DNA of 64,000 nt, taken from Serratia sp. DD3. GTDB lineage: Bacteria; Pseudomonadota; Gammaproteobacteria; Enterobacterales; Enterobacteriaceae. This document shows positions 1-64,000 of this stretch, piece by piece. The translations under genes were made by a program, and so were the position numbers. The notes under the pieces were generated by a model. The model saw nothing but the letters and a program-made list of their open reading frames with translations, did no database searches and had not been told where the DNA came from. The stretch is from the NCBI RefSeq assembly GCF_000496755.2, contig NZ_AYKS02000084.1, forward strand, positions 62,001 through 126,000. The letters run 5' to 3'. Position 1 is the stretch's first letter. Each line of letters begins with the position of its first letter.

Positions 1-55
1 GCAATCTTTTGCATGAATACAGCGAACCATCACGGGAAAGAATGGCAATTTTCAC
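1..55 (-). CDS. rimK: RimK N-terminus (partial, runs off left edge)
   Basis: Only the first 18 codons are in the window. They read MKIAILSRDGSLYSCKRL, the conserved start of RimK, the ATP-grasp ligase that adds glutamate residues to the C-terminus of ribosomal protein S6. The start is GTG with AGGAG about 7 nt before it. It follows ybjC by 22 bp and is probably cotranscribed with it. In E. coli nfsA lies between ybjC and rimK; here it is absent. The identification rests on a short but near-identical stretch plus gene order. Confidence 0.85.
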   Translation of the reverse strand, partial: MKIAILSRDGSLYSCKRL

Positions 56-77
56 GGATCACTCCTGGAAACGTTGG

Positions 78-374
78 TCAGTTACCCTGATCTTTTTTAT
101 CGTCATTGGGCAAAGAGCGCTGATCATGCTTGGGCGGCTTATCACCCAGCAGCAGGAAGCTCCCACCATGTACTACACGCCAGACCAAAAATACCGCCGC
201 AGGCACCATCAGGGCCACACCAAGAAAAATCATCCCTACCGCCGCTTGCTGCGATGCCAGCATACCCGGTAAATGCACCCAATCATGGATGCTCATATAA
301 GAGAGCACCAGCAACACCATGCCTAGCGCTTCAAGCAATAAAACAGTACGCGGTAACTTGCGGATTGAACGCAT
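78..374 (-). CDS. ybjC: YbjC, small inner-membrane protein (DUF1418)
   Basis: The protein has 98 residues and begins MRSIRKLPRTVLLLEALGM, matching the YbjC family (E. coli about 95 residues). It has two hydrophobic segments, around residues 10-30 and 45-65, and a charged C-terminal tail rich in Lys, Asp and Asn. The function is unknown. I chose the ATG at 374 because AGGAGA lies 7 nt upstream; an in-frame ATG at 398 has no such site. The gene is divergent from grxA, as in E. coli, where this region responds to OxyR and SoxRS. I could not identify an OxyR site by eye. Confidence 0.85.
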   Translation of the reverse strand: MRSIRKLPRTVLLLEALGMVLLVLSYMSIHDWVHLPGMLASQQAAVGMIFLGVALMVPAAVFLVWRVVHGGSFLLLGDKPPKHDQRSLPNDDKKDQGN

Positions 375-566
375 ATATCGTCTCCTGAATGGTTGCACTC
401 AGTGTAGTGAATTTACTCTCTTGGCAATAGCCCCACTGATTAATCGGTTCGATAAATCGAATTAACAGGCAGAAGCCGCTTTTTTTTGCCACTGACAACA
501 GGCATAGTAAACGGCAATTTACTTTGCTAGATCTCAGTTATTACCCTAACAAACCAGGAGTATCAT

Positions 567-830
567 ATGTTTGCTGTAATCTTCGGGCGTCCGAACTGTC
601 CTTATTGTGTCCGTGCTAAAGAGTTGGCAGAGAAGTTGACTGAAGAGCGTGACGATTTTAATTTCCGTTACGTTGATATCCATGCAGAAGGTATCACCAA
701 AGCCGATTTGGAAAAAACCGTCGGTAAGCCAGTTGAAACCGTGCCGCAGATTTTTCTTGATGAACAGCACATTGGCGGCTGCACCGACTTCGAAGCCTAT
801 GCCAAAGAGCATCTGGGCTTGTTTAAGTAA
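567..830 (+). CDS. grxA: Glutaredoxin 1
   Basis: This 87-residue protein is a class I glutaredoxin with the redox pair C11-P-Y-C14 and the conserved cis-proline loop (ETVPQIF) and GGCTDF glutathione-binding motif. It reduces disulfides using glutathione, for example in ribonucleotide reductase and OxyR. Length and sequence match E. coli GrxA (85 residues). CAGGAG lies about 7 nt before the ATG. It faces ybjM with a 14-bp gap between stop codons. Confidence 0.97.
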   Translation: MFAVIFGRPNCPYCVRAKELAEKLTEERDDFNFRYVDIHAEGITKADLEKTVGKPVETVPQIFLDEQHIGGCTDFEAYAKEHLGLFK

Positions 831-844
831 TCGGCTGTTCTAAA

Positions 845-1234
845 CTATTGCCGCTTTCGCTGACGCAACTGCTCCAGCGTTTGCGAAATCATCCGGATAA
901 ACAGGTATAGCATGGCACCCAGTACGCACCAGAATACGGCACTAACGGCATAAGCTAGTTCCTGCCAGAGTGAATAGCCAGGCAACAACCCGATGTAACG
1001 GATGATCAAACAGAGCGGCAATGCAATCAATGCACCCAGCAGCGGGCACAAAATGTGCTTTTTGATTGAAAGATAACTGGCAATCAGCCCCGGTATAACA
1101 AACAGCAACAAGCCGATCTCGCTTTGATGCTCAACAGCAGAATGGTTGACCGTGACACTTTTCTGGCTAAGAAAAACCAGACTAAACAGCAAGAAACTAC
1201 TCACAATCCCCAACCAATAGCGATAATTTGCCAT
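845..1234 (-). CDS. ybjM: YbjM, inner-membrane protein of unknown function
   Basis: The protein has 129 residues with four predicted membrane helices and a basic tail (RQRKRQ). Segments such as IGLLLFVIPG and AVFWCVLGAML match E. coli YbjM (125 residues), and the position between grxA and ybjL is the same. The start at 1234 (MANYRYW) is preceded by GGGGAGAAGG; the longer frame from 1294 lacks membrane character and is not supported. The function of the family is not established. Confidence 0.85.
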   Translation of the reverse strand: MANYRYWLGIVSSFLLFSLVFLSQKSVTVNHSAVEHQSEIGLLLFVIPGLIASYLSIKKHILCPLLGALIALPLCLIIRYIGLLPGYSLWQELAYAVSAVFWCVLGAMLYLFIRMISQTLEQLRQRKRQ

Positions 1235-1641
1235 GCCCTTCTCCCCTTTAAACCAGTCACTACACTGCAGAAAAACAGCCTGACCACCCATCAAGTCATA
1301 TGCCGCCGGCCTGGGCTGGCTTCACTAGCTGAAACTTTTCCCTGGTCAAAAAAAGTGAAATACATTAGCCGTTAAAATGGACTACTTATCCTCTGGCTTT
1401 ACCACTTAGCGTGCTCTTATTGAAACAACTCGGCTATACGCTGGCTGTTACTCATCATAGCAGCTAGAATAAGCCCCGCTGTTCAATAGTTATACTCGTC
1501 ACTAATCGAGCGGCAGCTATATTGGCTAACCTTTGCATCAATCTGGGTCGGTATCGGTTTTATCCCTATATTATAGGGTTAAATCTATACCTTAAAGTTT
1601 TCTATATCAAAAATTTACTGGTAAACAATAAGTTATCCTCC
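1235..1641. other. Divergent intergenic region ybjM/ybjL
   Basis: About 400 bp without a convincing gene. It should hold the promoters of both divergent genes. A perfect 7-bp inverted repeat (CCCTATA T TATAGGG) lies at 1564-1578. An open frame reading into ybjL from 1522 is simply the upstream extension of ybjL and has no ribosome site. Confidence 0.5.
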
Positions 1642-3330
1642 GTGAATATAAACGTCGCTAGTTTGTTAAACGGTAACTATATTCTGTTACTGTTTGTGGT
1701 TCTCGCTCTAGGGCTCTGCCTTGGAAAAATCCGCTTGGGCTCCATTCAATTAGGTAATGCGATTGGTGTTTTGGTGGTTTCACTGTTGCTGGGCCAGCAA
1801 CACTTCAACATCAATACTGAAGCATTAAGCCTCGGCTTTATGTTGTTTATTTTTTGTGTTGGTGTCGAAGCTGGGCCCAATTTTTTCTCCATCTTTTTCC
1901 GTGATGGCAAAAACTATTTTATGCTGGCACTGGTGATGGTCGGTACCGCCATGCTGACAGCCATCGGGCTTGGTAAATTGTTCGATTGGGATATCGGCCT
2001 GACTGCCGGTATGCTGGCAGGTTCCATGACCTCCACCCCGGTATTGGTCGGTGCGGGGGATACGCTACGTAATACCATTAGCGATGGCCCCACACTGTTG
2101 GCCGCCCAAGATAATCTCAGCCTGGGCTACGCCCTGACTTATCTGATTGGCCTCGTCAGCCTGATTTTTGGCGCTCGCTACCTGCCCAAACTGCAGCACC
2201 AGGACCTTTCGACCTCCGCCCAGCAAATCACCCATGAGCGTGGCCTTGATACCGACAGCCAGCGCAAAGTTTACCTGCCAGTGATCCGCGCCTATCGGGT
2301 TGGCCAAGAGTTGGTGGCCTGGGCTGATGGCAAGAATCTGCGTGAACTGGGCATTTACCGGCAAACTGGCTGTTATATCGAACTCATTCGTCGTAACGGT
2401 ATTCTGGCTACCCCAGACGGTGATGCCGTCCTGCAAATAGGGGATGAAATCTCACTGGTTGGTTACCCTGATGCCCATGCCCGGTTGGATCCCAGCTTTC
2501 GTAATGGTAAAGAAGTCTTCGATCGTGACCTGCTCAACATGCGCATCGTGACCGAAGAAATTGTAGTAAAAAACAGCAATGCGGTCGGTAAACGCCTGAG
2601 TCAACTGAAACTGACTGATAACGGTTGTTTCTTGAACCGCGTGATCCGCAGCCAGATTGAAATGCCGATTGATGACAGCATCGTGCTCAATAAAGGTGAT
2701 GTGCTGCAAGTCAGTGGCGATGCTCGCCGGGTGAAAAGTGTGGCCGAGAAGATTGGTTTTATCTCGATCCACAGCCAAGTCACCGATCTGCTGGCATTCT
2801 GTGCCTTTTTTATCATCGGGCTATTAATTGGCCAGATCACTATCCAATTCAGTAATTTTTCGTTTGGTATTGGTAATGCCGCTGGGCTATTGATGTCTGG
2901 CATTATGCTAGGCTTTCTGCGTGCCAACCACCCTACTTTCGGTTACATCCCCCAGGGGGCACTGAATATGGTGAAAGAATTTGGCCTGATGGTGTTTATG
3001 GCGGGTGTTGGCCTAAGTGCCGGAGCCAGTATTGGTCACAGCCTGGGTGCCATTGGCGGGCAGATGCTGATTGCCGGGTTAATTGTCAGCTTGCTACCTG
3101 TGGTGATCTGTTTTTTATTCGGTGCCTATATTCTACGTATGAACCGCGCCTTACTGTTTGGTGCCATTATGGGTGCTCGCACCTGCGCCCCAGCGATGGA
3201 CATCATCAGCGATACTGCCCGTAGTAATATTCCCGCTCTGGGTTACGCGGGCACCTACGCCATCGCTAATGTGTTGTTAACCTTGGCCGGTTCACTCATC
3301 GTAGTGATATGGCCGGGGATAATGGGGTAA
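1642..3330 (+). CDS. ybjL: YbjL, AspT/YidE-family transporter with RCK domains
   Basis: From the GTG at 1642 the protein is 562 residues (E. coli YbjL 561). It belongs to the aspartate:alanine antiporter (AAE) family. An N-terminal membrane half ([14 protein letters not shown] onward) and a C-terminal membrane half (from about residue 375) flank two cytoplasmic TrkA-C/RCK-type domains around residues 200-360. The GxxS/T loops ([21 protein letters not shown]) typical of the family are present. The substrate is unknown. The open frame extends 40 codons upstream, but homology starts at [14 protein letters not shown]. coli also starts this gene with GTG. No strong ribosome site is visible. Confidence 0.93.
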
Positions 3331-3389
3331 AGCACGCACCAGAAAACACCCCTAAGATAAAATATTTATGATATTTCGATTATTAAGCA

Positions 3390-3416
3390 GAACTTTTCCA
3401 AATACTGATAGTCTGA
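3390..3416 (+). promoter_or_regulatory. Sigma-E promoter of rybB
   Basis: GAACTT at 3390-3395 and TCTGA at 3412-3416 are separated by exactly 16 bp, matching the sigma-E consensus (GGAACTT-N16-TCnnA). The first base of RybB lies 7 nt after the -10 motif. In E. coli rybB is a classic sigma-E target induced by outer-membrane protein stress. Confidence 0.9.
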
Positions 3417-3422
3417 GTTAGT

Positions 3423-3502
3423 GCCACTGCTTTTCTTTGATGTCCCCAATTTGTGGAGCCCGTTAATCCCGCCTTTTTAGGTTCAAGATTATCGGGTTTT
3501 TT
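3423..3502 (+). ncRNA. rybB: RybB small RNA
   Basis: The 80-nt sequence begins GCCACTGCTTTTCTTT, identical to the 16-nt 5' seed of E. coli/Salmonella RybB. It continues with the GTCCCCA-(N)-TTTGTGGAGCCC core and ends in a rho-independent terminator (CCCGTTAATC, 3459-3468, pairing with GATTATCGGG, 3487-3496, then T6). RybB is an Hfq-dependent RNA that lowers outer-membrane porin mRNAs under envelope stress. Its position just downstream of ybjL matches E. coli. Compensatory changes in the terminator stem relative to E. coli (CCCGTTAATC for CCCATCAACC) keep the fold. Confidence 0.95.
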
Positions 3503-3619
3503 ATTGCCTAAAATTTATCGCCTTAGTTATCAATAAACTCGACACTCCATCGCCCTCTGGATCCCTGTTTAGCAGGGGGTGATAACTAACCTGAGCTCTG
3601 GATAAAAAATTGAACTAAG

Positions 3620-3684
3620 TGCCTGTTCCCAGATCCGATCTTTTGATGAAAAAATAAACGGATCAATCGAGCGGGGAACAGGCA
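3620..3684. repeat. Inverted repeat overlapping IS remnant start
   Basis: TGCCTGTTCCC (3620-3630) is perfectly repeated in inverted form at 3674-3684, with a second inner pair GATCCG (3632-3637) / CGGATC (3659-3664). The right arm ends in the ATG of the IS982-like remnant. It may be part of the element's leader; it is not an obvious terminator. Confidence 0.6.
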
Positions 3685-3853
3685 TGAACAAATTAGTAGA
3701 ACTCTTCTGTGATGTGGATGATTTTGCAGGGTCTTAATCCCATTATGGGAGCAGCAGTGTCTGGAGAACGGTAGCCGCAAACGTCGACGCTCTTGCCGGA
3801 TGAGTCCCAGCGAGATAATGACCATCCTTATCGCTTTTCATATGTCAAACCAA
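3684..3853 (+). pseudogene. IS982-family transposase remnant
   Basis: The frame starts MNKLVELFCDVDDF, the typical start of IS982-family transposases. It shifts frame near 3727 (one T appears lost in the TTTTGC run) and continues in the next frame as CRVLIPLWEQQCLENGSRKR then RRSCRMSPSEIMTILIAFHM. Similarity stops around 3853, so only about 57 of roughly 290 residues remain. No matching terminal repeats or target duplication were seen. It is a dead fragment marking past IS activity downstream of rybB. Confidence 0.75.
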
Positions 3854-4086
3854 ATGACGTCGCTGATAATGGCTTAACCAGACCTCAGGTTAACTATGCT
3901 GATGCTGACGCCCCTTCCCTAGCATAAATCCAACTCACCTAGTCACTTACATCCGCCAAAAACCCCGGTTAACACATTGCTAGTAATTGATAAACCACCA
4001 TCCACATGTAAACTAAATACACCTAACCGTTTAACTTCTGTTTCTAAGCAATAAACGCAACCACTCTCTGTGCTAATCTTGCCGCT
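3854..4086. other. Intergenic region upstream of RpiR regulator
   Basis: About 230 bp of AT-rich sequence between the IS remnant and the regulator gene. I see no gene, clear promoter or operator here. Confidence 0.4.
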
Positions 4087-4995
4087 ATGGGCCAAGACGA
4101 TAATTTAACTTTTATGAAAGAGCATATAGATTTGGCTGGGTATATGCAGTTAGCCAAGCAACTTCAATCATTAACCGAATCTGAAACTGCCTTAAATGCT
4201 TTTATTATCAAGCATTTTGAAGAGCTCGCTTATTACGGCATCATTGATCTGGCGCAAAAAGCCGAAGTCAGTAAAGCGACAATTGGTCGCTATCTGAACA
4301 AGCTCGGCTTTACCGGCTATGCTGAGTTTAAAACCGCATTAAAGAATAATTTGCGCACTCATAACATCATGATTGCGCCGATTGAAGCCAGCAGAGTGAA
4401 GAATCAAAGCCAGGATGACAGTATCCAAGAGACGGCGCTCCGTTACATCAGTAATGTCACTCAGCTGATTCAACAATTCTCCGATGAGTTGGATGGCGAT
4501 GCTCTGAAAAAACTGGCTAAGATGATCGCAGAAAAGCAGCGAACTATTTACGTTGTCGGCTCAGCCTCATCACGGGCGCTAGCCACACATTTTTCAACAT
4601 TGCTAAAATACAGCCGTACTGAAGTGGTGCTGCTTCCTTTAGACAAAGCAGAGCTCCCTAAAGCGTTACTTGGCGTGTCACAACAGGATATTTTAGTGGC
4701 TTTTTCTTACTATCGCTTTAATCCAGTGGTTTTGGAAATAACCAAATATTTCAATAGTATAAAATCCAATGTGGTGGTGATAAGCAATACCCACTCCAAC
4801 CCTTATGGTATCTATAGCGATATGCAGTTTATTTTGCCAAGTGATGTTGATTCAATCTTCCATAGCCGTACGATTGGCTTTTTGTTTATTGAGTTATTGC
4901 TGTATTTACTGCAAAAAGAGTGTCGAGATGATGATAATTTCGAGGATTTAGAAACGTTATTTAAATTCTTTGGTACTTACTCATGCACCGAATAG
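4087..4995 (+). CDS. MurR/RpiR-family transcriptional regulator
   Basis: The 302-residue protein has an N-terminal RpiR helix-turn-helix (IIDLAQKAEVSKATIGRYL, then NKLGFTGYAEFK, about residues 55-95) and a C-terminal SIS phosphosugar-binding domain (YVVGSASSRALATHFSTLL, about 155 onward). Such proteins sense sugar phosphates or related ligands and control adjacent catabolic genes. It converges on an M20 peptidase and a DcuC-type carrier, which it probably controls. The start is uncertain: neither the ATG at 4087 nor the one at 4114 has a clear ribosome site. The ligand cannot be told. Confidence 0.85.
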   Translation: MGQDDNLTFMKEHIDLAGYMQLAKQLQSLTESETALNAFIIKHFEELAYYGIIDLAQKAEVSKATIGRYLNKLGFTGYAEFKTALKNNLRTHNIMIAPIEASRVKNQSQDDSIQETALRYISNVTQLIQQFSDELDGDALKKLAKMIAEKQRTIYVVGSASSRALATHFSTLLKYSRTEVVLLPLDKAELPKALLGVSQQDILVAFSYYRFNPVVLEITKYFNSIKSNVVVISNTHSNPYGIYSDMQFILPSDVDSIFHSRTIGFLFIELLLYLLQKECRDDDNFEDLETLFKFFGTYSCTE

Positions 4996-5043
4996 CTTAA
5001 ATATACCCTTACTCAATGGTCGTACCTATGCTTACTGATTGTC

Positions 5044-5073
5044 TGGTGATGAGCCAAATTCGGCTCATCACCA
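5044..5073. terminator. Hairpin between convergent genes
   Basis: A perfect 12-bp stem (TGGTGATGAGCC / GGCTCATCACCA) with a 6-nt loop lies between the convergent regulator and peptidase genes. It lacks a T-run on either side, so it is only a candidate bidirectional terminator. Confidence 0.55.
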
Positions 5074-5084
5074 GGGTAAATGCT

Positions 5085-6209
5085 TTAAGCCGCCAGTTGC
5101 TGCAATATCCGCATTAGTAATCGAATTCGCGGCTCGATCGATTCGAGTAACAGGTACTCTTTATCACTGTGAAAATGGCCACCTATTGCCCCCAAACCAT
5201 CTATGGTAGGTATCCCTAAAATCGCCATGTGGTTGGCATCGGATCCACCGCCAGCAGAATGCCACTTGATATCAATTTCGAGCTCTTGTGCCAGTGTTTC
5301 AACCAGTTTCATCAATGATTCGGTACGCTCAGAGGGCATCATCGCTGGCTTATACACTTCCCGCTCTAAAGCCACCGATACCCCATCAATAAACGGGTTG
5401 GCTTGCATGCGCTTCAGCGCTGCATCAACCTGTTGATATTCTTCGTTACTCCAAAAGCGAACTTCAACAGCAGCATCGGCATACTCAGCTACCGTATTAC
5501 TATTTGTGCCGCCTGACACAACCCCAACGTTTAACGTTGTACCCGAGTCAAAGTTGGTCATCCCATTGATGGCGACAATCCAATGTGCCAATTCTGTAAT
5601 CGCACTACGACCATTTTGCGGTTCATTACCGGCATGGGCAGCAACGCCATGAAAATTCAGTTGATAACAAGCTCGCCCTTTGCGTGCCTTTACTAAACCG
5701 CCATCCGCTCGTGCCGCTTCAACCACCAATGCATGCTTGGCATGTTTAGCCACTGACTGAAGCCAAGCAACCGAATCTGCAGAACCGACTTCTTCATCAG
5801 GATTCATACACACGCAAATAGAACACTTATCGATCAGATCAGGCTCAAGATGACGTAGCGCATATACAATGTTTAGTAGCCCTGATTTCATATCAGCGAC
5901 GCCAGGGCCATACGCTTTCTCATTATCATAAGACATAGGGCGCTGCGCCGCCGTGCCTTTTGCAAACACCGTGTCAAGGTGACCAACCAACATGATATCA
6001 ATTTGTTCAGTATCTGGCTTATTGCGAATTTCCAGACCAACACCCGCTTTAGCACAATCGACACGTTTAACATACCAACCAGTCATAGCTTGAAATTTTT
6101 GTTCAAATTGACTGGCGACACATTCAATGCCTTCAAGGGTATAGGTACCGCAATCGACGTTGATCAGCGGTCGTAACTCTTCAAGATACTCCGCTAGATT
6201 AAATTTCAT
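5085..6209 (-). CDS. M20-family metallopeptidase (carboxypeptidase G2-like)
   Basis: The protein is a zinc-dependent M20 amidohydrolase of 374 residues (numbering below counts the first of the two Met codons). Visible ligands and catalytic residues are H78-x-D80 (VGHLDTVF), D107 (GVADMKSG), E140/E141 (NPDEEVGS) and the C-terminal GGGSDANH and GGHFHSD motifs. Residues about 180-290 form the dimerisation domain (HGVAAHAGNEPQNGRSA). The family removes C-terminal Glu or hydrolyses peptides and N-acyl amino acids. Two Met codons stand together; the second (6209) fits the GGAG spacing better. It lies 27 bp after a DcuC-type carrier gene and is almost certainly cotranscribed with it. No signal peptide is seen, so it acts in the cytoplasm. 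Confidence 0.88.
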   Translation of the reverse strand: MKFNLAEYLEELRPLINVDCGTYTLEGIECVASQFEQKFQAMTGWYVKRVDCAKAGVGLEIRNKPDTEQIDIMLVGHLDTVFAKGTAAQRPMSYDNEKAYGPGVADMKSGLLNIVYALRHLEPDLIDKCSICVCMNPDEEVGSADSVAWLQSVAKHAKHALVVEAARADGGLVKARKGRACYQLNFHGVAAHAGNEPQNGRSAITELAHWIVAINGMTNFDSGTTLNVGVVSGGTNSNTVAEYADAAVEVRFWSNEEYQQVDAALKRMQANPFIDGVSVALEREVYKPAMMPSERTESLMKLVETLAQELEIDIKWHSAGGGSDANHMAILGIPTIDGLGAIGGHFHSDKEYLLLESIEPRIRLLMRILQQLAA

Positions 6210-6236
6210 CATTCACTCCAAAATCCTAGAGTCGCC

Positions 6237-7610
6237 TTACGCCCCGATAAAAGTAATGATAAGTACCGTCAGCAACCCGCCTATCATCGGAATCGCGGTG
6301 CGTTTTACCAGTTCGAATGGCGGAATACCTGCCACCCCTGCACAAGCAATCACCACCCCAGCCACAGGAGAGAAAGAGCGGAAAATACCAGCAGAAAGTT
6401 GCATCGGTAACGCTAACGCAGCGGTGGAAACACCAACGTGAGCAGCAACATCAGGTGCTAAGTTAGAAAAACTAAAGAAGGCCGCATTGCCAGAACCTGA
6501 CATAAGCGTTGTGATACCAATAATTGCCACAAGCACGATAACCATCATGATGTAGCCAAATCCAAGGTGGGCGGAAACACCCAACATGCCAGAAATAAAG
6601 CCTATCGCATCAAGACCAACCACAAAAGTTTGTGCTGCAATGATTAACGATACAACGCTAGCGAAGACATCCCCCATCCCTTGAAGGTAGACTTTCAACG
6701 AATCGGCTACTGCCTTGCCGTTTCGAGAATAAATAAAGTCACAGACCATTGCGACCGCAAGGCTAATAAACATCGCGGTGACCACGTCAATTTTAATCGA
6801 GGTAATCGCAAATTTACTGAATGTTAACAGCAATACCAGTGGCAAAACCGGTAAGATTGCAAACCACTGTGGTGCTTCACGCGCGGTATCCTCTTTGGCT
6901 TGCAGCTCGTAAGAGACACCTTTAACCTGATCTCGTTTATCAAACCACTTCTGACAAACAAAATGCAGCACAGCAATAACAAGTGCCGAGCAAATGCCAA
7001 CAAATAATTGGTATTCAATAAAATATGAAGCGGCATCAATGCCAATCACTTCTGCCGCTTTGTTCGCAGCACCAGAAGCTGGGCCTAAATCTAAACATGC
7101 TGTTGTCGCCAATACCGCAGCAACAGAGGCGGGAGTGCAACCGATACCGACCAATACTGGATATAATGCAACCAGCAATAACATCGCTAATCCAACGGCA
7201 CTTGGTATGAAAACGTTTAAAAACTGACCTAAGATGTACCCTAAAGCAAGAACTATATAGGGGTTTTTAATTGTAGAAAGCGGCTTAGTGGTCACTTTTA
7301 CCAAAGCATTGGCTGCACCGATGTGCCCCATATACTTAGAAAAACCACCGACAGCCATAATAATCAGGCCTAAGTTGGCCAATGTTGAAGAAGTGATTGA
7401 CTGAATAACAAAGAAAAAATCTACCAATACCGAACCCGTTGGCTTTGTCCCTTTTGGCAAAAAATCAGGCTCAGAAAAAAGGACACCGATCATCATCATC
7501 AAGAGACCAGTCCCAAATAATACCGCTTGGGTGTTATATTTCTTTATAATTAAGTATCCCGCACCAAACACTATGGGCAAGGCAAGCAGCGCAACCATAT
7601 GCTTCTCCAT
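6237..7610 (-). CDS. DcuC-family anaerobic C4-dicarboxylate carrier homologue
   Basis: This 457-residue polytopic membrane protein (about 12 helices) matches the DcuC family in length and in blocks such as LGYILGQFLNVFIPSAVGLA and MSGSGNAAFFSFSNLAPDVA. DcuC exports succinate or exchanges C4-dicarboxylates, but the wider family includes carriers for other acidic amino acids and peptides. Being the first gene of a two-gene unit with an M20 peptidase, under an RpiR regulator, argues for import of a peptide or acyl-amino acid that the peptidase cleaves. That role is inferred. Confidence 0.85.
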   Translation of the reverse strand: MEKHMVALLALPIVFGAGYLIIKKYNTQAVLFGTGLLMMMIGVLFSEPDFLPKGTKPTGSVLVDFFFVIQSITSSTLANLGLIIMAVGGFSKYMGHIGAANALVKVTTKPLSTIKNPYIVLALGYILGQFLNVFIPSAVGLAMLLLVALYPVLVGIGCTPASVAAVLATTACLDLGPASGAANKAAEVIGIDAASYFIEYQLFVGICSALVIAVLHFVCQKWFDKRDQVKGVSYELQAKEDTAREAPQWFAILPVLPLVLLLTFSKFAITSIKIDVVTAMFISLAVAMVCDFIYSRNGKAVADSLKVYLQGMGDVFASVVSLIIAAQTFVVGLDAIGFISGMLGVSAHLGFGYIMMVIVLVAIIGITTLMSGSGNAAFFSFSNLAPDVAAHVGVSTAALALPMQLSAGIFRSFSPVAGVVIACAGVAGIPPFELVKRTAIPMIGGLLTVLIITFIGA

Positions 7611-8021
7611 AAGAAAACAGTTAATAACGCCTATCTTGAATTTATCCAGCTTGAAACGACATGAGAAGTGATCTTTCCCTAAAAAAACTGTGATATAGCG
7701 TGTAGTAACCGCATTTTCATACTGGATTTACATCTCAAAACAATAATCACTCCAATGTCACCCTGATATGCAGAATTTAATCCCACAGCGTTACTAATCA
7801 GTACGCTACTATGGTGCTGTGGTTGAAGGTTCAGTGTAAAAACTAGCATTTTGAGCTAAATCTAAGCGGTAATATATGGAATTGATTGAATAGTCATGAG
7901 AAATACCATTTCCCATTAACCGGTTTTAAATCACGACCCACACGCGGTTAACCATAAGAACGACCAAAACTCTATGGATGGCGTCATATTGATACTGCCT
8001 CGCGGGCACAGAGGCCATTGC
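7611..8021. other. Intergenic region upstream of DcuC-type gene
   Basis: About 410 bp. The right-to-left promoter of the carrier-peptidase unit should be here. I see no supported gene; the part beyond 7930 runs into a decayed IS110-type element. Confidence 0.4.
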
Positions 8022-8103
8022 TGGCCATCTTGGACTTACCTTTGCTCAGTAACCTCTCATACAACGCTTTCATGTGTGGATTGAAACCGATAGCCGTCAA
8101 CGC
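8022..8103 (-). pseudogene. IS110/IS1111-family transposase C-terminal remnant
   Basis: On the minus strand the frame reads ALTAIGFNPHMKALYERLL then SKGKSKMA, which matches the conserved C-terminal block of IS110-family transposases (RxNPxLKxFYxRLLxxGKxKK). Nothing upstream or downstream continues it in frame; more decayed sequence may extend left to about 7925. The fragment is cut off at 8104 by a dispersed repeat. Confidence 0.6.
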
Positions 8104-8106
8104 CGC

Positions 8107-8200
8107 CATATATACTCGAATTATTTAGTGTATAGAGTAAGTGATTAGGGTGAGTAAAGGCAGCCAACACCGCTACAGTTTCATTGGTTACGGGTATACA
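8107..8200. repeat. Dispersed ~95-bp repeat of the TATACTC...GGGTATA type
   Basis: The segment starts TATACTCGAATTATTTAG, contains GAGTAAGTGATTAGGGTGAG and GCAGCCAAC, and ends ACGGGTATA. It resembles dispersed imperfect-palindrome elements familiar in Yersinia and Serratia intergenic DNA. Related ends appear at 19628-19650, 39117-39270, 40883-41108 and 45778-45858 of this window. It is noncoding and possibly MITE-like. Confidence 0.55.
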
Positions 8201-8533
8201 GTTGGCGAGTTTTCTGGCGGGCCAGCCTTGGATAACCCAGCCATATTTCCGTCCGACAGACCAGAACAGCTTTCTATCGGCACACCGGATAAACCACCAC
8301 TTGCGCTGCATTCGCAAAATGTCGACTTCCCCGCCTCAGGATCGATAGTCAAAATATTCTTAAAATTTTTTTTAGTCTTACAACCATAAAGACGAGAATT
8401 ATTCTTATTTTTTCAATGTATTACACACAAAAGTAGCAAGCACGGAACAACAAAAATGTAATATTGTAGTGGCATACTGACAGACGAAACTATTAAAACA
8501 AGTTTCGGTATACATCTTCTTTACGAGGCTTTT
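8201..8533. other. Intergenic region upstream of 5'-nucleotidase gene
   Basis: About 330 bp. Both strands have open frames across 8201-8340 but without ribosome sites or recognised similarity, so I do not call a gene. The last 150 bp are AT-rich and should contain the promoter of the nucleotidase. Confidence 0.4.
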
Positions 8534-10369
8534 ATGAAAAAAAAAATACTCCCACTAACGCTTAGTCTAGCGTTGGCAATTTCTCTTGTTTCCGGTTGTG
8601 GCGATAGCGATAACTCGGTAGCAAATTCAACACCCGATACGCCGCAACCTCAGCCTATTTCCATACAGTTATTGCACACCAATGATCATCACTCTCATCT
8701 TGAAGGACAACCCTACACCTTAATGCTGGATTACGATCCCAATCAACAGGGTAATGAACCTGTTCAGGTTGATCTGGGAGGATTTGCCCGGATTGCTAAT
8801 GCCATCAGTACATACCGTAATAACAATACGTTAGTGGTTAATAATGGGGAACTCAACGGTACCCTGTATTTCAGCTTGTTCAAAGGTGAAGCGGATTTTA
8901 TGGTTTTCAATACGCTGGGTCTAGATGCCTACCAGCTTGGTAACCATGAGTTTGATGAAGGGGATGCCAGGTTAGCTGAGTTGATCGCCATGGCCGATTT
9001 TCCCATTCTTTCTGCCAACATTCACCCTCAACCAGCCAGCCCCCTTTATGGATCAGACATTAAACCATATATTATCAAAGAGATAGATGGAGAAAAGGTC
9101 GCGATTATTGGTGTTATTAAAGTAGAAAAAACCAAAGAGTCTTCAATGGTTTCTGATGACGTGGATTTTTCAGAAGAGTTTTCCTCCACTGAAAAATATG
9201 TCAAAGAAGTGGAAGCTTTAGGTATTAATAAAATTTTAGTAATCAGCCACCTTGGCTATGATTTTGATAAAAAATTAGCAGCATCAATAGATGGTATTGA
9301 CCTGATTATTAGCGGTGACACACATGAGTTGCTTGATTCGACTGGTGAAATTGAGGCATTAGGGATTACAGCACAAGGCCCTTATCCCACTATTGTCAAC
9401 AATACCAAGGGCGAGCCAGTCTATATTGTGGAAGCATGGGAATATGCCAAAGCACTCGGCGTGTTGAATATTGATTTTGATGCGAGTGGCAAGGTTCTAA
9501 AGGCGGCAGGTAACCCTGAATTACTAGTGGGTGGCCCTTATAAAGTGAAGGATAGCAGCAATAATTGGGTTTTAGCTACCGCAGCAGAAGAAACCGCAAT
9601 TTCAACAGCCATCAGTCAACTGAAGGTAGTCAAAGAAATGGAACCCTCCGCTGAAATTATGGCCGTTATTCAACCTTACAAAACTCAAATAGAGTCATTC
9701 GTGACACAAAAAATCGGGTCTGTTACCACACCACTTGGCTTCGAACGCATCCCCACGCCATTTGCTTCAGGCTCTGAACCAAATGGAAGCTTTGCAGCCC
9801 AGGTCGTTGCCGATGCCTTCCTGCAATACATACCAAATGCAGATTTTGCGATACAGAATGCAGGTGGGGTTCGTGCACCATTTAATCAAGGCGAATTTAC
9901 AGTAGCAGATGCTTACACCGTACTCCCCTTTTCCAACAAGATAACCACAATCAAAATCAAAGGTAAGGATGTGGTTCAGGTCCTTGAAGAGGCGTTGAAT
10001 TATTCGCAAGGCCTTTCTGGTTCAACCGGAGCATTCCCATATGCTTCTAACCTTCGTTACGATGTGGTATTAGGCAGACCAGCGGGTGAAGGTATCCGTA
10101 ATGTTGAAGTAAGAGATCGGAAAACAGGTGCTTGGGCCCCTATCGATCTGGAAAAAACCTACGTAGTAGTGACAAATTCATTCACAGCCCTCGGCAAAGA
10201 TGGCTATGTCACGTTTGGTCGCTTGCGCGGAGAGAATCCAGCGAACTTCTCGGATTCTGATGCAAGTTATTCCATTCCATTAATCGAGTATTTTCTTAAA
10301 GTACTGCCTGACTCTACACTATCTCCCCCAGAGTCAGACAATTTCAGCCTAAAATCAGTTTCTCATTAA
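8534..10369 (+). CDS. NadN/UshA-type 5'-nucleotidase lipoprotein
   Basis: The 611-residue protein has a lipoprotein signal peptide (lipobox LVSGC, lipidated Cys22) and so is attached to a membrane outside the cytoplasm. A metallophosphatase domain follows (HTNDHHSH 48-55, GNHEFD 136-141, SHLGYD, SGDTHE), then a 5'-nucleotidase C-terminal domain (QNAGGVRAPFN, LPFSNKITT, STGAFPY). SGDTHE in place of UshA's GHSQ, the GTLYFSLF block and STGAFPY point to the NadN branch, periplasmic enzymes that split NAD and dephosphorylate nucleotides. Oddly, the usual G-D-x-x-T-G metal-binding loop reads G-E-L-N-G (105-109), one residue shorter and with Glu for Asp. It stands alone, flanked by IS remnants. Confidence 0.88.
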   Translation: MKKKILPLTLSLALAISLVSGCGDSDNSVANSTPDTPQPQPISIQLLHTNDHHSHLEGQPYTLMLDYDPNQQGNEPVQVDLGGFARIANAISTYRNNNTLVVNNGELNGTLYFSLFKGEADFMVFNTLGLDAYQLGNHEFDEGDARLAELIAMADFPILSANIHPQPASPLYGSDIKPYIIKEIDGEKVAIIGVIKVEKTKESSMVSDDVDFSEEFSSTEKYVKEVEALGINKILVISHLGYDFDKKLAASIDGIDLIISGDTHELLDSTGEIEALGITAQGPYPTIVNNTKGEPVYIVEAWEYAKALGVLNIDFDASGKVLKAAGNPELLVGGPYKVKDSSNNWVLATAAEETAISTAISQLKVVKEMEPSAEIMAVIQPYKTQIESFVTQKIGSVTTPLGFERIPTPFASGSEPNGSFAAQVVADAFLQYIPNADFAIQNAGGVRAPFNQGEFTVADAYTVLPFSNKITTIKIKGKDVVQVLEEALNYSQGLSGSTGAFPYASNLRYDVVLGRPAGEGIRNVEVRDRKTGAWAPIDLEKTYVVVTNSFTALGKDGYVTFGRLRGENPANFSDSDASYSIPLIEYFLKVLPDSTLSPPESDNFSLKSVSH

Positions 10370-10382
10370 GCTGAAGTCTGGT

Positions 10383-10435
10383 TAAGCCATCGTCAATGCC
10401 ATCATTTCTGAATGGTTCAGCTTGATTGATGGCTT
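10383..10435 (+). terminator. Possible terminator after nucleotidase gene
   Basis: TAAGCCATC and GATGGCTTA form a perfect 9-bp stem around a 35-nt loop, followed by a pyrimidine-rich stretch (TCCTCTTT). The large loop makes this a weak candidate. Confidence 0.4.
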
Positions 10436-10507
10436 ATCCTCTTTGAAACAATATGCCACTAACCCGCATACTCTATTCGTAACCGCCGTTAAATCGGCAT
10501 ACTTACC

Positions 10508-10636
10508 CTATCCATACTGCGGCACATTTTTTGAATAAGAGGCCAAGTCAATGTTCCAAGGCAACAACACCTCGACTCTCTCCAACGTATCAGCCCCACC
10601 AATGCGCTCCAGCACATGTAGGATATAGCAGTGCGC
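10508..10636 (-). pseudogene. IS66-family transposase C-terminal remnant
   Basis: The minus-strand frame reads YILHVLERIGGADTLERV then EVLLPWNIDL, like the conserved C-terminal tail of IS66-family transposases (xYLRxVLERLxxHPxxRIDELLPWN). The remaining residues upstream do not match, and no accessory IS66 genes are present. It is a short dead fragment between the nucleotidase and ecotin genes. Confidence 0.45.
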
Positions 10637-10764
10637 TGGGCCCCACGATAACCTCGTTACCATCGCCTTCAAACACCGCTTTTCCTGGCAATATTCAATG
10701 ACTTTTAATTGGGCGGGCATATTAATTTATGTGATCACCAAGCAACCAGTCTCAAATAGTCACC

Positions 10765-10796
10765 CAACCTGTCGGCCAGCACTGACCGGCAGGTTG
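10765..10796. terminator. Hairpin downstream of ecotin gene
   Basis: CAACCTGTCGG pairs with CCGGCAGGTTG (one internal mismatch pair) around a 10-nt loop, 17 bp beyond the ecotin stop. No clear T-run follows on the minus strand. Confidence 0.45.
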
Positions 10797-10812
10797 ATAT
10801 ATCAACCAGACA

Positions 10813-11337
10813 CTATTTTATCACTGCACGACCCATCGTTTCACTGGCTGACCATATGCGGTAGCGCACTTCAACGTCTTTGGGGACATAAACCACGATA
10901 GGTAGGCGGCTGTTATAACGCTGCATGGCCTGTTCACCTAAATTGGCGGCAATAAACTCCTGGCGCTTGGTGTCGTCGGCACAAGCCATCATGGTGGACG
11001 CCAGCGGCGAAAGTTTGGTCAAGACAAAGTAGTTATAACCCCATCCCTCCAATGTTTTGCTATCCAGCGCTCCCCCCATCATATGGCGGTTACAATCCAC
11101 TTCCAGCGTTTTACCAATCAGTAATTCAACCTTAAAGTTTTCTTCATTCTCCTTCTGAGGTAAATAGATGACCTGCCGAGTCATGCCTTTCTCAGCTTTA
11201 GGGAATGGCGCTACTTTTTCCAGCGGTTGCTGCTGAAGATCTTCCTGTGTGGTTGTTGCGGCAATAGTTGTTGCAGCGAGAGCATTAGCAGAAGCAGCCA
11301 TCAGCAAGCTGCTAACAAGCAAAGATATTTTGTTCAT
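10813..11337 (-). CDS. eco: Ecotin, periplasmic serine protease inhibitor
   Basis: The 174-residue protein carries a signal peptide (about residues 1-21, cleavage after ANALA) and the ecotin fold. Visible are the reactive loop [11 protein letters not shown], whose Met is the P1 residue in ecotins, the two cysteines that pair in the family (VDCNRH and MMACAD), and the C-terminal dimer strand [11 protein letters not shown]. Ecotin dimers inhibit trypsin-like, chymotrypsin-like and elastase-like proteases, protecting cells from host enzymes. It is longer than mature E. coli ecotin mainly by a Thr/Gln-rich N-terminal linker ([16 protein letters not shown]). It is probably monocistronic. Confidence 0.95.
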
Positions 11338-11572
11338 TTGTTATCCTTTTAAAACAGGGTGTCACATGCGTTCGATTAACGTAATTTATATCATAATAGC
11401 CTGAAACTGACAGATTGTTGTCTTCCCCCCCCACGAAGCTCGTCATAGAGGAGCATCTGGTCGTCTCAGCGACCGTCACCGAGTCTCACTTGAATCAATC
11501 ATCAACAACAATACAAATTATTACCCCGCCAAAGCAACATGACACCCCACTCGGATACACTCACCTCGCCAA
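11338..11572. other. Ecotin/deoC divergent region, left part
   Basis: The ecotin promoter lies here, transcribed leftward. No gene is visible. A GACGACC/GGTCGTC-type imperfect palindrome occurs near 11440-11475. The right half of the region carries the DeoR-type operators listed separately. Confidence 0.4.
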
Positions 11573-11588
11573 TGTTATTTAAATAACA
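11573..11588. promoter_or_regulatory. DeoR-type operator O1
   Basis: TGTTATTTAAATAACA is a perfect 16-bp palindrome (extended by AA/TT to 20 bp). The E. coli DeoR operator is the 16-bp palindrome TGTTAGAATTCTAACA, so both conserved half-sites TGTTA and TAACA are kept at the same spacing. It lies 209 bp before deoC, and a deoR gene follows deoC. Confidence 0.8.
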
Positions 11589-11679
11589 TTAAAGAATGAA
11601 CCATGAAATCAACTGATAGAAAACTACCCTAATCAGCCGAAATACGGCGATTTAAGCACTATTAATCATCACCCCTCAA

Positions 11680-11695
11680 TGTTAGGATAATAACA
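11680..11695. promoter_or_regulatory. DeoR-type operator O2
   Basis: TGTTAGGATAATAACA keeps the TGTTA/TAACA half-sites of the DeoR operator with a near-palindromic centre. Its centre is 107 bp from that of O1, about ten helical turns, an arrangement compatible with DeoR looping as known at the E. coli deo promoters. It ends 101 bp before deoC. Confidence 0.75.
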
Positions 11696-11796
11696 TTACT
11701 GATTGTTTCATTGCTTAAACCTGAGCCAAACAGGGTTATTGCGGCCACCAACTGCCGGAAAAAACCTGGCTATATCACTTCCTTTGAGGAACCAAC

Positions 11797-12465
11797 ATGA
11801 CTGATTATGCTCGTTATATTGACCATACTTTACTGGCGATGGACGCGACCGAAAGCCAGATCGCCAAATTGTGTGAAGAAGCACAACAACATAATTTTTA
11901 TGCTGTCTGCGTGAACTCAGGTTATGTACCGCTAGCAGCCCACCTGTTACAAGACTGCGAAGTTAAAGTATGCTCAGTCATCGGTTTCCCACTGGGTGCC
12001 GGTTTGAGCGTCGCCAAAGCTTATGAAGCCAAAGCGGCTATTGCTGCTGGTGCACAAGAAATTGATATGGTTATCAACGTCGGCTGGCTGAAAAGTGGCT
12101 TGCTGGATCAGGTCAGCGCCGATATTGCCGCCGTACGTGAAGTTTGTGCCGCCATCCCACTGAAAGTCATATTAGAAACTTGCCTACTCAGTGATGCTGA
12201 AATCGTTCAAGTGTGTGAAATATGTCGCCAGCTTGATGTCGCTTTCGTTAAAACCTCTACGGGTTTTAGCACTGGCGGTGCGCGTGAAGAGCACGTCAAA
12301 CTGATGCGCGCCACGGTGGGCAGTGAAATGGGGGTTAAAGCTTCGGGCGCGGTGCGTGATCGGGCTACCGCAGAGAAAATGATTGCCGCAGGAGCTACAC
12401 GCATTGGTACCAGCTCCGGGGTTGCCATTGTCTCCGGCGACAGTGCCAAGGCCGGGAGTTACTAA
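11797..12465 (+). CDS. deoC: Deoxyribose-phosphate aldolase
   Basis: The 222-residue class I aldolase splits 2-deoxyribose 5-phosphate into glyceraldehyde 3-phosphate and acetaldehyde, allowing growth on deoxynucleosides. The Schiff-base lysine lies in [15 protein letters not shown], and the partner lysine in [11 protein letters not shown]. It is of the short (about 220-residue) type rather than the 259-residue type of the E. coli deoCABD operon. GAGGAA precedes the ATG. It stands without deoA, deoB or deoD, 114 bp upstream of deoR. Confidence 0.96.
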
Positions 12466-12579
12466 TTTTCGCCCCCCGTGGAAACGCGGTTTATCGTGCC
12501 CCGAAGCGGAATGAAGCCCAAGGATGGGCAGAACAACTTACTCAACAGACAATGGTTTAAATAGCGATGGATATCACTG

Positions 12580-13344
12580 ATGGAAACACCACGGGAAACA
12601 CGCATTAACCAATTAACGCAAGCGTTAAAGCGTGCAGACAAAATCCATTTGAAAGAGGCCGCCATACTACTAGGCGTTTCGGAAATGACCATCCGTCGTG
12701 ACCTGAGCAGTGAACCTGCGGCAATCGTCTTGTTGGGGGGCTATATCGTCGCCGACCCACGGATCAATAACGTCAGCCAATATCTAGTTTCTGACCAACA
12801 AAACCGGCAGGTAACCGAAAAGCAACGCATTGGTATGTTGGCTGCCCCTCTGATCAACGAAAATGACACCGTGTTCTTTGATTGCGGTACCACAATCCCA
12901 GCGATCATCAACACCATTGACGATGCCCTGCCCTTTACCGCCATCTGTTACTCACTCAATACCTTTCTGGTACTGCAACAGAAAGCCAACTGCAAGGTGA
13001 TCCTGTGCAGTGGTGAATTCAAACCCAATAACGCTATTTTTACCGCCGTAGGCCAGCATAATGAGCTGGACCATATCTGCCCCAATATCGCCTTTATCTC
13101 TGCCGCAGGTGTTAGCTTGCAGCAAGGTGCCACCTGTTACAACTTTGATGAATTACAAATGAAGCACAAAGCATTAGCCAGGGCACAGCAAAAAATTTTG
13201 GTGGCAGATCACAGCAAGTTTGCCCATACCAAACCTGCCTGCATTGGGCCACTCACGCTGTTTGATCGTGTCATCACCGACCGCCAACCTAAGCCTGAAT
13301 TTATCCATTACTTCACTGAACAGGGGATTAGCTTGCGGTTTTAA
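12580..13344 (+). CDS. deoR: DeoR, deoxyribonucleoside regulator
   Basis: The 254-residue repressor starts METPRETRINQLTQAL with a DeoR-type helix-turn-helix (LKEAAILLGVSEMTIRRDL, about residues 27-45). It continues with the DeoRC sensor domain (FFDCGTTIPAI, YSLNTFLVL, VADHSKFAHTKP). It matches E. coli DeoR (252 residues) along its length, including LLGGYIV after the HTH and CGTT in the ligand pocket. In E. coli the inducer is deoxyribose 5-phosphate, the DeoC substrate. The TGTTA-N6-TAACA operators before deoC are its likely targets. In E. coli dacC is next to deoR; here sdaC-sdaB intervene. Confidence 0.94.
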   Translation: METPRETRINQLTQALKRADKIHLKEAAILLGVSEMTIRRDLSSEPAAIVLLGGYIVADPRINNVSQYLVSDQQNRQVTEKQRIGMLAAPLINENDTVFFDCGTTIPAIINTIDDALPFTAICYSLNTFLVLQQKANCKVILCSGEFKPNNAIFTAVGQHNELDHICPNIAFISAAGVSLQQGATCYNFDELQMKHKALARAQQKILVADHSKFAHTKPACIGPLTLFDRVITDRQPKPEFIHYFTEQGISLRF

Positions 13345-13820
13345 ATTTCCTTTATTGAATTGATGGCGCCCATTAATTGCGTCACAGGCAAATTAACAAA
13401 TCGGCTTGTCATGTCTCTGAATAACAAGAATTAAGATCTTATTAATAATGATAAGCAAACATGTCATTGATTCATAGAAATGACATCCTATTTTTGCTGC
13501 ACAATCAATAATTTATTTACCGATAAATCTCATTGTTGCCCTCTTCGATATCAGTATGATTCTGTTGAAAAATAATCAAGACTATTTTTATCAGATAGCA
13601 AGATAACTATCTTCACACCAAACAGTTCAACCTCACCTTCTCTAATTCAACAAAAAATAACTTAAAAACAATATGTTATTAATAATGCATAAAATATAAA
13701 ATGTGACCCAAGTCATCAAATTAAATTATTTCGATTTTTTAGCTAGATCAATCCATAAAGATAAAATATATTGCCGCCCCTAATCACGGATACAGACGTT
13801 TATCTTGCAAAATCACCACA

Positions 13821-13860
13821 AAGCAACACAAAGCAACACAAAGCAACACAAAGCAACACA
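13821..13860. repeat. Tandem repeat, AAGCAACACA x4
   Basis: Four perfect head-to-tail copies of a 10-bp unit, nearly one per helical turn, preceded by a partial copy (CACCACA). It lies 558 bp upstream of sdaC. The unit could be a phased protein-binding site or a slippage array. Confidence 0.9.
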
Positions 13861-13968
13861 AACATTAAAATAACAAAAATCAAACAAAATGCACGCAATG
13901 TTATTAATTATCACAATAATCGCACAAATCATGAGACATAAAACAATTAATAGCACAATTCACGCATT

Positions 13969-13984
13969 TGAGAGTGAGATCACG
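13969..13984. promoter_or_regulatory. Possible CRP site upstream of sdaC
   Basis: TGAGA-N6-TCACG matches the CRP consensus TGTGA-N6-TCACA at 8 of 10 positions. In E. coli sdaC is activated by CRP. Visual match only; the distance of 433 bp to the sdaC start means the promoter would have a long leader. Confidence 0.4.
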
Positions 13985-14417
13985 GTAGAAAATGCTAACA
14001 AGCGTTATCTTGCCGCCAGCAAAAATCGATGGGTAACCGCCTAACAGTGATAATAATATCTCGCAGCCATATAGCGACCAAGTTTCATTTAGCTGATACC
14101 GCTATTTATGCCTAATCATTATCATCCTAACAAATAACCAAGGGGAAATTTGACTCTAACGACTTTCAATAAATTCAGGGTTCATATAAACAGCTAGGCA
14201 CCGCCCCGCACGGACACATCAGGCATAAGATTAATAATTCGCCAGGGACATAGAGATTAACGATGTAACTGGTGCAAACAAACATGCAGCTAAACCCATG
14301 ACGACGTTCCAGAACATCCCAATATATTGTGGATGCCATGTCTATTATTTCGCCCATGGATTTAACCTTACGTTTTATTGCAAATTTTAAATTAATTGCT
14401 TCACCTCGGAGATATTT

Positions 14418-15716
14418 ATGGATTCTGTAGAAATTGGCACTGTAGCCTCTGCGGCATCGCCTTCCAGCAAAACCTGGCGCAAAACTGACACCATGTGGAT
14501 GCTGGGTCTTTATGGTACCGCTATTGGTGCGGGTGTGCTTTTCCTACCGATCAATGCGGGTATTGGTGGCTTGATCCCTTTGATTATTATGGCGATTATC
14601 GCCTTTCCAATGACCTTCTTTGCCCACCGCGGCCTGTGCCGTTTCGTGCTTTCCGGCAAAAACCCCGGGGAAGATATCACTAAAGTGGTTGAGGAACATT
14701 TTGGTATCAGTGCAGGTAAGCTGATCACGTTGCTTTACTTCTTCGCTATCTACCCGATTCTGCTGGTTTACAGTGTTGCCATCACCAATACCGTTGACAG
14801 TTTTATCACCCACCAATTAGGCATGACACCGCCACCGCGCGCCATTCTGTCACTGATCCTGATCGCCGGGCTGATGACAATTGTCCGCTTCGGTGAAGAA
14901 GCGATTGTTAAAACCATGAGTATTTTGGTGTTCCCGTTTGTCGGCGTACTGATGTTACTAGCGTTGTACCTGATCCCAAACTGGAGTGGGGCCATTTTCG
15001 AAAATGTCTCACTGGCTGGCTCTGGCGATGGCTTAAGCCATGGTTTTGTGATCACCCTGTGGTTAGCTATCCCAGTAATGGTATTCTCATTCAACCACTC
15101 GCCGATTATCTCTGCGTTTGCCGTCGCCAAACGTGAAGAATACGGCGTAGATGCTGAGAAGAAATGTTCACGCATCCTGGCTTATTCCCATATCATGATG
15201 GTGCTGACCGTGATGTTCTTCGTCTTCAGTTGCGTGCTGAGCCTCTCCCCAGCGGATCTAGCGGAAGCCAAAGCCCAGAACATTTCTATTCTCTCTTATC
15301 TGGCCAACCACTTTAACAACCCGATGATCGCCTACATTGCACCGGTGATCGCCTTTATCGCCATTACCAAATCGTTCTTGGGCCACTACCTGGGTGCCCG
15401 TGAAGGCTTTAATGGCATGATCAGCAAATCGATGAAGAGCCGTGGCAAAACCATCAGTACCCAGAAACTGAACCGTATTACAGCAATCTTTATGCTGGTG
15501 ACTACCTGGATCGTTGCCACCATGAATCCAAGTATTTTGGGGATGATTGAAAACCTCGGTGGCCCAATTATCGCCATGCTGTTGTTCCTGATGCCGATGT
15601 ATGCAATCCGTAAAGTGCCGGCCATGCGCAAGTACAGCGGCCCTATCAGCAACATCTTTGTGGTCGTGATGGGGTTAGTTGCGATGTCTGCCATTCTCTA
15701 CACCTTGTTTAGTTAA
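14418..15716 (+). CDS. sdaC: SdaC, serine/H+ symporter
   Basis: The 432-residue inner-membrane protein belongs to the HAAAP (SdaC/TdcC) family of amino acid:proton symporters. About 11 helices can be counted, starting at [19 protein letters not shown] with the glycine-rich first helix typical of the fold. E. coli SdaC has 429 residues. GGAG lies 6-7 nt before the ATG. The gene is directly upstream of an L-serine deaminase gene, as in E. coli sdaCB, so the pair imports and degrades serine. The spacing of 163 bp to sdaB contains a tandem repeat and hairpin, so the downstream gene could be partly uncoupled. Confidence 0.95.
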
Positions 15717-15753
15717 TCAGGTTTGGTTAATCAGGTTTAGTTAATCACATTCA
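15712..15753. repeat. 14-bp tandem repeat at the sdaC stop codon
   Basis: Three copies of GTTAATCAGGTTTG-like sequence (the third diverged) follow one another and the first includes the sdaC stop codon. It looks like a local slippage duplication. Confidence 0.75.
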
Positions 15754-15777
15754 GCCGGTGCCCTAAGGGGCATCGGT
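15753..15777 (+). terminator. Hairpin between sdaC and sdaB
   Basis: CCGGTGCCC and GGGCATCGG form a nearly perfect stem with a 4-nt loop, followed by TATTCTCG rather than a T-run. It could attenuate readthrough or protect the sdaC mRNA end. Confidence 0.45.
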
Positions 15778-15879
15778 ATTCTCGAATCATTTTTCCTTTC
15801 CTCACCTAACCACTGCGACGCCCTAGGTTCCAAGCAGTGACGGATGAAAGGGTATTAACTTGAAGAAGGCAGCGAAACT

Positions 15880-17247
15880 ATGGTCAGCGTTTTCGATATT
15901 TTTAAAATTGGTATCGGCCCATCCAGTTCCCATACCGTTGGCCCAATGAAGGCAGGCAAACAGTTTGTCGATGATTTGATTAATGCCGGGCAACTCCACA
16001 TCACCACCAGAGTAGTGGTTGATGTTTATGGTTCGCTGTCACTGACAGGTAAAGGCCACCATACCGATATTGCTATTATCATGGGGCTGGCGGGTAATCT
16101 ACCGCACGATGTGGATATCGATAGCATTAGCAGTTTTATCCACAATGTAGAACAGAGCGGCCGTCTGTTGCTGGCTAACGGCACACATGAAGTTGATTTC
16201 CCACCTTCTGGAGGGATGAACTTCCACAACAGCAATCTACCACTGCACGAGAATGGGATGCGCATCAGCGCTTATGCTGGCGAGCAGTTACTGTATAGCA
16301 AAACCTACTACTCCATCGGTGGTGGCTTTATTGTTGACGAAGAGCATTTTGGTCAACCCGCCAGTGATAACCAAACTATCCCCTACCCATACCGCTCGGC
16401 ACAAGAGCTACAACAGCACTGCAAAGAGAACGGGCTTTCCCTTTCCGGCCTGGTGATGCAGAACGAACTGGCATTACGTAGCAAAGAAGAAATCGAGGAA
16501 CATTTTGCCAATGTCTGGCAGGTGATGCGCACCGCGATTGAGCGGGGTATGAATACAGAAGGTCTACTGCCTGGCCCAATGAAGATTCAGCGCCGGGCCG
16601 CCTCATTACGCCGTATTCTGGTCACGGGGGATAAAAACAATATCGACCCGATGAACGTGGTGGATTGGATCAATATGTTTGCCTTTGCGGTTAATGAAGA
16701 AAATGCCGCAGGGGGACGAGTAGTGACCGCGCCTACCAATGGGGCTTGTGGCATTATTCCGGCAGTGCTGGCCTACTATGATCAGTTTATCCGCCCAGTG
16801 AATACCAACTCCTACAGCCGTTTCTTCCTCACTGCTGGTGTCATTGGTACCTTGTATAAAATGAATGCCTCAATTTCTGGTGCCGAAGTGGGTTGCCAAG
16901 GTGAAGTGGGCGTTGCCTGTTCTATGGCCGCTGCTGGGCTGGCTGAATTGATGGGCGGCAGCCCGGCACAGGTGTGTATCGCGGCAGAAATAGCCATGGA
17001 ACATCACCTGGGTTTGACCTGCGACCCTCTGGCTGGACAGGTTCAGGTGCCTTGTATTGAGCGTAACGCCATTTCTGCCGTAAAGGCGGTTAATGCGGCC
17101 CGCATGGCACTACGCCGTACCAGTGAACCGCGCGTCTGCCTGGATAAAGTGATCGAAACCATGTACGAAACCGGTAAAGATATGAATGCTAAATACCGTG
17201 AAACATCACAAGGCGGTTTGGCAATCAAAGTGGTGGCCTGTAATTAA
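15880..17247 (+). CDS. sdaB: L-serine dehydratase (deaminase), iron-sulfur type
   Basis: The 455-residue single-chain enzyme converts L-serine to pyruvate and ammonia. It has the beta domain first ([20 protein letters not shown], residues 2-21) and the alpha domain after about residue 165. Its cluster-binding cysteines lie in [14 protein letters not shown] and in the later [20 protein letters not shown] and [17 protein letters not shown] segments. Length equals E. coli SdaB (455), and adjacency to sdaC supports sdaB rather than sdaA, although the two paralogues cannot be separated with certainty by eye. GAAGG lies upstream of the ATG. Confidence 0.93.
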
Positions 17248-17280
17248 TCTTGCCGATTATTAACCTTGCCAGTCTTTAAT

Positions 17281-17328
17281 CTTTCCTGTCATTAACATTT
17301 CCTGTCATTAACATTTCCTGTCATTAAC
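17281..17328. repeat. 16-bp tandem repeat x3
   Basis: Three copies of (A/C)TTTCCTGTCATTAAC run directly into the sdaB/dacC terminator. Only the first base of the unit differs between copies. Confidence 0.9.
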
Positions 17329-17332
17329 AACG

Positions 17333-17364
17333 AAAAGGGCAGACCAAACTGTCTGCCCTTTTTT
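17333..17364. terminator. Bidirectional terminator between sdaB and dacC
   Basis: AAAAGGGCAGAC pairs with GTCTGCCCTTTT around a 6-nt loop; T6 follows on the plus strand and a four-T run flanks the stem on the minus strand. It can serve both convergent genes. Confidence 0.9.
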
Positions 17365-17387
17365 GCTAACTCGCCTCGCTAGCTGAT

Positions 17388-18593
17388 TCAGCCAAAGATG
17401 CCGCCAAACCACTGGCTCAGTTTCATCATGACAAAATCCCATATACGGCTGAAGAAGTTCCCTTCTTTGACTTCCTGCATCACCACCAGCGGGTACTGTG
17501 CAATGGTTTTACCATCCAGTTGGTAATCGATGGTGCCAACAACCTGATTTTTCGCCAACGGCGCTTCCAGTGTCGGCGGGTCAAGTTTGTAGCTGGCTTT
17601 CAGGTTTTTCATCTGCCCTTTAGGCAGAGTAACCGCAGCATCTGTCGCCACACCGAGTGGCACTTCATTCACATCACCAAACCATACTTTTTGCGTTACA
17701 AATGCTTTATCCGCCTTGATAGGTATCGCCGTTTCATAGAAACGGAAGCCCCAGGTCAATAATTTTTCACTTTCACTAAAGCGAACACTGTCATTCGGTG
17801 CCCCCAATACCACTGAAATCAGGCGCATTGGGCCATCGGTCGCCGAGGCCACCAAGTTATGCCCGGCACCACTGGTATAACCCGTCTTGATACCATCAAC
17901 TGCCAGATTGCTATTCCACAACAGTCGGTTACGGTTTACTTGGCGAATTTTGTTAAATGTGAACTCTTTCTCTTTATGCAACGCATACTCGTCCGGTACA
18001 TCACGGATCAGCGCCTGACTCAACAATGCCATATCGCGCGCTGTACTGTATTGCCCCTCCGCATCCAGGCCATGTACCGTTAGAAAGTGCGTATTTTGTA
18101 AACCTAAGGATTTGGCATAATTATTCATCAAGCTAACAAAGGCATCCTGGCTACCCGCAACAAAATCTGCCAAGGCAATGCTGGCATCATTACCGGATTG
18201 GATAACAATCCCTTTATTCAATTCAGAGACCGGCACCCGGTCACCCGGCTTGATAAACATTAACGATGAGCCACGTAAGGTCGGGTTCCCCGTGGCCCAG
18301 GCATCTTTCCCCACAGTAACCAGCGCGTCCGGTTTGATTTTACCGGCTTTCATCGCCTGACCAATCACATAGCTGGACATGATTTTAGTCAGGCTCGCGG
18401 GGTCCAGCCGGGTATCGGCATTACCCTCTGCCAAAATCTTGCCACTGCTATAATCCATCAGCACATAAGCTTTAGCATTAATTTGTGGAATTTCAGCAGG
18501 TTCTGCCGCATAGGCAGTGGGAGCTGCCAATAAGATGGCACCGACACTGAAGGCCAGTTTATAAAAAGAGACAGATAAGATTTTATTTCTCAT
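17388..18593 (-). CDS. dacC: D-alanyl-D-alanine carboxypeptidase PBP6
   Basis: The 401-residue protein has a signal peptide (about 1-29, ending AYAA) and the penicillin-binding motifs S67-L-T-K70, SGN in IQSGNDAS, and KTG in [14 protein letters not shown]-terminal beta domain is followed by an amphipathic membrane anchor ([15 protein letters not shown]). It trims the terminal D-Ala from peptidoglycan pentapeptides at the periplasmic face of the inner membrane. [12 protein letters not shown] and the anchor sequence are closest to E. coli DacC (400 residues) rather than DacA or DacD. It converges on sdaB. Confidence 0.94.
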
Positions 18594-18987
18594 AATGTTG
18601 CCAGAGTACCCATTAAACTCATGAAATAACTTTAATTTTCAAATAAAGCTATCCGTTCTATCAACCGACGAGAACGACCGAATGCCAACCCTCATCATCT
18701 ATGTACCTGTTGTAGCCCCCACCAACTTAAATGGCAATGGGCAGCGGCAATTGATTTTATTCTGGCAGGGGTCGGTCAAATTTTCTTAGTTTTTACATAA
18801 CTGTACACAATCACCCGAACCTGGGTTGATATTTTCAGTTTGTACAATTTGCCGTGGGATAAGGCTAAAATGGTTAGCGCCATCAGGCTGACAGATGACA
18901 GGTGACAGGTGACAGGTGACAGGTGACAAACCACATTTTCTAGCGTAGATAAGAGTCTATTTTATAAAATTGATGCAGGAGCACGTT
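18594..18987. other. Divergent region dacC/gstB
   Basis: About 390 bp holding the promoters of dacC and gstB and the 7-bp tandem array. No gene is visible. Confidence 0.5.
18890..18928. repeat. 7-bp tandem repeat, GACAGGT x4
   Basis: Four perfect GACAGGT units (18897-18924) with an imperfect unit before (GACAGAT) and a partial one after. It is 60 bp upstream of the gstB start, where copy number could alter promoter spacing. Confidence 0.9.
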
Positions 18988-19608
18988 ATGCTAACCATTT
19001 GGGGCCGTAAAAACTCAAACAATGTCAAAAAAGTACTTTGGTGTGCTGGCGAACTGGGGCTGAATTTCACCCATATCAATGCCGGGGGCGCTTACGGTAA
19101 AGTTAACGAAGCCGCCTATCGAGCCCTCAACCCTAATGGGCTGGTACCCTTGTTGCAGGACGACGATTTTGTGCTGTGGGAGTCGAATACCATTGTTCGC
19201 TATCTGGCAGCAAAATTTGGTCAGCCCCCCTTTTACCCGCAAGATCTGCAAGCCCGCGCCGCTGCAGAAAAGTGGATGGATTGGCAAATTGCCCCGATCG
19301 CGGCCCCGTTCCGTACCCTATTTTGGGGCATAGTTCGTACCGAGCCGGAACAACGTGATAATCAACAAATCGAAGCCGCCATTAAGGAAATGGAACACCA
19401 CCTCGATATCGTGGAACAAACGCTGGCAAATCAACCCTATCTTTCAGGTGAAACCTTCGGCATCGGCGATATTCCGTTAGGTACCTTTATTTATGCCTGG
19501 TTTGAAATGCCCATCAAGCGCCAGCCGCGGCCACATATGGAGCGTTGGTACCAGCAACTTTGTGCCCGACCAGCTTACCAAAGTGCTGTGATGCTGCCAC
19601 TTAGTTAA
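18988..19608 (+). CDS. gstB: Glutathione S-transferase GstB-like
   Basis: The 206-residue protein has an N-terminal thioredoxin-like domain (MLTIWGRKNSNNVKKVLW, LNPNGLVPLLQDD, LWESNTIVRYLA) and a C-terminal helical GST domain (FGIGDIPLGTFIYAW). It matches E. coli GstB (YliJ, 208 residues), which conjugates glutathione to alpha-haloacids, and sits next to dacC as in E. coli. I chose the ATG at 18988, with GGAG 6 nt upstream; the open frame runs back to 18970. Confidence 0.88.
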   Translation: MLTIWGRKNSNNVKKVLWCAGELGLNFTHINAGGAYGKVNEAAYRALNPNGLVPLLQDDDFVLWESNTIVRYLAAKFGQPPFYPQDLQARAAAEKWMDWQIAPIAAPFRTLFWGIVRTEPEQRDNQQIEAAIKEMEHHLDIVEQTLANQPYLSGETFGIGDIPLGTFIYAWFEMPIKRQPRPHMERWYQQLCARPAYQSAVMLPLS

Positions 19609-19681
19609 GTGAATAGGGTATGGAGGGGTATACTCTAAATAATTCAATTGATTGCTCCATCACTGACCAATAGGTAATGAA

Positions 19682-20662
19682 ATGGAAGCCCCAAAAATGG
19701 TTGTCAACAGCGTCGCCTACCGAGCGGGTAAACGGCTGAAAGATATTACGATCGATGATATCAGTGAAGTGGTGAAAGAACCGGATACCTTTGTCTGGCT
19801 CGGGTTATGGCAACCCGAAGATAGCTTTATGCGCAAAGTCCAGGAGGAGTTTGGCCTACACGAGCTGGCGATTGACGATGCGTTACATGCCCACCAGCGC
19901 CCCAAAATCGAAACTTATGGTGATTCCCTGTTTATTGTGGTGAAAACCGCACAATGGATAAACGATGAAGTGGAATACGGTGAAACACATTTCTTTGTGG
20001 GTAAACATTTCCTGATTAGTGTACGCCATGGTGCATCTTCCAGCTATGTTCCTATCCGTGCCAAAGTGGAGGAGAACCCGAAACACCTCAGCCTAGGACC
20101 GGGTTTTCCCCTGTACTCGGTACTGGATTTTATCGTCGACAATTACCGCCATATTGTTGGTAAATTTGAAGAGATGATCGAAGATATCGAGTCCAGTATG
20201 TTCCGTTCTGATTTTGATGAAACCGCCATTGAGAACGTCTACACCCTGCGCCGCCATCTGCTCGGTCTGCGTAATGCAGCCCTCCCCATGGATGAGATCT
20301 GCAATCAGCTTATCCATCTGCATGAAGATGTGATCCCCAAAGAACTCCGTGCTTACGTTCGCGATGTCCAGGACCATGCCCGGCAAGTGGTCATTACTTC
20401 AGACGATATGCGTGAAATGCTGACCAACGCCATGCACGTTAACCTGGCGCTGGTCAGCGTAAAACAGAATGAAGTGGTGAAAAGACTGGCGGGCTGGGGG
20501 GCCATTTTGGCTATTCCGACGGTGATTTTCAGCCTGTATGGGATGAACTTTGCCGATATGCCAGAGCTGAAATTCCCCTGGGCATATCACGCAACATTAG
20601 GTGCCACAGCAGTTGGCTGCATTTTCCTTTACCGGAAACTGAAGCGCGCTGGTTGGCTATAG
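19682..20662 (+). CDS. CorA-family magnesium/divalent cation transporter
   Basis: The 326-residue protein has a large acidic cytoplasmic N-terminal domain, long coiled helices and two C-terminal membrane helices. The signature YGMNFADMPEL sits after the first helix (about residue 290), followed by a short loop and a last helix ending in basic RKLKRAGWL. CorA proteins form pentameric Mg2+/Co2+ channels. The sequence differs from housekeeping E. coli CorA (316 residues) and is probably a second CorA-type protein, as often seen in this family. Start 19682 is chosen; the Met at 19697 is possible. Confidence 0.9.
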   Translation: MEAPKMVVNSVAYRAGKRLKDITIDDISEVVKEPDTFVWLGLWQPEDSFMRKVQEEFGLHELAIDDALHAHQRPKIETYGDSLFIVVKTAQWINDEVEYGETHFFVGKHFLISVRHGASSSYVPIRAKVEENPKHLSLGPGFPLYSVLDFIVDNYRHIVGKFEEMIEDIESSMFRSDFDETAIENVYTLRRHLLGLRNAALPMDEICNQLIHLHEDVIPKELRAYVRDVQDHARQVVITSDDMREMLTNAMHVNLALVSVKQNEVVKRLAGWGAILAIPTVIFSLYGMNFADMPELKFPWAYHATLGATAVGCIFLYRKLKRAGWL

Positions 20663-20819
20663 CCGGCTCCGGCCTGCCCACACAGGGCTATGGATGACTT
20701 AGCCCTGTGTGGGAGAGTGCTTTGATACCGCTTTAAAACAGAGATAGCAGTACAAATTCCCTGCCAATCTCTGTAGAATCCCTGCCCTGAACACACCCAA
20801 ACCGAATACTTTTTAACCT

Positions 20820-22145
20820 ATGAACAATGTCACCCAACAGCCCAGAATCGGCTTTGTTAGCCTCGGTTGCCCAAAGAATCTGGTTGATTCTGAACGCATC
20901 TTGACCGAACTGCGTAACGAAGGTTACCAAGTCGTACCGCGTTATGATGATGCGGAACTGGTGATCGTCAACACCTGCGGATTTATTGATAGTGCCGTAC
21001 AGGAATCACTGGAAGCCATCGGTGAAGCATTGAACGAAAACGGCAAGGTGATTGTGACTGGCTGCCTGGGCGCCAAGGAAAATCAGATCCGCGAAGTGCA
21101 CCCCAAAGTGCTGGAAATTTCCGGCCCGCACAGTTATGAACAGGTTTTATCCCATGTTCACCAATATGTACCGAAGCCCGTGCATAACCCCTTTACCAGC
21201 CTGATCCCGGCTCAAGGGGTCAAACTGACACCGAAACACTATGCCTACCTGAAGATCTCCGAAGGGTGCAACCACCGTTGTACTTTCTGCATCATCCCTT
21301 CCATGCGCGGGGATCTTGATAGCCGCCCGATTGGTAGCGTGTTGGATGAAGCCAAACGCCTGGTTGAATCCGGGGTAAAAGAATTACTGGTGATTTCACA
21401 AGATACCTCGGCCTATGGTGTCGATATCAAGCACCGCACCGGCTTCTGGAACGGTCAACCGGTGAAAACCAGTATGGTTAGCCTGTGTGAGCAACTTTCT
21501 AGTTTGGGTGCTTGGGTACGTCTGCACTATGTTTACCCTTATCCTCATGTCGATGAAGTGATCCCACTGATGGCGGAAGGTAAAATCCTGCCTTATCTGG
21601 ATATTCCGCTGCAACATGCCAGCCCCAAAATTCTCAAGCTGATGAAACGCCCTGGCGCGGTAGAGCGCACACTGGAGCGAATCAAACGCTGGCGGGAAAT
21701 CTGCCCGGACCTGACGCTACGTTCCACCTTTATCGTTGGCTTCCCTGGGGAAAGCGAAGAAGACTTCCAGATGCTGCTCGATTTCCTGAAAGAGGCGAAA
21801 TTGGATCGCGTCGGTTGCTTCAAGTACAGCCCGGTAGAGGGTGCTGCAGCCAATGAGCTGGCGGATCAAGTGCCGGAAGAGGTCAAAGAGCAGCGCTTCC
21901 ACCGTTTTATGCAGTTGCAACAGCAAATTTCTGCGCAACGTTTGCAAGATAAAATTGGCCGCGAAGTACTGGTGCTGATTGACGAAGTGGATGAAGAAGG
22001 CGCAATTGGCCGCAGTATGGCAGATGCGCCAGAAATTGATGGTGCGGTTTACCTTAACGGTGAAAGTAACGTCAAGGTGGGTGATATTGTCAAAGTGAAG
22101 ATTGAAAACGCTGACGAGTATGACCTGTGGGGCTCTAAAGTCTGA
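20820..22145 (+). CDS. rimO: Ribosomal protein S12 methylthiotransferase
   Basis: The 441-residue radical-SAM enzyme methylthiolates Asp89 of ribosomal protein S12. The N-terminal UPF0004 domain carries cluster cysteines C17, C53 and C82. The radical SAM motif is C150-N-H-R-C154-T-F-C157. A C-terminal TRAM domain begins near residue 375. The length equals E. coli RimO (441), and it lies near dacC/gstB as there. Confidence 0.97.
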
Positions 22146-22215
22146 CGGACCTGACCACCTGCCCAAGGTGATACTTTGGGTATAAGCGCGGTTCGCATTT
22201 TAAGTGCTGTTAACA

Positions 22216-22240
22216 CTAAAGGGGCATCAGAGCCCCTTTA
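22216..22240. terminator. Bidirectional terminator rimO/yeeZ
   Basis: TAAAGGGGC and GCCCCTTTA form a strong stem with a 6-nt loop between the convergent rimO and yeeZ genes. It lacks a long T-run but has A/T tracts on both sides. Confidence 0.7.
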
Positions 22241-22265
22241 TCATACTCTTCACTTTTGAAGGCGC

Positions 22266-23090
22266 TTAACTGATTGGCATCCGTATCGGGTCGGGGTGTT
22301 GGTAGGCAAAACCCAACTCACGGCAGATACGGCTACCGTCCACCAGCCGCCCTTCCTGCTCCCCCTCATCTGCAAACTGTGGCGGTTGCAGGTGCAATTG
22401 CTTGGCCAACAACGGGTAGAACTCACGCTTGGTGGGATGGATTGGCGCACAAATATTATAAACGTGCCCCCCGGTAGGCTGCTGGAGCAACAGTTGAATG
22501 GCGGCAATCACATCATCCTGATGCACCAGATTCACCCCTTGTGCTCCCCCTTTCACACCCACCTTACCGGCAAGAAAACGCCCAGGGTGGCGATCTGCCC
22601 CCACCAACCCAGCCAAACGCAGGATATCTACCGACGTATGCGGTAATTGATGCAGCCAAAGCTCCAGTTCTGCCAATACGCGCCCACTGGAAGTCACCGG
22701 ATGCAGCGGTGAATCTTCATTTACACTACCGCTGGTCTCGCCATAGACCGAGGTCGAGCTGGTAAAAATAATACGCGGAACCGCATAAGCGATGGCGCTA
22801 TCCACCAGCATCTGCACCGCATCAAAATAGCCGCGACTCCCTTCGACAGTACGGCTAGCTGGCAAGGTGATCACCAACGCATCCACACGCAATAACTGCT
22901 CTAGATCATCGGGCTGACAAAGCAGTTCTGGCACTACTTCAAGCTGATAACACTCAACGCCACTCATCCTTGCGGCTTCGACCCCGTCCGGTGTGGTTTT
23001 ACTGCCAACCACTTTATAGCCACGGCTCATCAATGATAAAGCCAGCGGCATACCTAACCAACCCAGACCAATAATGGCGACTTTTTTCAT
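22266..23090 (-). CDS. yeeZ: YeeZ, SDR/NAD(P)-binding protein
   Basis: The 274-residue protein starts MKKVAIIGLGWLGMPLALSL with a Rossmann GxGxxG motif. It continues as an extended short-chain dehydrogenase-like fold (TSSTSVYGE, then no YxxxK at the usual place). Length and sequence match E. coli YeeZ (274), which also lies directly upstream of and divergent from hisL. Its reaction is unknown. Confidence 0.92.
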   Translation of the reverse strand: MKKVAIIGLGWLGMPLALSLMSRGYKVVGSKTTPDGVEAARMSGVECYQLEVVPELLCQPDDLEQLLRVDALVITLPASRTVEGSRGYFDAVQMLVDSAIAYAVPRIIFTSSTSVYGETSGSVNEDSPLHPVTSSGRVLAELELWLHQLPHTSVDILRLAGLVGADRHPGRFLAGKVGVKGGAQGVNLVHQDDVIAAIQLLLQQPTGGHVYNICAPIHPTKREFYPLLAKQLHLQPPQFADEGEQEGRLVDGSRICRELGFAYQHPDPIRMPIS

Positions 23091-23443
23091 CAGCTTCCTC
23101 TCAAGAAGATCATAGCGTTGACGTTTTCCGTTTATCGAGACACCGGCGCGTTCAGTATGGCTTATCGGCGCGATAGCTGTTAGCGGGTAGATTTTAGCAT
23201 AGCTCCAGCGGAAAGCCGTGTCTCAAATCCCCGCAGAGATAACCCACGCCTTTGCCAAATCAGGCGGTCTCTACACGACAATGACTCGACCCTCAGGGAA
23301 GGGGCGAATAACTATGGTCAACAACCGAACAATTTGCAGTATGACAAGCATAAATTCACAAAAAATAGTTGCATGTGATAGCACAGATAGTTTAGCTTAA
23401 TCAGCAGTCCAGCATTGGCTGGTTTAATGTAAAGAGAATTATC
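23091..23443. other. Divergent region yeeZ/his operon
   Basis: About 350 bp holding the his promoter and the yeeZ promoter. A 60-codon frame at 23218-23400 has no ribosome site and unusual composition, so it is not called. No distinct operator can be recognised. Confidence 0.5.
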
Positions 23444-23491
23444 ATGACACGCGTTCAGTTCAACCACCATCATCACCATCATCCTGACTAG
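23444..23491 (+). CDS. hisL: His operon leader peptide
   Basis: The 15-codon peptide reads MTRVQFNHHHHHHPD, with six consecutive His codons (E. coli has seven in MTRVQFKHHHHHHHPD). Ribosome stalling on these codons when charged tRNA-His is scarce lets transcription pass the attenuator. AGAG lies upstream of the ATG. Confidence 0.97.
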   Translation: MTRVQFNHHHHHHPD

Positions 23492-23569
23492 TCTTTCAGG
23501 CGATGTGTGCTGGGAGACGGTTCTTGAATCTTCCAGTGGCGCGTAGAACGTAAAAAACGCATGAGAAAG

Positions 23570-23602
23570 CCCTCGGAAGATATCTTCCGAGGGTTTTTTT
23601 TT
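23570..23602 (+). terminator. His operon attenuator
   Basis: CCCTCGGAAGA pairs perfectly with TCTTCCGAGGG (a GC-rich 11-bp arm on each side of a 2-nt centre, in effect a near-complete palindrome), directly followed by T9. Together with hisL, 79 nt upstream, it forms the classical histidine attenuator. Confidence 0.95.
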
Positions 23603-23671
23603 GGTTTCAGACTGACATAAATTATTTTTTTACAACAAATTCAATTCATTAAGATTTATACAGAGGTCACT

Positions 23672-24571
23672 ATGTTGGATAAAACACGTTTACGCATCGC
23701 CATGCAAAAGTCAGGTCGCTTGAGTGAAGATTCGCAAAAACTGCTGGCCCGCTGTGGTATCAAGATCAACCTGCAACAACAACGCCTGATCGCCTTCGCC
23801 GAGAATATGCCGATTGATATCCTGCGGGTGCGTGATGATGACATCCCCGGGTTGGTGATGGATGGCGTGGTTGATCTCGGTATCATTGGCGAAAACGTGC
23901 TGGAAGAAGAGCTGCTCAATCGCCGTGCTCAAGGGGAAGACCCGCGTTACTTAATGCTGCGCCGTCTGGACTTTGGTTCTTGCCGCCTGTCACTGGCAGC
24001 CCCATTGGATAGTGAATATAGCGGCCCACAATGTTTGCAAAATTCCCGCATCGCTACCTCCTACCCACACCTGCTTAAGCAATATCTCGATAAACAAGGG
24101 GTGAATTTCAAATCCTGCCTACTGAACGGTTCTGTGGAAGTCGCCCCACGCGCTGGCTTGGCGGATGCCATTTGTGACCTGGTTTCCACCGGTGCCACGC
24201 TGGAAGCCAACGGCCTGCGTGAAGTGGAAGTGATTTACCGCTCCAAAGCCTGCCTGATCCAACGTGATGGCGCCATGTCTGAGCCGAAGCAGCAGTTGAT
24301 TGACCGTTTGATGACCCGTATTCAAGGGGTGATCCAGGCGCGTGAATCCAAATATATTATGCTGCACGCCCCGAGTGATCGCCTGGATGAAATCATCGCC
24401 CTGCTACCCGGTGCCGAACGCCCGACTATTCTGCCATTAGCCGGTGCGGACAGCCGTGTTGCCATGCATATGGTGAGCAGTGAAACCCTGTTCTGGGAAA
24501 CCATGGAAAAACTGAAAACCCTGGGTGCCAGCTCCATTCTGGTACTGCCCATTGAGAAGATGATGGAGTAA
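23672..24571 (+). CDS. hisG: ATP phosphoribosyltransferase
   Basis: The 299-residue long-form HisG joins ATP and PRPP in the first, feedback-inhibited step of histidine synthesis. Periplasmic-binding-protein-like lobes ([46 protein letters not shown] for PRPP) are followed by the C-terminal histidine-sensing domain (about residues 225-299). Length equals E. coli HisG (299). Confidence 0.98.
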
Positions 24572-24575
24572 CACC

Positions 24576-26944
<2,369 letters not shown>

Positions 26945-26953
26945 GGAGCCGAT

Positions 26954-28020
26954 GTGAGCCAGAAAATTCTTTTTATTGACCGCGATGGCACGCTGATTGC
27001 TGAACCACCGGAAGATTTTCAGGTTGACCGCCTGGATAAACTGGCGCTGGAGCCGGAGGTGATCCCTTCCCTGCTGGCACTGCAACAAGCGGGGTTTACC
27101 CTGGTGATGATCACCAATCAGGATGGACTGGGGACGGCCAGTTTCCCACAGGAAACTTTTGATCCCCCACACAACCTGATGATGCAGATCTTCGATTCTC
27201 AGGGGATTAAATTCGCACAGACCCTGATCTGCCCGCATAAGCCAGACGATCAGTGCGAATGCCGTAAACCTAAAATCGCCATGGTTAAAGGTTACCTGGA
27301 GCCGGGCGTGATGGATACCGCCAACTGCTATGTGATTGGTGACCGCCAAACCGATATCCAATTAGCCAACAATATGGGCATTCAAGGGCTGCTGTATCAG
27401 CGCCAAAGTTTGGGCTGGGCGGCCATTACCCAACAGCTGACCAAACGCGACCGCCATGCTCAAGTGACGCGAGTGACCAAAGAGACCCAGATTGAGGTCA
27501 ATGTCTGGCTGGACCGCGAAGGTAACAGCAAGATTAAAACCGGTCTTGGCTTCTTCGACCATATGCTGGATCAGATTGCTACCCATGGCGGCATCCGTAT
27601 GGATGTCCAGGTGAGTGGCGACCTGCATATTGATGACCACCACACCGTGGAAGATACCGCGCTGGCACTGGGTGAAGCCCTGAATAAAGCGTTAGGCGAC
27701 AAGCGTGGGATTGCCCGCTTTGGCTTTGTGCTGCCGATGGATGAGTGCCTGGCCCGTTGCGCGATGGATATTTCTGGTCGCCCGCACCTGGAATACAAAG
27801 CTGATTTCAACTATCAGCGTGTGGGTGATCTCAGTACCGAGATGGTTGAACACTTCTTCCGTTCATTGTCTTATGCCATGGCTTGCACCTTGCACCTGAA
27901 AACCAAAGGCCGCAATGACCATCACCGGGTTGAAAGCCTGTTTAAAGCCTTTGGCCGCACTCTGCGCCAGGCGATCCGCGTGGATGGCAACACCTTGCCC
28001 AGTTCGAAAGGGGTGCTGTG

Positions 28021-28021
<1 letters not shown>
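26954..28021 (+). CDS. hisB: Histidinol-phosphatase / imidazoleglycerol-phosphate dehydratase
   Basis: This 355-residue bifunctional enzyme performs steps 7 and 9 of the pathway. The N-terminal HAD phosphatase (DRDGTL nucleophile, residues 8-13; [15 protein letters not shown] zinc loop, about 93-107) is fused to the C-terminal IGPD domain with its two metal motifs ([28 protein letters not shown], then [13 protein letters not shown]). The start codon is GTG with AAGGAG upstream. Length matches E. coli (355). Confidence 0.97.
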
Positions 28022-30105
<2,084 letters not shown>

Positions 30106-30112
<7 letters not shown>

Positions 30113-30723
30113 CAGAACAACAGAGAAGTAAACTGGATTGGGAAAAAACCGATAACCTGATGCCGGTGATCGTTCAACATGCGGTTTCTGGCGAAGTGCT
30201 GATGCTGGGTTATATGAACCCGCAAGCACTGGCAGAGACCGAACACAGCGGCAAAGTCACCTTTTTTTCACGCACCAAACAGCGCCTATGGACCAAAGGT
30301 GAAAGCTCCGGCCACTTCCTTAACGTGGTGAGCATCACGCCCGATTGCGATAACGATACCCTGCTGATCCTGGCCAACCCCATCGGCCCCACCTGCCACT
30401 TGGGCAATAATAGCTGCTTCCACCCGGCAAGCAGTGACTGGGGGTTCCTGTATCAGCTTGAGCAACTACTGGCCGAGCGCAAAAACGCCAGCCCAGACAG
30501 CTCTTACACCGCCAAACTGTACGCCAGCGGCACCAAACGCATTGCACAAAAGGTAGGGGAAGAAGGGGTAGAAACCGCTCTGGCTGCCACGGTGAATAAC
30601 CGTGAAGAACTGACCAATGAAGCAGCAGACTTGATCTATCACCTGCTGGTGCTACTGCAGGATCAGGAACTGGATCTGAGTAAAGTGATTAGCTGCCTGC
30701 GGGAGAGGCATGAGAAGAAGTAG
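30106..30723 (+). CDS. hisI: Phosphoribosyl-AMP cyclohydrolase / phosphoribosyl-ATP pyrophosphatase
   Basis: The 205-residue bifunctional enzyme carries the cyclohydrolase domain first ([44 protein letters not shown]) and the helical pyrophosphatase domain from about residue 115 ([37 protein letters not shown]). It catalyses steps 2 and 3. It overlaps hisF by 7 nt and is the last gene of the operon. Confidence 0.97.
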
Positions 30724-30742
30724 CGTTAGGAGTTGAGTTGTA

Positions 30743-30776
30743 GCAGTAAGAGCCTATCGCCATAGACTCTTACTGC
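30743..30776 (+). terminator. Hairpin after the his operon
   Basis: GCAGTAAGAG-C-CTAT pairs with ATAG-A-CTCTTACTGC around a 4-nt loop. No T-run follows, but it is the strongest hairpin after hisI. Confidence 0.6.
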
Positions 30777-31155
30777 ATCGTTATACCCCCTAGGCGCCCT
30801 GCTTTAGAAAGTCCAATCATCTTGCTACTATAAATCCAAACAATAAAGGCATGACTCTCCAGTGCACTAAATTCTTTTTTTTCATAGGGATAAGCTGAAG
30901 CTTAAAACGACTTCATGTGTAAGAAAAGTGACTAGTGACATGGTCACCTGTATCAAATCCAACTCAGCGCGCCTCAAAAAGGATATGTAATCAACTGAGT
31001 CAGGCTGTTCAGCGTAACTGTTCAGCGTAACAACGTTCAAAATAGTACAATATTTGGTGAAGTTAACTTGATATATAGATACTATTGATATCTTAATTTT
31101 TTTTGCTGAATATACTTTTTTATCAAAAAATGTTTAAAAAAGTGAATGATATGCT
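30777..31155. other. Promoter region of accessory set 1
   Basis: About 380 bp of AT-rich DNA. A 13-bp direct repeat (TGTTCAGCGTAAC) occurs twice at about 31006-31031. No JUMPstart/ops sequence is present, so set 1 is probably not under RfaH. The start of the first gene is preceded by a weak ribosome site. Confidence 0.5.
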
Positions 31156-32274
31156 ATGAAAAAAAAGATTGTTATCGTAGGTGGTGGTTTTTTCGGCATG
31201 TATATTGCCGAATTTTTTGCAGAGCGGGGGCATGATGTCCAACTGTTTGAAAAAGAGTCAAACTTTATGTCTCGGGCATCATTTAACAATCAAGCACGCG
31301 TTCATAATGGTTACCATTATCCTCGTAGCATTTTAACCGCCTTAAGGTCTCGCGTATCTTTCCCTCGTTTTGTGGCTGAGTTTCGTGATTGTATCGACTC
31401 CGACTTCGAAAAGTACTATTTAATCAGCAGCAAACTAGGAAAAGTGACAGCTAATCAGTTCACCAAATTTTGTGAGCGTATTGGCGCATCTTGTGAGTCC
31501 GCCCCCTCCCACTTACAAAAGCTCACTAATCCGGCCATGATAGATGCCTGTTTTTCTGTTACCGAATATGCTTTTGACTCGTGGAAACTTCGCGATGCCA
31601 TGCTAGAGCGAGTGAAAACATCCTTAGCCAATTATCAGACAAATGTTTCAGTCGATAAGGTATGCCAGCACCAAGACGGTTTAATGGTTACCTACACGAA
31701 TACCCAGTCTGGTGAAATTGCAGAGATGTATGCTGATCATGTATTCAACTGCACTTACTCTCATATCAACTACATGTTGCAAAATTCTACTCTAGAGTTA
31801 ATCCCTCTTAAGCATGAAATGACAGAAATGTGCCTTGTGGATGTACCGGATGAGTTGAAAAAAGTTGGCTTGACGGTGATGTGTGGTCCATTCTTTTCCG
31901 TAATGCCCTTCCCCTCTGCTAAGTTGCATTCTTTTAGTCACGTTCGTTATACCCCACATTATGAATGGTTCGACAAAGACCATATCACTTATGTTGATGC
32001 TCATAGAAAATTTGATGAAGACGAAAAAAATAGTGCTTGGCACTATATGAAGAAAGATGCCATGCGCTACTTACCCATTCTAGAAGATTGTGAGTATAAG
32101 CGCTCTCTCTGGGAAGTGAAAACCTTGCTACCTCGTAGTGAATCTGATGATTCGCGCCCAATATTATTTAGAGCTAATCATGGTTTATCTGGGTTCCACT
32201 GCATTATGGGGGGAAAAATAGACAATGTATATGATGTAATCGATGCGATTACTAAGCAGCATATTGTAGATTGA
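31156..32274 (+). CDS. FAD-dependent oxidoreductase (DAO superfamily)
   Basis: The 372-residue protein has an N-terminal FAD-binding Rossmann motif (IVIVGGGFFGMYIAEFFAER, residues 5-24, then E at the end of strand 2). It is followed by the block NNQARVHNGYHYPRS, seen in DAO-type oxidoreductases of polysaccharide loci. No membrane segment or signal peptide. A likely role is oxidation of a sugar or nucleotide sugar; the substrate is unknown. It is the first gene of a tight operon: the next start is 16 bp away. GC content is lower than in the his operon. It is not a UDP-galactopyranose mutase by length and motifs, though it shares the fold. Confidence 0.75.
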   Translation: MKKKIVIVGGGFFGMYIAEFFAERGHDVQLFEKESNFMSRASFNNQARVHNGYHYPRSILTALRSRVSFPRFVAEFRDCIDSDFEKYYLISSKLGKVTANQFTKFCERIGASCESAPSHLQKLTNPAMIDACFSVTEYAFDSWKLRDAMLERVKTSLANYQTNVSVDKVCQHQDGLMVTYTNTQSGEIAEMYADHVFNCTYSHINYMLQNSTLELIPLKHEMTEMCLVDVPDELKKVGLTVMCGPFFSVMPFPSAKLHSFSHVRYTPHYEWFDKDHITYVDAHRKFDEDEKNSAWHYMKKDAMRYLPILEDCEYKRSLWEVKTLLPRSESDDSRPILFRANHGLSGFHCIMGGKIDNVYDVIDAITKQHIVD

Positions 32275-32290
32275 TAGGAGTGTTAACGCC

Positions 32291-33301
32291 GTGAAAAGTG
32301 ACTCTTTTGTTTCAGTAGTATTAAATATTGACCAACAGTTAGTTGGGATAGAAGAAAAAGTAAAACAAATTCAAGTTTATTTGGATAGCTTGTATTCTGA
32401 TTATGAAATAGTCATTATAATTCAAGGGCCTTGGGTAACAAATAGCCCAGGATATGATATGGAAACGATGTTACGCCATATCCCCAGCGTTCGTTATATT
32501 CAACTTGCCGGCTGCGTTCACAATGATGTTGCTTGGGCTGCTGGTCTTGAAAATGCCATCGGTGATTTTGTGGTACTTTTCGATCTTCAAACTGATCCAA
32601 TCAGTGCTATTTCAGGTACCGTTGAGTGCTGCAAATCAGGTATGGATGTCGTAGTGGGTGTTGCTGAACAACCTATTTCATTAGCTTATCGCTTGTTTCG
32701 TTCAATCTCAGATAAAATCCTGCAAGCTATCGACTACCACTTACCGCCACAGGCAACCAGCTTACGTTGTCTTAGTCGACGAGCGGTTAACTCAGTCACC
32801 AGTACCGGCCGTTTCCATCACCAATTTTATTTAAGAATACAAAAAACTGGCTATCCTAGTGGTTCATACTGTTACGAACTACAGCCAGACAGCTCACAAA
32901 AAAAATCCTTCTGGTGTGGTTTCCGATACTTGGTGCGTTTGATGGTATTCAACTCATCTCGACCACTACGCTGGATGTCTGGAATCGGCATGATAGGAAG
33001 TTTAGCTGCATTCATTTTTGCAGTATACAGTGTGACTATCAATATTATTAGTGGCCACGTAGTTGAGGGGTGGACAACAACTGTTCTCTTTATGTCTCTG
33101 TTATTTATGTTACAATTTGTCATGCTGGCTTTTTTTGGTGAGTACCTTGGCCGCTTATTGGATGATCGCAGTGAGCAGGCTGATTACTCAATTGTATTCG
33201 AAAAGAACAGTGCTGTTATGGTCAACCAGGATCGTGTTAATGTTCTCAGTGATTCTAGCAGTACATACAAAAATAAAGTTCAAACGGGCCGTGACCGATA
33301 A
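32291..33301 (+). CDS. GtrB/ArnC-shaped family 2 glycosyltransferase, divergent
   Basis: The 336-residue protein has a GT2 domain (residues 1-215) followed by two membrane helices (about 233-256 and 266-288), the architecture of GtrB and ArnC, which load sugars onto undecaprenyl phosphate. The LFDLQTDP segment (96-103) corresponds to the DADLQDPPE motif. However, where the family has an acidic DDGS motif this protein has QGPW (45-48), so the usual first nucleotide-binding Asp pair is missing. It may use a different donor or be a non-catalytic partner of the second GT2 encoded downstream. The start is GTG with AGGAG 10 nt upstream. Confidence 0.75.
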   Translation: MKSDSFVSVVLNIDQQLVGIEEKVKQIQVYLDSLYSDYEIVIIIQGPWVTNSPGYDMETMLRHIPSVRYIQLAGCVHNDVAWAAGLENAIGDFVVLFDLQTDPISAISGTVECCKSGMDVVVGVAEQPISLAYRLFRSISDKILQAIDYHLPPQATSLRCLSRRAVNSVTSTGRFHHQFYLRIQKTGYPSGSYCYELQPDSSQKKSFWCGFRYLVRLMVFNSSRPLRWMSGIGMIGSLAAFIFAVYSVTINIISGHVVEGWTTTVLFMSLLFMLQFVMLAFFGEYLGRLLDDRSEQADYSIVFEKNSAVMVNQDRVNVLSDSSSTYKNKVQTGRDR

Positions 33302-33342
33302 CCTATCGGCAACAAGTAGCAAAGATAATCAGGTGGAAGATA

Positions 33343-34137
33343 ATGCAAAATGCCTTAATCGGATTTTCGGGGTTTGTTGGTAGTACCCTACTGAAGCAAG
33401 CAAAGTTTGACGCACTTTATCGTTCTAACAACATTGGCGATATTGATAATAATATTTTTGATACCGTTGTATGTGCAGGCGCACCTGCGCAAAAATGGTT
33501 AGCCAACAAAGATCCAGAATCTGACCGTAAAAAAATAGACAGCCTGATTGCACATTTAAAAACAATAAAATGTAAAACGTTCATCCTTATCAGTACTGTG
33601 GATGTTTTTAAATCACCCATTGGCGTCAATGAGTCAAGTTTAGTTGACACCACAGACCTCCATGCTTATGGTCTTAATCGTTATCGTTTGGAGCAATTTG
33701 TCAAACATAATTTTGAACAGTTTTTGATAGTTCGATTACCTGGATTAGTTGGCCCAGGGCTACGCAAAAACATCATTTTTGATTTTCTTAATAGCAACAA
33801 CCTTCATTCAATCGATAGCCGCGGTGTATTTCAATTTTATCCGATGGTCAACTTGTGGTTCGATATACAAGCTTCATTGAAAGCCGAATTAAAGCTCGTT
33901 CACTTAACAAGTTCACCGCTAAGTGTGGCGCAAGTTGCTCAGCAAGGCTTTGGCATCAGTTTTGAACAGCAGTTTGACGGGGAAGCAGCCACATATGATA
34001 TGCAATCTCAATATGCATCTATACTAGGCGGCCAAGGTAATTATCAATATAGTGTTCGTGAAACGATACAAGCGATCCGCGCTTATGCTCAGTCCGAACC
34101 TATCGCGATGAAATCTGCAACTGAGGAAAAGAAATGA
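33343..34137 (+). CDS. SDR-family NAD(P)-binding protein, catalytic Lys replaced by Arg
   Basis: The 264-residue protein has a Rossmann start (ALIGFSGFVGSTLL, residues 4-17) and the Ser-containing strand LISTVDVFK typical of nucleotide-sugar epimerases and dehydratases. At the catalytic position the YxxxK motif reads Y109-G-L-N-R113, so Lys is replaced by Arg, and the fold is short for the extended class. It may be a reductase or a binding protein. It is followed by the isomerase gene with a 4-nt ATGA overlap, meaning tight coupling. AGGTGGAAG precedes the start. Confidence 0.7.
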   Translation: MQNALIGFSGFVGSTLLKQAKFDALYRSNNIGDIDNNIFDTVVCAGAPAQKWLANKDPESDRKKIDSLIAHLKTIKCKTFILISTVDVFKSPIGVNESSLVDTTDLHAYGLNRYRLEQFVKHNFEQFLIVRLPGLVGPGLRKNIIFDFLNSNNLHSIDSRGVFQFYPMVNLWFDIQASLKAELKLVHLTSSPLSVAQVAQQGFGISFEQQFDGEAATYDMQSQYASILGGQGNYQYSVRETIQAIRAYAQSEPIAMKSATEEKK

Positions 34138-34970
34138 GATTGTCCATTTCTAATATTGCTTGGGATGTAGCAGAAGATAATGCCATGGTAGGGCTTTTAC
34201 ATAAGTATCAAGTAGATGCTATTGATATTGCACCAGGGAAATATTTCGCTGATCCTATTAATGCGTCAAATACTGATATTGCTAAAGTCAAAAATTGGTG
34301 GGGTGACCACAATATTGAGATTGTTGGGATGCAGGCCCTATTATTCGGCACACAAGGGTTGAATGTATTCGGTTCTGAAGAGAGCCAGCAAGCTATGCTA
34401 TCCCATTTAACTGCAGTTTGTCGTATTGCAGTGGGTTTAGGTGCAACTCGTCTCGTTTTTGGTTCGCCACGTAATAGAGACTGTTCAGGACTCAGTGAGC
34501 AAAAAACCATCGAAACTGCGCTATCTTTCTTTCAACAACTCGCGGACATTGCACAACAGCATGGTGTAATTATTTGTCTGGAACCAAACCCGACGCACTA
34601 TGGTGCCAATTTTATGACCACCACTGAAGAAACAGCACGTATTGTTAAGTTAATCCAACACCCATCAATAAAAATGCAATTGGATACCGGCGCGATGGCA
34701 ATTAACAGCGAAAATGTTAATGATCTACTGCCTTGTTATTCAGATTTAATTGGTCATATCCATATTAGTGAAGCGGACCTGCTACCAATTGGAGATGCTA
34801 CTACAAACCACAGCGCAATCCATCACGCATTAGCTCAATATTTGCCCATGCAGGTGGCCACTATTGAAATGGTAGCAACAACAAGTGAGCCTCATTTATA
34901 CTCTATTGAGCGAGCACTGCAACACACAATCACCAATTATCGCCCTGCATTGCAGGTGAATAACATATGA
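34134..34970 (+). CDS. Sugar phosphate isomerase/epimerase-like TIM barrel
   Basis: The 278-residue protein belongs to the xylose isomerase-like TIM barrel superfamily. Metal-ligand candidates are Glu in ICLEPNPTHYG, Asp in KMQLDTGAMA, His in GHIHISEAD and the late Glu in ATIEMVATT. Family members epimerise or isomerise keto-sugars or their phosphates, or dehydrate them. It starts on the stop codon of the SDR gene (ATGA) and ends overlapping the ArnE-like gene the same way, so these three genes are made together. The substrate is unknown. Confidence 0.75.
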   Translation: MRLSISNIAWDVAEDNAMVGLLHKYQVDAIDIAPGKYFADPINASNTDIAKVKNWWGDHNIEIVGMQALLFGTQGLNVFGSEESQQAMLSHLTAVCRIAVGLGATRLVFGSPRNRDCSGLSEQKTIETALSFFQQLADIAQQHGVIICLEPNPTHYGANFMTTTEETARIVKLIQHPSIKMQLDTGAMAINSENVNDLLPCYSDLIGHIHISEADLLPIGDATTNHSAIHHALAQYLPMQVATIEMVATTSEPHLYSIERALQHTITNYRPALQVNNI

Positions 34971-35323
34971 AATGGTTGATTCTATTGTTAGGCATCGCAT
35001 CTAATGCATCAGCCAGTGTATTAATTAAGCTAGCCATGATGCCACCACGTAAATTTCCGAGTTTTACCGATCCGTTGGCTGCACTAACTAATTGGCCATT
35101 CTGGCTAGGATTAATTTTATATGGGGCAGCATTTTTACTTTATGCAGCGGCCTTAGCCTATCTTCCGTTAAACGTAGCACATCCGATATTGACAACGGGT
35201 GCTGTTGCTTCCGTTGCGTTACTTTCAGTGCTCATTTTCAATGAACCATTACACTGGACTACTGGCGCTGGCATAGCTCTGGTTATCGCTGGAGTTGCAC
35301 TGATCACTGCGCGCGTAGCTTAA
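34967..35323 (+). CDS. ArnE/EamA-type small membrane protein, probable lipid-sugar flippase
   Basis: The 118-residue protein has four predicted helices (about 2-24, 43-65, 71-91, 98-117). Its layout is that of the SMR/EamA half-size carriers, closest in pattern to ArnE/ArnF, which flip undecaprenyl-phosphate-aminoarabinose, with LPLNVAHPILTTGAVASVAL as the conserved helix-3 region. Set between two GT2 genes, it fits flipping of an undecaprenyl-phosphate-linked sugar. It could also be a drug-type SMR exporter, but the context argues against that. Only one subunit is present, unlike the ArnE-ArnF pair. Confidence 0.75.
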   Translation: MKWLILLLGIASNASASVLIKLAMMPPRKFPSFTDPLAALTNWPFWLGLILYGAAFLLYAAALAYLPLNVAHPILTTGAVASVALLSVLIFNEPLHWTTGAGIALVIAGVALITARVA

Positions 35324-35346
35324 AATAACAACAGAATGAAACTATT

Positions 35347-36159
35347 ATGAATACATTGACAAAGCAGCAAGATTCATGGCAAGTCCCATCGTTCGATATT
35401 TCCTTATGGCTTGGAAAAAAGAGTGACTATTGTGTCATTATTCCAGTTATCAATGAAGGAGAACGAATTAAAAGCCTGCTCAGCCGTATGGCTGCACTGG
35501 CAATTGCTGATATGGCAGATATTATTATCGTTGATGGCGGTAGTAGTGATGGTTCTTTAGAACTGACCAGCTTGCGAGATTTGGGTGTTCGTGGGTTATT
35601 ATTGAAAACTGGGGAAGGCAAATTAAGTGCCCAACTACGTTGTGCATATGCATTTGCCTTGGAACAGGACTATGAAGGTATTATCACGATCGATGGAAAT
35701 GATAAAGATGATCCCGAAGCCATTCCAAATTTCATTACTGCATTAAAGAATGGATTCGATTTTGTTCAAGCCTCACGCTTTCTTAACGGCGGTATTGCAG
35801 AGAACACACCTAAATCACGTGATTTAGCCATACGCTTTATGCATGCTCCGGTATTAAGTATCGCGTCAGGTTTCAAATGGACAGATACTACACAAGGCTT
35901 CCGTGCCTATAGTAAAAAAATGTTACTTGACCCGAATATGTCTATATTCCGAGATGTATTTATGACATATGAATTATTAGCTTACCTATCCTATCGCGCA
36001 CCGAAGTTGGGGTACCGGTGCATTGAACTAGCAACAATACGGCGCTATCCTAAAGGAGAAGTACCAACTAAGATAAGTAGTGTAAAAGGTAATATTTCTG
36101 TTCTTCTCGTATTATTTAAGGCAAGTTTTGGTTTATATAATATAAAGTTAAAAAAATAA
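35347..36159 (+). CDS. Dpm1-like family 2 glycosyltransferase
   Basis: The 270-residue protein is a complete GT2 domain with intact motifs: VIIPVINEG start (30-38), VDGGSSD (62-68) and the DGNDKDDPEA acidic motif (116-125). No C-terminal membrane helix is apparent, as in soluble dolichol-phosphate-mannose-synthase-like enzymes. It probably transfers a sugar to a polyprenyl phosphate. Together with the degenerate GT2 at 32291 it could form a pair in which this one carries activity. Confidence 0.82.
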   Translation: MNTLTKQQDSWQVPSFDISLWLGKKSDYCVIIPVINEGERIKSLLSRMAALAIADMADIIIVDGGSSDGSLELTSLRDLGVRGLLLKTGEGKLSAQLRCAYAFALEQDYEGIITIDGNDKDDPEAIPNFITALKNGFDFVQASRFLNGGIAENTPKSRDLAIRFMHAPVLSIASGFKWTDTTQGFRAYSKKMLLDPNMSIFRDVFMTYELLAYLSYRAPKLGYRCIELATIRRYPKGEVPTKISSVKGNISVLLVLFKASFGLYNIKLKK

Positions 36160-36195
36160 TTAATGTTTCTACATTAAAGCGATATAGGTTAGTAG

Positions 36196-37596
36196 GTGAG
36201 TTTTAATGTAAGTAAATATTCAATGATTCATTATTTTAACAGTCACAAACTGTCTCAGACAGTACTAGAGCTTAGAGATGATAATATGAAAGACGTAATG
36301 AAAATATTATTCCTATTCTTTTTGGGCTTTTCAATCCTATTTTTTCGCGAGCCCTATGCATTCCTAGATGCTAACGTTTATGCAGAAGATGGTATATGGA
36401 CAGCAAAAGCATTGCGTGATGGCTGGATATCCACATTTTTACATGCACGCTCAGATTATTATGTTTTCTTCAACATTGCTTTACTTTTTATTTCCTCAAA
36501 AATTAGTTATATAGTCAGTGGCAGCCCTCTTTCTTTTTTACCGCAAGCCATAGCGATAGTTTCATATTCTTTCTATTCTGTTGTTGCTATATTAATCTAT
36601 AAATGCTTGAGAATTTATTCTAATCGTTTCTTTTCAATGGCAGGGTTTCTATTTTCTATATTAGTTCCCCTTGGCGGATCTACCAGTGAGAGTATAGGCA
36701 CTTTAGTCCAAGTTGGATTTTACATGCCAATCATCTCGGTATGCCTCCATTTATTAAGAGGCGAGTGCAGGGTAAAATATTTCAAATACATTTTTGATAT
36801 ATTTATATTTCTTGCAGCTGCAACAAATCCAGTTTGTTTTGCTGTTACTGGTATTTATTTGGCTTTGCGGATAAAATATTTTATAAAAAATAAACATGCC
36901 CTGCTTGAATTCCTGCCTTTAATTACATCATTATCATTACTTTTTTTAATCATTATTCCTAATATGGATGGACACGGAGGCATATTAGGCACTCCAAATC
37001 CGAAAAATATTATTGAAATGGTTACGGCAAGATCTATATTATATAATTTCATATTCCCTTGGTACAGTGTATTTAATGATTTAGCTTCTATTTTGTTTAG
37101 CTTTCTATTCCTCTCAATGTGTATCTTTGCATATATAAGCACTAAAAATGATAAAGCTAAAAATGCTATAATATTTCTATTCTCTGTAATGGCAGTGTAC
37201 ACTATAGCCACTATAAGTGGGCGGTATGGATTAACGGGAATTCTTAATAATTATACGGCAACATATCCTGATAGATATTTTATGGGTATAAATGTAATTT
37301 CATCTACTCTCTTCGTTATAGTATTGTCTCAATTATCCAATATCTATTTTTTAAATAAAATTTCATATGCATTGGTTATAATTGTTTTAATTCTTCATAT
37401 AATGAATGTACTGAACGGCTCCGTTATAAGTAATTCGACACTAAAATATAACTCTTCAAATAAATTTAAAAGTAGTTTATGTCACCCAGAAATAGCAACT
37501 GACGGGTTTTTATTAATACAAATTGAACCGCCTGTGCCTAAATTTAAAATGAAGGTACCAGCTAAATATATTAATGATATAAACTGTACAGATTAA
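36196..37596 (+). CDS. Polytopic membrane protein, GT-C-like glycosyltransferase candidate
   Basis: The frame (466 residues from a GTG at 36196; an ATG at 36286 giving MKDVMKILFLFF is equally plausible) encodes roughly ten membrane helices. After the first helix the outer loop carries YAEDGIW with E64-D65. An acidic pair in the first periplasmic loop is the hallmark of GT-C enzymes that use lipid-linked sugars. The C-terminal 60 residues are hydrophilic. It is much more AT-rich than the genes before it. It would be the transferase that moves the flipped sugar to lipopolysaccharide or another surface polymer. Family assignment is by topology, not by clear sequence match. Confidence 0.6.
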   Translation: MSFNVSKYSMIHYFNSHKLSQTVLELRDDNMKDVMKILFLFFLGFSILFFREPYAFLDANVYAEDGIWTAKALRDGWISTFLHARSDYYVFFNIALLFISSKISYIVSGSPLSFLPQAIAIVSYSFYSVVAILIYKCLRIYSNRFFSMAGFLFSILVPLGGSTSESIGTLVQVGFYMPIISVCLHLLRGECRVKYFKYIFDIFIFLAAATNPVCFAVTGIYLALRIKYFIKNKHALLEFLPLITSLSLLFLIIIPNMDGHGGILGTPNPKNIIEMVTARSILYNFIFPWYSVFNDLASILFSFLFLSMCIFAYISTKNDKAKNAIIFLFSVMAVYTIATISGRYGLTGILNNYTATYPDRYFMGINVISSTLFVIVLSQLSNIYFLNKISYALVIIVLILHIMNVLNGSVISNSTLKYNSSNKFKSSLCHPEIATDGFLLIQIEPPVPKFKMKVPAKYINDINCTD

Positions 37597-37618
37597 TACT
37601 CAGGGCAAGATTACGAAA

Positions 37619-37681
37619 CACCGCCCCGCCAAGGACAGACGCTAGGTACTCAGTGTCTATCCTTGCTCGGTGCATCTTTTT
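37619..37681 (+). terminator. Terminator after the GT-C-like gene
   Basis: CACCG (37619) pairs with CGGTG (37668) and CAAGGACAGAC with GTCTATCCTTG in a two-part stem, followed by CATCTTTTTC. It closes the set 1 operon. Confidence 0.65.
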
Positions 37682-37739
37682 CGTAATCCTGCTTTAAACG
37701 TAACCGTCCCAGCCCATAGACATAAAAAAGGGGACGACC

Positions 37740-37782
37740 ATCACTCGATCCCACATTGCCTATCGAGTGATTCTTTTTCTTT
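37740..37782 (+). terminator. Second terminator before the acyltransferase gene
   Basis: ATCACTCGAT and ATCGAGTGAT form a perfect 10-bp stem with a 12-nt loop followed by TCTTTTTCTTT. Two terminators in a row isolate the acyltransferase gene from set 1. Confidence 0.75.
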
Positions 37783-37957
37783 GGCACACTCTGGGTATAA
37801 AAAAGATAAATCACTTTCAAGCGCCACCCAAAATCCTTACAGCTTCTTGACTATGACTAAGCAAGTGTTAATATTTACTCCATTTATATCGGGACAACTA
37901 CCCGAGTACGATACATTAATTATTAGAATGGTTTTGGTTTTTTATCACAGGAATTTC

Positions 37958-38968
37958 ATGAACAGAAAAAATTGCTTCGATACAGTAAGACATATGGCTG
38001 CTCTTATGGTGTTATTCTCACATCATTACGCCCTATCTGGTCAATTAGAGCCATATATACTTAACTTTGAAAGTCTGGGGGGGATTGCCGTTATAATTTT
38101 CTTTAGTATTTCTGGGTTTTTAATTTCAAAGTCAGCGATGAATAGCAATGACTTTGTGGATTTTATGTCCAAGCGTGTTAAACGTATATTCCCCGCTTTA
38201 ATTCCTTGCTCATTAATTATGTTTATAGTAATTGGTGGCTTTGTTAACCGTCATCAACCAAATGAATACTTCACCGCTGAAGTTTTCAAAAATATAATAA
38301 GCACAATTTCTTTAAATGGTTTTACCAATGACGGCATCTCTGATAATTTTATACATCCAGGAATCAATGGCAGTTTATGGACACTGCCTCTTGAATTCTT
38401 ATGTTATTTAATCACTGGTCTTGCTGTAGCAACATGGAAGAGAGCTGAATTCTTCACTTTTGCTTTCATTTTCATGGTATTCATGTCAATTATACTATTG
38501 ATCAATGAGTATCAAATACTCGTGTTTTCTATTCCTCTGTGGTTATTTTTTCTTCGCGGATCGTCTTTCTTTCTTGGGGCTGTTTTAGCTCTCAATTATG
38601 ACAAGTGGAAAAAAAAGAATGTTTGTTTGTTCATAGCCATATTTCTTTTCATGTACGCTTTTTCCACTTATGGGAAAAAAATAGAATACACCGTTACTTG
38701 CTATATTCTAGTGTCATTTATGACAATACTTATATGCACATCTTTTAATGACTTCTTAGTAAACGGGAGGTTCGATTTTTCATATGGAATCTACATTTAT
38801 GCTTTCCCTGTACAGCAGATCATAATTAACTACACCAACATGCCGTTCTTCCTTAGCATGTCGGTCAGCGCTGCGATTACGATAATTTTAGCTGCGTGCT
38901 CATGGCATTTTGTTGAGAAAAAAGCACTTTCTAAATATAGCAAAAAAATCTTACTCAAAAACGAATAG
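37958..38968 (+). CDS. Acyltransferase family 3 (OafA/YrhL type) membrane protein
   Basis: From the ATG at 37958 (CAGGAA 8 nt upstream) the protein has 336 residues and about ten helices. It shows the acyltransferase-3 pattern: the early FDTVRHMAALMVLFSHHY with the catalytic-region His pair, GGIAVIIFFSISGFLIS, and KRVKRIFPALIP. Such proteins O-acetylate surface sugars using acetyl-CoA from the cytoplasm. The open frame extends to 37670, but that part lies across the terminators and is not coding. No C-terminal SGNH domain is present. It probably decorates one of the polysaccharides made nearby. Confidence 0.85.
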   Translation: MNRKNCFDTVRHMAALMVLFSHHYALSGQLEPYILNFESLGGIAVIIFFSISGFLISKSAMNSNDFVDFMSKRVKRIFPALIPCSLIMFIVIGGFVNRHQPNEYFTAEVFKNIISTISLNGFTNDGISDNFIHPGINGSLWTLPLEFLCYLITGLAVATWKRAEFFTFAFIFMVFMSIILLINEYQILVFSIPLWLFFLRGSSFFLGAVLALNYDKWKKKNVCLFIAIFLFMYAFSTYGKKIEYTVTCYILVSFMTILICTSFNDFLVNGRFDFSYGIYIYAFPVQQIIINYTNMPFFLSMSVSAAITIILAACSWHFVEKKALSKYSKKILLKNE

Positions 38969-38991
38969 TTTTTTTATTTCAGGATAATGAC

Positions 38992-39105
38992 ATGAATAAT
39001 AATGACTCTGGCCTGCTACTAATGGATATTTACAAGGAAGGTAGCTCAGATCAAGCAATGTCTGGTACTGATGATAAATCGACTGCCTTTACCGCTTTAA
39101 TATAA
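38992..39105 (+). CDS. Small ORF of 37 codons
   Basis: MNNNDSGLLLMDIYKEGSSD is the start of a 37-residue frame with AGGA 7 nt before the ATG, 23 bp after the acyltransferase stop. It has no recognised similarity, membrane segment or motif. It may be a small protein or the start of a deleted gene. Confidence 0.3.
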   Translation: MNNNDSGLLLMDIYKEGSSDQAMSGTDDKSTAFTALI

Positions 39106-39116
39106 TTCATCCACTA

Positions 39117-39270
39117 ATACCCAATTAACTTGAAAACGCTTACCCACGCTGGTTATTAGGGGAAGCGTACTGAAGGGGTCGTAGCGGCATAAGCCGCCTG
39201 AGTACCCCTTAGTGTGATTGTCCCTGGTATCTCGGACTCAATATGCACTTCAAAAAGTATTGGATTTAAT
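39117..39270. repeat. Dispersed repeat, copy left of gnd
   Basis: This copy contains a nested hairpin (AAGGGGT/ACCCCTT with GCGGC/GCCGC inside, 39173-39210) and the segment GATTGTCCCTGGTATCTCGG. That segment nearly matches GATTGCCCAAGGCATCTCGG in the larger copy right of gnd, in the same orientation. The hairpin could also terminate gnd transcription. Confidence 0.6.
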
Positions 39271-39299
39271 CCAGTGCAAATTAAATCCTCAGTTTAAGT

Positions 39300-40706
39300 T
39301 CACTTCATCCATTCGGTATGAAATACCCCGTCTTTATCAATACGCTTGTAAGTATGCGCGCCAAAGTAGTCACGCTGCGCCTGGATCAGGTTGGCAGGTA
39401 ACACAGCAGAGCGGTAGCTGTCGTAGTAGGCGATGGCGGCAGAGAAGGTTGGCGTTGGAATGCCATTCTGCACCGCATAGGAAACTACATCACGCAGTGC
39501 CTGCTGATAATCATCGGCAATCTGTTTGAAGTAAGGCGCCAGCAATAGATTAGCAATGTCGGCATTTTCAGCATAAGCATCAGTAATTTTTTGTAGGAAC
39601 TGAGCGCGGATGATGCACCCAGCACGGAAAATCTTGGCAATTTCACCGTAATTTAAATCCCAATTATTTTCCTCAGAGGCTGCTTTTAACTGAGAGAAGC
39701 CTTGCGCATAAGACACGATTTTGCCTAGATACAACGCCCGGCGCACTTTTTCCGCAAACTCGGCTTTATCACCGCTAAATGGCGTTACTTTAGGGCCAGT
39801 CAGCACTTTAGATGCCGCAACACGCTGCTCTTTCAATGAAGAGAGATAACGCGCAAACACTGATTCCGTGATCAACGACAGTGGTTCGCCTAGATCCAGC
39901 GAGCTCTGGCTGGTCCATTTACCGGTACCCTTATTAGCAGCCTCATCCAAGATCACATCAACCAGGTATTTACCTTCGTCATCTTTCTTGGTGAAGATAT
40001 CTTTGGTGATATCAATCAAATAACTGCTCAGTTCGCCTTTATTCCACTCGCTAAAGGTTTCAGCAAGTTGTTGATTGCTCAAGTTTAATGCCTGCTTCAG
40101 CAACGAGTAAGCCTCTGCGATCAGTTGCATATCGCCATACTCGATACCGTTATGCACCATCTTCACATAATGCCCGGCACCATCAGCACCGATATAGGCA
40201 ACGCAGGGCTCGCCTTCAGCTACAGCGGCGATTTTCTTCAGGATAGGAGCAACCAGTTCATAGGCTTCTTTCTGGCCGCCAGGCATGATAGAAGGCCCTT
40301 TCAAAGCCCCCTCTTCACCACCGGACACTCCGGTACCAATAAAGTTGAAGCCCTGAGCAGACAGTTCACGATTACGGCGAATGGTGTCCTTATAGTAGGT
40401 GTTGCCACCATCAATCAGGATATCGCCCTTTTCCAGATGCGGGGTCAAAGAAGCAATGGTCTTATCCGTCGCATCCCCCGCTTTTACCATCAGCAAAATG
40501 CGGCGTGGCTTTTCCAACGATTCGACAAATTCTTCCACGCTGTAGTATGGCACTAAACTTTTGCCTGGATTCTCGGCAATCACTTCATCAGTCTTGTCAC
40601 CGGAACGGTTAAAAATTGAAACGGTATAACCACGGCTTTCAATGTTCAGTGCCAGATTGCGGCCCATCACCGCCATGCCGACAACGCCGATTTGTTGTTT
40701 GGACAT
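39300..40706 (-). CDS. gnd: 6-phosphogluconate dehydrogenase, decarboxylating
   Basis: The 468-residue NADP enzyme of the pentose phosphate pathway converts 6-phosphogluconate to ribulose 5-phosphate. It begins with the Rossmann motif [20 protein letters not shown], has the substrate-binding [19 protein letters not shown], the catalytic [14 protein letters not shown], and the C-terminal dimer tail. Length equals E. coli Gnd (468). AGGAG lies before the ATG. gnd next to O-antigen and his genes is the usual Enterobacterales arrangement and a known recombination hotspot. Confidence 0.98.
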
Positions 40707-40882
40707 TAGGAACTCCTGTTTTAAAAAACTTTAACGTTGAAAACAAAAGAGATAATTGATTAAAGTTAATAAATATAAAACCATATCATAACGTGAAGAT
40801 GAGTATTGTACAGATAAATTAGCGGGGCAGGGATTGTTCAGTGATGTGAGATCTTTGCGGAATAAATCGAATTTTTGCCGCG

Positions 40883-41108
40883 TATATACCCGCGATCTTT
40901 CAAGTTGATTAACCAATCTTGATATTAGGGAAAGGGTGTGTTGCGGCGTCAGTCACCGACAAATTTGCCAGAAGCGAATATAAACGACATTAAGTCAGTC
41001 CGTAGGTTGTGATACAGGGATGTATCTCATCATAGCCTCTCAGAACGATTGCCCAAGGCATCTCGGACTTAACGAGCGTTTCAAGCAACTTGAAGTATGA
41101 CGGGTATT
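40883..41108. repeat. Dispersed ~225-bp repeat with terminal inverted repeats, right of gnd
   Basis: The left end TATACCCGCGATCTTTCAAG-TTG is inverted at the right end CAACTTGAAGTATGACGGGT-AT (about 18 of 22 bp). It contains no open frame of note. It ends 2 bp from the wzx stop codon. It looks like a MITE-like noncoding element of the same family as the copies at 39117 and 45778. Confidence 0.75.
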
Positions 41109-41110
41109 AA

Positions 41111-42343
41111 TCAACCTTTTAATAGTCTGCTACTCATGTAAATAATCAGTGCTGTAGCCAAAAATTCAGTAAACACCAATGAATATGACGCTCCAATTGC
41201 ACCGAACATGTATGTCGTAAAATAGATATGCATGCAATGAGTTGCAGCGCAACAGATGTAAATCCGTTGCAAAGTACGATCATGATGATTAGCCAGCAAG
41301 AACAATTGGGCTAGCACAATTGCCGGCGGGATAATCAACAGCATCATTGAAAGTACGGCAAGAATAGGGGCCGCTTCAATAAATTTTTCACCAAATAGTA
41401 AAGTGATAATTTGAGCTGAAAACTGGTTAATAAACCAAAAAGCGCAGACACCAAAAAGTGTGCTGAAGACAAGCACTCTTTTTATCAGTCGATTGCGCTT
41501 GACACTTTCGTTCTCGCGATAGCTGCAAATAATCGGATAAGCAGCTTGGCATAAAGGTGCCATCACTGCTAGACCAGAACGCACTAATCTTTCTGCTGCT
41601 CCGTATAACCCAGCAGAAACTGGGCCAGCAATTATTCCCAACAAAATAGTATTACTGGCTGAGTACACCATCGTTATTGAATTGGCGATGAATACCGGCC
41701 AACCTTCACGTAAATTAGCCACAACACTTGGTATCACGAGTTTTGGGTAACCCAACTGATAACGTTTGATAACCCACATTAGTATAACGACTGCTGCCAA
41801 AAAATTGGGGAAAGCAAGCAGCAGTGCCGCGCTTGTAGCGGTGATAGGAAACAGCAAAAAAGTGACTAACGTGACAACCCTTGCCAACAGCGTGATCATC
41901 GCTCCCCAGGCCATCTTGCCCACCCCTTGCAATAACCAGTAAGGTGAAAGCATTGAGCCAACAATAAGTAACGAGGAGATCAGTATGTAATCACTCAATA
42001 CTGCAAGTCTCTCCCAATTGAATGTCATCAATGAGATAACTAATAGGGCCACCAGTGTTAAAAACAGTTTACTAAAGGCTACCGCATAAAAGCTACGTGA
42101 TAACTCATAGTGATTGTCCATTTTTGCAATAGTACGCACTGCTGAAAAGTTGAAGCCATAGTCAACAAATATAGAAAGATAAAACGCTATCATGTAGCAG
42201 AACATGATATCGCCAAATAGCGCGACACCAATATTACGGCCAATGATAGGAAAAACCAGCAGCGGGAAAATAAAATTCCCGCCCTGTACCATCAGCAGTG
42301 AAAGGTAGTTACGAACAACGGGGTGATTAACATATTTAATCAT
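41111..42343 (-). CDS. wzx: Wzx O-antigen flippase
   Basis: The 410-residue protein has about twelve membrane helices and the PST/MATE-like fold of Wzx. It starts INHPVVRNYLSLL-type with FIFPLLVFPIIGRNIGVALF in helix 1, and has YGAAERLVRSGLAVMAPLCQ in the middle. It moves undecaprenyl-diphosphate-linked O units to the periplasmic face. Its start overlaps the wzy stop by 8 nt, so the two are coupled. It is the last gene of set 2. Confidence 0.88.
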   Translation of the reverse strand: MIKYVNHPVVRNYLSLLMVQGGNFIFPLLVFPIIGRNIGVALFGDIMFCYMIAFYLSIFVDYGFNFSAVRTIAKMDNHYELSRSFYAVAFSKLFLTLVALLVISLMTFNWERLAVLSDYILISSLLIVGSMLSPYWLLQGVGKMAWGAMITLLARVVTLVTFLLFPITATSAALLLAFPNFLAAVVILMWVIKRYQLGYPKLVIPSVVANLREGWPVFIANSITMVYSASNTILLGIIAGPVSAGLYGAAERLVRSGLAVMAPLCQAAYPIICSYRENESVKRNRLIKRVLVFSTLFGVCAFWFINQFSAQIITLLFGEKFIEAAPILAVLSMMLLIIPPAIVLAQLFLLANHHDRTLQRIYICCAATHCMHIYFTTYMFGAIGASYSLVFTEFLATALIIYMSSRLLKG

Positions 42344-43892
42344 CCGACGCTTCCCGCTTTATATGGCCACTCTGCGGGCTGGATATCTTTAAAATAGCTA
42401 ACCAATCTCGGCGCATAAAACTCAAGAAGAGAAGTAAAATCACAACATTGACGATTATCGTAGAATAATAGAAGTGATTATCAAAAATCATAAATACCGT
42501 TGCCATACAGAAATAACTATAAAATAGTGTGTTAGCCACTGTTTTCTGCTGCTGCATACGTTTATATAATGTCATACCAATACTGGTAAATAACAACATA
42601 AAACCCGCCACCCCATACATACCAAAATCCATATAAGGTTTTTGCATAAAGGTCATGATGTTGATCCAGTTATATCCTCCCATTTTTTCCAGATCAAGGG
42701 TTTCATCTGGCATGAAAAATTTAGTCGCAAAGCGGAAGGTTCCTGTTAATAACATGCGCCCATTACGGAAGTCTCCCGTATTATCAAGATAGATAACCAA
42801 TTTATTAAAGGCATGCATCTCGGTACTCAAATTAATCCAAATGGACATCATTTTAGGCGGCAATACCATCGTGGGTTTGAATTCTTCCTTATCTAACTCG
42901 GCCTCTAATTCCTTTGCGGTTTCTGAATCATGAGCTTTTGAATTTACCGCCACATCATTTAAAGGCTTACTATTCTGATTCTGATTCTGATTCTGATTCT
43001 GATTCTGATTCTGATTTGGAGTATTATAAATAGCCTTGTAATAATCTGTACTGCTAACTCCCGGCTGTTGATTATTTAAATAAACCTGAGTTCTAATGAT
43101 CGGTATAGAAACCATCAGTATGACGACAGCCATTAAAGTTAAAAAGCCCGTAAACAAAAGTGATAGTTTATTTTTTTCAAAAAAATAATATTGAATAAGT
43201 ATGTAAAATAGACTAGTCACCACGGGAATAAAAATATTGATGCGTCCACCCAGTAACAGCAGTAACAGCAAATAATATGCACTGAAAATAAGATAACCAT
43301 ACTTCCGTGTTTCGGTGACATATATAGTATTAAAAATAATAAAGAAAACAGGCAGCACCAGCAATACCATAAGATAGTTACTAATCACTTTAGGCATGAT
43401 ATTTGCGCGTGCATTGTCATCAAAAAGAGGTATTGCGCCAATTTTATCAATTGCAAACCAGTAAAGCCCAGTTTCCACAATAATACAGATTAGGTTAGCC
43501 CAGAACAGTGTTCTACCACAGATCCGATAGTCACCATTCATCTTTTTACTATTTTCGATCCGCCCATAGCGCAGCATAAACCAGAATACCACTGCGTAAA
43601 AAACAACAATGACACTAATCAAGGCATTCCAGGTTGATTGGCTGAAACTATCCTGTTCAATTAGTGTCAATCGTGCTTGACTGCATCCGATCATAAATAA
43701 AAACATACTCATAAAGATGGATGGTAGATTATAAAAATTTTTGAAATAGTAGGTGAAAAATGCAAAATTAACTACCGCGGCTACTGCAAATGACTTACTG
43801 ATAGCATTAACCGGCAATAATAAAATAGCAATTATAGAAATCGTACAAAATAGAGCTAGAAAAGATTTATTCACAAATCCACTTGTCAACAT
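42336..43892 (-). CDS. wzy: Wzy-type O-unit polymerase with Asn-Gln repeat
   Basis: The 518-residue protein has about eleven helices and a large hydrophilic loop between about residues 270 and 350, typical of oligosaccharide-unit polymerases (Wzy). Inside that loop seven NQ dipeptides lie in a row, coded by seven perfect 6-bp repeats, followed by an acidic stretch (ELEAELDKEEF). Wzy joins O units on the periplasmic side. It starts 2 bp after the stop of the upstream glycosyltransferase gene. The sequence is too divergent to name the linkage. Confidence 0.82.
   Translation of the reverse strand: MLTSGFVNKSFLALFCTISIIAILLLPVNAISKSFAVAAVVNFAFFTYYFKNFYNLPSIFMSMFLFMIGCSQARLTLIEQDSFSQSTWNALISVIVVFYAVVFWFMLRYGRIENSKKMNGDYRICGRTLFWANLICIIVETGLYWFAIDKIGAIPLFDDNARANIMPKVISNYLMVLLVLPVFFIIFNTIYVTETRKYGYLIFSAYYLLLLLLLGGRINIFIPVVTSLFYILIQYYFFEKNKLSLLFTGFLTLMAVVILMVSIPIIRTQVYLNNQQPGVSSTDYYKAIYNTPNQNQNQNQNQNQNQNSKPLNDVAVNSKAHDSETAKELEAELDKEEFKPTMVLPPKMMSIWINLSTEMHAFNKLVIYLDNTGDFRNGRMLLTGTFRFATKFFMPDETLDLEKMGGYNWINIMTFMQKPYMDFGMYGVAGFMLLFTSIGMTLYKRMQQQKTVANTLFYSYFCMATVFMIFDNHFYYSTIIVNVVILLLFLSFMRRDWLAILKISSPQSGHIKREASDD
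42973..43014. repeat. Hexanucleotide tandem repeat inside wzy
   Basis: TTCTGA is repeated seven times without a mismatch. On the coding strand it encodes Asn-Gln repeats. Because the unit is 6 bp, gain or loss of copies keeps the frame and changes only the loop length. Confidence 0.97.
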
Positions 43893-43893
43893 T

Positions 43894-44736
43894 TTACTGA
43901 TTTTCCTTTCTCACTTGAACAGTGATAGATGGTAATTGGTCCAAGCATTTTTTATTAATATTACTGCGTTCTGAATCAATGAACCATCCCCATTTATTAA
44001 AATAATGGATGGCAGACTGAATATGGTAGCCTAACAGTTTGTAGTTTTTATAGGAGCCTTTTGCAAAACTATGCTTCACCGTTGCGCCTGCACAAAATAT
44101 TGGCTTAGTGTACGCCAATACTTTACGACACAAATCAACATCCTCAAGGTACATAAAGTATCGTGAATCAAACCCTTGTACTTTCTTCAGTAAATCGGCT
44201 TGCGCAAATATAAAGCAACCGGAAATAGATGGGGCAAAGAAATTTTGTGTATCGTCGACACCATGCAGTTCATACTTTTTATCAAAAAATTTTGCAAAAA
44301 AAGGCACAAAGCGGCGTAATAAAAGGTTTGCTGGTGTTGGCAGCAGCCGGCAAACACGCTGTTTCTCACCGTTTGGGTAGATGATATTCGGTGCAAGAAA
44401 GGCATGTTGGTTTTGTTTGGCAAAACGATATAACGTCTCTACCGTGCCGACATCAAATTCAATATCTGGATTGCAGATAATAAAATATTCACATTTATCA
44501 AGGAAGGCAGCCATCGCTTGGTTATGGCCATGGCCAAATCCGCCATTTTTGTCAGACTTGATGTAAACAATACGCGGATTATTGATGTGTGCTGCCCATT
44601 CACAACCAGCATTATCAACTAAAATAATGGTTTCAACTAAAGCTTCACTTAATAATGAATCTATTGTAGGTTGTAGCTCTTGTTGTGTATGTTTATACAA
44701 CACAATAGACGCTACAACAGGCATTTTTTTTTCCAT
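43894..44736 (-). CDS. Family 2 glycosyltransferase (WbbL-like, probable rhamnosyltransferase)
   Basis: The 280-residue GT2 protein reads VVASIVLYKHTQ at the start, VDNAGCEW for the first acidic motif, GFGHGHNQAM, CNPDIEF for the second acidic motif, and GFDSRYFMYLEDVDLCRKVL near the catalytic end. These features are those of WbbL/RfbN-type rhamnosyltransferases. With rmlACD upstream, dTDP-rhamnose is the expected donor. The ATG at 44736 has GAAGGG 6 nt upstream; an earlier ATG at 44754 overlaps the preceding stop (ATGA) and is an alternative. Confidence 0.85.
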   Translation of the reverse strand: MEKKMPVVASIVLYKHTQQELQPTIDSLLSEALVETIILVDNAGCEWAAHINNPRIVYIKSDKNGGFGHGHNQAMAAFLDKCEYFIICNPDIEFDVGTVETLYRFAKQNQHAFLAPNIIYPNGEKQRVCRLLPTPANLLLRRFVPFFAKFFDKKYELHGVDDTQNFFAPSISGCFIFAQADLLKKVQGFDSRYFMYLEDVDLCRKVLAYTKPIFCAGATVKHSFAKGSYKNYKLLGYHIQSAIHYFNKWGWFIDSERSNINKKCLDQLPSITVQVRKENQ

Positions 44737-44750
44737 TTGATTCCCTTCAC

Positions 44751-45629
44751 TCATTTTGTGCTTATTCCATCTTTAAAAGCACGATACCATGTTCTGAAGT
44801 GCATTTTTTTATTTGGTTGGGTCATAATCAATAGCAGCTGGTGAATGGTGTTAAAAACGTTTTCACGAATTTTTATCAGCAGAGGGATATGCGTCATTCT
44901 GGTTAATAAAAAACCATTACGTATCCGATAATATCTTCTGAAATCAGAATGCATAGGAACATGCCAGGCTAAGACTTTCATCGTCCTATCACCAATAGCA
45001 TGGGACATTCTCGCCGAGGTTGAAGCATAAATCTTATAACCCATTGTGACGGCACGTAGACACCATTCGGTATCAACATAGTCAATAAAGAAAGATTCAT
45101 TCATCAAACCTACGTCACGCAATACACTGACAGGGATCAGCGAACCAGAAGAGATGAGCATACTGACTTCAAATGGGGCCTGTTGTGTCTCCGGCCGTAA
45201 TTTTGTACGCCAGCCCAATGCATTGACTTTGATGAGTGGATAGTAAAATCCATAACGTGAATCGGTAAAGATGGGGCCGATCGCAGCCAGTTTTTGGGTC
45301 GCGGCAAGAACGTGGAAATCATGCAACAGATTTGCCATAAAACCATCATTCACATTGCTGTCTTGATCAAAAAATACAATCATATCAGCCTGATGGCATT
45401 GACATGCTTGCTCAATACCTATGTTCTGCGCCTTCGCAATCCCGACGTTTTCTTCAAGTCTAATAACGGTTGCCGAACGCGACAACTGCTCAACCACCTC
45501 TGGCGCTAACGTGCCATTATCCACTAAAACACAAGAAACTTGTTGCTGAGTTAGACTGTCGATCAGCCTGGTAAGGTTGTCTAACTCAGGGTGGTAAGAC
45601 ACAATCACTGCAGAAATCTTATCATGCAT
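44751..45629 (-). CDS. Family 2 glycosyltransferase (rhamnosyltransferase-like)
   Basis: From the ATG at 45629 the 292-residue protein begins MHDKISAVIVSYHPELDNL. It has LVDNG, ENVGIAKAQNIG, the acidic FFDQDSNV and the late FFIDYVDTEWCLRAV, all standard for rhamnosyltransferases of the RfbF/WbbL group. The frame extends to a TTG at 45695 without a better start. It is the first glycosyltransferase after rmlD in set 2; a dispersed repeat lies between. Confidence 0.83.
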   Translation of the reverse strand: MHDKISAVIVSYHPELDNLTRLIDSLTQQQVSCVLVDNGTLAPEVVEQLSRSATVIRLEENVGIAKAQNIGIEQACQCHQADMIVFFDQDSNVNDGFMANLLHDFHVLAATQKLAAIGPIFTDSRYGFYYPLIKVNALGWRTKLRPETQQAPFEVSMLISSGSLIPVSVLRDVGLMNESFFIDYVDTEWCLRAVTMGYKIYASTSARMSHAIGDRTMKVLAWHVPMHSDFRRYYRIRNGFLLTRMTHIPLLIKIRENVFNTIHQLLLIMTQPNKKMHFRTWYRAFKDGISTK

Positions 45630-45777
45630 AGGGGAAAATTCAGTAACGGAAGGGAGTTCACTACAAGTTTGTTGCTCTAACACTAACCACCCCAAATAGT
45701 AAGCAATCTAATGACACCAACAGAGCGAGATATCGACGCTCAGCGCATCGTTTTTCGTAACCCAGCTCTATACTTTT

Positions 45778-45858
45778 CATACTCCAAGTTGCTCGGGTAT
45801 ATAACAAATATCTGCGAAGCTAAACCGCAGCCAACCAACTCAAAGTATGACAGATATG
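45778..45858. repeat. Dispersed repeat, short copy between rmlD and a glycosyltransferase
   Basis: It starts TCATACTCCAAGTTGCTCGG and ends CAACTCAAAGTATGACAGAT, matching the ends of the 40883-41108 element but with most of the middle missing. It abuts the rmlD stop. Confidence 0.6.
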
Positions 45859-45861
45859 GTC

Positions 45862-46725
45862 TTAGGGTTGCATGTTTGCGCGCACAATAGCATCAATTCT
45901 GTCTCGCCAGCAAGATAGAGCGATACCCTGTTGCTTAATTTTGTCACAATTAAGTACTGAGTATTTAGGTCTTCTCGCTGGTGTTGGGTACTGCTCTGTC
46001 CCTATCGCTTTCACCACAGGCGATTTAGGCAATTGCTTCATCTTTAATGCAGATGTAAATATTGCCTCTGCAAACTCATTCCATGCGACTTGGCTGTCAC
46101 CACAGAAGTGATAAATTCCCCCATCAGCATTCTTTTTTAATAATTCTATGATTGCTACGGCAATATCACCCGCATAGGTTGGGCAACCGAACTGATCCGC
46201 CACCACATTTAACTCATCCCGCTCCTTCCCTAAGCGCAGCATGGTCTTCACAAAATTATTACCATACTCACTAAATACCCAAGCGGTGCGGATAATCAAG
46301 GCATCAGGTTGAATCTGGCTAACGGCAATTTCACCGGCTAACTTGGTTTTACCATAAACTCCTAGCGGGTTAGTTATGGCTGTTTCTATATAGGGTGTAT
46401 TGGCCTCACCATCAAAAACATAATCCGTAGAGACATGGACCAAACGAGCACCAACTTCATTCGCGGCTAATGCCAAGTTTTTAGGGCCAATTTCATTAAT
46501 CAAGGTAGCAATTTGCTGGTCAGACTCCGCTTTATCAACCGCCGTGTAAGCTGCCGCATTGACAATCACATCTGGCCGATATTCAATTACCTGCTGTTTA
46601 ACCTTAGCCAAATCTGTGATATCGAGAGTATCAACATCAGTTGCCAGTACTTGCCACCCTGCCGGAAGGCGGTCACAAAAGCAATTACCTAATTGCCCTT
46701 TAGAACCGGTCAATAACACTTTCAT
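45862..46725 (-). CDS. rmlD: dTDP-4-dehydrorhamnose reductase
   Basis: The 287-residue SDR enzyme performs the last step of dTDP-L-rhamnose synthesis. It has GSKGQLGNCF at the start, the STDYVFDG strand with catalytic Thr/Ser, and YGKTKLAGE for the YxxxK pair. The start overlaps the rmlC stop by 4 nt (ATGA). Length is slightly short of E. coli RmlD (299), within the family range. Confidence 0.95.
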   Translation of the reverse strand: MKVLLTGSKGQLGNCFCDRLPAGWQVLATDVDTLDITDLAKVKQQVIEYRPDVIVNAAAYTAVDKAESDQQIATLINEIGPKNLALAANEVGARLVHVSTDYVFDGEANTPYIETAITNPLGVYGKTKLAGEIAVSQIQPDALIIRTAWVFSEYGNNFVKTMLRLGKERDELNVVADQFGCPTYAGDIAVAIIELLKKNADGGIYHFCGDSQVAWNEFAEAIFTSALKMKQLPKSPVVKAIGTEQYPTPARRPKYSVLNCDKIKQQGIALSCWRDRIDAIVRANMQP

Positions 46726-47258
46726 TGGCCTAACTCCTTAAATAATCTACCCAGTTTATCTTTTTCAGACAGTATCGGGTTCTTAATTGGCCACTCGATA
46801 CCTACAGCAGGGTCATTCCATAGCAGGCACCCTTCATGTGCTGGGTTATAATAATCGGTGCACTTATACTCAAAATCTGCCATATCAGAAAGTACAACAA
46901 AGCCATGTGCCAAACCCGGTGGAACCCAGAACTGGGTTTTATTTTCTTCAGAAAGGAGCACACCCTCCCAAACACCGTACGTGGGTGAATCCTGGCGTAT
47001 ATCTACCACCACATCAAACACTTCACCACGCACTACTCGCACTAGTTTACCCTGAGGATTTACCTTTTGAAAATGCAGCCCACGCAACACGCCATGGGAA
47101 GAGCGCGAATGGTTATCCTGCACAAAATCCAGTTCAATATTTAGCATTTCCTGGTAGCGTTTTTTTTCAAAGGTCTCCAAGAAAAAACCGCGCGCATCGC
47201 CAAATACCTTTGGTTGAATAATCTTCACACCATCGATTTTGGTATCCGAGACTTGCAT
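46722..47258 (-). CDS. rmlC: dTDP-4-dehydrorhamnose 3,5-epimerase
   Basis: The 178-residue cupin starts MQVSDTKIDGVKIIQPKVFG and carries the catalytic His and Asp blocks HSRSSHGVLRGLHFQ and VVVDIRQDSPTYG. The start at 47258, with GGAGAAGTAGG upstream, is 1 bp after the rmlA stop; the open frame begins five codons earlier without support. Confidence 0.95.
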   Translation of the reverse strand: MQVSDTKIDGVKIIQPKVFGDARGFFLETFEKKRYQEMLNIELDFVQDNHSRSSHGVLRGLHFQKVNPQGKLVRVVRGEVFDVVVDIRQDSPTYGVWEGVLLSEENKTQFWVPPGLAHGFVVLSDMADFEYKCTDYYNPAHEGCLLWNDPAVGIEWPIKNPILSEKDKLGRLFKELGQ

Positions 47259-47259
47259 C

Positions 47260-48129
47260 CTACTTCTCCACAATTAGTTGCGATAGGTACTGCCCATAAA
47301 GGGTTTTTCCAAGCAATTTAGCTTCAGCTTCAACTTGTTCTCGACTCAACCACCCTTTACGGTAAGCTATCTCTTCCAAGCAAGCTACTTTCAAGCCTTG
47401 GCGGCTTTCGATAGTATGAATAAACTGCGATGCTTCAATCAGGCTGTCATGGGTACCGGTATCCAGCCAAGCAAAACCGCGACCGAGCAACTCAACATTG
47501 AGTTCGCCTCTTTCCAGATACATTTGGTTGAGTGTGGTGATTTCTAATTCTCCCCGGGAAGATGGCTTAACCTGTCTCGCCAATTCGACAACATTATGGT
47601 CATAGAAATAGAGCCCAGTTACAGCCCAGTGAGATTTAGGTTTTACTGGTTTTTCTTCCAGTGAAACTGCACGGAAATTATCATCAAACTCCACAACGCC
47701 AAATCGTTCAGGGTCCATCACCTGGTAACCGAATATTGTCGCACCTTGGTTACGCTCCACTACGGTTGTTAGTTTTGGCCCAAAGCTCTGACCAAAAAAG
47801 ATGTTGTCCCCCAGCACTAAGGCACAACTATCACCATTGATAAACTCTTCACCAATCAAGAAGGCTTGTGCCAAACCATCCGGGCTTGGCTGTTCTGCAT
47901 AGCTTAAAGAAATACCTAGCCTACTGCCATCCCCAAGCAGTCGCTTGAACGATGGCAAGTCCTCCGGGGTGGATATAATCAGAATGTCGCGAATCCCCGC
48001 CAGCATCAATACTGAAAGCGGGTAATAGATCATCGGTTTATCATATATAGGCAATAACTGCTTTGATATGCCCCGAGTAATAGGGTAAAGACGTGTACCA
48101 CTCCCCCCCGCTAGAACAATACCTTTCAT
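47260..48129 (-). CDS. rmlA: Glucose-1-phosphate thymidylyltransferase
   Basis: The 289-residue nucleotidyltransferase makes dTDP-glucose, step 1 of the rhamnose pathway. It starts [20 protein letters not shown] with the nucleotide-binding signature, has [17 protein letters not shown] ([14 protein letters not shown]) and LGDNIFFGQ with the metal Asp. Length is normal for RmlA. It follows the rmlB remnant by 15 bp. Confidence 0.97.
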
Positions 48130-48144
48130 TTTTATATCACCAAA

Positions 48145-48261
48145 TTAGCGGGTTAAACCCAAACGCTCAGCTGCATAGGAGCCATCTTTTACTCGACGCC
48201 ACCAAGATTCATTAGCCAAGTACCATGTAACGGTTTTTCTAATAACACATTCAAACACTTC
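48145..48261 (-). pseudogene. rmlB: rmlB (dTDP-glucose 4,6-dehydratase) 3' remnant
   Basis: In this frame the minus strand reads [16 protein letters not shown] and ends [16 protein letters not shown]. That is the typical C-terminus of RmlB, just upstream of rmlA where rmlB belongs. Only the last 38 codons remain. The remnant begins inside the last codons of galE, in another frame, so galE has replaced the rest of rmlB. No start site exists for it. Confidence 0.85.
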
Positions 48262-49270
48262 CATAACCCCTAGGATTCTTACTCTGCCAGTTCCAGGTAT
48301 CACGCATCATGGTGGCGATACCGCGGGATACCGCCCAACCGAGCTCTTTCTCAGCTAGTGTGGCATCCGCCCAGAATGCTGGCAGGTCGCCGTCACGGCG
48401 GGGCAAAATCTGGTAAGGGATCGTTACACCTGAGGCTTTTTCGAACGCATGAACCATTTCCAGTACTGAGTACCCTACCCCAGCACCAAGATTGTAGGCC
48501 TTAAAACCGCTGATTTTGCGTAGGTGGTCCATCGCCATCAAGTGCCCTTCCGCCAAATCCATTACATGGATGTAATCACGCACGCCGGTGCCATCTTGGG
48601 TTGGATAATCACCACCAAAAATACCCAGCGTCTCCAATTTGCCAATAGCAACCTGTGAAATGTAGGGCAGCAGGTTGTTAGGGATGCCATTCGGATCTTC
48701 ACCAATCAGGCCGGACTCATGCGCGCCCACCGGGTTAAAATAGCGTAAGGCAATAATGGAGAATTGCGGTTCAGCTTTGGCGAAATCCTGCAGGATCTGC
48801 TCAACCATCAGTTTAGATGTGCCATAAGGGCTGGTGGTACCACCAATCGGGGTGGTTTCAACATAGGGGACAGGGGCATTAGCGCCATACACTGTAGCTG
48901 AAGAGCTAAAGATAAATTTGTGTACACCGGCACGGCGCATTTCATTCAGCAGTACCAATGTCCCAGTGACATTGTTCTGGTAATATTCCAAAGGTTTGCG
49001 GGTTGACTCACCAACAGCTTTTAGCCCGGCAAAGTGGATCACGGATGAGATCCGGTGCCCATCAAAAATACGGTTTAAACATTCGGCATCTTGAACATCG
49101 CCTTGATAGAAGATCGTCGCCTTGCCGGTGAGTTGTTCTACTCGCCGCAGTGACTCTTCTGAGGAGTTAGAGAGGTTGTCCAGGACCACAACGTCCTCAC
49201 CTCGTTCCAGCAATGCCAGAACAGTATGGGAACCAATATAACCTGCCCCCCCAGTGACTAAAATCGCCAT
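48251..49270 (-). CDS. galE: UDP-glucose 4-epimerase
   Basis: The 339-residue SDR enzyme interconverts UDP-glucose and UDP-galactose. It has [17 protein letters not shown] (NAD binding, 6-22), SSSATVYG and YGTSK with the catalytic Tyr-Lys. The last residues (RGYGSV) differ from the usual NPQGYPD-like end because the stop lies inside leftover rmlB sequence. It is the first gene after the JUMPstart. A 5' fragment of another galE lies at 53262-53348. UDP-galactose or, if bifunctional, UDP-GalNAc would be supplied. Confidence 0.96.
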
Positions 49271-49788
49271 TGTTACTCCTTAATCTCTCTTTCCGAGGTC
49301 TAGATGCAAGAACCTGTAGCGCCCTACGCCTAAGTGGAATCATGTTGTCGCCGGACAACCCTTTGAACCCACTTCGGCTAAAATTTTCCGTTTGCTATTA
49401 AGCTGATACTGATTTTCACACGCTACCGCCCTTGGCTTTCAGCTACCAATGCGCTGTAGAAATATTTAATTATCGGCTGTCATACAACAAGTTACAGGTA
49501 GCCCAACCACAATGCGAGATCCCCCATTGTTTTGGCTGAGACCTATCGACCTGACACATGCAAGGCGACAAGTATATACCGTTCTTCGATTTAAGAAACT
49601 ACGTTAGCTCAATATACGATGTTTCCGCCTGTATCTTGAGCAACAATGAGTGATATTCCACGTTTTTAACCACTGTCGTTAATCTGTGATTAAAAGTTGA
49701 AATCCCCGCCTTCAACCTCCATCATGCTGAGTGCGGCATTTGCCGTTTAACTGTTTACCGTTTAACTACACAAGGTGAAATTAGGCGT
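49271..49788. other. Divergent region galE/yegH
   Basis: About 520 bp carrying the JUMPstart leader of set 2 on the minus strand and the yegH promoter on the plus strand. No gene is visible. Confidence 0.6.
49419..49456 (-). promoter_or_regulatory. JUMPstart with ops element
   Basis: On the minus strand the 38-bp element begins CAGCGCATTGGTAGCTGAAA and ends in the ops core GGCGGTAGCGTG (49419-49430). The JUMPstart consensus is matched almost throughout. RfaH binds RNA polymerase at ops and prevents early termination in long surface-polysaccharide operons. It lies 149 bp before galE and marks the start of set 2 transcription. Confidence 0.95.
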
Positions 49789-51375
49789 ATGGAATGGATC
49801 GCAGATCCAACAATTTGGGCTGGCTTAGCCACATTGGTTGTGTTGGAAATTGTCTTAGGGATTGACAACCTGATATTCATCGCCATTCTGGCGGAAAAAT
49901 TACCCAAAAAACAACGTGATAAAGCTCGCGTCATCGGTTTATTACTGGCGCTGCTGATGCGTTTGGCGCTGTTGGCCTCAATCTCCTGGTTGGCTACGCT
50001 AACCAAACCACTCTTTTTTGCTGTCGGCCACCATTTCAGCGGTCGCGACCTGATTATGCTGATTGGTGGACTATTCCTGCTGTTTAAAGCCACTATGGAG
50101 TTAAACGAGCGGCTAGAAGGCAAAGATGATAACCACCACGGCCCACAGAAAGGTGCGCGTTTCTGGCCGGTCGTGGCACAGATTGTGGTACTGGATGCAG
50201 TATTTTCACTAGATGCCGTCATTACAGCTGTCGGCATGGTGGAAGAATTGGCAGTGATGATGATTGCCGTCTGTATCGCCATCGGCTTGATGTTATTAGC
50301 CAGTAAACCGCTGACCCGTTTTGTCAATGCTCACCCCACCATCGTTATTCTCTGCCTGAGTTTTCTGCTGATGATTGGCTTTAGCCTGGTTGCTGAAGGG
50401 TTCGGTTACTCTATTCCCAAAGGCTATCTCTATGCGGCCATCGGTTTCTCGGTAATGATCGAAGCATTAAATCAGCTTGCCCAATTTAATCGCCGCCGTT
50501 TTCTGTCAAAAGTTCGCCCGCTGCGTGAACGTACCGCTGAAGCCGTATTGCGGATGTTAAGTGGCAAACATGAAGAGGCAGAAGTCGACAACCATTCAGC
50601 TAACTTGTTGGCGGACAGCAACAGCGACAATGGCGAAATCTTTAACCAGCAAGAGCGCCATATGATTGAGCGTGTGCTGGGTATGGCCCAGCGTACTGTC
50701 AGTAGCATCATGACCTCACGCCATGATGTTGTGTATCTTGGGCTAAACGATCCGCAAGATAAACTGACCAAACTGCTGGAAAAGAACCAACATACGCGCA
50801 TTGTCGTTACTGAAAACCGTGCCAGTGATGAACCACTCGGGGTGATCCATACTGTTGATGTATTAAAGCAGCAGTTGCAGCAAGCCCAGTTGGATTTACG
50901 CGCGCTGGTACGTCAACCGCTGATTTTCCCTGAACAATTGACGTTACTCTCCGCACTGGAGCAGTTCCGCCAGGCTAAAACCCATTTTGCGTTTGTCGTC
51001 GATGAGTTTGGCTCTGTCGAAGGGGTGGTAACGTTGACGGATGTGATGGAAACCATCGCCGGTAATCTACCAGAAGCGGATGAAGAAATTGATGCCCGCC
51101 ACGATATTCAGCAAACCACCGACGGCTGTTGGATTGCCAATGGGCATATGCCGATGGAAGATTTAGTGCTGTATGTTCCACTGCCCCTTGAAGAGAAGCG
51201 CGAATATCACACCCTGGCGGGGTTGTTGATGGAGCACTGCCAACGCATCCCAAATACAGGGGAACAATTAAAAATTGGTGATTGTCTGTTTGAACCGTTA
51301 GAGATCAGTAGTCATCGTATTGTGAAAGTAAAAATTACGCCGCAACTCCCGATAAATGAAGACGAGGATCTTTGA
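49789..51375 (+). CDS. yegH: YegH, TerC-CBS-CorC_HlyC membrane protein
   Basis: The 528-residue protein has a TerC-type membrane domain ([20 protein letters not shown] start; [32 protein letters not shown]), two CBS domains (about 300-430; [30 protein letters not shown]) and a CorC_HlyC domain at the end. Length and sequence match E. coli YegH (527), which sits beside wza at the edge of the colanic acid cluster. The paralogue YoaE (518) is less similar in context. TerC proteins are linked to metal efflux. This marks set 3 as occupying the colanic acid position. Confidence 0.9.
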
Positions 51376-51412
51376 TCCACCACTGGGAAGGATAGGTATC
51401 TACACATCTCTA

Positions 51413-51449
51413 AGCTGGCCCAGCGCGCTTGCCGCTTGCTGGGTCAGCT
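51413..51449. terminator. Inverted repeat between yegH and wbaP
   Basis: AGCTGGCCCAGC pairs with GCTGGGTCAGCT (one mismatch) around a 13-nt loop between the two convergent genes. No T-run. The same stretch is open for about 39 codons on the minus strand without a start, possibly a gene remnant. Confidence 0.45.
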
Positions 51450-51534
51450 CCCAGGTATACTCCGATAATAACTGCAACGTATTGAGCAAGCTTGATAAAC
51501 CTGCCAGCAAGGTGAGTTGCCCGGATGTTTACAA

Positions 51535-52968
51535 TTAGTATGCTCCATCTCTTTTCAAGACGACATTTATTGTTTTAAACAATATTGCAATATCATTCCA
51601 TAAAGACCAATTCTTCACATACCAAGCGTCAAAATATACACGAGTGTCATAATCCACATCGTTTCTGCCACTAACTTGCCATAACCCAGTCATACCTGGT
51701 TTTACCATCAGGTAATATTCTACATCGCCAGCATAGCGTTCCAATTCCTGTTCGATCACCGGACGAGGGCCAACTAAACTCATCTCACCTTTTAGGACGT
51801 TAAAAAGCTGCGGTAACTCATCCAAGCTGGTCTTCCGTATGAAACTTCCAACACGTGTAATACGTGGATCATTTTTCAATTTAAAATCTTTTTCCCACTC
51901 TAGTTGAGCCTCAGCATCATTTTCTAACAGTTTCTGTAATACTTCTTGAGAATTAGTAACCATCGAGCGGAACTTAAGACATTTGAATTTCTTTCTATTT
52001 TGACCTATTCGTTCATGTCCATAAAAAGCTGCGCCACCATCTTTAGAAACTAAGTAAGTTAAAACAAGAAGAATTGGCGACAATAAAATAATAATTGAAA
52101 TAGCCCCCAAAATATCAAACGATCTTTTTAAAAAGCGTGACGTTCTCTTAGCCAAATTATTATTAACACGTAGAATCATTACTTCATGGCTGTAAATAAA
52201 AGACATTTCAGTTCCGTAGAGAGGAACTCCTCGTAATGAAGGTATTACAGAAACAGAACGGCATGTACGGCTTGCCAGTTTCTTCAACCATATATCCCGC
52301 AAAGCATGTTCTTCGTACTCGAGTGCAACAATAAATTGTGTGGTTTCAGGATCACACTTACTCCATAGCTCATCTTCATCAGAAATTACTGGAACACCAA
52401 AAATTTCATTTTCACATTTCTGCTGGCAGGCATAAAAGCCCCGAATTGCGAATCCAAGTACTTCTTCACTTTGAAGCGCAGAGTAAGCGTCACGAGCATT
52501 TTTTCCTGAACCAATAATTATGGTATGTTTCTTCCACATTCCAAATTTATTTATCAACCTCTTAACTATAGATCGAGAAAGAGGCACTAATATTAAGGCT
52601 GAACTCCACGTTAAGAACCAAACATAACGAGAAAATTCCCACTTTGAGAATGCGACTAAAGCTAGATCAAGTATAGAAAAGATTAAGAGTGTTCTAAGTA
52701 TTTCTTTTAATTCAAACCAGAAAGGTTTTCTATAACTATAATGGCGTAGGCGAACCCAAAACCAAGTAACACAAAGTAAAGCAAGCATAACGTGGGTTAG
52801 TATTCTTGCTGGCATTTCAGATATTGGTAGATACTTACTTGCATCTGGTTCTAGCACATTAATAATTACTATCGCTAAAACTAAAGATAATACAAAAAAT
52901 ACAAAATCTGATGTTGCCAAAAAAAACTTAACAACATTTAATTTCTTTGAGTAACTATGAGCACTCAT
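51535..52968 (-). CDS. wbaP: WbaP/WcaJ undecaprenyl-phosphate hexose-1-phosphate transferase
   Basis: The 477-residue polyprenyl-phosphate hexose-1-P transferase starts the repeat unit by moving galactose-1-P or glucose-1-P onto undecaprenyl phosphate. It has four N-terminal helices, a central Rossmann-like domain (about 140-250), a fifth hydrophobic segment ([20 protein letters not shown]) and the catalytic domain with [30 protein letters not shown] and [15 protein letters not shown]. By context it is the WbaP/WcaJ of set 3. Which sugar it uses cannot be told. It is last in the set, as wcaJ follows manB in colanic acid. Confidence 0.93.
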
Positions 52969-53261
52969 ATCGATATTCCTTTATAGAAATAATCAGTACC
53001 AATAACGCTTATGCATACTAAATGCACGTCTTAATTTCGGTCGCCTACGTTTTTCATCCAATGAACTTACTGTACCTGCGACCGAATCATGGGCCAAAGG
53101 CGTGCCCCCTGATAACCCGCACCTTACCAAATCGGTCGGCACTCGGCCCTACGCATCACGGCCGGCTGCTACAAACGTATATGGTCACTCCCGATAATGC
53201 GTGTGTTTTCTTGAAAAAGTGAACAGGTATTGCAGCCATTTATCCGGGTTCTTTCTGAGTC
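52969..53261. other. Gap wbaP / galE fragment
   Basis: About 290 bp with no supported gene. A plus-strand 66-codon frame (53022-53222) has no ribosome site. The deletion that removed the rest of galE probably ended here. Confidence 0.45.
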
Positions 53262-53348
53262 TTATTGTGTGATCTTCCCCCATTCCAATAAAGCCAGAAC
53301 AGTATGGGAACCGATATAACCGGCTCCACTGATGACCATAATTGTCAT
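53262..53348 (-). pseudogene. galE: galE 5' fragment
   Basis: The minus-strand frame [20 protein letters not shown] then LEWGKITQ-stop matches the first 24 codons of GalE (compare [20 protein letters not shown] at 49270). It breaks off after that. It is the leftover of a galE copy once between manB and wbaP. DNA identity to the intact galE is high across AAGCCAGAACAGTATGGGAA but not total. Confidence 0.88.
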
Positions 53349-53395
53349 CAATCTTCCCTATTAAAATATATACCAAGATGAATCTACCTGTTCGA

Positions 53396-54760
53396 CTAAG
53401 AAAGCAACTCTAAAATCTCAGCCGTCTTTTGCTGCATTAGCATGACATCGGCTCGTGATTCCACATTTAAGCGTACAACGGATTCGGTATTAGAAAGACG
53501 CAAGTTGAAGCGCCAATCCACGAATTCAAAAGTAATCCCATCGGTATAATCAACTTCCCCGGCTAAATCTAAATAATACTGTTTAACCTTATTGATCGCG
53601 CTATCCATATCATTTAGTTTGATATTAATCTCCCCTGACGAGGGATAAGCGGCGATACGATGTTTAACTAATTGCCCTAAAGTTTGCCCCTTAACACAGA
53701 GCAACTCAGCCACCAACAGCCAGGGAATCATACCGCTGTCGCAGTAAGCAAAATCGCGAAAATAGTGATGAGCGCTCATCTCACCACCATAAATTGCTTC
53801 CTCAGTACGCATGCGTTCTTTAATAAAAGCATGACCGGTTTTTGACATCACTGGTACTCCGCCAGCTCGAGTAACAATATCAACAGTGTTCCAACTCAAG
53901 CGCGGATCGTGAATAATTTTCGCGCCAGGTTGTTTTTGCAGGAAGGCTTCAGCCAACAAACCAACAATGTAATATCCTTCAATAAACTCGCCATGTTCAT
54001 CAAACAGGAAACAGCGGTCAAAATCACCGTCAAAAGCAATCCCCATATCGGCACCATTCTCACGCACTGCATTGGCAGTATCTGAGCGGCATTCCGGCAG
54101 CAACGGATTAGGAATACCATTTGGAAAGTGACCATCTGGCTCATGGTGAACCTTAATCAACTCCACAGGTACGCTTTTTGCCTTGAACTGAGCTTCAATA
54201 GCATCAACAACATGGCCCGCAGCCCCATTACCGGAGTTAATCACCAGTTTAAGCGGTTTGAAATTTTCAGTGTTAACATAAGAGAGCACATGCTCTATAT
54301 AATCAGCCAATACATTCTGGTGTGTATAACGGCCGGCAACAGCAGATGACAGTGGGAAACGGTTCTCCTCAGCCAACTGCTGGATAATACGCAGCCCCGT
54401 ATCACCACTGATCGGACGAGAACCTTCACGAATCAGTTTCATCCCATTATAATTGATTGGATTATGGCTGGCGGTGACTTCAATGCCACCATCGGCTTTA
54501 AGATGAGAGGTGGCAAAATAAACTTCTTCCGTACCTGTCATGCCGATATCAATAACGTCCGTCCCAGCATCCTGTAAGCCTTTTGCCAAACTCAGTTTTA
54601 AGCTTTCACTAGTCAAGCGCACATCGCTGCCCAACACAACCGTTTTTGGCTTGAGATATTCAGCATAGGCACGCCCAATGCGGTAAGCAATATCATCATT
54701 CAGCTCTTCACCCAGCTTGCCACGGATGTCATACGCCTTAAAACAAGTTAACTTTTCCAT
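53396..54760 (-). CDS. manB: Phosphomannomutase
   Basis: The 454-residue alpha-D-phosphohexomutase (CpsG/RfbK type) converts mannose 6-phosphate to mannose 1-phosphate. It begins [20 protein letters not shown], has the phosphoserine loop [14 protein letters not shown], the metal loop [12 protein letters not shown] and the sugar loop [10 protein letters not shown]. The start at 54760 has AGGA 6 nt upstream; the frame continues six codons to an ATG overlapping the manC stop. It forms a GDP-mannose pair with manC. Confidence 0.95.
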
Positions 54761-54774
54761 TACCAATCCTTCAC

Positions 54775-56199
54775 TCAAACCCTGCCGTAACGATCATGTA
54801 AACGCTCAATATCGTCTTCTTCCAGATAGAAACCCGAACGAACTTCAATCATTTCAAGATCGATACACCCTGGGTTTTCCAGGGTATGCACACACCCAGC
54901 AGGAATAAAAGTAGACTGGTTCTCTGACAATAAAAACTCTTTATCATCAAGATTAACTTTGGCCGTACCGCTCACCACAATCCAGTGCTCGGCGCGGTGG
55001 AAATGACGCTGTAGGGATAACCCCTCCCCCGGATGGACAATGATCTTTTTCACTTGGTAATGCTCGCCACTGTCGACTTCGCAGATTTTGCCCCAAGGAC
55101 GGTATGAAGAGGAGTGCTGACGGTAATGATGCAGATTACGCCTCTTTAGCTCATCAACCACTTTTTTAACGTGCTGTACCTGACCTTTTGACGCGATCAA
55201 CAAAGCATCATTGGTATTGATAACAACCATATTGTCCAGACCAATAGTGGCAACCAAGGCAGAATCTGACGAAATGTAGTTATTGTGAGAGTTGATGGCG
55301 ATGATTTCTCCACTGTTCACATTACCTAAGCTATCTTTTTCTGACACATCCCACAGAGAAGACCAAGAGCCTACATCACTCCAACCTGCGTCGATTGGGA
55401 TCACCACCGCATCGCTGGTTTTTTCCATCACCGCATAATCAATAGAATCACTGGGGCAATGTTCAAAGGCTGCTTTTTCCACACGGATAAAATTCATATC
55501 ACGCTTACTGTCCGCGATAGACTCCCGTGTGTTGATGAAAATCTTCGGGCTGAATGCTTTTAACTCTTGTAAAAATTTGGCAGCTTTAAACATAAACATG
55601 CCACTGTTCCAGCTGTATTCACCAGACGCGAGGTATTCACGTGCCTTTTCTAAACCGGGTTTTTCAACAAAGCAATCCACCTTGAAACAGGCGTCGGACA
55701 GTAAATTACCACGTTTGATATAACCGTAACCCGTCTCCGGGTGCTCGGGGATAATGCCAAAGGTCACCAAGTGGTTTCGTTTAGCAAACGGCAAGGCAGT
55801 TTCAATTGCGGAATGGAAATTTTCTACTTTTTTAACCAGATGATCGGCAGCCAGCACCAGCAGAATGCTATCTGGATCTTGCTCTGCGGCAAGATGAGCC
55901 GCCAGGGCAACGGCGGGAGCAGTGTTACGACCAACAGGCTCCAAGATAATATTGGTTGCCAATTGACCAATTTCGCGCAGTTGTTCAGCAACCAGGAAAC
56001 GGTGATTTTCGTTGCAGATAACTAGTGGCGCAGCTATCTCTACGCCAGCTAAGCCAGACAAACGCCGCAAGGTCTGCTGCAACAGACTAAAACCACTGTC
56101 ATCAATAGACAGAAATTGCTTGGGAAACGATTCACGCGATAACGGCCAGAGGCGACTCCCGGTCCCTCCAGCCATAACCACTGGAATGATTTTTGACAT
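54775..56199 (-). CDS. manC: Mannose-1-phosphate guanylyltransferase
   Basis: The 474-residue protein makes GDP-mannose. The N-terminal nucleotidyltransferase has [25 protein letters not shown]-type signature (residues 6-30), and the C-terminal cupin carries the mannose 6-phosphate isomerase-like motif [18 protein letters not shown]. Length equals the ManC/CpsB family (about 478). It overlaps manB's upstream frame and is cotranscribed with it. GDP-mannose may be used directly; no gmd/fcl fucose genes are in the window. Confidence 0.96.
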
Positions 56200-56387
56200 T
56201 AATTAATCCTTTAACTATACCTTTCTTACTTCAAACCGCTTGGGTGTTAGCTACGCTCAATCACTCTAGTCACATAATTGGCTATGCTCCTAGGGGTTAA
56301 TGAACCTCATCCATAAGGTTCACCCTGCGCGCCAGCACAAGTGCTATTTAAAATGCGCTGCATTTTATCAAGCCATATAAAATACTT

Positions 56388-57545
56388 TTAATATACAACC
56401 TGCTTACTTTCCTTGAAAATCAACCATTTATTTTCTACGTAATTTTGAATTTCATTTCTAAATCTCTCCTCAGAAAAACGCAAGGCATTATCGCGGCAAT
56501 CAGTCGGGGAAATTGAGTCGCCAACCTGTTCAAACAGATTAACGGCATCCATCAAGGAAGCTGGGGTTTGTGAATTATAAAAAATACCCGTTGCATTCTT
56601 CACGCCATAAGGACGAATAGTTTCCAGCACTCCACCTTTACCAAAGGCAATCACAGGTGTTCCGCAGGCCTGGGCTTCAACAGGTGTGATACCGAAATCC
56701 TCTTCTGCGGCAAAAACAAACGCTTTAGCTTTCTGCATATGATTTTTCATTATATCATCAGATTGGTAACCAAGAATTTCTACGTTACTACCTGCCTTCG
56801 ATTTTATCTTGGCCATTTCTGATCCATCACCAATAACAACCAATTTTTTGTCCGGCATCAAACTAAAGGCTTCGACGATAAGGTCCATACGTTTATAAGG
56901 CACCATACGTGATGCAGTAAAATAGTAATCTGATTTCTCTTCATGGAGAGTAAATCGTTCAACATCCACCGGGGGATAAATTACATCGGCACTTCTTCCA
57001 TACACTTTTTTTATTCTACGCGCAATAAAATGCGAATTAGCGATAAAATGATCAACGCTATTTGCCGTACGATAATCCCAGACTCTTATTTTATGTAATA
57101 GCCACTTGGCAATTAATCCTTTTAGCCCTTTATCCAACCCTGCTTCTTGCAAATATTGATGTTGCAGATCCCAGGCATACCTTATTGGCGAGTGGACATA
57201 GCTAATATGCAACTGGTCAGGACCAACCAGAATTCCTTTTGCAACCGCATGGCTACTAGACAGAATAATATCATGATTAGAAACATTCAATTGTTCGATG
57301 GCCAAAGGCATCAGAGGTAAGTATTTTTGATATTTTTTCTTAGCAAATGGTAGCCTCTGAATAAATGTCGTTTTTGCAACTTTACCATGAAATAGACCTC
57401 TGGTATTTTCTGATAGGAAGTCTATAACTGAGTATAACTCTGATTCTGGGTAAATATCAATAAACTCTTTAATTACTCGCTCAGCACCAGAATATGTCAC
57501 TAACCAATCTGCTACTATCGCCACGCTTGTATCGCTTAATGTCAT
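56388..57545 (-). CDS. Family 4 glycosyltransferase (WbaZ-like)
   Basis: The 385-residue GT-B enzyme starts MTLSDTSVAIVADWLVTYSG, with GAERVIKEF, SSSHAVAKGI, SYVHSPIRYAWDLQHQYL and the C-terminal donor site EEDFGITPVEAQACGTPVIA (E-x7-E motif). This is the pattern of WbaZ/mannosyltransferase-type GT4 proteins encoded next to manC in many clusters, suggesting GDP-mannose as donor. The start at 57545 has GAGG 5 nt upstream; the frame extends eight codons further. Confidence 0.88.
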   Translation of the reverse strand: MTLSDTSVAIVADWLVTYSGAERVIKEFIDIYPESELYSVIDFLSENTRGLFHGKVAKTTFIQRLPFAKKKYQKYLPLMPLAIEQLNVSNHDIILSSSHAVAKGILVGPDQLHISYVHSPIRYAWDLQHQYLQEAGLDKGLKGLIAKWLLHKIRVWDYRTANSVDHFIANSHFIARRIKKVYGRSADVIYPPVDVERFTLHEEKSDYYFTASRMVPYKRMDLIVEAFSLMPDKKLVVIGDGSEMAKIKSKAGSNVEILGYQSDDIMKNHMQKAKAFVFAAEEDFGITPVEAQACGTPVIAFGKGGVLETIRPYGVKNATGIFYNSQTPASLMDAVNLFEQVGDSISPTDCRDNALRFSEERFRNEIQNYVENKWLIFKESKQVVY

Positions 57546-58207
57546 ATATTCCTCAAATATTAAGATCACGTTCTGAACTTACCACATATGTTGCGCTGGT
57601 GCTTAGGTATTTTGCTTACGTTCAGATACTCAGAACTACCAGAGTCTCCCTAACCCACCAGCACAGGTATCGTTCAAAACAACACACACACTTTATCTAT
57701 GCACCATCAAACCCTATTTCTTCGCTAATTATGTGAATGAGTATGGTGGTATATTTAATGCATATTATCGCTGGTAGTGGCTCATGAATTATTTTGGTAA
57801 AACTCCTACACATAGACAACTGGTTAGTCACATTTTAGTAGGTTTAACCTCTGGTTTATTAATACCACTCATTACATTTTACATTATTCAAAGAATGAAT
57901 ATTAACTTCTTATTAGAATGCTCAAAAAGCTTCAGGCTATGGCATAAATCGAAATGAAATTAATATTTTTAAGTCGAGCGGGTAGAGTTTTTGGTGATGT
58001 TTCCAATGATCTCCACGTAGACTATTGTTTACGTTGCTGACAACATGCAACAATCGCTTTGCAAACAAAAATGATATTTTCAAAACTACTATTATCATTT
58101 AGTAATCTGTAGGGGTAGAAATAAAATCTTCAATTCATAATCCCCGTGATCTTGCAGTGAATTATAGTGTAAACCAGTCACAACCAAAATAAGGATAACA
58201 ACACCAT
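57546..58207. other. Large gap in set 3 between polymerase and glycosyltransferase
   Basis: About 660 bp, very AT-rich, within an operon read on the minus strand. The only supported object is a 57-codon plus-strand frame at 57784-57957. No minus-strand gene or remnant is recognised. Confidence 0.5.
57784..57957 (+). CDS. Small single-helix membrane ORF, antisense to set 3
   Basis: A 57-residue frame MNYFGKTPTHRQLVSHILVG continues into a clear transmembrane stretch (LTSGLLIPLITFYIIQ) and a basic C-terminus (FRLWHKSK). The composition is that of a real small membrane protein: a polar N-terminus, one 20-residue helix, a positive tail. The ribosome site is weak (GGTAG 8 nt upstream). It runs opposite to the genes around it. 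I do not recognise a family. Confidence 0.4.
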   Translation: MNYFGKTPTHRQLVSHILVGLTSGLLIPLITFYIIQRMNINFLLECSKSFRLWHKSK

Positions 58208-59455
58208 CTAATTACTAAATTTTTTAAGCTCTCTGTAAACATAACAACAGGCTATACCAAGTGGAGCAGCGAGTTGGGGGGCACCCATGAACGGCTGGGG
58301 ATCACCAAGTGGCATTATTACAGCCCCAAGTACAGCAACTAATTGTCCACTTGAACCTAGTGTATTACTTTTTATTATGTATCTCACTCCTCTATTTATA
58401 ATTATAAAAATCAAAAAGATACAAATGATACTATTAAATATTCCAGAAGTTGACCAAGCATCTATAATACTATTATGCGGAGGCCAACTGGGACTAATAC
58501 CATATTGACTAGCTAATACCCCTATTTTATTCCCCCAGCCACCATAGCCAAGACCAAGTAGTGGGCTACTCCAAAACATATCCGATGCAAATGCAATAAG
58601 ATTTAATCTATCATCGGTTGTCTTAGCAACATCTTTGCCAAATGCAGATGACGTAATAATGCTGTCAATATAATAAGTCAACACCATAAATAGGAATGTA
58701 AATAAGAGAAAAATAAGCCATCGCAGTCCTAAATTTTTTTTACCAGGTTTTAAAAATGATAAGGCAAAAGTGAATATAAAAGAGCCTAACATTATAAGCA
58801 CAGCTGATTTAGACCCCGAAAAAAATACCGCGAAAACATTCATTATAAGCAAACATAAAAACATGAATCTACTTACTACCCTTTTTATCATTATAATTAA
58901 ACCAACACATACTAGATGAAGAGAAGCAGCAGTATTCGCATTATCGAAGACGCCACCGGCTTTATCTATACTCGTCACGTTGAAAGCGTTATCAAATACA
59001 AGCCGATCAGGATTCTTAAATAACTCAAGAAAGTTAATAATAAAAGCAGATTCGATGTCGGGTCTGAATCTAAACAATATAATCATAAATGCATTTAGAG
59101 AGGAAGATAAAAGAAAAATCTTTATGAGCTTTAAAGCTCCTTCACTGTTTTTTATCTCTTTAAATACTGCATATGTAACAATAAAAATATATCCAAAAAC
59201 AATATGATACTGCCAAAGCCCTATTGCTGGCGACCAAAAAAAACTAATCAAATTTAGGAAAAGTGAAAGCAGAAAAAAAGAAAACAATGGATCTCTAAGA
59301 TTTGTAACTTTAATAAAAGGGAGACACATTGCCATAACTATCGCAGATAATGGTATATACGAACCAGCGACCCTGAACAGGTATACTTGATAACAAGATA
59401 ATATCATCAAGACTGAAAGTATATTTATTACAACTTTTTGTCTACTGAGCATCAT
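58208..59455 (-). CDS. wzy: Wzy/O-antigen ligase-family polymerase of set 3
   Basis: The 415-residue protein has about eleven helices and the Wzy_C (PF04932) pattern: a central FFSGSKSAVLIMLGSF helix and a large outer loop with GLGYGGWGN and WPPHNSIIDAWSTSG, where PHN is the conserved site in ligases and polymerases. Given its place in a cluster with a flippase and initiating transferase it is the chain polymerase of set 3. It could instead be a ligase. It has no sequence resemblance to the polymerase of set 2. Confidence 0.83.
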   Translation of the reverse strand: MMLSRQKVVINILSVLMILSCYQVYLFRVAGSYIPLSAIVMAMCLPFIKVTNLRDPLFSFFLLSLFLNLISFFWSPAIGLWQYHIVFGYIFIVTYAVFKEIKNSEGALKLIKIFLLSSSLNAFMIILFRFRPDIESAFIINFLELFKNPDRLVFDNAFNVTSIDKAGGVFDNANTAASLHLVCVGLIIMIKRVVSRFMFLCLLIMNVFAVFFSGSKSAVLIMLGSFIFTFALSFLKPGKKNLGLRWLIFLLFTFLFMVLTYYIDSIITSSAFGKDVAKTTDDRLNLIAFASDMFWSSPLLGLGYGGWGNKIGVLASQYGISPSWPPHNSIIDAWSTSGIFNSIICIFLIFIIINRGVRYIIKSNTLGSSGQLVAVLGAVIMPLGDPQPFMGAPQLAAPLGIACCYVYRELKKFSN

Positions 59456-59847
59456 AACAATTACATTCCCTAAACTGCTGCTAAGATTATGTCCTAAATT
59501 AACTTGACAATGCTTTCTTCAGTACCTGAAGTTATCATTAAATTGGGACATTAGCATGTAAAAAAACAGTTTTTTAATAAAAAGAAAACAGCAGATTCAA
59601 GTCCGAAGTATAACGCTACTGATCTGTTCTGGACTTCACTTCCAGCCCCGAGCCAACCAAAAGATCAAATGTCCAAATCAAATGCCCTTAAGTATACATA
59701 TATTTTCGCTGTGGCTCGCTGTCTGAATACGTAGAATTCGGTAAGGATTTATTTATCTACTCGATGGCAATCTAAATATTCATGATAAGAATACACAGTT
59801 ATTAATATAGATGAAAAAATATTTTTAATAAAAATAATTATATATCA
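59456..59847. other. Gap in set 3
   Basis: About 390 bp of AT-rich sequence between the polymerase gene and a glycosyltransferase gene, same strand. I see no gene, remnant or terminator. Confidence 0.4.
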
Positions 59848-61014
59848 TTAATCGGAATTTGCCCCTGATTTTTTATTATCGTAAACCTCATTTATTATCT
59901 CTAGATACTGCATTGCCCCTTTTTCCCAAGAGTGTGCAATCGCAGTATTCCGTGCATTGATTGACATTTCCTTATACAGATTCTCATCTCTTATTAGTTT
60001 TATTATTTTTTCACTGATATCCTTTCCATCTTGCTTAATAAAGAACCCATTATAACCATCTTCGAGATACTCGGGGATGCCACCAACATTCGTCATCAAT
60101 ACTGGTAGACCAGTTGACATGCTCTCTAAACCAACTAAAGCCCATGTTTCGTAGGAACTAGGTAAAACAAATAAATCAGCTTTATGGTACATTTCAATCA
60201 GCTCTTTACCGAGTACTGTACCAGCAAAATGAACCCGTCCACTTACACCATGCGATTCTACAAGGTCTATATATTTTTTAGACGAACTTCCAGCCCCCCC
60301 TACAATATGCAACTGAATAAAATCAGGCAAGTAAGATAAGCTTTCTATAATGAATTGCAAACCTTTCGCCTTAAATTGATGACCAACAAAAATGAGATTA
60401 AATTTACCTGGAGATATATTCCTTTCCTTATAAGAATAATATTGAGGATTTACACCATTATTAATATTAAGTAAACTATTTTCTTTTGAACAATATGGTA
60501 TTACATCAATTAGTGTTTTCTTCGAAACAGCCACTATTACTTTCCCTCTGGCAAATTTCAAAAAGCATAGTTCCCTTATACCTCTAAAAAGAAAAACTGG
60601 ATTACACCACTTAAAGTACTTTATAATTCCAGTTCTAATTTTATTTTCATAGTTAAAAACATTATGCATGACATAAATATCACCGCAATTACCCTCAAGA
60701 TTATGGTTTATTACAACTCTATTTTCATCTAACTGTCGAACACAGGCTTTTGAAAATAAAAAGAATAATAAAATCTGAAAAAAATGCCTTATGGTTTTTG
60801 TAAGTTTATTTTTTGCTTGCCATTTTTTGAGTTTATTTCCCAATGGAGTATATACAATATCTAAAGATTCAACCTTATTATCACATTGAGCATCAGTTAT
60901 AAGAATAACATTATAGCCCTGGTCAATGAAGCATTGACTCGTTTCAAAAACAACACGCCCACCACCAGAATCAGTTGCATCACGTGCAACTTGCACAATA
61001 TAGGGTTTTTTCAC
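59848..61014 (-). CDS. Family 4 glycosyltransferase
   Basis: The 388-residue GT-B enzyme begins with a GTG (MKKPYIVQVARDATDSGGGR) preceded by AAGGA. The N-terminal acceptor domain has SGGGRVVFETSQCF; the donor domain has FVGHQFKAKGLQFIIESL and PSSYETWALVGLESMSTGLP with the E-x7-E motif (E in YETWALVGLE). Donor and acceptor are unknown. Very AT-rich like its neighbours. Confidence 0.85.
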   Translation of the reverse strand: MKKPYIVQVARDATDSGGGRVVFETSQCFIDQGYNVILITDAQCDNKVESLDIVYTPLGNKLKKWQAKNKLTKTIRHFFQILLFFLFSKACVRQLDENRVVINHNLEGNCGDIYVMHNVFNYENKIRTGIIKYFKWCNPVFLFRGIRELCFLKFARGKVIVAVSKKTLIDVIPYCSKENSLLNINNGVNPQYYSYKERNISPGKFNLIFVGHQFKAKGLQFIIESLSYLPDFIQLHIVGGAGSSSKKYIDLVESHGVSGRVHFAGTVLGKELIEMYHKADLFVLPSSYETWALVGLESMSTGLPVLMTNVGGIPEYLEDGYNGFFIKQDGKDISEKIIKLIRDENLYKEMSINARNTAIAHSWEKGAMQYLEIINEVYDNKKSGANSD

Positions 61015-61260
61015 CTAATGTATCCTTGATTAAAAAAAATAGACATTTTAACGCAGTAACAAAAAAACACACACCTGTATAAAAATATAATGATTGGTTG
61101 GTCTATATACGTCCCAATCAAAACTGCTTGAGCGCAAATCACAATACTAATTTAATGATGAGTCTATACTTTATCATGCTCTAATAATTATGATTTATAG
61201 TCGAGTTAAATGATTCTTCTTGTACTCCGTGGAGTATAGAAAAGTAGTCTCAGTTTATTT

Positions 61261-62439
61261 TCACTGACGATAACGGTTAATTATCTCAAACATCTTTTCA
61301 GTCCTAGCTTCATAGGTATAATGTTTAGCTAATTCTTGTATTTTACTTAATGATGGTGCTTTCCCATCTAATATGTTTTCTATTGCCTGTATAAAACCCT
61401 CGTTCGAAGTCGTAATCATTATATATTCAGAAAACTCTCTTATCGACACAAGATCAACACTCACAATATTCCTGCCTGCTGCAAGATATTCGAAAAATTT
61501 CATCGGAAACATCGAAGCAGTATATTCGTTTATATTATTGGGAAGTAATGCAACATCGAATGCTTTCAAATAATTTGGCAATTCTTGATATGGACGAGGG
61601 CCGATAATCTTGATGTTATCTAATTCTTTTAAGCGAGAAACATCTGTAGAGGGGTCTCCCTCTCCGACATCGCCAATCATAACTAACGTCCATTCGGGGT
61701 GGGATTTAGCTATTGCGACTAATAGATCAAAATTGACCTTATAACTACTGATTGCTCCAATAAACCCGAGGATTGGAGTTTTATATTTTCGCATATCATC
61801 AGGAATTGCCAAGTTTTCATCTAAAGCCTGACTGAAATGATTATAATCGGCAACATTAGAGAAATAATGAACATTGTTGCTCCATTTCTTTCGCGATTCA
61901 AACAATGTGGGTGATGTTACAAATACAATATCAACCCCCTTTGTCAATGCTTCTTCTGCAGACTCAAGTATGCTAACTGGCATTCCTGGTTGAGCTTTTA
62001 TTTCATCAACGCAATGATAGACTGTGTACGAAAACTTATCTATATTCAGAAAATTGCTTGTCAGAGGATTGTATGTCCATAGCATGGTTTCTTTAAAAGC
62101 GAGTTTTTTGCACCAAAAAGATAACAAACAACTTAACAAAAATTTATTTAACTTCCTTATAATGGCATATTTATTGAATGGTATTGATATTGGTGACCAA
62201 ACCCATATGTTCTCCCTCACCTTTCTTGGTGGCTTACTGGCCTTAACCAGTCGAGACATGATTCTTTTTATATCTTTTTTGTTTACGCTAGGTCTGCGTA
62301 ACCCCAACGATTCTATATATAAGACCCGATGTCCTCTTTTGGCGAGTGTAAGTGCAACATGTTGTTTATTGGTCCAAAAAGGGTTATCCCAGTCAGCTGT
62401 GGACAATACTACAATATCCTTTTTTATTTCTAAATCCAT
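61261..62439 (-). CDS. Glycosyltransferase, GT-B fold
   Basis: The 392-residue protein reads VVLSTADWDNPFWTNKQHVA at the start, ILGFIGAISSYKVNFDLLVA in the hinge region and LLPNNINEYTASMFPMKFFE followed by YLAAGRNIVS in the donor site. This layout matches GT-B proteins labelled family 1 or 4 in capsule clusters. It starts 33 bp after the MurJ-like gene. The sugar is unknown. Confidence 0.83.
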   Translation of the reverse strand: MDLEIKKDIVVLSTADWDNPFWTNKQHVALTLAKRGHRVLYIESLGLRRPSVNKKDIKRIMSRLVKASKPPRKVRENIWVWSPISIPFNKYAIIRKLNKFLLSCLLSFWCKKLAFKETMLWTYNPLTSNFLNIDKFSYTVYHCVDEIKAQPGMPVSILESAEEALTKGVDIVFVTSPTLFESRKKWSNNVHYFSNVADYNHFSQALDENLAIPDDMRKYKTPILGFIGAISSYKVNFDLLVAIAKSHPEWTLVMIGDVGEGDPSTDVSRLKELDNIKIIGPRPYQELPNYLKAFDVALLPNNINEYTASMFPMKFFEYLAAGRNIVSVDLVSIREFSEYIMITTSNEGFIQAIENILDGKAPSLSKIQELAKHYTYEARTEKMFEIINRYRQ

Positions 62440-62472
62440 ACCGATTACCCTTCTGCCATGTCTAATATATGC

Positions 62473-63957
62473 TTATTTTTTATGGGAAAAAGTGAGTATT
62501 CTACGCCTTGTTCCGGGAAGAGCCAAACACCATAGAAAAAAGTAAAGACTAAAAATCATGGTGTTGAATAAAATATTTAATATTAATATTCCACTTTCTA
62601 TTTTAAGGAATGGACATAGATGCATAATAACCACATAAATAACCAACCCCATACAAACCTTGATAAATGGTAGGGCTAATCCACGATGAATACCCAACAC
62701 ATAAGAACTTAGCACTAATAGACAGATACCATAAAGCGAACTCCCTAGCCCTATACCAAAAGCACCTAAATATTTATAACTGAGTAGATTAAAACCAGCA
62801 TTAATCACTAATGAAATACTCATTATAAATAACACTTGTTTATTTCTTAAATGTGCGTTCAACGCTTTAAGAAAAATATAACCTATCACTTGAGCCCATA
62901 AACCAAGGCACATACCTTGAATAAATTTAGTGGTGGTGATAACAGAGTTTATGTTAAATTCACCGCGATAAAAAAGCAGAGAGATTATATCGTTAGCATA
63001 ATAAAAAATAAAAAAAGAAATAGCCCCCCCCAAAAAAACCAACAGGCCATATATCTCTAGCAATCTAACTTTGACTGACTCAATTTGCTCAACAGCCCAT
63101 GTTGACAATCCTGCAAATGCAACCGGGATAGCTAGAAAAAAAACAACTGTATCTGTTATAAATCGGGCATAATCTAATGCAGATACTGCATCAATACTTA
63201 CCAATGAAGACAGTGCACGCTCTAGAACAATATTGCCTTGCAAGATAATTGGCAATATTAATAGAGGCCGTAGTACTTTCCAGAAGTTAAACAGTATCTT
63301 TTTTACTTCTACCCATAAAAATTTTTCAGGGAATGCAACTATTCTTCTTATCCCACTCCTTGTTAATAGCCATCCACAAAAGAATATATAGCTACCGGTA
63401 AAACCCCAAGCCAAGAGTGTATAGTTATCTAAATAGAATGCACCGCCAACGCCTAGAAGCATTCCAATATTTTGTATTGAGCTCCTTATTGCCATCGGCC
63501 TAAAATCATCATGGGCCATGGAGATATAATTTAATAGCATTGAACATAAATAAAATGGACAACAAATCGCCATTATTTTTAGCAGCGAAATTGATAAATT
63601 CCGGGCATCCTGATTTATGCCAGGAGCTAAGACACTCACCCAAAATTCTGAGAAATAGTAAAGAAATAAAAACAAAAACACAGAGAGCGTAAAGAAGAAA
63701 AAAAACATGCACCACTTAAATGTGTCTGCTTTGTTTTTATCCTCGAGAAAATATCTTTTATATAATGGTATAAAAGCTGAATTTAAGCTATCGCTGGTCA
63801 AAAAAGTGATAGGAACCAGAGTTCCAGCTTGTGCTATCCGATAAGCACCGCTAACCTCCCCAGTACCAAAATATTTTGCCATTAGAACTTCACGAATCAA
63901 ACCAAGTATTTTAGACAAAACATTACCACTGAATAACTGAGCAATATTTTTTTTCAT
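62473..63957 (-). CDS. MurJ/MviN-family lipid-linked oligosaccharide flippase
   Basis: The 494-residue protein has about fourteen helices and the MurJ fold: LSKILGLIREVLMAKYFGTG (residues 14-33), LNSAFIPLYKRYF, and VLERALSSLVSIDAVSALDY in helix 7. MurJ itself flips lipid II, but homologues occur in exopolysaccharide clusters in place of Wzx. Being first of the visible set 3 genes, this one most likely flips the set 3 repeat unit. The ATG is 43 bp from the window edge, and the operon start lies beyond it. Confidence 0.85.
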   Translation of the reverse strand: MKKNIAQLFSGNVLSKILGLIREVLMAKYFGTGEVSGAYRIAQAGTLVPITFLTSDSLNSAFIPLYKRYFLEDKNKADTFKWCMFFFFFTLSVFLFLFLYYFSEFWVSVLAPGINQDARNLSISLLKIMAICCPFYLCSMLLNYISMAHDDFRPMAIRSSIQNIGMLLGVGGAFYLDNYTLLAWGFTGSYIFFCGWLLTRSGIRRIVAFPEKFLWVEVKKILFNFWKVLRPLLILPIILQGNIVLERALSSLVSIDAVSALDYARFITDTVVFFLAIPVAFAGLSTWAVEQIESVKVRLLEIYGLLVFLGGAISFFIFYYANDIISLLFYRGEFNINSVITTTKFIQGMCLGLWAQVIGYIFLKALNAHLRNKQVLFIMSISLVINAGFNLLSYKYLGAFGIGLGSSLYGICLLVLSSYVLGIHRGLALPFIKVCMGLVIYVVIMHLCPFLKIESGILILNILFNTMIFSLYFFLWCLALPGTRRRILTFSHKK

Positions 63958-64000
63958 ATATTGTGACTTATCTTTTCTTTATCGAATAGTTTTATGTATT

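What the first reader, a model, noticed from the sequence alone, without database searches (positions are those of the whole stretch)
31156..37596. Undescribed lipid-linked sugar modification cassette between hisI and gnd
Seven genes in one tight + strand operon combine sugar-making enzymes (FAD oxidoreductase, SDR-like protein, TIM-barrel isomerase) with the three parts of a Gtr/Arn-type surface modification route: polyprenyl-phosphate glycosyltransferases (32291, 35347), a four-helix ArnE-like flippase (34967) and a GT-C-like transferase with an outer-loop Glu-Asp (36196). Known gtr cassettes carry only gtrA-gtrB-gtrC; the arn route makes aminoarabinose with different enzymes (ArnA, B, D), none of which are here. 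The operon therefore looks like a pathway for an unusual sugar, made or remodelled in place, flipped on undecaprenyl phosphate and added to LPS or another polymer. Three pairs of ATGA or short-gap couplings support a single function.
Basis: partly seen in the sequence, partly recalled or inferred. Interest (0 to 1): 0.8.

Follow-up and report, generated by a model that had tools for sequence, protein, structure and literature searches.

The report
Cassette adding rare surface sugar branches
A seven-gene bacterial cassette that probably rebuilds a sugar while it hangs on a membrane lipid, flips it outwards and adds it to the cell-surface polysaccharide; its Escherichia coli relative sits beside the gene cluster of a serogroup whose O162 form carries a rare deoxysugar branch.

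The parts
31156..32274 (+). A: DAO-type FAD oxidoreductase; proposed oxidation of a ring hydroxyl to a ketone
   Evidence: PF01266 E 2.4e-16; best NCBIfam GlpA, 31.4 of 552.8 bits; motif NNQARxHxGYHYPRS conserved
32291..33301 (+). B: GtrB/ArnC/PgfS-like GT2 with C-terminal membrane helices; no VDDGS-type Asp and no DxD; proposed lipid-sugar-binding partner or diverged transferase
   Evidence: PgfS E 1.2e-19, ArnC E 1.9e-11, both far below cut-offs; motif counts
33343..34137 (+). C: SDR-like NAD(P)-dependent oxidoreductase, Tyr109 kept, Arg113 at the place of the usual Lys (recalled); proposed ketone reductase
   Evidence: weak RmlD match below cut-off; invariant columns in 11 sequences
34134..34970 (+). 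D: xylose-isomerase-like TIM barrel of 3-epimerase type; proposed C3-H abstraction next to a ketone (epimerisation or loss of 4-OH)
   Evidence: PF01261 E 1.8e-22; nearest PDB D-tagatose/D-psicose 3-epimerases; Glu150, Asp184, His210, Glu245 in 81 of 81
34967..35323 (+). E: four-helix SMR/EamA-like protein, proposed flippase of the lipid-linked sugar
   Evidence: EamA E 1.9e-7; EmrE 31.8, ArnF 29.7 bits, both below cut-off; Asn13 at the EmrE Glu14 place in 72 of 72
35347..36159 (+). F: DPM1-like GT2 with intact motifs, proposed polyprenyl-phosphate hexose synthase
   Evidence: PF00535 E 1.2e-10; motif counts; 66% identical to the GT2 half of fusion P0066
36196..37596 (+). G: exchangeable GT-C transferase (probable start 36286), proposed periplasmic transfer to the O polysaccharide; conserved YAEDG
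37670..38968 (+). H: acyltransferase-3, possible extra O-acetylation gene, not part of the conserved core
   Evidence: PF01757 E 2.5e-23; a relative seen in 6 of 80 loci

Best explanation
A self-contained three-component glycosylation cassette for the O polysaccharide that makes and adds a rare sugar of the 4-deoxy-D-arabino-hexose kind. F (perhaps with B) puts a common hexose on undecaprenyl phosphate. A oxidises a ring hydroxyl (proposed: C2), D removes C3-H beside the ketone and either epimerises or expels the 4-hydroxyl, and C reduces the carbonyl(s). E flips the lipid-linked sugar and G, the exchangeable GT-C transferase, adds it as a side branch to the O chain in the periplasm. Shown here by sequence or model: gene set and its conservation, GT-C fold of G, intact GT motifs of F, conserved residue set of D, E. 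coli association. Inferred: every reaction, the carbons, the order, the acceptor and that the window makes the same sugar as E. coli O162. The confidence given is for the system plus this kind of sugar; the system alone I put at 0.85, and the on-lipid order at about 0.6 if the system is right.
For: Co-occurrence of A-F. Window G and E. coli G are both GT-C by model without clear sequence likeness; F-G fusions. G slot: 64 of 80 loci have a polytopic protein inside or within 400 bases of the cassette, in 29 sequence clusters. E. coli: A-G behind gnd, intact in 2 and with IS4 at the start of A in 3, in the same 5 genomes that match L081's rfb glycosyltransferase part at >=99%; the other 320 of 325 rfb-matching genomes give no megablast match to the cassette. 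That this rfb is of O101/O162 and not O89 type follows by exclusion: strain 26561 (O89m/Onovel32) matches its methyltransferase-GT4 part at 89.7% over 100%, whereas O89 reference proteins there are 47% and 42% identical to 26561 (PMC6128206, passage). PMC13168486 (abstract, introduction and passages read): O162 differs from O101 by a 4-deoxy-D-arabino-hexose branch, and genes directly behind gnd are hypothesised to modify O162, not O101 because of a transposon. Stereochemistry (own reasoning): D-arabino at C2, C3, C5 is glucose or galactose with C2 and C3 both inverted and O-4 lost, as expected if a 2-ketone, C3-H abstraction and loss of 4-OH give a 2,3-dione that is then reduced.
Against: No biochemical result. 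D resembles 3-epimerases more than the inosose dehydratase IolE (24 bits, cut-off 290). A divergent A-C-D trio without B, E, F exists (L100), so the trio may work on a nucleotide sugar. Two GT2 genes are unexplained. No call told the serotypes of the five E. coli strains, and the O162 reference AB812067 could not be read; the strains named O162 and O101 in PMC10072801 (2012C-4221, 6409; passage) are not among the five, and I did not check whether they are in the collection. With IS4 in place RefSeq still annotates A from a later start, so loss of A is not certain. PMC6128206 says that the O89 reference also has ten genes between gnd and ugd; their identity is not told. G of the window differs from G of E. 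coli, so linkage or even sugar may differ. In 16 of 80 loci no polytopic protein was found beside the cassette (3 at contig ends), and polytopic proteins are common in these loci anyway (140 of 529 ORFs of >=350 aa, the slot genes included), so that count is weak evidence alone.
Confidence: 0.6

Rival explanations
1. Same cassette, but A, D and C convert a nucleotide sugar in the cytosol first; F and B then load the finished rare sugar on Und-P. (A rival on the order only; it overlaps with the best explanation on system and sugar.)
For: Trio A-C-D without B, E, F in L100; most deoxysugars are made on nucleotides (established knowledge).
Against: The trio is nearly always near a polyprenyl-phosphate-type GT2: F in 17 of the 19 loci; B keeps membrane helices while lacking donor motifs, which fits a lipid-sugar partner.
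Confidence: 0.35
2. The cassette makes another rare sugar (for example an epimer without deoxygenation) in the window; 4-deoxy-D-arabino-hexose is made elsewhere in E. coli O162.
For: D is nearest to 3-epimerases; window G unlike E. coli G.
Against: Window and E. coli A-F are 60-75% identical; between galF and hisIE of L081 no other sugar-making genes than galE and ugd are annotated besides the cassette.
Confidence: 0.3
3. The acceptor is not O polysaccharide but lipid A, core, pilin or another protein, as for ArnT or PMT.
For: Best structural rows for G include PMT and ArnT; I did not examine the 80 loci for O-antigen genes.
Against: Window: next to gnd and an O-antigen-type cluster; E. coli: next to the rfb locus of a serogroup whose two members differ by a side branch.
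Confidence: 0.15

Closest known systems
Gtr / three-component glycosylation systems (GtrA-GtrB-GtrC; pentofuranose systems of PMC11127046, passages read)
   Same: Und-P GT, small flippase, serotype-specific polytopic transferase; constant part plus exchangeable transferase
   Different: three built-in redox/epimerase-type enzymes and a second GT2; flippase SMR-like. The PNAS 2024 authors wrote that they knew of no other examples of epimerases in O side-chain glycosylation systems
Genes behind gnd in E. coli O101/O162 (Liu et al. 2020, not held; cited through PMC13168486)
   Same: homologous A-F at the same place in 5 genomes with that rfb type
   Different: opposite orientation to gnd and a different GT-C gene in the window
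Arn pathway (ArnC, ArnD, ArnE/F, ArnT)
   Same: sugar finished on Und-P (recalled), SMR-like flippase, GT-C transferase
   Different: no ArnA, ArnB or ArnD seen among the genes
DprE1/DprE2 epimerisation of decaprenyl-phosphoryl ribose
   Same: FAD oxidase plus reductase, here only proposed to act on a polyprenyl-linked sugar
   Different: A is DAO-type, not the DprE1 family (recalled), and a TIM barrel is added
D-tagatose / D-psicose 3-epimerases; IolO; IolE
   Same: family and four conserved metal-ligand-type residues in D
   Different: far below every curated cut-off listed

Membership tests
Three-component (Gtr-type) glycosylation system | polyprenyl-phosphate GT2 with donor and metal motifs | tested here: met
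   F: the Asp of DGGS and of IDGN kept in 77 of 79 each; sequence only
Three-component (Gtr-type) glycosylation system | small membrane flippase | tested here: inconclusive
   E is SMR/EamA-like; no transport test
Three-component (Gtr-type) glycosylation system | polytopic GT-C-like terminal transferase that varies between strains | tested here: met
   (two models); other loci by helix count only
Arn (aminoarabinose) pathway | ArnA, ArnB, ArnD | tested here: not met
   no such match in the rows shown for the 8 proteins (for A the best 25 of 88 rows)
SMR drug exporter | membrane Glu (EmrE Glu14; position recalled) | tested here: not met
   Asn13 in 72 of 72
SMR drug exporter | score above a curated SMR exporter cut-off | tested here: not met
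   EmrE 31.8 of 226 bits needed; it does pass the broad Pfam cut-off of Multi_Drug_Res, 27.3 of 23.7
ArnE/ArnF flippase | score above the curated cut-off | tested here: not met
   ArnF 29.7 of 99, ArnE 22.6 of 92
DprE1 family | VAO-type FAD domain (recalled) | tested here: not met
   A matches DAO PF01266; no VAO-type row among its 13
D-tagatose/psicose 3-epimerase family | Glu-Asp-His-Glu metal set (roles recalled) | tested here: met
   81 of 81
D-tagatose/psicose 3-epimerase family | 3-epimerase activity on a ketose | not testable with these tools
   needs an assay
IolE inosose dehydratase | score above curated cut-off | tested here: not met
   24 of 290 bits
E. coli O162 side-branch genes | homologous A-F beside gnd | tested here: met
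   60-75% identity to L081; the O162 reference locus itself was not read
E. coli O162 side-branch genes | makes 4-deoxy-D-arabino-hexose | not testable with these tools
   needs O-chain chemistry

The most novel reading that the evidence does not exclude
Deoxygenation on the lipid carrier: an FAD oxidase, a TIM-barrel dehydratase acting like IolE, and an SDR turn Und-P-glucose (or -galactose) through a 2-keto and a 2,3-diketo-4-deoxy stage into Und-P-4-deoxy-D-arabino-hexose, which explains in one stroke the lost O-4 and the inverted C2 and C3. It would be a polyprenyl-linked, not nucleotide-linked, deoxysugar pathway, spread sporadically through beta- and gammaproteobacteria.
Probability: 0.3. 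Interest if true: 0.8.

Novelty: new variant of a known kind. Interest (0 to 1): 0.55.

Why it matters
A 2024 paper called the synthesis of the two 4-deoxy-D-arabino-hexose residues of Franconibacter pulveris O1 unclear, for want of the locus sequence (PMC11231755, passage), and I found no description of how this sugar is made in the held papers by searches (subscription journals are mostly not held). The cassette gives a defined candidate gene set, tells which gene should set the acceptor (G) and which should set the sugar (A, C, D), and would help to read serotypes of E. coli and other genera from sequence.

Full report
Observation. C-D and D-E overlap by four bases; the other gaps are 16 to 41 bases. 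G+C falls from 47-57% in the his region to 40-42% over A-F and 33-34% over G and the following acyltransferase, which suggests two imported pieces. The host is close to Serratia by HisD (91% to Serratia sp. UGAL515B_01). Beyond gnd, mostly on the - strand, lies an O-antigen-type cluster (Polysacc_synt flippase, two GT2s, RmlD, nucleotidyl transferase, epimerase, Bac_transf, phosphomannomutase type, ManC type, group 1 glycosyltransferases, Wzy_C).

A travelling set. A scan of one genome per species for C gave 134 confirmed relatives, of which the best 80 were kept. tblastn of the window proteins against these 80: A 80, C 80, D 80, B 79, F 78, E 71, H 6, G 3, the best matches of A-F all on one strand. 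There are two main layouts, B-A-C-D-E-F and A-B-C-D-E-F, with a few reshuffles. In seven loci A and B are like the window's (62-71% and 46-69% identical); in the others A is 38-46% and B, where found, 23-29% identical. Because these loci were picked by C, I also drew genomes evenly from four orders (GTDB sense; the first includes Moritella): matches in 11 of 394, 5 of 397, 2 of 194 and 5 of 200 genomes (limit 1e-30 in the first, 1e-20 in the others; each sample contains its seed genome, chosen because it has the set). In the 19 non-seed loci, profile searches found A in 17, D in 18, F in 17, B in 16 and E in 11; L118 (contig starts at C) lacks A, B, E; L120 has only a weak C; L100 has A, C and D alone. 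In L123 A and B lie about 4 kb from C. At least two of the 19 (L103, L123) are also among the 80. So A-C-D is a module, usually joined to F and B.

The proteins. A is a DAO-type FAD protein. C is a divergent SDR with invariant Tyr109 and Arg113 in 11 aligned sequences. D is a TIM barrel nearest in the PDB to D-tagatose and D-psicose 3-epimerases (best E 7.9e-7), with Glu150, Asp184, His210 and Glu245 in 81 of 81 sequences. E is SMR/EamA-like; the place of the EmrE Glu14 (recalled) is Asn in 72 of 72. F has intact GT2 motifs (77 of 79). B is GtrB/ArnC-like with membrane helices; at the VDDGS place seven of the eight sequences of the window's kind have no Asp (the exception is L077, read), while 70 of 72 of the other kind keep one; neither kind has a DxD. 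I read B as a diverged partner, not as a proven transferase.

The sugar. blastn found the core in 7 of 5426 E. coli genomes. Five carry it directly behind gnd, and the same five are the ones with a >=99% match to L081's rfb glycosyltransferase-methyltransferase part; 320 further genomes match that part at lower identity and give no megablast match to the cassette. L081's rfb is labelled O89/O101/O162 family; its methyltransferase-GT4 part is 89.7% identical over its whole length to strain 26561 (O89m/Onovel32), unlike the O89 reference (47% and 42% protein identity to 26561; PMC6128206, passage), so O101/O162 remains. Two copies are intact (L081, L086); three have IS4 some 13 bases inside A (L085, L087, L088), though RefSeq annotates a shorter A behind it. 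The two other carriers are a hybrid strain (L082) and a plasmid (L083). PMC13168486 states that O162 differs from O101 by a 4-deoxy-D-arabino-hexose branch, and that genes directly behind gnd are hypothesised to modify O162 but not O101 because of a transposon in the latter (introduction and passages). Against full certainty: no call gave serotypes of the five, the O89 reference also has unnamed genes between gnd and ugd, and two strains named O162 and O101 in PMC10072801 (passage) are not among the five. Relatives of window G occur in Citrobacter braakii, Franconibacter helveticus and Pantoea; C. braakii PCM 1531 and Franconibacter pulveris O1 are named in print as having this sugar (titles in reference lists and one passage), which is only genus- or species-level support.

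Mechanism. Relative to glucose or galactose the sugar has lost O-4 and has C2 and C3 inverted. An oxidase making a 2-ketone (A), an enzyme that takes the proton from C3 beside a ketone (the D family) and a reductase (C) can do this if loss of the 4-hydroxyl follows proton abstraction: the product would be a 2,3-dione, reduced twice. The second reduction could be by C again or by reduced A. This is inference; a plain 3-epimerase role for D fits its sequence better and would leave the deoxygenation unexplained.

Verdict. A new variant of the three-component glycosylation systems with its own sugar-conversion trio. The link of the E. coli genes with the sugar is a published hypothesis; new here are the widespread six-gene core, the exchangeable GT-C slot with model support, the diverged B, the separable A-C-D trio, the extension to the window and the chemical proposal.

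Noticed in passing
L100:7322-10027 (-): Divergent A-C-D trio without B, E or F, next to TPR, sulfotransferase-like and GT-like genes: a second context of the same chemistry.
   Followed up: partly
window 37670-38968: Acyltransferase-3 gene between the cassette and gnd, as low in G+C as G; possible O-acetylation of the same O chain.
   Followed up: no
window 31000-38999: G+C steps from 40-42% (A-F) to 33-34% (G, H): the transferase part may have been exchanged separately.
   Followed up: partly
L083 (E. coli plasmid pCUPF09A): A full set A-F with a further gene behind it lies on a plasmid near IS elements and resistance genes.
   Followed up: no
L084 (Psychrobacter plasmid pA22P4): A 10.8 kb plasmid more than half of which is a cassette relative.
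   Followed up: no
window 49789-51375: TerC/CBS/CorC-type membrane protein on the + strand inside the O-antigen-type cluster.
   Followed up: no
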